Shown: piece by piece, positions 1 to 41,218 of the stretch
Position numbering within the stretch: the stretch's first letter is position 1
Layout: every line of letters begins with the position of its first letter
Source of the DNA: Candidatus Cacconaster equi
GTDB taxonomy: Bacteria; Bacteroidota; Bacteroidia; Bacteroidales; UBA932
DNA: 41,218 nucleotides
Assembly (NCBI GenBank): GCA_018065895.1
Contig: JAGHSK010000048.1
Location: forward strand, 1-41,218
Direction: 5' to 3'
The notes under the pieces: generated by a model
The model's database searches: none
What the model saw: the letters and a program-made list of their open reading frames with translations, nothing else
What the model was told of the DNA's origin: nothing
Translations under genes and position numbers: made by a program

Positions 1-1
1 T

Positions 2-235
2 ATATCGTTTGAGAGCTTCACATACGAAGATGCAGTTCCTTCAGCCTTTCAGGAATTCTTCCTCGTCCATAAAGAAATCAATGTGTCCGAATTTGCAAAG
101 AGGATAGGCCTAAATCCCACCCTGATGCGAAACTATATCAATGGTTTCAAGAAGCCGTCAAAGATACGTGAGCAGCAAATCATCAATGCTATACACGAAA
201 TCGGCAAAGAATATGTATCTTTTTGTATGGCATAA
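2..235 (+). CDS. HicB-like antitoxin, C-terminal part (cut by window start)
   Basis: The frame is open from the window edge to TAA at 233-235, giving 77 visible residues; the start lies outside. The visible part ends in a helix-turn-helix: 'FAKRIGLNPTLMRNYINGFK' followed by a basic 'KPSK' and a short amphipathic helix. This layout, with a recognition helix ending in 'NGxxKP' and then 'xxIxxAIHxIGxE', resembles the C-terminal DNA-binding domain of Bacteroidales HicB-family antitoxins, which neutralise the HicA mRNA interferase and repress their own operon. Its hicA partner would lie upstream, outside the window. The HigB fragment that follows continues in the same reading frame right after the stop codon. 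The family call is from pattern memory; another small XRE-like regulator is possible. Confidence 0.55.
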   Translation: MSFESFTYEDAVPSAFQEFFLVHKEINVSEFAKRIGLNPTLMRNYINGFKKPSKIREQQIINAIHEIGKEYVSFCMA

Positions 236-331
236 TTGAATTCCACAAAATTCTTCAATCACACCATCCTTGTAAGGTGGATTGGCACGCATGCAGAGTA
301 TGTCAAAATAAAAGACGTTACAACATTATGA
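236..331 (+). pseudogene. HigB-type toxin, C-terminal remnant
   Basis: Translation from 236 to TGA at 329-331 gives about 31 codons containing 'VRWIGTHAEYVKIKDVTTL'. The core (I/V)R(W/F)(I/V)GTHAEYxKI is the conserved end of HigB toxins, ribosome-associated mRNA endonucleases of the RelE fold. The first two thirds of a toxin of roughly 95-100 residues is absent, and in-frame TAA at 233-235 lies just upstream, so no toxin can be made from this segment. Its TGA overlaps the ATG at 328 of the antitoxin gene (ATGA), the normal translational coupling of a higBA pair. The gene therefore appears to have lost its 5' part by deletion or by replacement with the HicB-like gene. Confidence 0.7.
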
Positions 332-693
332 CGAAGATAGAATCCGGAGAACAGTATGAATGGGCACTTGGCAGAATTGAAGCATTGGTAAATGACGTTA
401 CCGAAGAGATGCCTGACAATGATCCCAGAAAGGTGGAATATTGCCTTCTTTCCAATCTTGTTGCCGATTATTCTGATGAGCATTTCGACTTGGGAACCCC
501 CACTTTACAGGATTGTCTCAAAGAGCGTATGTTTGAGCAGGGGCTGTCCCAAAAGGAGATTGCCGGAATGCTGGGTACAAGCCAGTCAAGAATCAGCGAA
601 CTCCTTGCCGGGAAATGCAATCCTACATTCGAGTTGGCTCAAAACATATGCCGTAATCTTGGCATATCACCGGCCGTGGTTCTTGGGGTTTGA
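328..693 (+). CDS. higA: HigA-like antitoxin / XRE regulator
   Basis: The product has 121 residues, counting from the ATG at 328 that overlaps the stop of the HigB remnant. A longer upstream extension of the frame is the shadow of that remnant. The N-terminal half, about 1-60, is helical and acidic and resembles the toxin-binding part of HigA proteins. Residues about 64-115 form a Cro/CI-type helix-turn-helix, 'LSQKEIAGMLGTSQSRISEL', followed by 'GKCNPTFELAQNICRNLGI'. HigA neutralises HigB and represses the operon. The cognate toxin is only a fragment here, so this is probably an orphan antitoxin kept for regulation or for protection against related toxins. The family assignment is good; the residual function is inferred. 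Confidence 0.75.
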   Translation: MTKIESGEQYEWALGRIEALVNDVTEEMPDNDPRKVEYCLLSNLVADYSDEHFDLGTPTLQDCLKERMFEQGLSQKEIAGMLGTSQSRISELLAGKCNPTFELAQNICRNLGISPAVVLGV

Positions 694-819
694 CCGTTCC
701 CAGCCTAATTATTCAGGAGACGTATGCTTTTCCATTCAAATATCCATATGAGTTTCCAATTCAAATGAGTATGGTTGAGAAATAACTCGTACCTTTATAC
801 AATAATTGGATGGAGTGAT

Positions 820-1230
820 ATGAAATTCAAATCGATTTTATTTGTCCTGTTGGTAGCAATCGTTGCTTCCTTCAATTTTATCTCATGTCATAAATATGAA
901 CCGGAAGATGACGGTTATTCGGATTGGACGGAGGTGACAGAGGCTGATTTGGACGTTTTTACCAAAGCAAGGGTTGCATACCTCGATGATCCGGCTAATG
1001 TCACGGCCCCTGAATATGTGAATATGAAATCGATTTCCAAACCATATGCCGTGAGAACAAAGGCAGAGGGGAACGGTATGAATTATCAGTTCGCCTTCAC
1101 GATTTGCGTTGTTACAATCTACAAGAACGACGGTGATGAGCTCGGAAAGGTGATTGAAATTCAGAGTATTGACGATTATGGAACGCCACTTCCTCCCAAA
1201 CCCCAGGGAAGGGATACAATACCCTATTAA
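820..1230 (+). CDS. Small lipoprotein of unknown function
   Basis: The product has 136 residues. The start at 820 is chosen because GGAG lies four bases upstream and because a clean signal sequence begins there: MKFKS, then a hydrophobic stretch ending in FISC, with the lipidation Cys at residue 23. The mature part is acidic ('EPEDDGYSDWTEV'), has no recognisable domain and ends in a proline-rich tail. It is probably an outer-membrane or inner-membrane lipoprotein facing the periplasm. The gene stands alone: the antitoxin upstream is 126 bases away and guaA downstream points the other way. A weak -7-like element, TACCTTTA, is at 790-797. I cannot assign a function. Confidence 0.7.
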   Translation: MKFKSILFVLLVAIVASFNFISCHKYEPEDDGYSDWTEVTEADLDVFTKARVAYLDDPANVTAPEYVNMKSISKPYAVRTKAEGNGMNYQFAFTICVVTIYKNDGDELGKVIEIQSIDDYGTPLPPKPQGRDTIPY

Positions 1231-1252
1231 AGAGCATAATGGAAATGCTCTT
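1230..1252 (+). terminator. Stem-loop after lipoprotein gene
   Basis: A perfect 8-bp inverted repeat AAGAGCAT/ATGCTCTT with a 7-base loop begins at the last base of the stop codon. There is only a weak T-rich tail, so it may be a transcript-end or RNA-stabilising hairpin rather than a strong intrinsic terminator. Confidence 0.4.
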
Positions 1253-1428
1253 CAATCTGAAATACTTTTATTCCAGGATGCCCATCTATTCTGACAGCCG
1301 GAATACAATGCTTGGCTTCTAGGGATATTATACATTGCGAGGTAATTTTAGGCCAGCATTTCCCCGAGTAAAGCGCAAAGTATAAACATATTTCGTTTAC
1401 GCCGTCGACGTGTTACCGCTTACATACA

Positions 1429-1458
1429 AATAAGGCCGGTCTTTCGGCCGGCCTTATT
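1429..1458 (-). terminator. Rho-independent terminator of guaA
   Basis: A perfect 11-bp inverted repeat AATAAGGCCGG / CCGGCCTTATT with an 8-base loop lies 14 bases past the guaA stop. On the minus strand it is followed by a T-rich stretch (TTATTTGTA). This is a strong, GC-rich intrinsic terminator. Confidence 0.85.
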
Positions 1459-1472
1459 GTTGAGCATCAGAT

Positions 1473-2432
1473 CTATTCCCACTCGATTGTCGCTGGTGGT
1501 TTAGGAGAGCAGTCATAGACTACGCGGTTGATGCCTTCAACCTTGGCGATGATCTCCTCGGAAACTTTGATCAGGAAATCCATAGGGAGCTTCACTACTT
1601 CGGCAGTCACGGCGTCAACAGAGTTGACTGCGCGGAGAGCGACCACGTTGTCATAAGTGCGGCGGCCGTCCCTGATGCCGGTGCTCCGTACAGGGAGAAG
1701 GACAACGGCGGCCTGCCAGATCTGGTCGTAGAGGCCTTCGCGACGGAGAGCGTCAATGAATACTGCATCAGCCTCCTGAAGGATGTGTATGCGTTCAGGG
1801 GTGAGTTCTTCCAGACAGCGTACTCCAAGGCCAGGACCAGGGAAAGGATGGCGGCCGAGGAAGTGCTTGTCGAGACCGAGTTCTTCACCAACCTGGCGTA
1901 CTTCGAATTTGTAGAGATACTTAAGAGGCTCAACCAGACCGAAGTGGAGGTCTTCAGGAAGGCCGCCGACATTGTGGTGGCTCTTGATTGTGCCCTTGTC
2001 GGACTTCGACTCTGCGATATCAGGCCAGATTGTGCCCTGTGCAAGCCATTTTGCATCCTTTACCTTGCGGGCTTCGTCAGCGAAGACATCGATGAATGTC
2101 TTGCCGATTGCTTTGCGTTTGAGCTCAGGGTCGATGATTCCCTTGCAGGCGGCGAAGAAGCGGTCGGCAGCGCGGACTCCGATGACATTCAGACCCATTC
2201 CCTCGTAATGGCTGAGGACGTCCTCAAACTCATTCTTGCGAAGTAAGCCGTGATCGACAAAGATGCAGACCAGATTGTGGCCGATTGCTTTGTCAATAAG
2301 AAGAGCGGTGACTGTGGAGTCAACACCACCGGAAAGGCCGAGCACTACAGTGTCATTTCCGACCTGCGCCTTGATTTCCTTGACAGCGTCTTCGACGAAC
2401 TGCTTCGGATTGAGTTTTTCATTATTATACAT
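1473..2432 (-). CDS. guaA: GMP synthase, ATP-pyrophosphatase part only (no glutaminase domain)
   Basis: GMP synthase makes GMP from XMP, ATP and ammonia. The 319-residue product holds the synthetase half: the PP-loop 'SGGVDS' at 34-39, '[11 protein letters not shown]', 'AQGTIWPD', '[11 protein letters not shown]' and the C-terminal dimerisation domain ending in the invariant 'KPPATIEWE'. The start at 2432 is preceded by AGAGGT and gives '[16 protein letters not shown]', the usual start of this half. The class I glutaminase domain of about 190 residues that precedes it in standard GuaA (about 510-525 residues) is absent, and the region upstream is the typA promoter. The protein must use free ammonia or a glutaminase subunit encoded elsewhere, as in the archaeal two-subunit enzyme. 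It is divergent from typA. Confidence 0.9.
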
Positions 2433-2457
2433 ACCTCTGTTTTGTTTTTTGACGGGG

Positions 2458-2465
2458 CGAAGGTA
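2458..2465 (-). promoter_or_regulatory. Candidate -7 element for guaA
   Basis: TACCTTCG matches TAnnTTTG at all but one position and lies 25 bases upstream of the guaA start. No clear -33 element was seen. Confidence 0.4.
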
Positions 2466-2509
2466 GCAAAAAAGTGGATATATTTTACTACAAATACGAT
2501 AATTATTTC

Positions 2510-2517
2510 TACTTTTG
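2510..2517 (+). promoter_or_regulatory. -7 promoter element for typA
   Basis: TACTTTTG is a perfect match to the Bacteroidota consensus TAnnTTTG. It ends 27 bases before the typA ATG. The intergenic region is shared with the divergent guaA promoter. Confidence 0.65.
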
Positions 2518-2544
2518 CCGTTTCGAAACAGGAATTGAACATAT

Positions 2545-4341
2545 ATGCAGGACATAAGAAATATCGCAATCATAGCTCACGTTGACCACGGAAAGACAAC
2601 CCTGGTCGACAGGATGATTTATCAGGCACAGCTTACCCGAAAGGCCGAAAATACAGGAGACCTCATTCTTGACAACAATGACCTTGAAAGAGAGAGAGGT
2701 ATCACAATCCTTTCCAAGAACGTATCTCTTCCGTACAAGGGGGTAAAAATCAATATTATTGATACCCCGGGCCACGCCGATTTCGGAGGCGAGGTGGAAC
2801 GTGTCCTGAATATGGCTGATGGTGTGCTTCTTCTTGTGGATGCATTCGAGGGTACAATGCCTCAGACACGATTCGTTCTGCAGAAGGCCATCGAAATGGG
2901 AAAGAAACCGATTGTTGTCATAAACAAGGTCGATAAACCCAACTGCCGCCCGGAAGAGGTGAACGAGCAGGTTTTCGATTTGATGTTTTCCCTCAACGCG
3001 TCTGAGGACCAGCTGGATTTCCGCACGGTATACGGCTCGGCGAAACAGGGATGGATGTCACTCGACTGGAAAAAGCCCGGCAAGGACATAACACCTCTTC
3101 TCGACGTTATCCTTGAGGAGATCCCGGCCCCTGAAATGAAGGAAGGAACCCCTCAGATGCTCATCTCCTCTCTTGAATATTCTCCGTATGTCGGACGTAT
3201 CGCGGTGGGACGAATCACCCGCGGTTCGCTCAGAAGCGGAATGCCTGTTTCGCTCTGCAAGCGCTACGATATCGTGGAAAAGCAGAAAGTCAAGGAACTT
3301 ATGGTGTTTGAAGGGCTGGAGAAACGCAAGGTTGCTGACGTTCAGTGCGGAGATATCTGTGCAGTGGTTGGAATCGACGGCTTCGAAATAGGTGACACAA
3401 TCGCTGATTTCGAGAATCCTGAAGCGCTTCCTCCTATCGCCATTGATGAACCTACGATGAGTATGACCTTCTCCATCAACGATTCTCCGTTCTTCGGCCG
3501 TGAAGGCAAATTCGTAACCTCGCGTCATATCAGGGAACGTCTCGACAAGGAACTTGAAAAGAACCTTGCTCTCCGTGTGAAGCCGGGCATCAATGCCGAT
3601 TCATTCGTGGTTTATGGCAGAGGCGTGCTGCATCTCTCGATTCTTATCGAAACGATGCGCCGTGAAGGTTTCGAACTTCAGGTGGGCCAGCCGAGAGTGC
3701 TCGACAAGACCATCAACGGTCAGAGGTGTGAGCCAATAGAGTATCTGACAATAGACGTTCCTGAAGAGTTCGTCGGCAGAGCCATTGAATTCTCCACCCG
3801 CCGCAAGGCTGCCCTGATTCATATGGAAACCCGTGGGGACCGCACCCACCTCGATTTTGAGATTCCTGCACGTGGCCTGATGGGGCTCCGCAGCAATCTG
3901 CTTACGGCAACTCAGGGAGAGGCTGTCGTGGCCCACAGATTCAAAGGATACGAACCATATAAGGGTGAGATTGAAAAGCGTACCAACGGATCCCTTGTCG
4001 CCAATGAGACAGGAATGGCGGTGGCCTACGCAATGGACAAACTTCAGGACAGGGGACGTTTCTTCATCGAGCCTGGTGAGGAGGTCTATGCCGGTCAGGT
4101 CGTAGGCGAGCATATCCGTGATTTCGACTTGAACATAAATGTTTGCAAGACCAAGAAACTTACCAACGTACGCGCGGCTGGAACCGACGAGAAAGTGATG
4201 CTGCCTCCGGCAGTGAAATTCTCCCTCGAAGAGGCTCTCGAATATATTCAGGAGGATGAACTTGTGGAGGTTACGCCGAAATCGATGCGAATGAGAAAAA
4301 TTATTCTCGACGAGACTCAGCGCAAGAGAGCGGAGAGATAA
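2545..4341 (+). CDS. typA: Ribosome-binding translational GTPase TypA/BipA
   Basis: The product has 598 residues, the normal family length. The GTPase domain shows G1 '[10 protein letters not shown]' (11-20), the switch region '[11 protein letters not shown]', G3 '[15 protein letters not shown]' and G4 'NKVDK'. EF-G-like domains II, III and V follow ('[17 protein letters not shown]', '[20 protein letters not shown]', '[10 protein letters not shown]'-type segment), then the BipA-specific C-terminal domain ending in '[21 protein letters not shown]'. TypA is an EF-G-like factor that binds the 70S ribosome and supports 50S assembly and stress or low-temperature growth. The gene has its own promoter. 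The next unit (yceD-rpmF) starts from a promoter right after its stop codon. Confidence 0.97.
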
Positions 4342-4345
4342 AAAA

Positions 4346-4377
4346 TTTGGTCTATTTGTAAATTAGTTGTATATTTG
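4346..4377 (+). promoter_or_regulatory. Promoter of yceD-rpmF (TTTG-N20-TATATTTG)
   Basis: TTTG at 4346-4349 and TATATTTG at 4370-4377 are separated by exactly 20 bases. Both match the Bacteroidota -33/-7 consensus, making this the best-formed promoter in the window. It lies immediately after the typA stop and 28 bases before the yceD start. Confidence 0.8.
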
Positions 4378-4405
4378 CAGCCCTATTTTGCGAGGCGTGG
4401 ACGAA

Positions 4406-4921
4406 ATGGAAAGTATCATCATACCAGTCAAAGGCTTGCAGGCCGGAGAGCATCAGTTCAGCTACGCGATTGACGGAGAGTTCTTTCAGGGCTTTGACAA
4501 TGGTCAGATAAAGGATGCGGACTGCACCGTAAAGGTGAGCGTGATCCGGCATCAGACACTTTTGGATATTACTTGCAGCGTTGGTGGTTTTGTCGTTACA
4601 GAGTGTGACAGGTGTCTTGAGGATCTGACGTTGAAGGTGGATGTCGACAGAAAATTGACAGTCGGCTTCGGTACAGTCGATGTGGAAGACGGGCGTGAGG
4701 ATGACGTGATTGTGGTTGACCGGAGCGAGGCTGAACTTTGTTTGGACCAGTTCGTCTATGACTACATCTGCCTCAGCCTTCCGATGGTGAAGGTTCATCC
4801 GGAAGGGAAGTGCAATCCCGAGATGTTGAAATACATTTCCAAGGGAGAGCCGGTGGCGAAGGATGGGATGACATCTCCTTTTCAAGGCCTGAAAGATATG
4901 TTGAATAGTAAAAACAATTAA
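4406..4921 (+). CDS. yceD: YceD/DUF177 family protein
   Basis: The product has 171 residues from ATG 4406; an ATG further upstream would place the start next to the -7 element and adds non-conserved residues. The family signature is a cysteine motif with C57 and 'TECDRCLEDL' (C67, C70), then an acidic region and 'YDYICLSLPM', and a late Cys in 'GKCNPEM'. YceD proteins are almost always encoded directly before rpmF. Work on plant and E. coli relatives links them to 23S rRNA maturation or accumulation. That link and the operon position suggest a role in large-subunit assembly in the cytoplasm, but the precise role here is inferred. Confidence 0.85.
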   Translation: MESIIIPVKGLQAGEHQFSYAIDGEFFQGFDNGQIKDADCTVKVSVIRHQTLLDITCSVGGFVVTECDRCLEDLTLKVDVDRKLTVGFGTVDVEDGREDDVIVVDRSEAELCLDQFVYDYICLSLPMVKVHPEGKCNPEMLKYISKGEPVAKDGMTSPFQGLKDMLNSKNN

Positions 4922-4932
4922 AATATTTAAAA

Positions 4933-5115
4933 ATGGCACATCCGAAACACAAAATCTCCAAGCAGCGCAGAGATAAAAGAAGAACCCACGACAAGGCTGT
5001 TGCCCCTCAGTTGACAACTTGCCCTAATTGCGGTGCTACTGTTATGTATCACCATGTTTGCCCTGAATGCGGTTTCTATCGCGGAAGGCAGATTATCGAC
5101 AAGACAGTCGCATAA
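4933..5115 (+). CDS. rpmF: 50S ribosomal protein L32
   Basis: The 60-residue product begins with the typical L32 leader 'MAHPKHKISKQRRDKRR' and has a zinc ribbon with Cys 30, 33, 43 and 46 ('CPNC...CPEC'). It is therefore the zinc-containing form rather than a cysteine-free paralogue. L32 sits on the large subunit near the exit-tunnel side. It is 11 bases downstream of yceD and transcribed with it. The leader before the ATG is pure A/T (AAAATATTTAAAA) with no Shine-Dalgarno, typical of highly expressed Bacteroidota ribosomal protein genes. An intrinsic terminator follows. Confidence 0.98.
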   Translation: MAHPKHKISKQRRDKRRTHDKAVAPQLTTCPNCGATVMYHHVCPECGFYRGRQIIDKTVA

Positions 5116-5134
5116 TTTTCGAAAGCAAAGGATG

Positions 5135-5171
5135 ATGCCGAGATGCGACTGCCGCAACCTCGGCATTTTTT
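5135..5171 (+). terminator. Rho-independent terminator of yceD-rpmF
   Basis: An 8-bp stem ATGCCGAG/CTCGGCAT (5135-5142 with 5159-5166) has a 16-base loop and is followed by a run of T to 5171. It lies 19 bases after the rpmF stop and just before the tRNA-Arg. Confidence 0.85.
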
Positions 5172-5187
5172 CATAGTGGCTTGGCCC

Positions 5188-5262
5188 GCCCTGGTAGTTC
5201 AACGGATAGAATGGAAGTTTCCTAAACTTTAGATGGCAGTTCGATTCTGCCCCGGGGTACCA
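5188..5262 (+). tRNA. tRNA-Arg (anticodon CCT)
   Basis: A full cloverleaf can be drawn. The acceptor GCCCTGG pairs with CCGGGGT, with G-T and T-G wobbles. The D-arm is GTTC/GAAT. The anticodon stem is GAAGT/ACTTT with loop TTCCTAA, giving anticodon CCT. The T-arm is GGCAG-TTCGATT-CTGCC, and the discriminator is A. The 3' CCA is encoded (5260-5262). It reads AGG codons. The variable loop is short, at four bases. Confidence 0.93.
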
Positions 5263-5296
5263 GATCTGAAGATATAATCAATTAAAACAATAAGAA

Positions 5297-5851
5297 ATGT
5301 CAACAACTGTCATATTGATAATCGCCATTGTTGCGCTTGTCATCGCATGGGGGATTTCCGTTCAGAGAAACCTTATCAGCAAGGATGAAATCTGTAAAAA
5401 CTCCTTGAGTCAGATCGGTGTCCAGCAGGCAAGCCGTTGGGATGCGCTGAAGGCTCTTGCGGAGATGACCAAATCATACTCGGAATATGAGTACAAGACA
5501 ATCTCGGACGTGATTGCAAAACGTCAGCAGATTACCGGTACAAGCACTGTAGAGGATGCGAATGCCCAGGAAAAACTCTTGACAACTGCTATGAACCGCA
5601 TCAACGTGGTTGCAGAACAATATCCTGAACTGAAGGCAAGCGAGACCTACGTAAAGACTATGGACAGCATCAACACCTACGAAAATCAGGTGCGTATGAG
5701 CAGAATGGTGTTCAACGACAGCGTTACTTCGTACAATCGCATCGTACGCCAGTTCCCGAATTCCATTGTTGCCGGGATGCTTGGTTTTGCAACAAAGCAG
5801 TACCTCGTTGAGAATGCAGGCAAGCAAGATATGCCTTCAATGAAAATATGA
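5297..5851 (+). CDS. lemA: LemA family protein
   Basis: The product has 184 residues. One N-terminal membrane helix (about 4-20, 'VILIIAIVALVIAWGI') is followed by a long alpha-helical domain with LemA landmarks: 'QIGVQQASRWDALKALAEM', 'NAQEKLLTTAMNRINVVAEQYPELKAS' and 'YNRIVRQFPNSIVAGMLGF'. LemA proteins are membrane-anchored with a helical domain, commonly encoded beside DUF2207 or TPM-domain proteins; their function is not established. The stop overlaps the next start (ATGA), so the two are translationally coupled. No Shine-Dalgarno is visible upstream, as is common in this phylum. Confidence 0.92.
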   Translation: MSTTVILIIAIVALVIAWGISVQRNLISKDEICKNSLSQIGVQQASRWDALKALAEMTKSYSEYEYKTISDVIAKRQQITGTSTVEDANAQEKLLTTAMNRINVVAEQYPELKASETYVKTMDSINTYENQVRMSRMVFNDSVTSYNRIVRQFPNSIVAGMLGFATKQYLVENAGKQDMPSMKI

Positions 5852-7509
5852 GAAGACTTTTGACAGCCTTTTTCGCCGCTCTCCTCTTGACAGTGGGGGG
5901 CGGTTGTGCTTTTGCACAAAGCCACGTGGTCCGGGACATTGACATAACAGTCAATCTTGCTCAGGACGGCAGTGCGCGTATCCGTGAGATATGGAATGTC
6001 TGTGTGGATACCGGCAGCGAATGGTACCTTGTCCGGTACAATTTAGGGGACATTGCAATAAGGGATCTGACTGTCAGTGAAAACGGCAAGCAGTTCATTA
6101 CTGAAGACGATTGGGACATCCATCGCTCGATGGAGGAAAAGGCAGGCAGATGCGGAATTGTCAGGGTGAGCGATCATGACGGGTGTGAAATCTGTTGGGG
6201 GTTGGGATCCTATGGCAATCACATCTTCACGGTGGAGTACACCATGACCAACGTGGTCAAGTCAATGGATGATTATGATTGCCTGCACGTCCAGTTCGTT
6301 TCACCGGGCATCAACCCGTATCCACAGCATGCCAGAGTGGAGGTTCATGCCGATTCCCTTCTTTTCGACGGCACTCGCACGGCCATATGGGCTTTCGGCT
6401 TCGACGGGACCTGTGATTTCATGGACGGTGCCATAGTTGCGAATACAGAAGCGCCATTCGGCAGCGACAGAGAGTCCGTCATCCTTCTGGCCCGTTTTGA
6501 CAAGGGAATGTTCTCTCCGGAAAGTTCGATTTCCGCCACTTTCGAACAGAAGTTGGAAAAGGCTTTCGAAGATAGCGACTATAAAGCCTTCCAGGAACAG
6601 GAACGAAGGAAGAATTGGGGTATTGCCGGCTTCTTCGTTGCATTTGTCCTTTTCGTTACAGGCACTGTTCTCACCTCTGTCAGACAACGCAACAAGAATA
6701 TGTTCGGTGTTGTCAAGCTCAAGGAGATAGGTTACCGTCGTGAGGTTCCTTTCGGCGGGGATATCTTCCAATCGCGTTACGTCCTTGCCAAATGTGGCAG
6801 ATTGGGTTCCGAGGCTAATACTGCCAGCGCTTTGATTCTCAAAATGATCAAAGACGGGCAGCTCCTCGTTTCCAATGCTGCGGACGGAAAGGTCCTCATC
6901 GGCTTCAATCCGAACGCCGATCTCAGTGCTCTGAACGATTCTGAAAAGGAGTTCCACGATATGCTTTATGAGGCCAGCGGGGAAGACCATATTCTGCAGG
7001 AGAAGGAATTCTCAAGGTGGTCTTCCAGAATGTCCAATTCGAGGCGTGTGGGACGCTGGGTCACAGGACTGACAGGAGAGGCCGTAGCTTTGTTACAGCG
7101 TAACAGATACGTTGACAGCAAGGCGTTTACTTTGGCTGGAAAGCAGCAGGCTCAGAATGTTGTCGGGTTCAGGAATTTCCTCAATGATTTCACGTTGTCG
7201 AAGGAACGCAAATCCGCCGAAGTGGCCTTATGGCAGGATTACCTGATATTCGCATCTCTTTACGGAATCGCGAAGAAGGTGGCCAAGGAAATGAAGGATA
7301 TCGACCCGAAGGCATTTCAGGAGTGCTTCGGATACGAATTCGCATCAATGAACAGAGTGCTGCTTATTTCCAATAATATGGGAGGCAGTATAGTTAACTC
7401 CGTTGCGAGGGTTCAGAGCCGCTCTTCCGTATCTGGACACGGCGGTACTGCGTCGTTTGGCGGAGGCGGTGGATTCAGCGGTGGGGGATTCGGCGGCGGA
7501 GCAAGGTAG
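5848..7509 (+). CDS. DUF2207 membrane protein
   Basis: The product has 553 residues. A signal peptide (about 1-24) precedes a long extracytoplasmic beta-rich domain, about 25-255, beginning 'VVRDIDITVNLAQDGSARIREIW', the usual DUF2207 opening. A membrane helix lies at about 257-278. A cytoplasmic part contains 'FGGDIFQSRYVLAKCGRLGSE' and 'LWQDYLIFASLYGIAKKVAKEM', the latter a conserved DUF2207 segment. The C-terminus is glycine-rich (runs of G, F and S), also typical. Function is unknown; the partner is LemA, with which it overlaps by four bases. Only one clear internal membrane helix is seen, fewer than in many relatives. The gene ends four bases from the convergent menG stop. Confidence 0.87.
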   Translation: MRRLLTAFFAALLLTVGGGCAFAQSHVVRDIDITVNLAQDGSARIREIWNVCVDTGSEWYLVRYNLGDIAIRDLTVSENGKQFITEDDWDIHRSMEEKAGRCGIVRVSDHDGCEICWGLGSYGNHIFTVEYTMTNVVKSMDDYDCLHVQFVSPGINPYPQHARVEVHADSLLFDGTRTAIWAFGFDGTCDFMDGAIVANTEAPFGSDRESVILLARFDKGMFSPESSISATFEQKLEKAFEDSDYKAFQEQERRKNWGIAGFFVAFVLFVTGTVLTSVRQRNKNMFGVVKLKEIGYRREVPFGGDIFQSRYVLAKCGRLGSEANTASALILKMIKDGQLLVSNAADGKVLIGFNPNADLSALNDSEKEFHDMLYEASGEDHILQEKEFSRWSSRMSNSRRVGRWVTGLTGEAVALLQRNRYVDSKAFTLAGKQQAQNVVGFRNFLNDFTLSKERKSAEVALWQDYLIFASLYGIAKKVAKEMKDIDPKAFQECFGYEFASMNRVLLISNNMGGSIVNSVARVQSRSSVSGHGGTASFGGGGGFSGGGFGGGAR

Positions 7510-7513
7510 ATAA

Positions 7514-8215
7514 TCAGCCCCTTGATGCCAGATACAATACGGCGATTCCTCCCATATGGGATATATATCGCACGTCTTTGAAACCGGAGTTCTGCAGTTC
7601 GTGGCAGAACTCTTCGTATTGTGGAAACTGTAATACGGATTCAGGCAGATATTTGTATGCGCTTCCATTTCCGGAAAGCAGCCTCCCGATGAGGGGAAGG
7701 ATGTTCCTGAAGTAGAACAAATAGATGTTTTTCCACGTTTTTCTGCGCGGAATTGCGAATTCCAGAATGGCAAGGGTGCCGTCAGGTCGCAATATCCTGT
7801 GAATCTCAGCCAGGCACTTGGACCTGTTGCTGAAGTTGCGTATGCCGAAGGATATTGTGGCCGCGTCGAATGTGCTGTCACCGAAAGGCGTTTCGGCGGC
7901 TGATGCGAGGACTAACGAAGGCTCTTTACCTGTGGCCCTCCGGTATTTCTTACCGGCAATATCCAGCATCTCCCTGGTGATGTCCAGTCCCGTAACGGCA
8001 TATCCGTTTTTTGCCAGCTCGATTGTCAGGTCTCCGGTGCCACACGCCAGATCCAGCACTTTGTGCGCGTTTGTGCCGCGAAGCTGGCGTACCATATGTT
8101 TCCTCCACAGTATGTCAATTCCGAAGGAAAGGATATGGTCAAGAGCATCGTAATGACTTGCGATGGAGCTGAACATTCCGGAGATTGCTTCAGGGCTTTT
8201 ATCCAGGTTTTCCAT
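7514..8215 (-). CDS. menG: Demethylmenaquinone methyltransferase (MenG/UbiE)
   Basis: The product has 233 residues. It is a class I SAM methyltransferase with motif I 'VLDLACGTGDLT' at 53-64, 'GLDITREMLDIA', and the UbiE signatures 'ISFGIRNFSNRSKCLAEIHRILRPDGTLAILEF' and 'YKYLPESVLQFPQYEEFC'. It performs the last step of menaquinone synthesis, C-methylation of demethylmenaquinone, at the inner membrane. In a Bacteroidales setting menaquinone is the expected quinone, so menG is preferred over ubiE. It is downstream of tRNA-Leu and its terminator. Convergent with the DUF2207 gene. Confidence 0.95.
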   Translation of the reverse strand: MENLDKSPEAISGMFSSIASHYDALDHILSFGIDILWRKHMVRQLRGTNAHKVLDLACGTGDLTIELAKNGYAVTGLDITREMLDIAGKKYRRATGKEPSLVLASAAETPFGDSTFDAATISFGIRNFSNRSKCLAEIHRILRPDGTLAILEFAIPRRKTWKNIYLFYFRNILPLIGRLLSGNGSAYKYLPESVLQFPQYEEFCHELQNSGFKDVRYISHMGGIAVLYLASRG

Positions 8216-8232
8216 AAAAATTAGCCAAAAAC

Positions 8233-8258
8233 AAAAAAAGCCAACGTTAAGTTGGCTT
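8233..8258 (-). terminator. Intrinsic terminator after tRNA-Leu
   Basis: The 8-bp stem AAGCCAAC/GTTGGCTT has a 5-base loop and, on the minus strand, runs straight into seven T. It sits 10 bases past the tRNA-Leu 3' end and 17 bases before the menG start, so menG relies on read-through or on a promoter not clearly seen here. Confidence 0.85.
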
Positions 8259-8267
8259 ATTGTCTTG

Positions 8268-8353
8268 TGCCCAGGACAAGACTCGAACTTGCACGCCCTA
8301 TAGCGGGCACTAGCCCCTCAAGCTAGCGTGTCTACCAATTTCACCACCTGGGC
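8268..8353 (-). tRNA. tRNA-Leu (anticodon GAG)
   Basis: This is a class II tRNA with a long variable arm. The acceptor GCCCAGG pairs with CCTGGGC. The anticodon stem is CTAGC/GCTAG with loop TTGAGGG, giving anticodon GAG. The variable stem TGCCCGC/GGGCG and the T-arm with TTCGAGT complete it. The 3' CCA is not encoded, unlike the tRNA-Arg in this window. It reads CUC and CUU. Confidence 0.93.
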
Positions 8354-8363
8354 GATGGGACTG

Positions 8364-8371
8364 CAAATATA
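8364..8371 (-). promoter_or_regulatory. -7 promoter element for tRNA-Leu
   Basis: TATATTTG on the minus strand is a perfect TAnnTTTG. It ends 10 bases before the tRNA 5' end, the expected distance for a short precursor. It lies in the gap downstream of xerD. Confidence 0.65.
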
Positions 8372-8389
8372 CAACAATTTTTTAAAATA

Positions 8390-9286
8390 CTATCTTTTGG
8401 GGTGAAATTTTAAAATATTTTTTTGCCATTTCTCCGAGTCTATATGTGTGTATATTTCGGTTGTAAGAATGCTTTCGTGTCCGAGCATCTGTTGCACAAC
8501 GCGCAGGTCAGCTCCATTCTCAACCAGGTGCGTTGCGAAGCTGTGTCGGAATGTGTGGGGAGAGATTTCTTTTGTTATGCCGGCGGCAGCGGCATATTTC
8601 CTGACAATGTTGAAGACCGCAACTCTTGACATGCTGCCTCCGCGGCTGTTCAGAAAAAGAATATCTTCGGATTTTCGCTCGATTTTGTGGAAAGGCCTTC
8701 CTGCAAGGTACAACTCCATAGCTTTGAGAGCAGGCTCTCCGACGGGGACCAGCCTTTGTTTGCTTCCTTTTCCGAACACCTTCAGGAAGCCCTCTTTCAG
8801 GAATATGTCAGATATCTTGAGGTTGCACAATTCGCTTACGCGCAGTCCGCACGAATAGAGAATTTCCAGGATGCATCTGTCGCGATGTCCCTCTTTCTGC
8901 GAAAGGTCCACGGCATTGAGAATTGCAAGGACCTCATCGACCGAGAGCACGGTAGGGAGATATGGCTGAATTCTGGGAGTGTCGATCTTGTCGCAGGGAT
9001 TGTTCTGGAATTTCCCCTCCGCCTCCAGGTATTTGTAAAGCGATTTGATGGAACTGGTAATTCTGGCCTGCGTGCGTTTCGAAATTCTGTCGCCTGAGGC
9101 GAGATTTATGATGAACCCCGAAATGTCTTCCGGAGAGGCGTCGGCAGGAGCAGTCCTCCTGTTCTTGAGGTAATCCAGGAATTTTTCCACGTCCGAGCAG
9201 TAGCTGCTGACGGTGTTGGCGGAAAGACCCCGCTCAAGCTTCAGGTAGCTTTTGAACTCCTGGAATGTTTCTTCGTAAACGTTCAT
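8390..9286 (-). CDS. xerD: Tyrosine recombinase XerD
   Basis: The product has 298 residues, the normal length. An N-terminal SAM-like core-binding domain (about 1-90) precedes the catalytic domain with R149 ('CGLRVSEL'), the K174 region, H244 and R247 ('HTFRHSFATHL'), H270 ('MLGHESI') and nucleophile Y279 ('TEIYTHI'). It resolves chromosome dimers at dif together with a partner recombinase and FtsK. It is encoded beside DNA-repair and division genes, with no integrase-type attachment features or cargo around it, so a housekeeping Xer is more likely than a phage integrase. Its start overlaps the end of nth by 53 bases, implying co-transcription. XerC versus XerD cannot be settled without an alignment. 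Confidence 0.9.
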   Translation of the reverse strand: MNVYEETFQEFKSYLKLERGLSANTVSSYCSDVEKFLDYLKNRRTAPADASPEDISGFIINLASGDRISKRTQARITSSIKSLYKYLEAEGKFQNNPCDKIDTPRIQPYLPTVLSVDEVLAILNAVDLSQKEGHRDRCILEILYSCGLRVSELCNLKISDIFLKEGFLKVFGKGSKQRLVPVGEPALKAMELYLAGRPFHKIERKSEDILFLNSRGGSMSRVAVFNIVRKYAAAAGITKEISPHTFRHSFATHLVENGADLRVVQQMLGHESILTTEIYTHIDSEKWQKNILKFHPKR

Positions 9287-9899
9287 GATATGCGCAGGAT
9301 TCGCTTATGCCGCACGTTTCGCATTTCGGTTTTCTGGCTGTGCAGACATATCGGCCGTGCAGAATGAGCCAGTGATGCGCTATCGGGCGTATGGATTTGT
9401 CAATGTGCTTTTCAAGGTCAAGCTCGACTGCAAGGGGCGTTTTCCCTTTTGAAAGGCCAAGCCTGCGGGCAACACGGAAAACGTGGGTGTCAACGGCAAT
9501 GACAGGTTCGTTGTTGACGATTGAGGCTACCACGTTGGCGGTTTTGCGTCCGACTCCGGGCAGTTTGACGAGAAGTTCGGAACTGTGGGGAATCTGTCCG
9601 TTGAAATCCGATAAGACCATCCGTGCCATCTCGCTCAAATGGCGCGCCTTGCTGTTTGGATATGATATCGAGTGGATGAAGGAGAGAATTTCCTCCGGAG
9701 CTGCGGCTGCAAGGTCTTCTATTGAAGGATATTTTTCAAACAGAGCCGGAGTGACCATATTCACCCGCTTGTCCGTGCATTGGGCCGAGAGCATTACGGC
9801 CACGATGAGCTGATATGGCGAATTGAAGTTCAGCTCGCTCTGAGCAACCGGCATGTTCTCCTTGAACCAGGAAATTATCTTATCGTAGCGCTTGCTCAT
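9234..9899 (-). CDS. nth: Endonuclease III (base-excision DNA glycosylase/AP lyase)
   Basis: The product has 221 residues. The helix-hairpin-helix 'LPGVGRKTANVV' carries catalytic K119, and D137 follows in 'AVDTHVFRVARRLGL'. The [4Fe-4S] cluster loop has Cys 186, 193, 196 and 202 (C-x6-C-x2-C-x5-C). It removes oxidised pyrimidines and cleaves at abasic sites. Its ATG overlaps the ftsE stop (ATGA) and its 3' end overlaps xerD by 53 bases, so ftsE-nth-xerD read as one unit. Confidence 0.97.
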   Translation of the reverse strand: MSKRYDKIISWFKENMPVAQSELNFNSPYQLIVAVMLSAQCTDKRVNMVTPALFEKYPSIEDLAAAAPEEILSFIHSISYPNSKARHLSEMARMVLSDFNGQIPHSSELLVKLPGVGRKTANVVASIVNNEPVIAVDTHVFRVARRLGLSKGKTPLAVELDLEKHIDKSIRPIAHHWLILHGRYVCTARKPKCETCGISESCAYHERLRRNIPGVQKLPEA

Positions 9900-10576
9900 C
9901 GCATTTCGCTGCAGGTTCCGTCGGATACGGTAAGGATTCTGGCCGGATAATCCTTTACGAGAGCCATGTTATGGGTGACCATCAGAATTGCTGTGCCCGT
10001 TCTGTTGATGTCGAAGAGAAGCTTCATTATGCCGTGAGCCGTCTCTTCATCAAGATTTCCGGTGGGTTCGTCAGCGAGGAGCAACTGAGGTTCGTTGAGG
10101 AGCGCTCTGGCGATTGCCGTTCTCTGCTGTTCGCCTCCGGACAGCTGGTGAGGAAGTTTATGACCTTTCGTGGACAGGCCTACCAGTTTCAAGGCCTGAT
10201 AAATGCGCTTTTCCATTCTGGCCTTGTCCTTCCAACCGGTGGCTTTGAGAACGAACCTCAGGTTGTCCTCGATGCTTCTGTCCATAAGAAGCTGGAAATC
10301 CTGGAATATGATTCCCATGGTTCTTCTGAGGTACGGTATCTGTTTCTTCTTCAATCCTGCAAGAAGAAAGTCGCCTACTCGTCCATAGCCGCCCGAAAGC
10401 GGGTTCTCTCCCGTTATGGTACGTACTATGGTGGTTTTGCCGCATCCTACCTTGCCCGTGAGGTATACGAACTCCCCTTGATGTATCTCAAGGTTCAGAT
10501 TCTCCAATATGGTGATTTCTCCGTTAGTGATGTCCGCATCGCGAAACTCTACGACAGGTGACTTGTCTGGCTCCAT
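9896..10576 (-). CDS. ftsE: Cell-division ATP-binding protein FtsE
   Basis: The product has 226 residues from the ATG at 10576. Upstream in-frame codons run through the promoter region and are non-conserved. It is an ABC ATPase: Walker A 'GKVGCGKTT' (41-49), Q-loop 'IFQDFQLL', signature 'LSGGEQQR' (145-152), Walker B 'LLLADEPTGNLD' and the H-loop 'MVTHNMAL'. Length and sequence fit FtsE, which with the membrane protein FtsX controls peptidoglycan hydrolases at the septum. No ftsX lies next to it in this window. A LolD-type ATPase is the main alternative. Confidence 0.85.
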   Translation of the reverse strand: MEPDKSPVVEFRDADITNGEITILENLNLEIHQGEFVYLTGKVGCGKTTIVRTITGENPLSGGYGRVGDFLLAGLKKKQIPYLRRTMGIIFQDFQLLMDRSIEDNLRFVLKATGWKDKARMEKRIYQALKLVGLSTKGHKLPHQLSGGEQQRTAIARALLNEPQLLLADEPTGNLDEETAHGIMKLLFDINRTGTAILMVTHNMALVKDYPARILTVSDGTCSEMR

Positions 10577-10595
10577 TGTTGCATTCAAATTTTGA

Positions 10596-10627
10596 CAAAA
10601 ATACAATTTATTTGAGTAAATTTGCAA
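10596..10627 (-). promoter_or_regulatory. Promoter of ftsE-nth-xerD
   Basis: On the minus strand TTG (10627-10625), 21 bases, then TATTTTTG (10603-10596) matches the -33/-7 consensus. The ftsE start is 20 bases further on. It overlaps the divergent promoter of the TPR gene. Confidence 0.6.
10617..10624 (+). promoter_or_regulatory. -7 promoter element for the TPR gene
   Basis: TAAATTTG is a perfect TAnnTTTG, with a TTTG at 10591-10594 22 bases upstream. The leader to either candidate start (10636 or 10645) is very short. Confidence 0.55.
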
Positions 10628-10635
10628 TAGAATAT

Positions 10636-13600
10636 ATGAAAGCCATGAAATCCCCTGTATGCCATATTGTTTTCGCGATCCTGCTTGTTTTTGCAGTATC
10701 GCCTCTTGGCGCACAGGTCATGAACTCCCAGTTCATGGATCGTATGGAATCGGCGCGCAAACTCTATATAAACGGGTCGTATTTCGCGGCGGAGAAGGCT
10801 TTCATGAGCCTGGAACAGTCAATTGCGAAGGACGATAGTTTCAATCTTGCGGAGATAGAGGCATATGAGGTGCTTTGTGCAATTGCTCTGGACAAGGAGA
10901 ATGTATCCGGAATGGTGAAGGTGTTCTGTGACAAATATCCGAATGCTCCTCAGCAGGGAATGGTGAAATATGCCCTCGGGTCCCGTTTTTTTGATACCGG
11001 GCAGTACAAGGAGGCCCTCGAGATATTCAACACCATAAAGCCGGACCACGTTTATAAGCCGAACCGAAATGATTATGAATTCCGCAAGGCATACTGCAAT
11101 ATGTGCGTGGGTAATCTCGATCAGGCCGGGGAAGGATATGAATCCATAATGAACGGTGATTTCTCAAGATATACCGTGCCCAGCACCTATTACAGGGGGT
11201 ATGTCTTTTACAGTCAGAAGGATTTTGCCAATGCTGTTCCGCTTTTCGAAAAGGTGGAGGATGACAGTCGTTTCGAGCAGATGTCGCGGTACTATGCCGT
11301 TGAATCGAAGTTCATGTTGAAGGACTATGATTATGCCATAGAACAGGGGGAACCTCTCTTTCCTTCGCTGGAAGGCGATATGAAAATCAATATGGCCAGA
11401 ATCCTGTCAGAGGCTTATTATGAAAGAAAAGACAACAATAATGCCCAGAAGTACCTTGAGATGTACCGTAACGGCACTGATGGACTGTCACGCAAGGACA
11501 ACTATTTCGCCGCGATGCTTTCATACAACCTCGGAGATTACACCAATGCCGTAAAGTCGTTCGGAAAAGTGATGGGTGAGGATGACGAATTGTGCCAGAA
11601 TGCCCATTATTACACTGCGAACAGCCATCTGAAGGGGCGCAACAAGGTTGAGGCTATGACGGAATTCAAGGCTGCTGCCGAAATGGATTTCGACAAGGTC
11701 ATAAAGGAGGATGCGTGGTTCAACTATGCCAAGCTGTCATTTGACGTAAATTCCGACATCTCGCAGTTCGACCGGTACTTGAAGGAGTTCCCCAACAGTG
11801 GAAAGGAGGATATCATAAGCAACTATATGGCCGCATCCTTCCTGCTTGCCAACGATTACAGCTCTGCGGTGAAGGCGTTGTCCAACGTCAGGAAGCCTAC
11901 CAACGAATCCTCTTCGAACCTGCAGAAAGCGGCATTTTTCGCTGCCATGCAGATGATTGAGAACAAGGGCTACCGTTCGGCTCTCGAATATCTCCGCATC
12001 GCCGCAAAAAACGAAAGCGGTAACGCAGCCATGAACAGACTTGTGAAATTCTGGACTGCAGAATGTCTCTTCCGTTCGGAGGATTATGACGAAGCCGTAG
12101 AATTGAATGAAGCTCTCCTCAATGAAAGTGATTTCCGTCTGACTTCGGAATATCCTCTTGCCCTCTACAATCAGGGATATGCCTATTTCATGAAGGGGAA
12201 GTACGAAGAAGCCCGTGAATATTTTTTCAAGTATACGGAGAACGGAGTTTATGCGAAAAAGATGTTTGAACGCGATGCTCTGGTAAGGTTGGCTGATACG
12301 TATTTCCTGACCGGCAACTTCTCGGAGGCCGCGTACAGGTATGAGGATATCTACATGAAGGACTATCTGACCAACGACGTGTATCCTGCACTCCAGGCAT
12401 CACGTTCGTATGGACGTCTGGGAAACTCCGCAAAACGCATCTCGATACTCAAGATGGTCTGCCGGAACAACAAGGGCTCCCATTACTATCCGCAGTCTCT
12501 TTATGAGCTCGGCTGCGCGTATGCTCAATACGGACAGAACAGCGATGCTTCAGAATGTTTCTTCACCATACTCGGAATGGAGAACGACAGCACGTATTAT
12601 GCAAAATCCCTGTTGGAACTTGCTTCCATCAACGTTTCCGCGAAGAAATATGAGCGTGCCGAGGATTATTACAAGGAGATATTGGAATCTGCGCCATATT
12701 CTCCCGAGGCTCAAGCCGCATTGGGCGGATTGGAGAACGTGTGCCAGATTATGAATCGTCCGGAGGAATTCCTCTCTTATATCGACAATCTGGGAATGTC
12801 GGATCTGAAGACAGATCAGGAGAAGGAATCGATGCTGTTCAAATCTGCGGAAAGACTCTATTCGGCCAATCGCTACGGTCCTGCGGCAAATGCGTTGCAG
12901 CGCTTCCTTACGCAATATCCTTCCGGGCAGTATTCGGTGAAAGCGACATATCTTCTTGCATCCTGTCTTGAAAATACCGGAAGACTGGAGACGGCAGCCG
13001 ACACCTATCATAAGGTGATACGCGGAGGAAAAGGCGAATATGCCACATTGGCTACGGAAAGGCTTGCCTCAATCGCATACACACTCAAGGAATATGACAG
13101 GGCTGTTGAGGCCTATTCGGCGCTGATTGCTTCGGAGGGTTCTCCGGAGGTGAAGATGAGCGCAAGCCTCGGACGCATGCGCGCATATTACGGGGCGAAG
13201 AGATATGATGATGTGCTGAAGGATGCAACCTTCCTGCTGGGCTTCTCATCTTCTGAAAAAACGGTTGTCAGGGAGGCCAGATTCCTTATGGCGATGTCTT
13301 ATCTGAAGAAGGGCGACCGTGACTATGCAAAGCCTGTATTTGAGGATCTGGCTTCCGATGTTTCCGATGAATTCGGGGCGGAGAGCAAATATCTTCTTGT
13401 TCAGGATGCCTTTGACCACGGTGACTTCATGAAAGTAGAATCTCTTGTCAAGGAATTCGCGACGGCTGCTTCTGATCAGAGATATTGGTTGGCCAAGAGC
13501 TATATTGTGCTTGGCGACGCTTATTGGGAGATGGAAGACCTGCAGCAGGCACGCATCACGTATGATACGCTTCTTGAGGGATATTCTCCATCCGGGGATG

Positions 13601-13662
13601 ATGACGATGTCCTTGAGCAGGTGCGTATGAGACAGAAGAGATTGAAACCAACGAGGAGGTAG
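10636..13662 (+). CDS. Large secreted tetratricopeptide-repeat protein
   Basis: The product has 1008 residues from ATG 10636; ATG 10645 is an equally possible start and still gives a signal peptide ('SPVCHIVFAILLVFAVSPLGAQ'). The rest is a continuous array of helical TPR-like units with repeated 'A..Y..A...F' patterns, for example 'FFDTGQYKEALEIFNTI', 'YSQKDFANAVPLFEKVED', 'YNLGDYTNAVKSFGKVMG' and 'AQYGQNSDASECFFTIL'. It is exported, so it is probably a periplasmic or outer-membrane-associated scaffold. The stop lies four bases before a predicted beta-barrel gene, and the pair is followed by gyrB. A role in outer-membrane assembly or substrate handling with the barrel is inferred from position only. 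Confidence 0.85.
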   Translation: MKAMKSPVCHIVFAILLVFAVSPLGAQVMNSQFMDRMESARKLYINGSYFAAEKAFMSLEQSIAKDDSFNLAEIEAYEVLCAIALDKENVSGMVKVFCDKYPNAPQQGMVKYALGSRFFDTGQYKEALEIFNTIKPDHVYKPNRNDYEFRKAYCNMCVGNLDQAGEGYESIMNGDFSRYTVPSTYYRGYVFYSQKDFANAVPLFEKVEDDSRFEQMSRYYAVESKFMLKDYDYAIEQGEPLFPSLEGDMKINMARILSEAYYERKDNNNAQKYLEMYRNGTDGLSRKDNYFAAMLSYNLGDYTNAVKSFGKVMGEDDELCQNAHYYTANSHLKGRNKVEAMTEFKAAAEMDFDKVIKEDAWFNYAKLSFDVNSDISQFDRYLKEFPNSGKEDIISNYMAASFLLANDYSSAVKALSNVRKPTNESSSNLQKAAFFAAMQMIENKGYRSALEYLRIAAKNESGNAAMNRLVKFWTAECLFRSEDYDEAVELNEALLNESDFRLTSEYPLALYNQGYAYFMKGKYEEAREYFFKYTENGVYAKKMFERDALVRLADTYFLTGNFSEAAYRYEDIYMKDYLTNDVYPALQASRSYGRLGNSAKRISILKMVCRNNKGSHYYPQSLYELGCAYAQYGQNSDASECFFTILGMENDSTYYAKSLLELASINVSAKKYERAEDYYKEILESAPYSPEAQAALGGLENVCQIMNRPEEFLSYIDNLGMSDLKTDQEKESMLFKSAERLYSANRYGPAANALQRFLTQYPSGQYSVKATYLLASCLENTGRLETAADTYHKVIRGGKGEYATLATERLASIAYTLKEYDRAVEAYSALIASEGSPEVKMSASLGRMRAYYGAKRYDDVLKDATFLLGFSSSEKTVVREARFLMAMSYLKKGDRDYAKPVFEDLASDVSDEFGAESKYLLVQDAFDHGDFMKVESLVKEFATAASDQRYWLAKSYIVLGDAYWEMEDLQQARITYDTLLEGYSPSGDDDDVLEQVRMRQKRLKPTRR

Positions 13663-13666
13663 AAAT

Positions 13667-15289
13667 ATGAAAAGATTCGGATTCATATTGTTCCTGATAT
13701 TCTTCTCCGCTTTGAGCCTCTTCGCCCAAAACGATACGATCCACTCTGCGGTGAAGCTTCAGATCCCTGCTTCGGTGGCGGACTCGTTGCGACGTTTTGA
13801 CGTATCATTCGACTACTCGATCTTTAATCGACCGTACACTGATCTTTATGATTTCAAGCCGAGGGAATCCATCCAGCTTGAGACTGTGGGGCCGAACAGA
13901 CCACCTGTCTTCTACGCCAAGCTGGGAGCGCAATATCCCCTTATCCCTACGGCGGAACTGTATCTGCAGTCACGGCCTAAAAACGGGTTCGGGATAGGCC
14001 TTTTCGGCAGTCACAACTCCTTCTTGGGATCGGTTCCCGACGTTGCGTCTCTTGACCAGATGAGTGTCAGGCAGATGCAGAACAGTGTCGGCGGCGGCAT
14101 TACATACGATTGGGCTACCGGTGAGTTTATGTTTGATGTCAAATACGATTACAATTCATTCGATTACAAGTCATCTGACATCAATCCGAAGGGGAAGAAA
14201 AGTGACCTTGATTTCACTGTGAATTTCAATTCGGCCTTCACGGAGGACAACAGCCTCTATTATGACATCACCGGCGGATACACATACACCAAATTCGGAA
14301 ACAGCCGCGATTCACTTGTGCAGATGGCCGAGTCCTTCATACACGTCAAGGGATATGTAGGCGCTTCGTTTGAAATTCACAGAATCTACGTGGATATGAA
14401 CATTGAGTTCGCCACTTATTCCGGACTCAAGAATTATTCCTCCGGAATAGTGGAATTTTCTCCGATCTATGAGTATTCGAAGAAGTTCGTCAGTGCCAGA
14501 CTCGGTGCAAAATTCGGAAGCAGCTTCGGCTACGCGAGAGGGGAGACGGGCCTTCAGAGCGACCTTGGGGCGGAGAACAGCATATTCCCTGATGTAGATG
14601 CCCGATTTACGTTGATAGACAAGGCTTTGTGGATACATGCCGTGGCAAAGGGAGGAAATGACCTTAATCCTTTCTCGAAACTCACCAAGGATTGCTGCAT
14701 GCTGATGCCTCAATCTGAAATTCTCGCCGGCAAACGGGATGTAGATGCGAGCCTTGCCGTGGAAAGTGTGATCAAAGGCCGTTTGTCCCTCAATCTGATG
14801 GGCGGATACACGATGTATACCAAGAAACTGATCTATTGCCCTGTGATGCAGGATTCCGGTCCTAAACGAATCATGGCCGGATATCTCAATGCCCACGACA
14901 TTTCTTTCGGTGTGGAGATGTTCTGGAAGTCGAGCAATTTCACCATTGGCGGCAAGTTTGCATACAACAAGTACATCGACAGGGAGACAAAGGAACGTAT
15001 TACGCAGCTGCCTGCAGTGACAAGCAATGCGTTCGTCAGGTATAGCTTCCGCGAGCGCCTTATCGCCTCTCTTGACGTGGCTTACAGCAGCCCTGTCAGC
15101 GGTGACACGTACGGAGCTTACGAGGTGCCCGCCATCATAGACGCAAACGTCAACGTGAACTACAAGATCAGCCACAATTTTTCAGTTTTTGCCAAGTGCG
15201 GAAACATTCTGAATCAACGCAATCAGTATGTTCCTCTTTACGTCGAACCGGGGCGTAATTTCGGCGGCGGAATCTGCGTCAATTTTTAG
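13667..15289 (+). CDS. TonB-dependent-receptor-like outer-membrane beta-barrel
   Basis: The product has 540 residues. AGGAGG lies 10 bases before the ATG, one of the few strong Shine-Dalgarno sites in the window. A signal peptide (about 1-20, ending 'SLFAQ') is followed by alternating beta-strand patterns rich in aromatic residues and glycine ('YYDITGGYTYTKFGNSRDS', 'FTIGGKFAYNKYIDRET'). The final strand, 'GRNFGGGICVNF', ends in Phe, the usual outer-membrane insertion signal. The late 'NVNYKISHNFSVFAKCGNILNQRNQYV' resembles the last strands of TonB-dependent receptors. The plug domain and TonB box of a full receptor are not seen, and the length is short for one. It probably works with the TPR protein upstream. 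Confidence 0.75.
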   Translation: MKRFGFILFLIFFSALSLFAQNDTIHSAVKLQIPASVADSLRRFDVSFDYSIFNRPYTDLYDFKPRESIQLETVGPNRPPVFYAKLGAQYPLIPTAELYLQSRPKNGFGIGLFGSHNSFLGSVPDVASLDQMSVRQMQNSVGGGITYDWATGEFMFDVKYDYNSFDYKSSDINPKGKKSDLDFTVNFNSAFTEDNSLYYDITGGYTYTKFGNSRDSLVQMAESFIHVKGYVGASFEIHRIYVDMNIEFATYSGLKNYSSGIVEFSPIYEYSKKFVSARLGAKFGSSFGYARGETGLQSDLGAENSIFPDVDARFTLIDKALWIHAVAKGGNDLNPFSKLTKDCCMLMPQSEILAGKRDVDASLAVESVIKGRLSLNLMGGYTMYTKKLIYCPVMQDSGPKRIMAGYLNAHDISFGVEMFWKSSNFTIGGKFAYNKYIDRETKERITQLPAVTSNAFVRYSFRERLIASLDVAYSSPVSGDTYGAYEVPAIIDANVNVNYKISHNFSVFAKCGNILNQRNQYVPLYVEPGRNFGGGICVNF

Positions 15290-15320
15290 GTTCTTCGTAG
15301 GAAATTCCTATTTTTTTCGT

Positions 15321-15328
15321 TATCTTTG
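15321..15328 (+). promoter_or_regulatory. -7 promoter element for gyrB
   Basis: TATCTTTG is a perfect TAnnTTTG, ending 26 bases before the gyrB start. No convincing -33 was found at the right spacing. Confidence 0.55.
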
Positions 15329-15345
15329 TTTGTTTAACGAATTGA

Positions 15346-17343
<1,998 letters not shown>

Positions 17344-17352
17344 TGTGCCGTG

Positions 17353-18180
17353 CTATCGGTAACCCAGATTCTCTTTGTTGAGAATTTTCTTGAAATACCA
17401 CAAATGGAGCTGTAGGGAGTAATCCCAGAAGTACCAGGAGTGGACACCTGGAGAAAAGAGGGCAACGTATGGAACGCCCTCTTTTTTGCAATTCTCCACG
17501 AAGGTGACACTTCCCGGGAACAGGCTGTCATCGTATCCGCAGGAGACAAGCAGAAGTTTGCCGGTTCCTTTTGCGAGAGCCACGCGGTTCGCGGCAGATT
17601 CTTCATCATAACGTGTGTTTTCCGGTGTAAAAGGACCCATAACCTTTGACATCCAGTTCTCTGCAAGACTTTTGCTGTTGCGCAGCATAAGCGAACCGCT
17701 CATAGATCCTGCGGCGGCGAATTTTGAAGGGTCGTCAAAGAAGAGATTCATTGCACCGTTGCCACCCATGGAAAGACCTGTTATGAATGTTCTCTCTGGA
17801 ACGAGGTTGAAATCGGAAACCATTGCCGGATACAGTTCGCGGTGGAAAAACTCCCTGTATTGCATTCCTTGTGGATTGCTGTCATTTACATACCAGCTGT
17901 TGTAAAATCCGTCGGGGCATATGATGATGAATCCGCTCTCATCTGCGGCTTTCTGCAAATCACTCTTGTCAGCCCAGTTGCTGTAGCAACCGGACCATCC
18001 GTGAAGCAGAAACAGGGCAGGCAGCGACGCCTCCGCGTAATTTTCGGCATTCTGCTGAGGTATGAAGACCAGAACAGAATCATGGCAGTGCAGATGCTGT
18101 GAGTCGATGACGATAAGCTTCCGGGCATTTGCGGACAGAGCTACAAGTACGGCTATGACCGTGACGAGCAATTTTTTCAT
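17353..18180 (-). CDS. Secreted esterase of the S-formylglutathione-hydrolase/esterase D fold
   Basis: The product has 275 residues from ATG 18180, chosen because the signal peptide 'KKLLVTVIAVLVALSANA' starts there. The alpha/beta-hydrolase core shows the oxyanion region 'FLLHGWSGCYSNW', the nucleophile elbow 'TGLSMGGNGAM' with Ser137, an Asp in 'SCGYDDSLF' and the catalytic His in 'GVHSWYFWDYSL'. This matches the COG0627/esterase D group, which includes feruloyl and acetyl-xylan esterases as well as S-formylglutathione hydrolase. A signal peptide in a gut-type Bacteroidota makes a periplasmic carbohydrate-ester hydrolase more likely than formaldehyde detoxification. The substrate is not known. 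Confidence 0.83.
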   Translation of the reverse strand: MKKLLVTVIAVLVALSANARKLIVIDSQHLHCHDSVLVFIPQQNAENYAEASLPALFLLHGWSGCYSNWADKSDLQKAADESGFIIICPDGFYNSWYVNDSNPQGMQYREFFHRELYPAMVSDFNLVPERTFITGLSMGGNGAMNLFFDDPSKFAAAGSMSGSLMLRNSKSLAENWMSKVMGPFTPENTRYDEESAANRVALAKGTGKLLLVSCGYDDSLFPGSVTFVENCKKEGVPYVALFSPGVHSWYFWDYSLQLHLWYFKKILNKENLGYR

Positions 18181-18197
18181 TAGTTTCTTATTTTTTA

Positions 18198-18205
18198 TAA
18201 CTTTA
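18198..18205 (+). promoter_or_regulatory. Candidate -7 element for the HD-domain gene
   Basis: TAACTTTA matches TAnnTTTG except for the last base and lies 24 bases before the start at 18230. It sits within the region shared with the divergent esterase promoter. Confidence 0.4.
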
Positions 18206-18222
18206 CAATTCGTACACTGATG

Positions 18223-18230
18223 CAAAGTTA
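18223..18230 (-). promoter_or_regulatory. -7 promoter element for the esterase gene
   Basis: TAACTTTG on the minus strand is a perfect TAnnTTTG, 42 bases upstream of the esterase start. It overlaps the first base of the divergent HD-domain gene, so its -33 region would lie inside that coding sequence. Confidence 0.5.
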
Positions 18231-20242
18231 TGAAAAATATCAAGATATATATTGCTTTCGGATGTCTCGCGGTGGCGATGATATTTCTATATCCGAGAGA
18301 GGGGAAATTTCAGTACAAATATCAGAAGGGACATCCCTGGATGTATGAGACCCTGATTGCACCGATAGATTTCCCGCTCCTCAAGAGCAGGGACGAGATG
18401 CTGGAAGAAAAGGAGTTGAAGGCACAGGAGCTTATCGACTACTACAATTTTGATGAAGAACTTTCCAAAGTCCAGATCGAGAAATTCATTCATGCGGCCA
18501 CTCAGACCGAAATGGATGAAAAGGTGATGAAATATGTGGTCGGCGAGCTGGACGAGGCCTATACGAGGGGGATAGTTTCTGATTTCGGAGAGGAAAATGT
18601 CGAGGGAAAGGTTATTTCCGTGAAGAAAGACAAGAGAATCACGGAAATTCCGGCAAGTGAGGTGTCTGACATCAATACTGTTTACAATAAGATCAAGGCT
18701 GACGTGGCCTATGATTTTCAGGATATGGTCGTGGATTCGCTCATCAATGCGATGAACCTGCGCAATTACATCGTGCCCAATCTTTCCTATGATGACGCCT
18801 TTACCCAATTGATGCATAAGGAGGCCGTCAATTATGTCTCACCGACCAAGGGAATGATATATGCAGGACAGCTTATCGTGACGAAAGGCGAAATAGTTAC
18901 TGCGGACATATGTGAAATGCTGGACTCATACAAGGCTGAATATAAGATGAGTTTCGGTTATCAGGGAAGCGATTTCTCAATGTGGCTCAACCATATCGTA
19001 ATGGTGCTTGCCATGCTGCTGATGTTGTTTTTGACTGTTTTCTTCCTGGAACCTGACGCGTTGTCCGACATCCGCAAATGTATATTCTTCCTTTTGACAC
19101 TTTTCATCCCGTTTCTGGTTACCGTTCTGATGTTCAGGTTCAATCCCGGATATTTCTATGTGGTTCCGTTTGCTGTCATAGTGTTGTACGCCAGTGCTTT
19201 CTTCAAGCCATCAGTGGTGCTGGGCGTCTATTTAGTGTCGTTGATGCCGGTTCTTGTGATTCCGGAAAACGGGCTTGAACTTTTTATGATAAACGTCCTC
19301 GCCGGCTCGATGCTCCTGCTGTCCTATCAGAGGTTCAACAGGGGATGGCTTCAGTTTGTCAATGTATTGGTGCTCTTTGCCGTAATGGGTATTGTCTACG
19401 CGTCATTCCATATAACGACAGCGGGGACTTCGGTGTTTTTCAGCAAACGGGAACTGATGCTGCTCGGAATCAACGCCATTCTTGTCGTGATGCTCTATCC
19501 GTTCGTGTTCCTGATAGAGAAGTTTTTTTCATTTGTATCATATGCCCGTCTGTGGGAGCTGTCTGATACTAACAACAGATTGTTGCAGACACTCCAGCAG
19601 AAGGCTCCCGGCACGTTCCAGCACTCACTGCAGGTTGCCAATCTCGCCGAAAAGGCCGCAAGTGTGATTGGGGCCAACCCGATGCTTCTCAGAGTCGGCT
19701 CGCTGTATCACGATATCGGAAAGTCGGAGAATCCGATGTGTTTCATTGAAAATCAGACCGCCGGGGTTGATTACCACAAGGATCTTACCCCGGAGGAAAG
19801 CGCATCTGAAATAATAAAGCATGTAAGCTGCGGCATTGCTCTTGCCAACAAGGCCAAACTTCCCCAGATCATCGTTGATTTCATCGCTTCCCATCACGGA
19901 AAGTCGATGACCGGCTATTTCTACAGCGTATATTGCAACAATGGTGGAGATCCGGAGAACAAAAAGCCTTTCACGTATGACGGAAAGCGTCCGCAGACTA
20001 AAGAGGAGGCAATCCTTATGCTGGCGGATACCGTTGAGGCAGCATCAAGGACATTGAAGGATTACAGCGAAGCCACCATTTCGGCTTTGGTTGACAATCT
20101 GTTCGAGAACAAGTATCCGGAGCTGTCCGAATCAGACATCACAATCCGGGAAATCGGGATTGTCAAGGAGACTTTCAAAGGATACCTTATGCAGATCTAC
20201 CACGCAAGGATCGCTTACCCCAAAAGAGAGAAAGCACAGTAA
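18230..20242 (+). CDS. pgpH: PgpH-type membrane HD phosphodiesterase (c-di-AMP)
   Basis: The product has 670 residues. An N-terminal membrane helix (about 5-21) precedes an extracytoplasmic 7TMR-HDED domain of about 220 residues with 'YVSPTKGMIYAGQLIVTKGEIV'. Seven hydrophobic helices follow (about 245-440). The cytoplasmic HD domain has H465, H494-D495 ('SLYHDIGKSENP'), H555-H556 ('ASHHGKS') and a late Asp in 'LADTVEA'. Proteins with this architecture hydrolyse cyclic di-AMP to pApA and are widespread in Bacteroidota. The last 56 bases overlap the 3' end of lnt on the other strand. The activity is inferred from family membership. Confidence 0.92.
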   Translation: MKNIKIYIAFGCLAVAMIFLYPREGKFQYKYQKGHPWMYETLIAPIDFPLLKSRDEMLEEKELKAQELIDYYNFDEELSKVQIEKFIHAATQTEMDEKVMKYVVGELDEAYTRGIVSDFGEENVEGKVISVKKDKRITEIPASEVSDINTVYNKIKADVAYDFQDMVVDSLINAMNLRNYIVPNLSYDDAFTQLMHKEAVNYVSPTKGMIYAGQLIVTKGEIVTADICEMLDSYKAEYKMSFGYQGSDFSMWLNHIVMVLAMLLMLFLTVFFLEPDALSDIRKCIFFLLTLFIPFLVTVLMFRFNPGYFYVVPFAVIVLYASAFFKPSVVLGVYLVSLMPVLVIPENGLELFMINVLAGSMLLLSYQRFNRGWLQFVNVLVLFAVMGIVYASFHITTAGTSVFFSKRELMLLGINAILVVMLYPFVFLIEKFFSFVSYARLWELSDTNNRLLQTLQQKAPGTFQHSLQVANLAEKAASVIGANPMLLRVGSLYHDIGKSENPMCFIENQTAGVDYHKDLTPEESASEIIKHVSCGIALANKAKLPQIIVDFIASHHGKSMTGYFYSVYCNNGGDPENKKPFTYDGKRPQTKEEAILMLADTVEAASRTLKDYSEATISALVDNLFENKYPELSESDITIREIGIVKETFKGYLMQIYHARIAYPKREKAQ

Positions 20243-21809
20243 CGGCAAGTGCCAGAAGAAATAATCTGCATGCCGAAAGTCCGATCACATCACCGTATTT
20301 CACAAAATGTGTGATGTCGTCAAAACATTCTATGTTGGAGCGGAATGCTGTTTCCTCCCACCATCGGGTGCTTGAAAGCACATTGCCCTGTCGGTCGATG
20401 ACCCCGGAAATTCCCGTGTTTGCCGCGTGGACGACATATCGTCTGTTTTCTATTGCACGCAGTCTGGCGAATCTGAAATGCTGTCTGTATCCCGGAGTGT
20501 CACCCCACCACCCGTCATTGGTCATTACCGCAAGAAAATTTGCGCCCTTCTTTGTGGCCATACGGGAATAATCCCCGTAGATCGACTCGTAGCATATCAT
20601 TGCACCTACTTTCAAATCTCCGTTGCGTCCAGCCAAGGCATCCATCTCATCCTGCGTTCCGTAACTGTCCGAAGATCCTCCGAATTTGGCCACAAGCGGA
20701 CCAAGGAATTTCAAAACGTTCTGGTACGGGATAATTTCCACCCCGGGAACAAGCTTCGATTTGAAGTAGTGGCTTGAAATGCTCTTTCCGTCTGTTATCA
20801 TCGCGGTGTTGAAGCTGTCGTACCAGAAATTTCCAATTCTCCTTGCACTGCGTGTAGGCTTTATTGATGACGTATATGTCCTGTATGTCAGCGCTCCCAG
20901 GAGCATCTCCGTATTGGGATGCATTTCAAAGAAGTCTGCATAGACCATCATTGAAGAGTTGCCGGAAGGGCTGTCAATATTGATGTCGAACGTAAAGGTC
21001 TCAGGGGTGATGACAAAGCGTGTCGAATCGCTTACATATGATTCGGCGAGCTCCATAAGCCTGTGGTCCAATCTGGCCTGCGGGAGGATGCCGTATTTGC
21101 TGAACGGGTCGATGTTCGGCTGGATGACAACCACCTCGCAAGGCGATCCTTTCTTCATCGAATCCACCCTCTTCATATGCAGGGAGACAATGATGGGAAG
21201 GATTGCTGTTGCAACTGAAACCGCCATCCACACTGATGCTTTTCTGCGTTCTCCGGCAGTGATGCACAGAAAGACGAAAATGCCTGTCAGGAATATCCAC
21301 AGAGTCCCTCCCAATGCACCTGTTACAGAATACCATTGGACAATGCTTGTGGATGTGGCGAAGGCATTGCCCAGAACAAGCCATGGCCAGGAAATTTCAA
21401 CGTTGAAATATACGTGCTCCCAAGCAAGCCAGGCTGCGGTCAGGAACAGATATGCAATAATACGCGGCGATTTGGGCCAGATGCGATCCTGCACCTTTCT
21501 GAACCATCGGAAAAGCCCGAAAACAAGGGCCATCTGCAGGCTGTTCAGGAATATGGCGGCAACAGCTCCTGCCTGGGAAACGTACCATATCCAGAAGGTG
21601 GTCGCCACATTGAATGCGAGAAAGGCTGCAAGGAAATAAAGCCAGCAGTGTTTCGCTCCCGAGTCATACAGCACTTTGTCTGCCAGGAAGAGCGGAACAA
21701 GCGAAACCAGGGCCAGAGGGGCACTTCCCGGAATCAGAAATGGGACGGAAAGGAGAACTGCGAAAGCGAACAGCAGAAGCCAGACCCTCAATTTTGTTTT
21801 TTTTGTCAT
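20187..21809 (-). CDS. lnt: Apolipoprotein N-acyltransferase
   Basis: The product has 540 residues. Several hydrophobic helices (about 9-210) are followed by a nitrilase-type carbon-nitrogen hydrolase domain with E270 ('VITPETFT'), K352 ('FKSKLVPGVE') and C406 ('MICYESIYGD'), then 'TNDGWWGDTPGYRQH' and 'RLRAIENRRYVVHAANTGISG'. A last membrane helix ends the protein. Lnt adds the third acyl chain to lipoproteins at the periplasmic face of the inner membrane. This fits an organism rich in lipoproteins, and one lipoprotein gene lies at 820-1230. It is convergent with pgpH, with 56 bases of 3' overlap. Confidence 0.95.
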   Translation of the reverse strand: MTKKTKLRVWLLLFAFAVLLSVPFLIPGSAPLALVSLVPLFLADKVLYDSGAKHCWLYFLAAFLAFNVATTFWIWYVSQAGAVAAIFLNSLQMALVFGLFRWFRKVQDRIWPKSPRIIAYLFLTAAWLAWEHVYFNVEISWPWLVLGNAFATSTSIVQWYSVTGALGGTLWIFLTGIFVFLCITAGERRKASVWMAVSVATAILPIIVSLHMKRVDSMKKGSPCEVVVIQPNIDPFSKYGILPQARLDHRLMELAESYVSDSTRFVITPETFTFDINIDSPSGNSSMMVYADFFEMHPNTEMLLGALTYRTYTSSIKPTRSARRIGNFWYDSFNTAMITDGKSISSHYFKSKLVPGVEIIPYQNVLKFLGPLVAKFGGSSDSYGTQDEMDALAGRNGDLKVGAMICYESIYGDYSRMATKKGANFLAVMTNDGWWGDTPGYRQHFRFARLRAIENRRYVVHAANTGISGVIDRQGNVLSSTRWWEETAFRSNIECFDDITHFVKYGDVIGLSACRLFLLALAVTVLSLFWGKRSLRGRSA

Positions 21810-21830
21810 AATTTCCCTGCCTTATAGTCG

Positions 21831-21838
21831 CAAAGTTA
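21831..21838 (-). promoter_or_regulatory. -7 promoter element for lnt
   Basis: TAACTTTG on the minus strand is a perfect TAnnTTTG, 21 bases upstream of the lnt start. It is the same octamer as in front of the esterase gene. Confidence 0.55.
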
Positions 21839-21841
21839 GAA

Positions 21842-21866
21842 TATATTTGTCAATTTATTATATTTG
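21842..21866 (+). promoter_or_regulatory. Two tandem -7 elements for the LysE-feoAB unit
   Basis: TATATTTG occurs at 21842-21849 and again at 21859-21866, each a perfect TAnnTTTG. The second lies 26 bases before the start at 21893 and is the likelier one. No good -33 element was found for either. Confidence 0.5.
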
Positions 21867-21892
21867 TGCCACGAAATTGGGTGTGGAAGGTT

Positions 21893-22543
21893 ATGGTGGA
21901 AAATTTCATAAAAGCTATCCTTATCGGGTTGGGAGCATCTATTCCTCTCGGGCCTCTGGGTATCATGTGCATTCAGCGTACTCTCAGCAAGGGGCGTGCT
22001 TCCGGCTTTTCCGTAGGGCTCGGATCATCTCTGGGCGACACCATCTATGCCGCCATAGCTTTGCTTTCCCTGGCATTTGTGAGTGATTTCCTGGACCGTA
22101 ACAGGGTTTGGGTGATGATTATCGGCGGTATTATCGTCGTGCTGATCGGTCTTCAGATAGCAATAAAGAATCCTATCAAGGATATAAAAAATCCTTCGGA
22201 CAAGGTCCGCAATACTTCAAAACACTTCCAGGATGCCGCTACGGGTTTCCTTATGACGCTTTCCAATCCCGGTGCGCTTGTCCTGATGCTCGGTTTGTTC
22301 GCCTTTTTCGGACTTGATCTGGGCGAAGATTATCAGATATACTCGGTTCTTGTCGTTCTTGCCGGCATATTCATCGGCACGGCGGGCTGGTGGTTCGTCC
22401 TCAGCTGGGCAGTGAATCTGTTCCGGAAAAGATTCCGGCTCAGGCAATTGATTATTGCCAACAGAATAGCTGGGCTTGTGATTGCGGCGATAGGCTTCGC
22501 CTCCATAGCCGAAGGCCTTTTCAACCTGTTGTTCATGAAATAA
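21893..22543 (+). CDS. LysE-family membrane exporter
   Basis: The product has 216 residues from ATG 21893, preceded by GGAAGG at a short spacing. It has about six hydrophobic segments. The first contains the family hallmark 'IGLGASIPLGPLGIMCIQRTLSKGRASGFSVGLGSSLGDTIYAAIA', a LysE/RhtB-like N-terminus with the conserved P-x-G-P pattern. 'LTLSNPGALVLMLGLFAFFG'-type sequence follows in the middle. LysE proteins export amino acids or related small molecules across the inner membrane; the substrate cannot be read from sequence. It is six bases upstream of feoAB and probably co-transcribed with it; the reason for that pairing is not clear. Confidence 0.85.
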   Translation: MVENFIKAILIGLGASIPLGPLGIMCIQRTLSKGRASGFSVGLGSSLGDTIYAAIALLSLAFVSDFLDRNRVWVMIIGGIIVVLIGLQIAIKNPIKDIKNPSDKVRNTSKHFQDAATGFLMTLSNPGALVLMLGLFAFFGLDLGEDYQIYSVLVVLAGIFIGTAGWWFVLSWAVNLFRKRFRLRQLIIANRIAGLVIAAIGFASIAEGLFNLLFMK

Positions 22544-22549
22544 TCCGAT

Positions 22550-24904
22550 ATGGCTCAAATGACTCTCAAAGACCTTTCAGTAGGACAGATGGCAACGATA
22601 AAGTCCGTCGGTGGTCAAGGGGCGCTGAGGCAGCACTTTCTCGATATGGGTGTAATCCCTGGAGCTGATGTCACTTTAGTGAAACTGGCGCCTATGGGAG
22701 ATCCGATGGAACTCAGGATTCACGGATATGAATTGACTCTCAGGAAAGAAGATGCGTCCCGGATATTGATATCAGACCCCAGGGATGAATATTTCATAGA
22801 CTCACAGAAAGTCAAAGAGGATGCCCCGCACCCTGGTTTGGGTGAAGGCGGTGTATATCATACGCATCAGGGAGAGCGACCGCTTCCTGACGATACGTGT
22901 CTGACATTTGCTCTTGCCGGCAACCAGAATAGTGGTAAAACGTTTCTTTTCAACCAGCTTACCGGCTCAAACCGGCACGTGGGCAATTTCCCCGGAGTTA
23001 CAGTTGACAGAATGGATGGTGCTATCAGAAGTCATCCCAATACTCTTGTCACCGATCTTCCCGGCATATACTCACTCTCTCCTTATTCGAAACAGGAGAT
23101 GCTGACGCGGGAATTCATATTGAAAGAAAAGCCTAAGGGCATAATAAACATAGTGGATGCAACCAATATTGAGAGAAATCTGTACCTGACGATGCAACTT
23201 ATGGAGTTGAATATTCCTATGGTGCTTGCTCTCAATATGATGGATGAGGTTGTGGCCAATGGCGGAACCATACTGGTAAACGAAATGGAGCGTCAGCTCG
23301 GCATTCCTGTCGTGCCTGTTTCAGCAGCGAAAAACGAGGGTATTGAAGAGCTGGTCGATCACGCCATACACGTTGCTCATTACCAGGAATCCCCGGGCAG
23401 GACTGATTTCTGTTCGGCTGATGACCATAATGGTGCGGTTCACCGTTGCCTTCACGCAATAATGCATCTGATAGAAGACCATGCCGTACGTGCTGACATA
23501 CCATTGAGATTTGCGGCATCGAAGCTTGCCGAGGGTGACAAGACCATTATGAATGCTTTGAATCTCGACAGGAATGAGAAGGAGAGTCTGGAACATCTTC
23601 TGGAACAGATGGAAGCGGAAAGCGGATTGGACAGGTGCGCGGCAATAGCCGATATGCGCTTCAAGTTCATAACTGACATATGCTCTTCCACCGTGATCAA
23701 GCCCAAGGAGAGCAGGGAGTACAGGAGAAGTCGGAAAATGGACGGGATTCTGACGGGAAAGTGGACGGCTATCCCTGCGTTCCTGCTAATAATGGCTTTT
23801 GTGTTCTGGGCTACTTTCGGTCCGTTCGGATCGTGGCTTTCACGGCTGCTTGACAATGGAATCGATACTCTTACACAATTTGTTGACAGATCGCTTACAA
23901 CATACGGCCTGAATCCGATAGTACAGTCGCTTGTGGTTGACGGCATATTCGTCGGTGTTGGTGCCGTACTAAGTTTCCTTCCATTCATAATCGTTCTGTT
24001 CCTCTTTTTATCGTTACTTGAGGACAGCGGCTACATAGCGCGTGTGGCATTCGTTATGGACAGGATACTCAGAAAAATAGGTTTGTCCGGGCGCAGCATC
24101 GTCTCCTTGCTTGTAGGATTCGGCTGCACTGTGCCTGCGGTGATGGCCTCTCGCACGATTCCGTCTGAACGGGACAGAAAGATGACAATCCTGCTCACTC
24201 CTTATATGAGTTGTTCCGCGAAGCTGCCTATCTATGCGCTTTTTGCTTCAGCATTCTTCCCTCAGTATGGTGCCATGCCGGTGATTCTGCTTTACCTGAC
24301 AAGCCTGTTGGTGGGAATATGTGTTGCCTTGGGCTTTCGCAAAACGCTTTTCAAGGGTGAGCCGGTGCCTTTCGTAATGGAGTTGCCAAATTACAGAATG
24401 CCGGCTGTGAAGAATGTGTGCCGGCTTGTGTGGGATAAGGCAAAGGACTTTATAACCAATGCTTTCACCGTGATTTTCGTGGCATCAATCATTATTTGGT
24501 TTCTGCAGAAATTCGATATTAGGCTGAATGTGGTATCCGATCCTGAAAACAGTATCCTTGCAATGATTGCAGGGGTGATAGCCCCTGTTTTCAAGCCGCT
24601 CGGCTTTGGCACGTGGCAGATATCCACAGCTCTTATCACAGGTTTTATGTCAAAGGAGAGTGTGATTTCCACCCTTTCAGTGCTTCTTGGCGACGGAGCG
24701 GCCAGTTTGACCACTTTCATCACTCCCGTAGCCGCCGTTTCGATGCTGGCATTCATACTTCTCTATACGCCGTGCATTGCCGCCATCAATTCAGTCAGAA
24801 GGGAACTTGGAGGGAAGTGGGCCATCTTCATGGTAATAGGTCAGTGCGTCATTGCGTGGATAGTGGCATACCTGGTACACCTTGCGGCACTGATGATAAT
24901 GTAG
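22550..24904 (+). CDS. feoB: Ferrous iron transporter, FeoA-FeoB fusion
   Basis: The product has 784 residues. Residues about 1-78 are a FeoA (SH3-like) domain: 'TLKDLSVGQMATIKSVGGQGALRQHFLDMGVIPG'. A linker of about 40 residues leads to the FeoB G domain: G1 'AGNQNSGKT' (123-131), 'GNFPGVTVDRMDG', G3 'DLPGIYSLSPYS' and G4 'NMMDE'. The helical GDI domain follows, then the membrane permease with the two Gate motifs ('VGFGCTVPAVMASRTI', 'LTPYMSCSAKLPIYALFASAFF') and the late 'FMSKESVISTLSVLLG' and 'LLYTPCIAAINSVRRELG'. It imports Fe2+ across the inner membrane. FeoA-FeoB fusions are common in Bacteroidota. The gene for its cysteine-rich partner peptide lies directly downstream. Confidence 0.97.
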   Translation: MAQMTLKDLSVGQMATIKSVGGQGALRQHFLDMGVIPGADVTLVKLAPMGDPMELRIHGYELTLRKEDASRILISDPRDEYFIDSQKVKEDAPHPGLGEGGVYHTHQGERPLPDDTCLTFALAGNQNSGKTFLFNQLTGSNRHVGNFPGVTVDRMDGAIRSHPNTLVTDLPGIYSLSPYSKQEMLTREFILKEKPKGIINIVDATNIERNLYLTMQLMELNIPMVLALNMMDEVVANGGTILVNEMERQLGIPVVPVSAAKNEGIEELVDHAIHVAHYQESPGRTDFCSADDHNGAVHRCLHAIMHLIEDHAVRADIPLRFAASKLAEGDKTIMNALNLDRNEKESLEHLLEQMEAESGLDRCAAIADMRFKFITDICSSTVIKPKESREYRRSRKMDGILTGKWTAIPAFLLIMAFVFWATFGPFGSWLSRLLDNGIDTLTQFVDRSLTTYGLNPIVQSLVVDGIFVGVGAVLSFLPFIIVLFLFLSLLEDSGYIARVAFVMDRILRKIGLSGRSIVSLLVGFGCTVPAVMASRTIPSERDRKMTILLTPYMSCSAKLPIYALFASAFFPQYGAMPVILLYLTSLLVGICVALGFRKTLFKGEPVPFVMELPNYRMPAVKNVCRLVWDKAKDFITNAFTVIFVASIIIWFLQKFDIRLNVVSDPENSILAMIAGVIAPVFKPLGFGTWQISTALITGFMSKESVISTLSVLLGDGAASLTTFITPVAAVSMLAFILLYTPCIAAINSVRRELGGKWAIFMVIGQCVIAWIVAYLVHLAALMIM

Positions 24905-24907
24905 GCT

Positions 24908-25060
24908 ATGAATGTGTTATCCTACATAGTTATTGCTCTGATTATCGTCGCCCTGGTCTTCGCGATACGGGGTATCAGGAAGAACAGGTGCGTTGGAGGA
25001 TGTTCCGGATGCCCTCACAGGGATGGTTGCCTTGATTATCACGAAAACAAAGAGAAATAA
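24908..25060 (+). CDS. FeoB-associated cysteine-rich membrane peptide
   Basis: The 50-residue product begins three bases after the feoAB stop. One N-terminal membrane helix (about 4-20) is followed by 'RKNRCVGGCSGCPHRDGC', with Cys 28, 32, 35 and 41. This is the layout of the FeoB-associated Cys-rich family, a small single-helix protein with a cytoplasmic cysteine cluster usually encoded after feoB. It is proposed to act like FeoC or to bind iron or an iron-sulfur cluster at the transporter; the mechanism is not established. It ends two bases before the LOG-family gene, so all belong to one transcript. Confidence 0.88.
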   Translation: MNVLSYIVIALIIVALVFAIRGIRKNRCVGGCSGCPHRDGCLDYHENKEK

Positions 25061-25062
25061 AA

Positions 25063-25614
25063 ATGAATATATCTGTCTATCTCGGTTCGTCAATCCATTG
25101 TGATGACAAATTCAACAAACTGGCCTATGAGGTCGGGGAACGTTTCGCCCGTCAGGGGCATACCATTGTCTACGGAGGAGCGAATGTGGGGACAATGAAG
25201 TATCTTGCTGACGGAGCAATGTCCGCCGGAGGCAGGATAATCGGAATCTTTCCGAAAGATTTCAAGGGAACCCGCGACATATGGCATGCTGGAATAGAGG
25301 TTCAGCGGAAGGATCTTCAGGAAATGATAGAGGTGGCGGATTTCGCCGAACGCAAGAAACTTATGGAGGAGATGGGGGATTGCTGCGTTGTTCTGCCGGG
25401 CAGTTTCGGAACATTGGACGAGATGTTCACATATGCCTGTGACCGGTCCATAGACAAGCATGAAAAGAATATATATCTGCTCAATTATGAAGGATATTAC
25501 GACCCTGTGATACAACTTGTCGAAAATATGAACTCCACAGGCTTCATGAAGCCTCACCTGAAGGGTATGTTCGTTTACTGTTCGACATTGGACGAGCTTA
25601 TGCAGAATTTTTAA
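25063..25614 (+). CDS. LOG-family protein (nucleoside monophosphate phosphoribohydrolase-like)
   Basis: The product has 183 residues. It has a Rossmann-like fold with 'YLGSS' at the N-terminus, the nucleotide-binding 'VYGGANVGTMKYLADGA' (37-53), 'AERKKLMEEMGDCCVVLPG' and the active-site loop at 112-120, which reads PGSFGTLDE. The canonical LOG motif is PGGxGTxxE, so the second Gly is Ser here. Family members hydrolyse nucleoside 5'-monophosphates to the free base and ribose 5-phosphate, and some release cytokinins. It is the last gene of the LysE-feoAB unit. Its physiological role is unknown. Confidence 0.85.
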   Translation: MNISVYLGSSIHCDDKFNKLAYEVGERFARQGHTIVYGGANVGTMKYLADGAMSAGGRIIGIFPKDFKGTRDIWHAGIEVQRKDLQEMIEVADFAERKKLMEEMGDCCVVLPGSFGTLDEMFTYACDRSIDKHEKNIYLLNYEGYYDPVIQLVENMNSTGFMKPHLKGMFVYCSTLDELMQNF

Positions 25615-25644
25615 ATAAATATGCACCTTGTCCGAAACAATTCT

Positions 25645-25652
25645 TATATTTG
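25645..25652 (+). promoter_or_regulatory. -7 promoter element of the his operon
   Basis: TATATTTG is a perfect TAnnTTTG. It ends 17 bases before the leader-peptide ATG, predicting a transcript that starts shortly before that codon. No convincing -33 element was found. Confidence 0.6.
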
Positions 25653-25669
25653 TACGGAAATATTACACA

Positions 25670-25714
25670 ATGACTTTGTCAAACGCTACATATTGCCATC
25701 ATCACCACGCATAA
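25670..25714 (+). CDS. hisL: Histidine-operon leader peptide (MTLSNATYCHHHHA)
   Basis: This 14-codon frame contains four consecutive His codons at 25697-25708, two codons before the stop at 25712-25714. It begins close to the predicted transcription start and lies 73 bases upstream of hisG, between a promoter element and an intrinsic terminator. In classical amino-acid attenuation, scarce charged tRNA-His stalls the ribosome on these codons. There is no Shine-Dalgarno, as is common in this phylum. The position, the His run and the downstream RNA elements together make chance unlikely. Confidence 0.85.
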   Translation: MTLSNATYCHHHHA

Positions 25715-25721
25715 ACATGCA

Positions 25722-25784
25722 GGGTGGGATATGTATTGATTCATAACTTATATTTGCCTGCCCGCGATAAGGGCGGGCTTTTTT
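25722..25784 (+). promoter_or_regulatory. his attenuator: antiterminator segment and intrinsic terminator
   Basis: The terminator is a 6-bp stem GCCCGC (25760-25765) / GCGGGC (25773-25778) with a 7-base loop and six T (25779-25784), ending three bases before hisG. An alternative pairing exists: GGGTGG (25722-25727) with CTGCCC (25758-25763), six pairs including two wobbles, which would occupy the 5' arm of the terminator. A ribosome stalled on the His codons (25697-25708) would leave 25722 onward free to form the antiterminator. A ribosome reaching the stop codon would cover it and allow termination. Confidence 0.8.
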
Positions 25785-25787
25785 ATT

Positions 25788-26639
25788 ATGCTAAGGATAG
25801 CGATACAGAACAAGGGGCGGCTGAATGAGGACAGCATCAGGCTCCTCAAGGAGGCGGGAATCGCAGTTGACGATTCCAAACGCAAGTTTTTGGCCAAGGT
25901 GAACGATTTCCCGATGGAAATACTTTATCTGCGGGATGATGACATTCCTCAGACTGTCGCCGGTGGAGTGGCGGACGTGGGGATAGTCGGACTGAACGAG
26001 GTGGAGGAGAGAGGCTGCAATGTGGATGTTGTGAAACATCTCGGATTCGGCGGGTGCAGGATATCGTTGGCTGTACCCAAGAATGATGAATACGAATCTC
26101 TCGATTTCTTCCGTGGAAAGCGTGTGGCGACCTCTTATCCGAATATTCTTTCCCGTTTTTTTGAGCGGAATGGAATAAACGCCGAGATTGTGACGATTGC
26201 CGGCTCCGTTGAAATAGCGCCTGCGGCAGGAATGTCGGATGCGATTTTCGACATCGTTTCATCCGGTGGGACATTGGTGTCCAATGGACTGAAAGAGGTT
26301 GAGAGGGTTTTTGCAAGTGAGGCTGTGCTCATCGCAAATCCGTCTTTGTCCGCTGAGAAAAAGGAGATTCTGGATGAATTTCTTTTCCGTTTTTCCGCTA
26401 TCGAACGGGGACGTGGAATGAAATATCTTTTGATGAACGTACCTTCGGAGGCAATAGACAAGGCTATAAAAATCCTTCCTGCAATGAGAAGCCCTACTGT
26501 CATGCCTTTGGCAATGGACGGGTGGTGTTCACTGCATTCAGTTGTCAATGAGAAGGAAATGTGGGAAAAGATACGTCAGCTCAAGAGTATAGGCGCCGAG
26601 GGGATACTTGTTCTGTCACTTGATAAAATAGTATTGTAA
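25788..26639 (+). CDS. hisG: ATP phosphoribosyltransferase, long form
   Basis: The product has 283 residues: the long HisG form with two periplasmic-binding-like catalytic domains ('MLRIAIQNKGRLNEDSI', 'ADVGIVGLNEVEERG', 'RVATSYPNILSRFFE', 'EIVTIAGSVEIAPAAGMSDAIFDIVSSGGTL') and a C-terminal PII-like regulatory domain from about 210 to 283. It joins ATP and PRPP in the first step of histidine synthesis and is normally feedback-inhibited by histidine through the C-terminal domain. It does not need HisZ. There is no Shine-Dalgarno: the attenuator T-run lies directly in front. Its stop overlaps the hisD start (TAATG). Confidence 0.97.
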   Translation: MLRIAIQNKGRLNEDSIRLLKEAGIAVDDSKRKFLAKVNDFPMEILYLRDDDIPQTVAGGVADVGIVGLNEVEERGCNVDVVKHLGFGGCRISLAVPKNDEYESLDFFRGKRVATSYPNILSRFFERNGINAEIVTIAGSVEIAPAAGMSDAIFDIVSSGGTLVSNGLKEVERVFASEAVLIANPSLSAEKKEILDEFLFRFSAIERGRGMKYLLMNVPSEAIDKAIKILPAMRSPTVMPLAMDGWCSLHSVVNEKEMWEKIRQLKSIGAEGILVLSLDKIVL

Positions 26640-27928
26640 TGGATATTGTCATCAATCCTGAGAAATCGCGTTGGAGTGAACTTTGTTCAAGAAAGAATGA
26701 CGATGACACTCTGATCAGGAAACGTGTGGAACAAATAATCAGTCAGGTGCGCAGTGGTGGAGATGATGCCATGCGTAGGCTGACACTTGAGATAGACGGC
26801 TTTCTCCCTGTTGATTTGAAGGTGTCGGAGAAGGAGTTCCAAGATGCGGAGGCCGTGGTTCCCGAAAGCCTGAAGAAGGCGATATCCTCTGCCAGGGATA
26901 ACATACTTAAATTCCACAATGCGCAGCGTTTCAGCGAGGTTGAGGTGGAGACATCACCTGGGGTGAAGTGTGTCCAAAGAGCATTGCCTATCGAACGCAT
27001 AGGCCTTTATATCCCCGGGGGAAGCGCACCTCTTTTTTCAACGGTACTGATGCTTGCTGTCCCGGCAATGGTGGCGGGATGTCCGGACATCATTATCTGC
27101 ACGCCCGCAGACAGGTGTGGGAAAGTCGCGCCGCAGGTATTGTGGACTGCGCAGCTTTGCGGCGTCCGCAACGTTTATAAAACAGGCGGAGCCATTGCTG
27201 TCGCGGCTATGGCATATGGGACGGAAAGCATATCGCGTCGCGATAAGATATTCGGTCCCGGAAACCGATATGTGACCATAGCCAAACAGATAGTGTCGGG
27301 TGAGGTTGCAATAGATATGCCGGCCGGCCCGTCAGAAGTGATGATTCTCTCTGATGAAACTGCCGTGCCTGAATTCGTGGCGGCGGATATGCTGTCACAG
27401 GCTGAGCATGGGCCTGACAGTCAGGCTATGCTGGTTTGCCACTGCGAAGCTTTTGCGAAGGCTGTAGAAAAACAGCTGGAGCGCCTGACTGCGCGTCTCC
27501 CACGTCGCTCAATAGTGGAGCGCTCCCTTGATACAAGCCGGATGATCGTGTTCGACAACAAGGATGATATCGTCTCGTTTGCAAATGAATACGCTCCTGA
27601 ACACCTCATAATATCGATGTCCGATCCGTGGAAGGTGGCTGACGGTATCAAGGCTGCCGGCAGTGTGTTCATCGGCAATTGGTCTCCGGAGAGTGCCGGC
27701 GATTATGCTTCCGGAACGAATCATACACTGCCTACGTCAGCATGGGCAAGATCCATGGGTGGAGTAAACGTTGACAGTTTTCAGAGAAAGATAACCTATC
27801 AGGAACTTACCCGGGAGGGACTGTCAGCCCTGAGTGGGACGATTGTGGCAATGGCGGAAGGTGAAGGACTTGACGCACATGCGAATGCGGTAAAAGTAAG
27901 ATTGAATGCAGATGAAAGAAATTCTTGA
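26639..27928 (+). CDS. hisD: Histidinol dehydrogenase
   Basis: The product has 429 residues and carries out the last two oxidations, histidinol to histidine, with NAD. Seen are 'GLYIPGGSAPLFSTVLMLAVPA', 'VYKTGGAIAVAAMAYGTESI', 'IFGPGNRYVTIAKQIVSG', and the zinc and catalytic region 'LSQAEHGPDSQAMLV', 'EYAPEHLII', 'SGTNHTLPTS' and 'EGLDAHANAV'. This fits the Q/H/D/H zinc ligands and the Glu-His catalytic pair of the family. It starts inside the hisG stop and its end overlaps hisC by 17 bases. Confidence 0.98.
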   Translation: MDIVINPEKSRWSELCSRKNDDDTLIRKRVEQIISQVRSGGDDAMRRLTLEIDGFLPVDLKVSEKEFQDAEAVVPESLKKAISSARDNILKFHNAQRFSEVEVETSPGVKCVQRALPIERIGLYIPGGSAPLFSTVLMLAVPAMVAGCPDIIICTPADRCGKVAPQVLWTAQLCGVRNVYKTGGAIAVAAMAYGTESISRRDKIFGPGNRYVTIAKQIVSGEVAIDMPAGPSEVMILSDETAVPEFVAADMLSQAEHGPDSQAMLVCHCEAFAKAVEKQLERLTARLPRRSIVERSLDTSRMIVFDNKDDIVSFANEYAPEHLIISMSDPWKVADGIKAAGSVFIGNWSPESAGDYASGTNHTLPTSAWARSMGGVNVDSFQRKITYQELTREGLSALSGTIVAMAEGEGLDAHANAVKVRLNADERNS

Positions 27929-28943
27929 TTACATAAGACCGAATATCAGGAATCTGGTTCCATATTCAACCGCCCGTGATGAATACAAGGGGGAGGTCGG
28001 TATCTTCCTGGACGCAAACGAGAATCCTTACGACAACGGAGTGAACAGATATCCTGATCCGATGCAGAAGAGAGTCAGGAATCTGATATCCGAACTGAAA
28101 AATGTCGATAAGGAGAGGATTTTCATAGGGAACGGCAGTGATGAAGCCATAGATTTGTGCTTCAGGATTTTCTGTGAGCCGGGCAAAAGTTCGGCGATAG
28201 CCGTTTCTCCGAGTTACGGCATGTACAAGGTTGCCGCTGCGGTAAATGACGTGGAGGTTAGGGAAGTGCTTCTCAATGAAGATTTTTCTCTGCCGGTGGA
28301 CAGGCTTTTGGCAGCAGCGGACGACACTACCCGCCTTATGTTTGTCTGCTCTCCCAATAATCCTACGGGGAACGCTTTCCCAATGGAACAATTACAGGAA
28401 CTGGCGGAATCATTCAATGGAATTCTTATTGTGGATGAGGCTTACGTTGACTTTTCCGAAAAAGGTTCGCTTCTTCCTGTGCTCGAATCCTATTCCAATC
28501 TGATAGTTCTGCAGACGCTCTCAAAAGCTTGGGGAATGGCCGGACTGCGAACGGGGCTGGCCTTTGCATCTGAACAGATAATATCCTATTTCAACCGCGT
28601 CAAATATCCGTACAACATAAACGTGACGGCACAGCGCAAAGCCGAAGAGATGCTCAGGAGGGACATTTCCGCGCAGATATCCCGGATAAAGTCGGAACGG
28701 AGAAGGCTTCAGGAAGCCCTAGCGGGTTGCCGGGCAGTTGAAAGAGTCTTCCCAAGTGATGCCAACTTCCTGCTGATGAGAGTGAAAGATGCAAAAAAAC
28801 TGTATTCGCAGTTGCTTCAGGCAAAGGTGATTGTCCGCGACCGTTCTTCCCAGCCGATGTGCAGTGAATGTCTCCGCGTAACCGTGGGCACTCCTGAAGA
28901 GAATGAAAGAATGCTTGATATTGTAAAGAAATATATTCCATAA
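27912..28943 (+). CDS. hisC: Histidinol-phosphate aminotransferase
   Basis: The product has 343 residues from ATG 27912, which places 'RPNIRNL' at residue 9, as in relatives I recall. An in-frame ATG at 27906 would add two residues. It is a PLP enzyme of fold type I: 'DANENPYDNG', 'GNGSDEAIDL', 'CSPNNPTGN', 'IVDEAYVDFS' and the PLP lysine in 'TLSKAWGMAGLRTG' (Lys 205 in this numbering). It converts imidazole-acetol phosphate to histidinol phosphate. The start is inside the end of hisD, so translation is coupled. Confidence 0.96.
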   Translation: MKEILDYIRPNIRNLVPYSTARDEYKGEVGIFLDANENPYDNGVNRYPDPMQKRVRNLISELKNVDKERIFIGNGSDEAIDLCFRIFCEPGKSSAIAVSPSYGMYKVAAAVNDVEVREVLLNEDFSLPVDRLLAAADDTTRLMFVCSPNNPTGNAFPMEQLQELAESFNGILIVDEAYVDFSEKGSLLPVLESYSNLIVLQTLSKAWGMAGLRTGLAFASEQIISYFNRVKYPYNINVTAQRKAEEMLRRDISAQISRIKSERRRLQEALAGCRAVERVFPSDANFLLMRVKDAKKLYSQLLQAKVIVRDRSSQPMCSECLRVTVGTPEENERMLDIVKKYIP

Positions 28944-28957
28944 CAGCCACCAGTAAT

Positions 28958-30088
28958 ATGAAACGTAAAGTACTATTCATAGACCGTGACGGAACTATAA
29001 TAGTGGAGCCTCCAATTGATTTCCAAGTGGATTCCCTAGAGAAGCTTGAGTTCGTTCCGGGCGCGATCTCCGCTCTGCGGAGCATTGCCTCACTTGATTT
29101 CGAAAAGGTGATGGCATCCAATCAGGATGGCCTGGGCACAGCTTCTTTTCCAATGGAAAATTATCTTCCTGTACACGAGAAGATGAAGAAGACTCTTTCC
29201 GGTGAGGGGTTCACCTTTGACAGGGAACTTGTGGATCCGACTATGCCACAGGAGAACGCTCCTACACGCAAACCGAATATCGGAATGTTCGGATACTATC
29301 TCGATGGCGAGTATGATATGGAGGGGAGCTTCGTTATCGGTGACAGACTCTCCGATATGCAGCTTGCACGCAATCTCGGATGCAAAGGAATTATGCTCTC
29401 CCGCGACATTGCCAAGGATATGGCTGCCATTGCCTCCGAAAATCTTGAGAAAACGGTTGCGCTTGTGGCTGATGACTGGTGGAGGATTGCGGAATTTCTG
29501 CGCAGGTCTGACAGAAGTGCCGTGGTGGAGAGAAAAACATCGGAAACGGATATCCGGGTGGCTGTTGACCTCGATGGCAGAGGAGATTCATTTTCAGATA
29601 CGGGCCTGAAATTCTTTGATCATATGCTAGACCAGATTCCTCACCACGGAGGGGTCTCTCTTCAAGTGTCGGCCAAGGGCGATTTGCAGGTTGATGAACA
29701 TCATACCATTGAGGATGTGGGCATTGCCCTCGGTGAAGCAATATTCAGGGCTCTCGGTGACAGATCTGGCATAGCCCGCTACGGCTTCGTGCTTCCTATG
29801 GACGAATGCAATGCCAGTGTCCTGTTGGATTTCGGGGGTAGGATTGATTTTCAGTGGAGTGTCCCATTTACAAGAGAGATGGTCGGGGATGTCCCTACGG
29901 AGATGTTCAGCCATTTCTTCAAGGCAATGTGCGCTCAGATGAGGTGCAATCTGCACGTCAAGGCTGAGGGAGAGAATAACCACCACCTGATAGAAGGCGT
30001 TTTCAAGGCTTTTGCCCGCGCTTTGCGCATGGCGGTGAACAAGGATGTTTTTTCTTATGAAATACCTTCCAGCAAAGGAGTGTTATGA
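28958..30088 (+). CDS. hisB: Bifunctional histidinol-phosphatase / imidazoleglycerol-phosphate dehydratase
   Basis: The product has 376 residues. The N-terminal HAD-type phosphatase (about 1-175) has 'FIDRDGT' with D9 and D11, 'ASNQDGLG', 'PNIGMFGYY' and 'VIGDRLSDMQLARNLG'. The C-terminal dehydratase (about 190-376) has the metal-binding repeats 'FFDHMLDQIPHHGG', 'DEHHTIEDVGIALGEA', 'MFSHFFKAMCAQ' and 'GENNHHLIEGVFKAFARAL'. It performs steps 7 and 9 of the pathway. The fused form is known from enterobacteria and Bacteroidota. Its stop overlaps the hisH start (ATGA). Confidence 0.98.
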   Translation: MKRKVLFIDRDGTIIVEPPIDFQVDSLEKLEFVPGAISALRSIASLDFEKVMASNQDGLGTASFPMENYLPVHEKMKKTLSGEGFTFDRELVDPTMPQENAPTRKPNIGMFGYYLDGEYDMEGSFVIGDRLSDMQLARNLGCKGIMLSRDIAKDMAAIASENLEKTVALVADDWWRIAEFLRRSDRSAVVERKTSETDIRVAVDLDGRGDSFSDTGLKFFDHMLDQIPHHGGVSLQVSAKGDLQVDEHHTIEDVGIALGEAIFRALGDRSGIARYGFVLPMDECNASVLLDFGGRIDFQWSVPFTREMVGDVPTEMFSHFFKAMCAQMRCNLHVKAEGENNHHLIEGVFKAFARALRMAVNKDVFSYEIPSSKGVL

Positions 30089-30669
30089 TAGTTGTAATAG
30101 ATTATAGAACAGGCAATATCCGAAGCGTGATGAATGCTTTGAGACGATTGGGATGCGATGCTGAGCTGACCTCCGATCCCGTGCGTATCCTTTCAGCTGA
30201 TCACGTGATACTTCCCGGTGTGGGCGACTGCTCCGAAGCGATGCGCAATCTGCGCGAAAGCGGTCTGTCCGATGTCATAAGGAAGATTTCTTCACCTGTA
30301 CTTGGAATTTGTGTCGGCATGCAGCTGATGTGCCGCAGGAGTGAGGAAGGCGGCACGGAAGGACTTGGCATATTTCCTACTGACGTGGTGAGGTTCGTTC
30401 CGGAACCGGGACTCAAGATTCCCCATATGGGATGGAACAGCATTTCAAATCTCAAGTCGGAACTGTTCAATGGAGTTGATGAGGGCAGTTACGTCTATTA
30501 TGTCCATTCATATTATCCTGTGATGTGTGATTGCGCAATCGCCACTTCAATTCACGGAACCGAGTTTTGCGGGGCCTTGAAGTGGAACAATTTCTATGGC
30601 TGCCAGTTCCATCCGGAAAAGAGCTCTTCCGTGGGAACCACAATAATTGAAAACTTTCTGAAACTATGA
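30085..30669 (+). CDS. hisH: Imidazole glycerol phosphate synthase, glutaminase subunit
   Basis: The product has 194 residues. It is a class I glutamine amidotransferase with nucleophile C76 ('GICVGMQLMCRRSEEG'), 'IPHMGWNSI', 'YYVHSYYPV' and the His-Glu pair in 'GCQFHPEKSS'. It makes ammonia for HisF. It overlaps hisB by four bases and hisA by four bases. Confidence 0.98.
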   Translation: MIVVIDYRTGNIRSVMNALRRLGCDAELTSDPVRILSADHVILPGVGDCSEAMRNLRESGLSDVIRKISSPVLGICVGMQLMCRRSEEGGTEGLGIFPTDVVRFVPEPGLKIPHMGWNSISNLKSELFNGVDEGSYVYYVHSYYPVMCDCAIATSIHGTEFCGALKWNNFYGCQFHPEKSSSVGTTIIENFLKL

Positions 30670-31394
30670 TTGAGATTATCCCTGCAATAGACATTATAGA
30701 GGGACATTGCGTCCGTCTTCAGAGGGGTGATTACTCGTCTGTGAAGCAATATGGTTCAAACCCTGTTGACCAGGCACTTGTGTTTCGGGATGCCGGAGTA
30801 AGACGACTGCATATGGTGGATTTGGACGGGGCCCGTTCATCGGAACCGAAAAACTTGAGGACACTTGAAGCGGTGGCATCGGCCACCGGTCTCGACATAG
30901 AGTGGGGTGGGGGGATAAAGAGCGAAGCGTCACTCAAAAGTTCGTTCGACGCCGGCGCCACAAGGGCGATATGCGGCAGTGCGGCAGTAAAGAATCCCGA
31001 TCTGTTTGAGGACTGGCTTCGTGTGTTCTCCCCGGAAAAGATAATTCTCGGAGCAGATGCGAGAAACGGAAAGGTGGCTGTGCATGGATGGCTTGAAGAA
31101 TCTGAAATGACTCTGGAACAACTTGTCGGACGATTTGTCCCGTGTGGACTCAAACAGGTGATATGTACGGATATCTCCCGTGACGGAATGCTTCAGGGCC
31201 CCTCATTTGAATTGTACGGATATCTTCAGGAGAAGTTTGCTGACATTGATTTTACTGTGAGCGGGGGAATGTCCTCGATGGCGGACATTGAAAGGCTCAA
31301 TGAAATGAACTTGCGTCACGTGATAGTCGGGAAGGCATATTACGAGGGGCGGATAACGATAAAGGATATTGAGAAATGGTTGCAAAACGCATAA
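30666..31394 (+). CDS. hisA: ProFAR isomerase
   Basis: The product has 242 residues. A (beta/alpha)8 barrel carries catalytic Asp9 ('IIPAIDIIEGHCVRL') and Asp131 ('ILGADARNGKVAVHGW'), with two phosphate-binding glycine motifs ('EWGGGIKSEAS' and 'TVSGGMSSMADI'). It isomerises ProFAR to PRFAR. The end overlaps the hisF start by 19 bases. Confidence 0.98.
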   Translation: MIEIIPAIDIIEGHCVRLQRGDYSSVKQYGSNPVDQALVFRDAGVRRLHMVDLDGARSSEPKNLRTLEAVASATGLDIEWGGGIKSEASLKSSFDAGATRAICGSAAVKNPDLFEDWLRVFSPEKIILGADARNGKVAVHGWLEESEMTLEQLVGRFVPCGLKQVICTDISRDGMLQGPSFELYGYLQEKFADIDFTVSGGMSSMADIERLNEMNLRHVIVGKAYYEGRITIKDIEKWLQNA

Positions 31395-32131
31395 TACCGT
31401 GTCTTGACGTCAAAGACGGAGTAACTGTCAAGGGCGTAAATTTCGAGGGCCTCAAGGAGGTAGGCGACGCTGTGACGCTCGGTGCCCGATACGCCTCGGA
31501 GGGGGCTGATGAACTGGTATATCTTGACATCAGCGCTACGCGTGAGGGACGAAGAACTTTCATCGGTCTGGTTGAAAAGATTGCCGGCTGCATTGACATT
31601 CCGTTCACGGTGGGAGGAGGTATTTCAGACGTGGAAACGGCGGCACGGCTGTTGGACGCCGGGGCCGACAAGATTTCCATAAACAGCGCCGCTGTCCGCA
31701 CTCCGCAGCTTATCACCGAAATAGCTTCCCGTTACGGCAGCCAGTTCGTGGTTGTGGCAATTGATGCCAAATGCATTGACGGCATCTGGCGTGCGACAAC
31801 GCACGGAGGCAGCATTCTTACGGATCTGGAACTCTGCAGCTGGGCACACGAGGCCCAGGAACGTGGTGCAGGGGAGATACTTTTCACCTCAATGGACCAC
31901 GACGGCACTTTCAACGGCTATCCGTGTGAGGTTTATGCGCGCCTTGCGGAGAGACTGTCGATACCGGTCATCGCATCCGGTGGCGCCGGTTCCGTTGAAG
32001 ACATAGCCGATGTCCTTACAAAAGGAGGAGCGGATGCTGCGTTGGCGGCCAGCATATTCCACTACGGAATGGTTTCCATACCGGTCCTCAAGAGGGAACT
32101 TGCAAAAAGAAAGATAAATGTGAGAATATAA
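31376..32131 (+). CDS. hisF: Imidazole glycerol phosphate synthase, cyclase subunit
   Basis: The product has 251 residues. A (beta/alpha)8 barrel carries D11 ('IIPCLDVKDGVTVKGVNF') and D130 ('VVVAIDAKCIDG'), with phosphate sites 'FTVGGGISDVE' and 'IASGGAGSVEDI'. It joins HisH to make IGP and AICAR from PRFAR. It starts within hisA, and its stop overlaps the next start (TAATG). Confidence 0.98.
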   Translation: MVAKRIIPCLDVKDGVTVKGVNFEGLKEVGDAVTLGARYASEGADELVYLDISATREGRRTFIGLVEKIAGCIDIPFTVGGGISDVETAARLLDAGADKISINSAAVRTPQLITEIASRYGSQFVVVAIDAKCIDGIWRATTHGGSILTDLELCSWAHEAQERGAGEILFTSMDHDGTFNGYPCEVYARLAERLSIPVIASGGAGSVEDIADVLTKGGADAALAASIFHYGMVSIPVLKRELAKRKINVRI

Positions 32132-32742
32132 TGAAAGCAGAAGAACTTGATTTCAAAAAGAATCCGGACGGGTTGATACCCGCCATAATTCAGGACGACC
32201 GCACCTTGAAGGTGCTTATGCTCGCATATATGAACAAGGAGTCATTCGAGAAGAGTCTTGAGACAGGAAAGGCAACATTTTTCAGCCGCAGCCGCGGGCA
32301 GTTATGGACCAAAGGAGAAACCAGCGGGAATTTCCTCAATATAGTTTCGATGAGGAAGGACTGTGACAGCGACACTTTGCTCGTCCGTGTAATCCCTGAA
32401 GGGCCTGCCTGTCATAGGGGAACTGTCAGCTGCTTTGATGATGAAGATTCGAAACCTGATGCAGAGGGCTTTATCCGCTATCTTCAGAGCGTGATCCAGG
32501 GCAGGCATCGTGAAATGCCGGAAGGCTCGTACACTACGCATCTTTTTACGAAGGGAGTCAACAAGATCGCCCAGAAGGTAGGGGAAGAAGCCGTTGAAAC
32601 TGTGATTGAGGCAGTCGACGGAAACGTGGAGAGGTTCATATATGAAAGTTCGGATCTCATTTACCACCTTCTCGTGCTTATGGAACAGATGGGATGCACC
32701 ATCTCCGATCTTGAAAAAGAACTTGAACAACGTCACAAATAA
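32131..32742 (+). CDS. hisI: Bifunctional PRA-CH / PRA-PH
   Basis: The product has 203 residues. Residues about 1-105 are the phosphoribosyl-AMP cyclohydrolase (HisI): 'FFSRSRGQLWTKGETSGN' and the zinc region with Cys in 'MRKDCDSDTLLVRV' and 'GPACHRGTVSCF'. Residues about 110-203 are the phosphoribosyl-ATP pyrophosphatase (HisE): 'SYTTHLFTKGVNKIAQKVGEEAVETVIEA' and 'ESSDLIYHLLVLM'. It performs steps 2 and 3 of the pathway. It is the last biosynthetic gene of the operon and completes all enzymatic steps within the window. Confidence 0.97.
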   Translation: MKAEELDFKKNPDGLIPAIIQDDRTLKVLMLAYMNKESFEKSLETGKATFFSRSRGQLWTKGETSGNFLNIVSMRKDCDSDTLLVRVIPEGPACHRGTVSCFDDEDSKPDAEGFIRYLQSVIQGRHREMPEGSYTTHLFTKGVNKIAQKVGEEAVETVIEAVDGNVERFIYESSDLIYHLLVLMEQMGCTISDLEKELEQRHK

Positions 32743-32750
32743 TAATCGAT

Positions 32751-33878
32751 ATGGAAAAGTCTAAAGTTTATTTTACGGATTTTCACACCGTTGCGTATGG
32801 TGACGGTACTGCTGTGAAGTTAAAGAACCTGATAAAGGCGGCAGGAATCGGAAACATTGATATGGATGGCAAATTCGTGGCCATCAAGATGCACTTCGGA
32901 GAGCAGGGTAATTTGAGCTTTCTCCGTCCCAATTATGCAAGAGCCGTCGTTGATGTGGTGAAGGAACTGGGCGGCAAGCCATTTCTGACAGATTGCAACA
33001 CGATGTATCCGGGAAGCAGGAAGAATGCTCTCGAACATCTCTATTGCGCTTGGGAAAACGGATTCACTCCTCTTACCGTAGGCTGCCCTGTCATTATCGG
33101 TGACGGTCTGAAAGGAACCGATGATGTGGCTGTTCCTGTAAAAGGTGGAGAATATGTGAAGGAGGCCCTTATCGGACGTGCTGTGATGGATGCTGACATC
33201 ATCATCAGCCTGACTCATTTCAAGGGACACGAGGAGACGGGATTCGGAGGCTGCCTGAAGAATCTCGGAATGGGATGCGGATCGCGCGCAGGCAAGAAAG
33301 ACCAGCACAGCCACGGCAAGGCGAAGATAAATGAAGACAAGTGCAAAGGGTGCCGCAAGTGCCAGAAAGAGTGTGCGAACGGAGGCCTTGTTTTTCTTGA
33401 GGACAAGAAGAAAATGTCTGTCAGTCCATCTTGTATGGGATGCGGCAGATGTCTTGGGGCTTGCAACTTCGATGCGATATATTTTGCAGAGTACAATGCA
33501 AACGAAATGCTTTGCCGCAGGATAGCCGAATATACCAAGGCTGTGATAGACGGCAGACCGTCGTTCCATATCTCCCTCGTTCTGGATGTCTCACCGAACT
33601 GTGACTGCCATTCTGAGAACGACGTGCCGATCCTGCCGGATCTCGGTATGTTCGCCTCATTCGATCCGCTGGCCTTGGACTGGGCTTGTGTGGACGCCTG
33701 CCTTGCCGCATCACCTCTTCCAGGAGGACAACTGTATAACAATATCCATAAGGATGGCTTTGTGGATCTTCACGACCACTTCAAGAATTCGACACCGGAG
33801 AGCGAGTGGCGGGCTTGCCTGGAACAGGCGGAGAAGATAGGACTGGGTTCGAGGGAATATGAGCTGATCAAGCTCTAA
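32751..33878 (+). CDS. DUF362 protein with two [4Fe-4S] ferredoxin motifs
   Basis: The product has 375 residues and starts eight bases after hisIE. The DUF362 domain (about 1-180, resuming about 260-375) shows 'VAIKMHFGEQGNLSFLRP', 'FLTDCNTMYPGSR', 'SLTHFKGHEETGFGGCLKNLGMG' and 'FDPLALDWACVDACL'. The inserted bacterial ferredoxin segment has Cys 198/201/204/208 and 228/231/234/238, each in the CxxCxxCxxxC pattern of a [4Fe-4S] cluster. No signal peptide is visible, so it is probably cytoplasmic. The function of these proteins is not established; a redox or electron-transfer role is inferred. Position makes co-transcription with the his genes likely. Its stop overlaps the convergent MATE stop. 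Confidence 0.88.
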   Translation: MEKSKVYFTDFHTVAYGDGTAVKLKNLIKAAGIGNIDMDGKFVAIKMHFGEQGNLSFLRPNYARAVVDVVKELGGKPFLTDCNTMYPGSRKNALEHLYCAWENGFTPLTVGCPVIIGDGLKGTDDVAVPVKGGEYVKEALIGRAVMDADIIISLTHFKGHEETGFGGCLKNLGMGCGSRAGKKDQHSHGKAKINEDKCKGCRKCQKECANGGLVFLEDKKKMSVSPSCMGCGRCLGACNFDAIYFAEYNANEMLCRRIAEYTKAVIDGRPSFHISLVLDVSPNCDCHSENDVPILPDLGMFASFDPLALDWACVDACLAASPLPGGQLYNNIHKDGFVDLHDHFKNSTPESEWRACLEQAEKIGLGSREYELIKL

Positions 33879-35659
33879 GCCTTTTTGCCGTCATTTTTGA
33901 CGAATGACATGTAGATGGTGTTCTGGCCGTACATATAGTTATAGGTCAGTTCTTTGCACATCTGATTGACGATTCTCAGCGAAAGGTCCGGATCCTCTCC
34001 GGACTCAAAAGCTTCGGCTGCGCTCTTTGTGTATTTACGTACGGGGTTGAAAGGGAATCCGGCATCCTTTACCGTGACTTTCACTTCATTCTCATCATCA
34101 AGGACGGAGATATCGAAAAAATATCCTTCGCCCTTGTTTTCTGCGTTGTTCTGAATGATGCTGAGCATTATTTCCTCGCAGCATAGATTTACACCAGAGC
34201 AAAGGACAGGTGACATTTCACAGGATTCCAGAAAGCTGGAAAGTTCCCGGATTGCATTGTCCATACCGGCTTGATTGTAAGGAATGGAGATATATTTCGA
34301 CTTTACGTCGTCCTGATGCGGAATCAGGAGATATCTTGAGAGGTCCTTTCTTCTCAGTGTGATAATCCGGCAAATGATGAAATCCGCAATGATGAAGGTG
34401 GCTCCGGCAAGGGGAAGGGCAAGGTACATTCTGGCAGGATCCGCCCAGACGAATATGCAGAGAGCCGCAATGTCAAGTGTGAGCAGCACCATAAGGGACA
34501 GGACTGATGAAAAACTCCTGTCCAAAGCTTGCGAGAGATATACCTTTATGCAGCATACTGCGTATGGAATACACGAAATGGCGATGCAGCGTATCCATGT
34601 GTCGGCATTCTCTACTGATTCAACTTCTTTATCACCAAAAATGGAGAGGATGAAGTGAGGGAAGACAAGCACAATCAGCACCAATCCTCCGACGACCAAT
34701 GCAGTAACTGTCATGCATTTTTTGGTAAGTATCTTCAAACCGTCCATGTCGTGACAGCCGACAAGCATACTGCCCATTATTACGAGGATTGTGCCGCCTA
34801 TGCAGCTCATGGCCATTATGACAATCGAGAATACCTGATAACCGGTACTCCAGACATATAGTATTTCGTTACCGAGATTGTTTAGAATCAGAGTGTTTGC
34901 AATGAACGTTATCAGACAGCTGACAGCATATGGCAGGCAGTACGGTATTCCGAACTTGATGTTCTGTGACAGCAGTTCCGTGGTATCCTCACCTGCCCAT
35001 ATATACCTGAACGAACATTTGTGGTTTATGTACGGGATAAGTATTACGAGTGGCAGGATGTATGAGGCGATGGTCGCGATCCCAAGCCCTTTGACGCCCA
35101 TTCCGAGATACCCCATCAACAGCAGGTCAAGAAGCAGATCAAGCACGCATGCCGCCAGCATCGTGACAAGGGAGAATTGAGGCTTTCCGTCGATGTTGAG
35201 AATCAAAGTCGTCTGGAAGAACAGGCAGATTGGAACCAGACCTGTGAAATAAACTTTCAGATAGTCGGTGAGGTATTGCGTGAGTGACGGATCAGAGCAT
35301 AGAACCCTGACTATCGGATCCAGGGATGCAAGGCAGATTATGGATGCTGCAGCCGCCACGGCTGTCGACAGTATCGTTGATGCGGTCAGCGCCTTGTATG
35401 CACGATTGAAATCCTGGTCGCCTATCAGCCGTGATGCGATGATGCCGGCTCCGCCTGTGAACAGCATCAGAAAACCGGTTGCCAGATTTTCAACTGGAAT
35501 CACCAGATTGAGGGCTGCAAAGGCATCCGGGCCGACGAAATTGCCGACCAGAATCATATCAACCGTGGCGCATAACTGCTCTGCCACGGAAAAAAGGATG
35601 GAAAAGATAAAATAGTTCCGGAATCCTCGCGATATTATGAATGAATTGCGTGTCGCCAT
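33875..35659 (-). CDS. MATE-family transporter fused to an RsbW-like ATPase domain
   Basis: The product has 594 residues. Residues about 1-435 form a twelve-helix MATE transporter: 'QLCATVDMILVGNFVGPDAFAALNLVIP', 'FLMLFTGGAGIIASRLIGDQ' and 'LLLDLLLMGYLGMGVKGLGIATIAS'. Residues about 455-594 are a HATPase_c_2 (RsbW/SpoIIAB-type) domain with N-box 'CCEEIMLSIIQNN' (about 494-506) and G1 box 'VKDAGFPFNP' (Asp about 532). The G2 box is degenerate: 'DPDLSLRIVNQM' replaces the usual GLGL pattern. MATE proteins export drugs or metabolites by Na+ or H+ antiport; RsbW-type domains phosphorylate STAS proteins or bind regulators. The fusion suggests control of transport by a phosphorylation switch. It is three bases downstream of the FliB-like gene and divergent from a PP2C phosphatase. 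Confidence 0.88.
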   Translation of the reverse strand: MATRNSFIISRGFRNYFIFSILFSVAEQLCATVDMILVGNFVGPDAFAALNLVIPVENLATGFLMLFTGGAGIIASRLIGDQDFNRAYKALTASTILSTAVAAAASIICLASLDPIVRVLCSDPSLTQYLTDYLKVYFTGLVPICLFFQTTLILNIDGKPQFSLVTMLAACVLDLLLDLLLMGYLGMGVKGLGIATIASYILPLVILIPYINHKCSFRYIWAGEDTTELLSQNIKFGIPYCLPYAVSCLITFIANTLILNNLGNEILYVWSTGYQVFSIVIMAMSCIGGTILVIMGSMLVGCHDMDGLKILTKKCMTVTALVVGGLVLIVLVFPHFILSIFGDKEVESVENADTWIRCIAISCIPYAVCCIKVYLSQALDRSFSSVLSLMVLLTLDIAALCIFVWADPARMYLALPLAGATFIIADFIICRIITLRRKDLSRYLLIPHQDDVKSKYISIPYNQAGMDNAIRELSSFLESCEMSPVLCSGVNLCCEEIMLSIIQNNAENKGEGYFFDISVLDDENEVKVTVKDAGFPFNPVRKYTKSAAEAFESGEDPDLSLRIVNQMCKELTYNYMYGQNTIYMSFVKNDGKKA

Positions 35660-35662
35660 CCG

Positions 35663-36505
35663 TCAATGCCGGTTTATGTCACCGTATCTTTCTTCGTGTT
35701 CCATTATGAAGCCAAGTTTGATGGAACGGTCCAGCAGATGCCTTGAGAACTCCACACACATATCCCACCAGCTGTCATATTTTTTTTGTCCGTAGATATC
35801 AATGTAAGACAGATCCACGCTGATGATGAACTCCATAAGATTCTCCACCTCAGGAACTCCGTCATACTGCATCAAATAGGCCCAGACCATCAGCGCCGTC
35901 TCTTTTCTGATGAATTCAGTTCTCTCATGGTCCAATGTGAATTCGGGAATCTCCTTCCCGCACTTATACAGGTCGTTGAGCGCAATCAGGCAGTCGCGCA
36001 GTGAAATGCTGCGGTCAGATAGAATCTGCATTGCCTTGTCTCTTCTGACGGTGGTCTGATCAATGCTCCCGCTCTTTTCTCCAACAATCAGGATTGTTCC
36101 CACATCCCACTCCTTTACGGAGGCGGCCGCTACGGGGCAACAAGGCTCCAAAGCATATTCAATCCTGTCGTCAAGGGTGGTGATCAGCCTCGGATATGTC
36201 CTGCAAAGACAGGGCAGGTTGCCGGAATCCGGCCCGTGCTTCAATTGTATTTCACATAGACGCCTGTCGTTGAGAAATATGCAGTTCCCGTTCTTTTGCT
36301 GCTTGATGAAAAAACCGATGTCATCCTTGTCAAGGTATTCGGCGATTCCGTTGCCTTTTTTGTCTATGTTGCGCCATACCTCATTCTCTTCAAACTGGCT
36401 CTCCTCTCTCTTGAAAAAGTAGATACGGAAGAAGCAGCATCCTATCGGGCATTTGTCCGCTATGCACTTGAATTTTCCGTATGGGGGATAGAACGCCTTA
36501 TACAT
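35663..36505 (-). CDS. Cysteine-rich FliB-like (lysine-N-methylase-like) protein
   Basis: The product has 280 residues from ATG 36505. An ATG three codons upstream overlaps the predicted -7 element, so it is less likely. Cysteines cluster at 14, 19, 23, 24, 75, 84, 99, 101, 122 and 123: 'FKCIADKCPIGCCFFRIYF', 'GNCIFLNDRRLCEIQLKHG' and 'LPCLCRTYPRLI'. This pattern matches the N-terminal cysteine signature of the FliB/flagellin lysine-N-methylase family and related YkgJ-like metal-cluster proteins. The remainder is helical and unrecognised. No flagellar gene is seen and Bacteroidales generally lack flagella, so a different substrate is expected. It is co-transcribed with the MATE-ATPase gene. 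Confidence 0.72.
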   Translation of the reverse strand: MYKAFYPPYGKFKCIADKCPIGCCFFRIYFFKREESQFEENEVWRNIDKKGNGIAEYLDKDDIGFFIKQQKNGNCIFLNDRRLCEIQLKHGPDSGNLPCLCRTYPRLITTLDDRIEYALEPCCPVAAASVKEWDVGTILIVGEKSGSIDQTTVRRDKAMQILSDRSISLRDCLIALNDLYKCGKEIPEFTLDHERTEFIRKETALMVWAYLMQYDGVPEVENLMEFIISVDLSYIDIYGQKKYDSWWDMCVEFSRHLLDRSIKLGFIMEHEERYGDINRH

Positions 36506-36511
36506 AATATG

Positions 36512-36519
36512 CAAAAATA
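36512..36519 (-). promoter_or_regulatory. -7 promoter element for the FliB-like/MATE unit
   Basis: TATTTTTG on the minus strand is a perfect TAnnTTTG. It ends only seven bases before the ATG at 36505, so the transcript would be leaderless or nearly so. Confidence 0.5.
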
Positions 36520-36542
36520 CCTAATATTTGGCAATTAATACC

Positions 36543-36550
36543 TATATTTG
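36543..36550 (+). promoter_or_regulatory. -7 promoter element for the PP2C unit
   Basis: TATATTTG is a perfect TAnnTTTG, 19 bases before the ATG at 36569. It overlaps an upstream in-frame ATG at 36548, which argues against that start. It is about 24 bases from the divergent element at 36512-36519. Confidence 0.55.
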
Positions 36551-36568
36551 AAGATTCTTACAAGTATA

Positions 36569-38539
36569 ATGGAAAAAAGACATTCATTCGCTTCAAGACT
36601 CAGTTTGAAGACCGTGTTGCTGGCTACAGCTCTGTTCCTGGCGTCTATCAGCGTAATTGGCATCGGTGGGGGACGTATAGTTGAAAACTCTTCGCTTCAA
36701 TATGCCGGACAGTGCCTTTCTTCAACTGTACTGGATATGCAGTCCATCATATCTGAAACGGAAACTGTGGCAGATGCCGTGGCAATGACGGCGGAAGAGC
36801 ACTTCCAGGCAGGCCAGATGATGGATACGTCCAGATGTTACAGCCTCCTGAGCAGGACCTTGCAGAATAATCCCGATCTTTATGGATGCGGCTTCTTTTT
36901 CGCTCCGTATGCCTACGACAAGTCAAACGCCCACATAGGCATTTACGTCAACAATGACTGGGAGCACGGAGGCTATGTATATGAATGTGACACGGACGAA
37001 TCAACCGCCGTGGACGGCTGGGACTATTTTGATAATGATTTCTACACTCTCACTCGGAAATCCGGCAAGCGGTTATGGCTTACTCCTTATCTTGAGGAGG
37101 TGATGACCAACAACGGAGTCAACACGTTCCGTCTGCTTTCGACTTACGTCTATCCCATGCATGGCTCCAAGGGGGAATTCATAGGAGTATATGCCGTTGA
37201 CCTGCAGTTGGACTGGCTTAATGAAAAGCTGATAAAGATGCGACCATACGAGCATTCGAACGTATTCCTTCTCGACAGTTGTCTTAACATAATATGCAAT
37301 CCTCTCGCTCAGGATCCGTATAATGGGTCAATCTATGATACTCCTTTCATCGAGGGATTCGATTATATAGTGGATTCCACCTTAACGTTTGCTTCCGTCT
37401 CAAAGATGGCTGACGAAGACGGCTTCTTGAGAATAAAGGAAGGATTGAAATCTGCATATCTTGTATTTGACAAAATGGAAAACGGCTGGATAGTATGCGT
37501 AAGCTCCACATCCAACGATGTTTTTGCCGACTTGAAGAAATTGTGGCTGATACTGGTTGTCCTGACCGTAGTGGTGCTTGCTGTATTGTTCTTCCTGAAC
37601 AAGAGAATGATACGTCATCTCTCACAACCTGTCATGCAGTTTGCCAATGCAGCCAGGGAAATTACCGAGGTTAAGTTCACAGAACCGGTGGCAATTCCGG
37701 AGGTCCATACGAACGATGAGCTTGAGGAACTCGGAAATGCACTGAATTTCATGCAGGATTCCGCGATACAGTACATCAGCGATCTGACCACTACCACCAA
37801 GGAAAAGGAGCGCCTGAAGAGTGAACTCGACGTCGCCCGGAACATTCAGAATCAGATGCTCTGCAGGAATTTCCCGACAATGGACAAAGGAGGGATATTC
37901 GCTGACAGTATTCCAGCAAAAGAGGTTGGTGGTGACCTGTATGATTTTTTCATCAACAATAAGGATATCTATTTCATTCTTGGAGACGTGTCAGGGAAAG
38001 GCGTTCCTGCAGCGTTGCTTATGGCCATCACCATAGCGGCATTCCGCTCTGTTGGAAAGCGGAACCATACGATGGGACAGATTGTCACAATGATCAACAA
38101 GACCTACTGCAAGAGCAATGAGGATATGATGTTCGTCACACTTGTTGTCGGCAAGATAGATACGGAGACCGGCAGGATGGAGTACTGCAATGCGGGACAC
38201 AATCCTATGGTGATTGTTGATGCTGAAGGTAAATCCAGATTCATAAATGCAAAAAGGAACCTGGCCTGCGGAGTGATGTCGGATTTTGAATATGAGAGCG
38301 AAGAGATTGTCCTGAGACAAGGATCCCGTCTGGTGGTTTACAGCGATGGAATTACTGAAGCGGAGAATCTGACCAAAGCCCAATATGGTGAGCAGCGGCT
38401 TCTTGAGTGGGCTTCCACCGCAACCGCTGAAGCCCTGAAAGATGCCGGAGCGGTAAGCAGTCTTATTTCGTCTGTACGTGAATTTACTGCCGGAGCTGAG
38501 CAGAACGACGATATGACAGTAATGTCAATCTCAATATAA
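36569..38539 (+). CDS. Membrane sensor PP2C/SpoIIE-type serine phosphatase
   Basis: The product has 656 residues. TM1 (about 14-33) precedes an extracytoplasmic Cache-like sensor (about 35-322) with 'YGCGFFFAPYAYD', 'YDYF'-type and 'GKRLWLTPYLEE' and 'GEFIGVYAVDLQLDWL' segments. TM2 (about 325-344) is followed by HAMP (about 345-405), a short coiled coil 'KEKERLKSELDVARNIQNQML', and the PP2C domain (about 440-656). The metal-binding residues are intact: D456 in 'EVGGDLYDF', 'LGDVSGKG' (471-478), 'YSDGITEAEN' and the final 'QNDDMTVMSI'. It should dephosphorylate a Ser/Thr-phosphorylated protein, typically a STAS-domain antagonist, in response to an external signal. It is directly followed by the ligand-binding protein and divergent from the MATE-ATPase unit. 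Confidence 0.92.
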   Translation: MEKRHSFASRLSLKTVLLATALFLASISVIGIGGGRIVENSSLQYAGQCLSSTVLDMQSIISETETVADAVAMTAEEHFQAGQMMDTSRCYSLLSRTLQNNPDLYGCGFFFAPYAYDKSNAHIGIYVNNDWEHGGYVYECDTDESTAVDGWDYFDNDFYTLTRKSGKRLWLTPYLEEVMTNNGVNTFRLLSTYVYPMHGSKGEFIGVYAVDLQLDWLNEKLIKMRPYEHSNVFLLDSCLNIICNPLAQDPYNGSIYDTPFIEGFDYIVDSTLTFASVSKMADEDGFLRIKEGLKSAYLVFDKMENGWIVCVSSTSNDVFADLKKLWLILVVLTVVVLAVLFFLNKRMIRHLSQPVMQFANAAREITEVKFTEPVAIPEVHTNDELEELGNALNFMQDSAIQYISDLTTTTKEKERLKSELDVARNIQNQMLCRNFPTMDKGGIFADSIPAKEVGGDLYDFFINNKDIYFILGDVSGKGVPAALLMAITIAAFRSVGKRNHTMGQIVTMINKTYCKSNEDMMFVTLVVGKIDTETGRMEYCNAGHNPMVIVDAEGKSRFINAKRNLACGVMSDFEYESEEIVLRQGSRLVVYSDGITEAENLTKAQYGEQRLLEWASTATAEALKDAGAVSSLISSVREFTAGAEQNDDMTVMSISI

Positions 38540-39376
38540 ATGAAAAAGAGCGACATATTCAGGATCGCTACTTTGAAAGGCCCTTCTTCGATGGCGATGG
38601 CGCATCTGCCGGATTGTCTTGAAAGGAGAGGCGGTGTTTGTGTGGATATTTCATCCTTTGACGAGCCCGTGAAACTTCGTGCCCAGCTGATGGCCGGGGA
38701 TGTGGATTTTGCAGTCCTTCCCACGACTATGTCCGCTTTGCTTTACAATAATGGAATTGATTACAGGATTGCTGCGGTGATAGTGTGGGGCAGCCTTTTC
38801 CTGTGTGGAAACGATGTTGAGGTAAGGACCTTCCGCGACCTGAAGGGAAGGCGGGTATCATTGATGGCAGCGGGCACACCTCCAGACTTGACATTCAGGC
38901 ATTTGATGAAAAGGAACGGACTTCCGCCAGAAGACGTTGCGTTGGATTATAGCTTTTCCGGTCACACCGGCCTGGCTGATGCTGCAGGTGACGGGTTGAC
39001 GGATTTCTGTGTGCTTGCGGAGCCATATATCTCACAGGTTACTGCCCGCAATAAAGCGATGCTTCCCCTTCTGGACTTGAGCCTGGAATGGAACAGGGTC
39101 GAAGGTATGATGCCGGCGGAGACGGCTTTTTTGTGCAGGGGCGATCTTGCCGTGAAGTTTCCTTCCGCTGTAGTTGAAATGGTCAAGGCATTGAAAGAAT
39201 CGGCTTGCGAAGAATTGCGTGCTCCTGAAGGCGGAGTGAACGCTGACCACCTGCATTTCGACGTAGCCTCCGGAGAAGATGCTGGAGAGAGAATTTTTTC
39301 GTATTTGAAAATATTCCACGAAGAGTTTCCTGCGGCCATAGGTGGAAGACTGCCTGACGGAGATTTTGTATTATGA
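38540..39376 (+). CDS. NMT1/SsuA-like ligand-binding protein without signal peptide
   Basis: The product has 278 residues; its ATG follows the PP2C stop with no gap. It resembles the periplasmic-binding fold of NMT1/THI5/SsuA proteins: 'FRIATLKGPSSMAMAHL' at the start, 'RAQLMAGDVDFAVLPTTMSALLYNNG', 'FRDLKGRRVSLMAAGTPPDLTFRHLMKRNGL' and 'DFCVLAEPYISQV'. There is no signal peptide or lipobox, so as predicted it stays in the cytoplasm. No ABC permease or ATPase gene follows, only a 19-codon frame. It may be a cytoplasmic ligand sensor for the phosphatase/kinase module, or the remnant of an ABC operon. The exact ligand is unknown. Confidence 0.75.
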   Translation: MKKSDIFRIATLKGPSSMAMAHLPDCLERRGGVCVDISSFDEPVKLRAQLMAGDVDFAVLPTTMSALLYNNGIDYRIAAVIVWGSLFLCGNDVEVRTFRDLKGRRVSLMAAGTPPDLTFRHLMKRNGLPPEDVALDYSFSGHTGLADAAGDGLTDFCVLAEPYISQVTARNKAMLPLLDLSLEWNRVEGMMPAETAFLCRGDLAVKFPSAVVEMVKALKESACEELRAPEGGVNADHLHFDVASGEDAGERIFSYLKIFHEEFPAAIGGRLPDGDFVL

Positions 39377-39432
39377 TGAACGGACGCCCGACAGTCCGCA
39401 AAAAAGTCAAGATGGTCAAGGACAATGACTGA
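39373..39432 (+). CDS. 19-codon micro-ORF (MMNGRPTVRKKVKMVKDND)
   Basis: The ATG overlaps the stop of the ligand-binding gene (ATGA), the coupling used by genuine neighbours in this window. The product is very basic and has no recognised family. It could be a small regulatory peptide or the stub of a lost gene, for example a transporter permease that would normally follow a binding protein. It ends six bases before the convergent hydrolase stop. Confidence 0.3.
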   Translation: MMNGRPTVRKKVKMVKDND

Positions 39433-39438
39433 ACAGGA

Positions 39439-40230
39439 TTAAATTGCACGGGCAAGAAACTCCTCTGTCAATGCGGCCACCTCAAGGCGTGAGTCAGAGT
39501 AAAAATGGTCGCTGTCTATGCGATGTGAGGTCAATTTGCTGCCGTCAATACTCATAATGGCCTTTTCAAGCGGTTCCAGATGCTGAGCTGCAGGAGTGTA
39601 TATGTCGCGTGTGGCGCCAAGAGTCATTAACGGCTTGCCGGACAGCTTCGGCGCGAGGCTTCTCATATTCAGTCTGTCCGCTTTCTCAATGCATTCCCCG
39701 ATAAGATTTCCGGATGTGGTGTCTGAAAGCCACGGCGCGCTTTCCTCCATTATTTCGCGAATGACCTTTCCGTTGGTCGGATCTTCTTTTTCTATGGATG
39801 GAAGGCTGCAGGCGTCGCAGGGAGAAAGAAGCACAGCCGCTTTGATTTCAGATCTTCTGGCTGCAAGGTGTGCACACACGAATCCTCCCAGACTATGTCC
39901 TACGGCATATATCCGGTCTTTGTCGATACCATATTGGTCTGCCTGCGAGATCATATGGTCAAGTGCCGAGCAGGCATCGTCAATGTCAGACTCCAGTCCA
40001 TACCGGCCGTCGCTGCCCCAGCATCCGGCATAATGGAAAAGCAGCACGTGAAATCCCTTCCTTCTGAAGGAGTGAGCGAAATCCTGGTTTTTCTCATTTC
40101 CCGGAATGCCGTGAAGCAGGATTATGAGCGGATGCGGGCCGTTCCCTCCGGCGGTGAACAGAGAAGAGAAAAGGCGTCCCTGTCGTCCTGGGATAAAAAA
40201 ACTGTACAAATCAGGGGAAATGTTCTTCAT
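39439..40230 (-). CDS. Alpha/beta hydrolase (acyl-peptidase/esterase-like)
   Basis: The product has 263 residues and no signal peptide. It shows the oxyanion region 'LIILLHGIPGNEKNQDFA', the nucleophile elbow 'AVGHSLGGFVCAHLAARR' with Ser113, Asp209 in 'GATRDIYTP', and His242 in 'IDSDHFYSDSR'. 'HYAGCWGSDGRYGLESDIDDACSALDHM' is typical of COG1073/COG1506-like hydrolases. It is probably a cytoplasmic esterase, thioesterase or small peptidase; the substrate is unknown. It is convergent with the phosphatase unit and has its own promoter element. Confidence 0.85.
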   Translation of the reverse strand: MKNISPDLYSFFIPGRQGRLFSSLFTAGGNGPHPLIILLHGIPGNEKNQDFAHSFRRKGFHVLLFHYAGCWGSDGRYGLESDIDDACSALDHMISQADQYGIDKDRIYAVGHSLGGFVCAHLAARRSEIKAAVLLSPCDACSLPSIEKEDPTNGKVIREIMEESAPWLSDTTSGNLIGECIEKADRLNMRSLAPKLSGKPLMTLGATRDIYTPAAQHLEPLEKAIMSIDGSKLTSHRIDSDHFYSDSRLEVAALTEEFLARAI

Positions 40231-40255
40231 ATGCCGTATTATTGATAGCCTTTCG

Positions 40256-40263
40256 CAAATATA
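40256..40263 (-). promoter_or_regulatory. -7 promoter element for the alpha/beta hydrolase
   Basis: TATATTTG on the minus strand is a perfect TAnnTTTG, 25 bases upstream of the hydrolase start. Confidence 0.55.
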
Positions 40264-40475
40264 GATAAAAACCTACTTATACCGATATCATATTCTTATC
40301 GGTACGGTGTGAGATGTCGTGCCGATGAAGCTCTCAAATGTCGCAGAAAGGCAGGGATGCGTCCGGGACTCACGGTCTCGCAGAGCTGTCTTTGTCCTCG
40401 ACAGCGGCGGTTCTGGCGGAGGTGATTGGCAGTTCTGGTGCTGCGGAGCAAGGCTTTGTGGGATGCTTCGCTGGC

Positions 40476-40620
40476 GGAGAACTATTTGTCGGCTCACTCT
40501 GATGTCAGGACCTTTCGCTTCGCTCAATCCCACCAGCCTTCCGGCTGGTCCCCCCCCCGCTATCAGCCGCGGGTGGCTAGGGTCCTGCCATTCAGATGAG
40601 CCTCCGATTTATAGTTCTCC
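40476..40620 (+). repeat. Large imperfect palindrome (145 bases)
   Basis: The two sides pair in order: GGAGAACTAT (40476-40485) with ATAGTTCTCC (40611-40620), GGCTCA (40491-40496) with TGAGCC (40597-40602), CTGA (40499-40502) with TCAG (40592-40595), and CAGGACC (40506-40512) with GGTCCTG (40581-40587). A 7-bp inner hairpin ACCAGCC/GGCTGGT (40532-40549) sits in the centre beside the C9 run. Helices separated by small internal loops look like a folded RNA or single-stranded DNA, rather than a simple terminator. Confidence 0.75.
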
Positions 40621-40696
40621 TTCGTGTTGGCGAACTGCCCGCATCTATGTCTTTCTGCTCGGGAGCATCTGTCCGCTATTTTTGAGATATGGCGGC

Positions 40697-40732
40697 TTTC
40701 TGCCACAAACAAGGGTATAAGCGTGGCAGAAA
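40697..40732 (+). repeat. Inverted repeat 1 (TTTCTGCCAC-N16-GTGGCAGAAA)
   Basis: Perfect 10-bp arms are separated by exactly 16 bases. The same layout is repeated 15 bases downstream. Confidence 0.85.
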
Positions 40733-40747
40733 CGCGGTTCTAATGGC

Positions 40748-40783
40748 TTTTTGCCACAAAAATCGACCTCCTCGTGGCAAAAA
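40748..40783 (+). repeat. Inverted repeat 2 (TTTTTGCCAC-N16-GTGGCAAAAA)
   Basis: Perfect 10-bp arms are separated by exactly 16 bases. It shares the GCCAC/GTGGC core and spacer length with inverted repeat 1 but has a different spacer sequence and compensating arm changes (CT/AG versus TT/AA). Confidence 0.85.
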
Positions 40784-40886
40784 AACAACTCTCTGGCGTG
40801 TATACGTCACTCTGCCTCCGGAGTTTCAGGGATATAGACAATGGTTATGCTAAAAGAATGCAGAATCAAATCTGAACAGATAACTG

Positions 40887-41216
40887 TCAGATAAGGGAAT
40901 TATGAGTTTTCGATTTGCCCCAGGGTATCAAACCAAGAACCAGCGCAGAAATTGCGATACCTGTAAAAATGAATGTTTTCCATTGGGCGACGAAAGATAA
41001 TACAGACGCTATGATTGCTGTATTCAATTTTGGGGCTGCGACTGGTTGCAATATGATGAAAGCCACTACAACAGCTCCTATGGCAATCCCACAAACAGAA
41101 GCCACAATGGATCTGCGACGGCAACGGGCAATTTCAATATCGTGAATCCGCTTGATTTCCTCAATGGCATCGAGACGGGATTTCAGTTCTGCAAGATATG
41201 TCCCTTCATCGGTTGT
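40887..41216 (-). CDS. Membrane protein of unknown function (5' part outside the window)
   Basis: The frame is open from the window end to TGA at 40889-40887, giving 109 visible residues with the start cut off. The N-terminal visible part is a charged helix likely to form a coiled coil ('AELKSRLDAIEEIKRIHDIEIARCRRR'). Two hydrophobic helices follow ('IVASVCGIAIGAVVVAFIIL' and 'FIFTGIAISALVLGLIPW'), with a moderately hydrophobic segment between them. The short tail is polar. I do not recognise the family. A GTG at 41105 could serve as an internal start, but the continuous coiled-coil coding upstream argues for a longer protein. Confidence 0.6.
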   Translation of the reverse strand, partial: TTDEGTYLAELKSRLDAIEEIKRIHDIEIARCRRRSIVASVCGIAIGAVVVAFIILQPVAAPKLNTAIIASVLSFVAQWKTFIFTGIAISALVLGLIPWGKSKTHNSLI

Positions 41217-41218
41217 GG

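Follow-up and report, generated by a model that had tools for sequence, protein, structure and literature searches.

A MATE transporter with an eroded RsbW-like tail, divergent from a Cache-HAMP-SpoIIE phosphatase, as a possible output of partner switching

The locus described here raises the question as to whether a MATE transporter that carries an RsbW-like domain and the PP2C-type phosphatase encoded beside it belong to one partner-switching system, or whether their proximity is incidental. It lies in a 41,218-nucleotide stretch of Candidatus Cacconaster equi (contig JAGHSK010000048.1), hereafter the window, from a Bacteroidales genome of probable gut origin. Partner switching is known chiefly for sigma-factor control, with a few enzyme outputs, and no sigma factor was found among the proteins run against Pfam.

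Organisation of the divergent locus

The gene set noted earlier is present, and the open reading frames lie on opposite strands as two units diverging from a short intergenic region: a FliB-like/MATE operon on the minus strand, and a Cache-HAMP-SpoIIE phosphatase with a leaderless NMT1-like gene on the plus strand. The features are as follows.

33875..35659, minus strand: MATE transporter with C-terminal RsbW-fold domain (Pfam MatE 4.7e-26, HATPase_c_2 1.4e-6)
33878..34324, minus strand: RsbW-like domain of the MATE tail; G2 glycines lost, N-box Asn replaced by Ser
35663..36505, minus strand: FliB-like protein with CX4CX3CC (NCBIfam NF038110, 97.7 bits; listed frame 35663-36514)
36512..36519, minus strand: TAnnTTTG box upstream of the FliB/MATE operon
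36543..36550, plus strand: TAnnTTTG box upstream of the phosphatase
36569..38539, plus strand: Cache-HAMP-SpoIIE (PP2C) phosphatase (Pfam SpoIIE 4.4e-49; listed frame 36548-38539)
38540..39376, plus strand: NMT1-like binding protein, no signal peptide, internal deletion (Pfam NMT1)

The intergenic region between the phosphatase and FliB-like genes thus holds one TAnnTTTG box per strand, which we take to be the Bacteroidetes -7 promoter box. The TTG starts of the listed frames are doubtful; ATG 36569 is the more likely start of the phosphatase, and ATG 36505 that of the FliB-like protein.

The cysteine-rich protein was rightly called FliB-like: it passes the NCBIfam equivalog Lys_methyl_FliB (NF038110, cut-off 85) while staying below the Pfam CxxCxxCC cut-off (16.4 vs. 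23), and its CX4CX3CC is given as the FliB motif in PMC8598068. The likeness to the FliB lysine methyltransferase consists of this motif and the equivalog score; here the host is a Bacteroidales MAG, and in the annotated loci there is no link to MATE fusions. With a single-sequence profile, which distant members may escape, a FliB-like gene was found in 1/61 genomes searched, that of the window, and in none of the other annotated loci. We therefore rejected FliB as a part of the module, in which it would be a passenger.

The phosphatase also conforms to its first description, with Cache (MCP-like_PDC_1, 1e-13; dCache_1 is below cut-off, 36 vs. 45), HAMP (25.6 bits, cut-off 25) and SpoIIE domains all above Pfam thresholds. 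An alignment with six relatives shows the conserved catalytic stretches GGDLYDF, GDVSGKG, YSDGITEA and NDD. A search for a STAS partner, which the sequence-only reading had suggested in the flanks or elsewhere, found no STAS or RsbW gene within the window but one STAS in the genome, on another contig (C42:101357). The C42 locus (L032) encodes this STAS protein (9343-9645), a canonical, catalytic-type RsbW (8927-9316) and a second, paralogous Cache-PP2C; because the MAG is 84% complete, the STAS and RsbW counts are lower bounds. With the C42 paralogue and with its best relatives in the genus, the window phosphatase shares 33-38% identity.

The absence of an export signal from the NMT1-like protein (NMT1 domain 26.2 bits, Pfam cut-off 20.5) is borne out, judged by hydrophobicity alone. 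Its ATG directly follows the phosphatase stop codon in the same frame, so that no upstream extension with a signal peptide is possible, and about 20 residues of the aligned ABC-type relatives are missing. Among 58 other NMT1 frames, which include two pairs of frames from the same gene, 54 have a strongly hydrophobic stretch within the first 60 residues, the exceptions being L118 (an over-extended frame), L177, L180 and L232. The window protein shares 45-48% identity with its four best relatives (L118-L121), and permease and ABC ATPase genes adjoin NMT1 in the two that were checked, L118 and L121. The MATE alignment offered no conserved stretch for a pattern scan, and the Cache-PP2C alignment was scanned instead; among its best 80 matches, five of them cut at the left end, NMT1 lies upstream of Cache-PP2C in 31/80 loci and downstream in 0/80. 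We considered and rejected the possibility that the window protein is this usual phosphatase-linked NMT1, which is upstream and signal-bearing, since the nearest relatives of the window protein are those of ABC operons. Judging by these relatives, it is an NMT1 protein of the ABC-transporter type that has lost its signal, and may be either a cytosolic ligand input or a decaying leftover.

An RsbW fold with an eroded nucleotide site

The MATE tail scores 28.8 bits against Pfam HATPase_c_2 (cut-off 27.4). The RsbW/SpoIIAB fold ranked first for the domain in both model searches, and the best structural matches to the modelled tail are the RsbV/RsbW and SpoIIAA/SpoIIAB complexes, with a SiaB-SiaC chain also among the fold matches; by sequence, nothing among the solved structures was significant (best E 0.067). 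The modelled fold thus agrees with the RsbW-like ATPase domain first proposed, but the term ATPase goes too far, as the nucleotide motifs are mostly gone. The N-box Glu and the G1 D-x-G are kept in the window tail, the N-box Asn has become Ser, and PDLS stands where RsbW has the G2 GGLG. All seven motif residues checked are intact in 25/25 free-standing RsbW relatives, the first two G2 glycines are kept in 0/52 fusions, and E, N, D and the last G2 Gly are kept in 25/38 Lachnospiraceae fusions (motif table without L293, a composite 884-aa frame). No histidine phospho-acceptor domain in the MATE protein matched Pfam at E up to 0.1.

An opposing-kinase version of the sequence-only reading would have the tail act as a functional RsbW-type kinase on a STAS protein from which the phosphatase removes the phosphate. 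The HATPase_c_2 score, the fold, the retained Glu and D-x-G and the four residues common to most Lachnospiraceae fusions are consistent with such a role, but the lost N-box Asn and G2 glycines make the window tail unlikely as an opposing kinase. The universal loss of the first two G2 glycines among the fusions also speaks against it, as does the fact that the fusion clusters L274, L283, L285, L286, L287 and L289 encode, besides the fusion, an RsbW in which all seven residues are intact. From these motifs the tail is probably not a kinase, and we consider the opposing-kinase explanation improbable.

We favour, with a probability of roughly 0.4, the reading that the locus is the transporter-output arm of a partner-switching network. 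An RsbW kinase would phosphorylate a STAS protein, and the phosphatase, under the control of an external ligand, would take the phosphate off again. Just as RsbV docks on RsbW, the unphosphorylated STAS protein would then dock on the non-catalytic, RsbW-like MATE tail and alter transport.

Gene neighbourhoods in the genus and in Lachnospiraceae

Within the genus of the window, MATE-HATPase fusions occur at 13 loci in 10/37 genomes, and a PP2C gene lies beside the fusion at 2/13 of them, some of the others being at contig ends. At one locus of the same genus (L041, genome G008), STAS and Cache-PP2C genes are divergent from a MATE-HATPase fusion. The window and L041 fusions are not sisters in the tree, in which the forks are weakly supported, so the shared pairing may be a coincidence or may have arisen twice. 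Outside the genus, four of the long-frame candidates were retrieved, one of which is a MATE fusion; L043 was recognised with a profile that contained L043.

In Lachnospiraceae, PP2C, STAS or RsbW genes lie within 5 kb of 17/48 MATE-HATPase fusions vs. 2/31 plain MATEs from the same genomes (one-sided Fisher test, p = 0.0025), a first count that included the near-copies L274 and L285. Dropping L285 gives 15/46 vs. 2/31 (p = 0.0055). Strict labels, which exclude the STAS-APH fusions (L273, L282) as well as L302, where the neighbour is just a sensor piece at the end of a contig, give 14/48 fusions (p = 0.012), or 12/46 with L285 dropped (p = 0.026). With one count per locus and L285 dropped, the numbers are 12/41 vs. 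2/28 (p = 0.023), and with strict labels in addition 9/41 vs. 2/28 (p = 0.09). Fusions were counted at 540-700 aa and plain MATEs at 430-520 aa, limits that leave out L311 and L293 as well as L334, L337 and L340, each of 566 aa. The fusion sample comprises all listed frames of 560-660 aa plus 12 further MATEs of 567-637 aa, and the plain sample 27 of the high-ranking plain-MATE loci plus 4 more plain MATEs that lay in retrieved stretches; some loci on both sides of the test are short contigs. Neighbours were recognised with profiles built from Bacteroidales and then from Lachnospiraceae members found here, rather than with Pfam. For the conserved co-occurrence of MATE-HATPase and PP2C that had been anticipated, Lachnospiraceae give a signal that weakens in the strict per-locus count, and the pairing is not conserved in the genus itself.

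In some of these relatives, MATE-HATPase, STAS, Cache-PP2C and RsbW genes form one same-strand cluster. The N-box Asn is lost in 7/17 fusions near PP2C, STAS or RsbW genes vs. 3/21 that are not near (p = 0.078), so that a tracking of this loss with such neighbours is suggestive at most. The fusions of L274 (5477), L285 (7328), L286, L287 and L302, which all lack the Asn, form one clade (100/99) that accounts for the shared loss, a pattern noticed post hoc.

These data bear on a rival explanation: that the adjacency is incidental, with the FliB-MATE unit independent and perhaps acquired, and the phosphatase a stray paralogue of the conserved sensor of the C42 type (NMT1-PP2C-STAS-RsbW). This would fit the scarcity of PP2C beside the genus fusions and of FliB among genomes, the distance of the phosphatase from its C42 paralogue and best genus relatives, an NMT1 protein that is not the usual partner, and the non-significant strict per-locus enrichment. 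On the other hand, several clusters of MATE-HATPase with PP2C, STAS or RsbW occur in another phylum, and the divergent pairing recurs in the genus together with STAS (L041). We hold incidental adjacency to be less likely than the transporter-output reading. The partner-switching module as originally proposed is supported in part, by the Lachnospiraceae clusters, by L041 and by the STAS and RsbW genes elsewhere in the genome, but FliB and a downstream NMT1 are not conserved parts of it.

The same domain on other proteins, and known systems

Dicarboxylate symporters, ABC ATPases and AMP-binding enzymes also carry the eroded RsbW-like domain, and several of these proteins are encoded in partner-switching loci; the occurrence of the domain on non-MATE proteins was unexpected. 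The kinds of the 28 non-MATE domains were set by frame length and domain position, and Pfam agreed with the assigned kind for 5/7 SDF, 6/16 ABC and 5/5 long proteins. The 28 exclude the histidine kinase L306 4993 and the PP2C+RsbW protein of L354 frame 1, and L339 fell under the E-value limit.

This distribution can be read in two ways. The eroded domain could be a structural or ligand-sensing transporter module (dimer contact, nucleotide or metabolite sensing) unrelated to STAS, given that 31/48 Lachnospiraceae MATE fusions have no PP2C, STAS or RsbW neighbour within 5 kb, that the same holds for most ABC fusions in flanks of ~1.5 kb, and that the nucleotide site is partly kept in some fused domains. 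We regard this as unlikely: the domain sits on four protein kinds, each with examples in STAS or PP2C loci (a count biased by the fact that such loci were found partly via PP2C and HATPase matches), and the RsbW fold ranked first in both model searches. The second, broader than the transporter-output reading of the window and somewhat more tentative, is that there is a widespread class of non-catalytic RsbW-like receivers through which one STAS protein, together with Cache-PP2C and RsbW, could steer several outputs directly, the STAS and kinase of the window acting in trans.

Among known systems, RsbU/RsbV/RsbW (SpoIIE/SpoIIAA/SpoIIAB) shares a SpoIIE-type phosphatase, a STAS protein and an RsbW-fold partner, but the output proposed here is a transporter that itself bears the RsbW-like fold, and the window domain lacks the kinase motifs. 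In SiaABCD of Pseudomonas aeruginosa, as outlined in PMC7647112, a membrane PP2C (SiaA), a kinase (SiaB), a STAS-like protein (SiaC) and a diguanylate cyclase (SiaD) likewise combine a membrane PP2C with an output other than a sigma factor, but there two different proteins serve as kinase and output; against the SiaA equivalog NF038263, the window phosphatase stays far short of the cut-off (45.8 vs. 700 bits). The CbrA and SLC5-STAC transceptors (PMC7096432, PMC13022988, PMC9100948) also fuse a transporter to a GHKL-fold domain, but are true two-component histidine kinases, whereas the GHKL fold of the MATE is RsbW-like and eroded. SulP/SLC26 transporters (PMC8256260) have a cytosolic partner-switching-type domain too, but carry the STAS side where the MATE carries the RsbW side. 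Among the open-access papers searched, no title or abstract opening dealt with MATE- or SDF-HATPase fusions, or with partner switching that reaches a transporter in this way.

If the transporter-output reading is true, a phosphorylation switch would act on transporters directly and not via gene expression, gut bacteria could set solute uptake or efflux quickly via the phosphorylation of one small protein, and many plain MATE, SDF and ABC ATPase annotations would become regulated outputs. The outputs proposed for the receiver class are MATE transporters, Na+:dicarboxylate symporters, amino-acid-type ABC ATPases and AMP-binding enzymes, with no transcription step. Under the same proposal, Cache-PP2C would often sense its ligand with the help of an NMT1 binding protein.

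The divergent genes of the window

ORF calls together with NCBIfam and Pfam matches confirm the four genes that a sequence-only reading had placed in the window, which lies on contig 36 of a draft genome (1.65 Mb, 84% complete):

33875-35659 (-): MATE transporter with a C-terminal RsbW-like (HATPase) tail at 33878-34324 (-)
35663-36505 (-): FliB-like protein
36569-38539 (+): Cache-HAMP-SpoIIE (PP2C) phosphatase
38540-39376 (+): NMT1-like protein

The FliB-like and MATE genes share a strand with 3 bases between them, and the phosphatase and NMT1 genes follow one another on the opposite strand. The likely ATG starts of the phosphatase and FliB-like genes are 63 bases apart, with one TAnnTTTG box per strand between them. 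A DUF362/ferredoxin gene (32751-33878, +) is convergent with the MATE gene, its 3' end overlapping the MATE stop by 4 bases.

Within the genus, MATE-HATPase fusions occur at 13 loci in 10 of 37 genomes, and the tails of the nine fusions aligned with the window's are 20–33% identical to it. Cache-PP2C adjoins two of the 13, namely the window fusion and that of genome G008, where STAS and Cache-PP2C are divergent from the fusion (locus L041); the remaining 11, some of them at contig ends, have no adjoining Cache-PP2C. The second fusion of the window's genome adjoins an outer-membrane beta-barrel gene. In a scan of 393 genomes of the order, one of the four long-frame candidates fetched outside the genus (L152) is a MATE fusion. 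That the window neighbourhood is incidental, a reading favoured by these 11 loci and disfavoured by L041, we consider somewhat unlikely. The FliB-like protein and this NMT1 protein, originally counted as parts of the module, are not conserved members of it.

The phosphatase family and its STAS neighbours

From a scan of named genomes the 80 best Cache-PP2C loci were kept; they represent Bacteroidota and several further phyla, and the nearest relatives of the window phosphatase among them are in Bacteroidales MAGs, mostly ruminant. Together with the beta-barrel gene beside the second fusion, these relatives make it most likely that the window's genome belongs to the Bacteroidales. STAS lies within 5 kb in 49 of these 80 loci and RsbW, free or fused, in 44. 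An NMT1 protein is encoded directly upstream of the phosphatase in 31 of the 80 and downstream in none, and 54 of 58 phosphatase-linked and genus NMT1 frames start with a signal-like stretch, as judged by hydrophobicity. The window NMT1 belongs to a different branch, in which its relatives also have signal-like stretches at the start; a permease and an ABC ATPase adjoin both relatives checked (n = 2). Loss of its signal and of an internal stretch leaves two readings of the window protein, as a sensor in the cytosol or as a relic.

Contig 42 of the same genome encodes HD-APH, RsbW, STAS, a tyrosine phosphatase, NMT1 and Cache-PP2C. Its STAS, the only one found in this draft (84% complete), could be a substrate of the window phosphatase, provided that the two proteins meet. 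Genus loci L082-L101 mostly carry RsbW fused behind a ~300-aa domain, upstream of Cache-PP2C and STAS (e.g. L082 7459-8778, diacylglycerol-kinase-like by Pfam in the one protein run). In two genus loci the NMT1-PP2C-STAS cluster has a xanthine/uracil permease gene behind it (L083 11803-13263 and L090 11884-13287), hinting at a nucleobase-like ligand. At L310 (9024-10628) and L172 (7223-8014), STAS, APH and RsbW, or RsbW and STAS, are combined in a single protein.

MATE fusions in Lachnospiraceae

L219 comes from genome G429, whose title is Lachnospiraceae bacterium; in the family of that genome the fusion profile matches 61 of 299 genomes. We compared listed candidates with 560-660 aa frames and further long MATEs with plain MATEs from the same genomes. 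PP2C, STAS or RsbW genes lie within 5 kb of 17/48 fusions versus 2/31 plain MATEs, and within 3 kb of 16/48 versus 1/31. The effect is smaller (12/46 versus 2/31, p = 0.026) when STAS-APH fusions, sensor-only matches and the near-copy L285 are excluded; counted per locus, it is 9/41 versus 2/28 (p = 0.09). The cluster compositions themselves are telling:

L287: STAS-MATE-GNAT-PP2C-RsbW
L274: STAS-MATE-GH3-PP2C-RsbW
L289: MATE-PP2C-RsbW
L283: MATE-STAS-RsbW-MATE

The earlier guess of a STAS partner is therefore borne out in some relatives by STAS-containing MATE clusters, but the window version is reduced. GH3-family genes adjoin MATE-HATPase genes in two Lachnospiraceae partner-switching loci (L274 7123-8865 and L278 5420-7180).

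An eroded RsbW-like domain on unrelated proteins

Of greater interest is the recurrence of an eroded RsbW-like domain on unrelated transporters and enzymes. The 531-aa gene adjoining STAS at L287 encodes a Na+:dicarboxylate symporter whose N-terminal domain is aligned by hhalign with the profile of the MATE tails at a probability of 91.6 (E 8.4e-7); for the profile of free RsbW the probability is 5.3, no comparable match. A combined profile extends the set to further SDF symporters, where the domain is N-terminal, to amino-acid-type ABC ATPases, where it is C-terminal, and to permease-ABC fusions and AMP-binding enzymes.

Proteins bearing the eroded RsbW-like domain (further such ABC ATPases exist)
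Na+:dicarboxylate symporters, N-terminal domain
L287 11419-13014 (-), STAS/PP2C/RsbW locus
L309 9411-11015 (+), STAS/PP2C/RsbW locus
L339 6065-7708 (+), adjoins MATE fusion
ABC ATPases of ~360 aa, C-terminal domain
L189 13993-15090, STAS gene directly after
L285 6156-7250
L104 5614-6720
L102 4047-5174
L360
L361, RsbW gene directly after
AMP-binding (acyl-CoA-synthetase-like) enzymes, C-terminal domain
L308 12713-14770, same gene in L352
L356

The N-box Asn survives in 3 of 28 such domains and the G1 Asp in 2, while none has the G2 GG, although single columns are unsure at this divergence. The MATE tail of the window has the RsbW-like fold (by model) but an eroded nucleotide site, and we regard an active kinase there as very unlikely. 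The initial interpretation holds by half: a transport-coupled partner switch at the window locus is plausible, but the MATE tail makes a poor kinase.

In the simplest model, to which we give a probability of roughly 0.4, a partner switch has as its output the protein with the dead RsbW domain. A kinase RsbW would phosphorylate STAS, an external signal would lead Cache-PP2C to strip the phosphate, and free STAS would dock on the RsbW-like receiver. The presence of the parts, the fold (by model), the erosion and the neighbourhood in some relatives are observed; docking, gating, the direction of the effect and a meeting of the window phosphatase with the contig-42 STAS are inferred. The domain might instead be a STAS-independent module, which we judge unlikely. 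In its favour, STAS, PP2C and RsbW are absent from the ~1.5 kb flanks of most domain-bearing ABC cases, and co-location counts for the wider class are biased, several loci having been fetched for PP2C or HATPase matches. Against such a module, STAS lies 12 bases behind the domain-bearing ABC ATPase of L189 (a Methylovulum MAG), and that of L104, from the window's genus, sits beside DAGK-NMT1-PP2C-RsbW-STAS.
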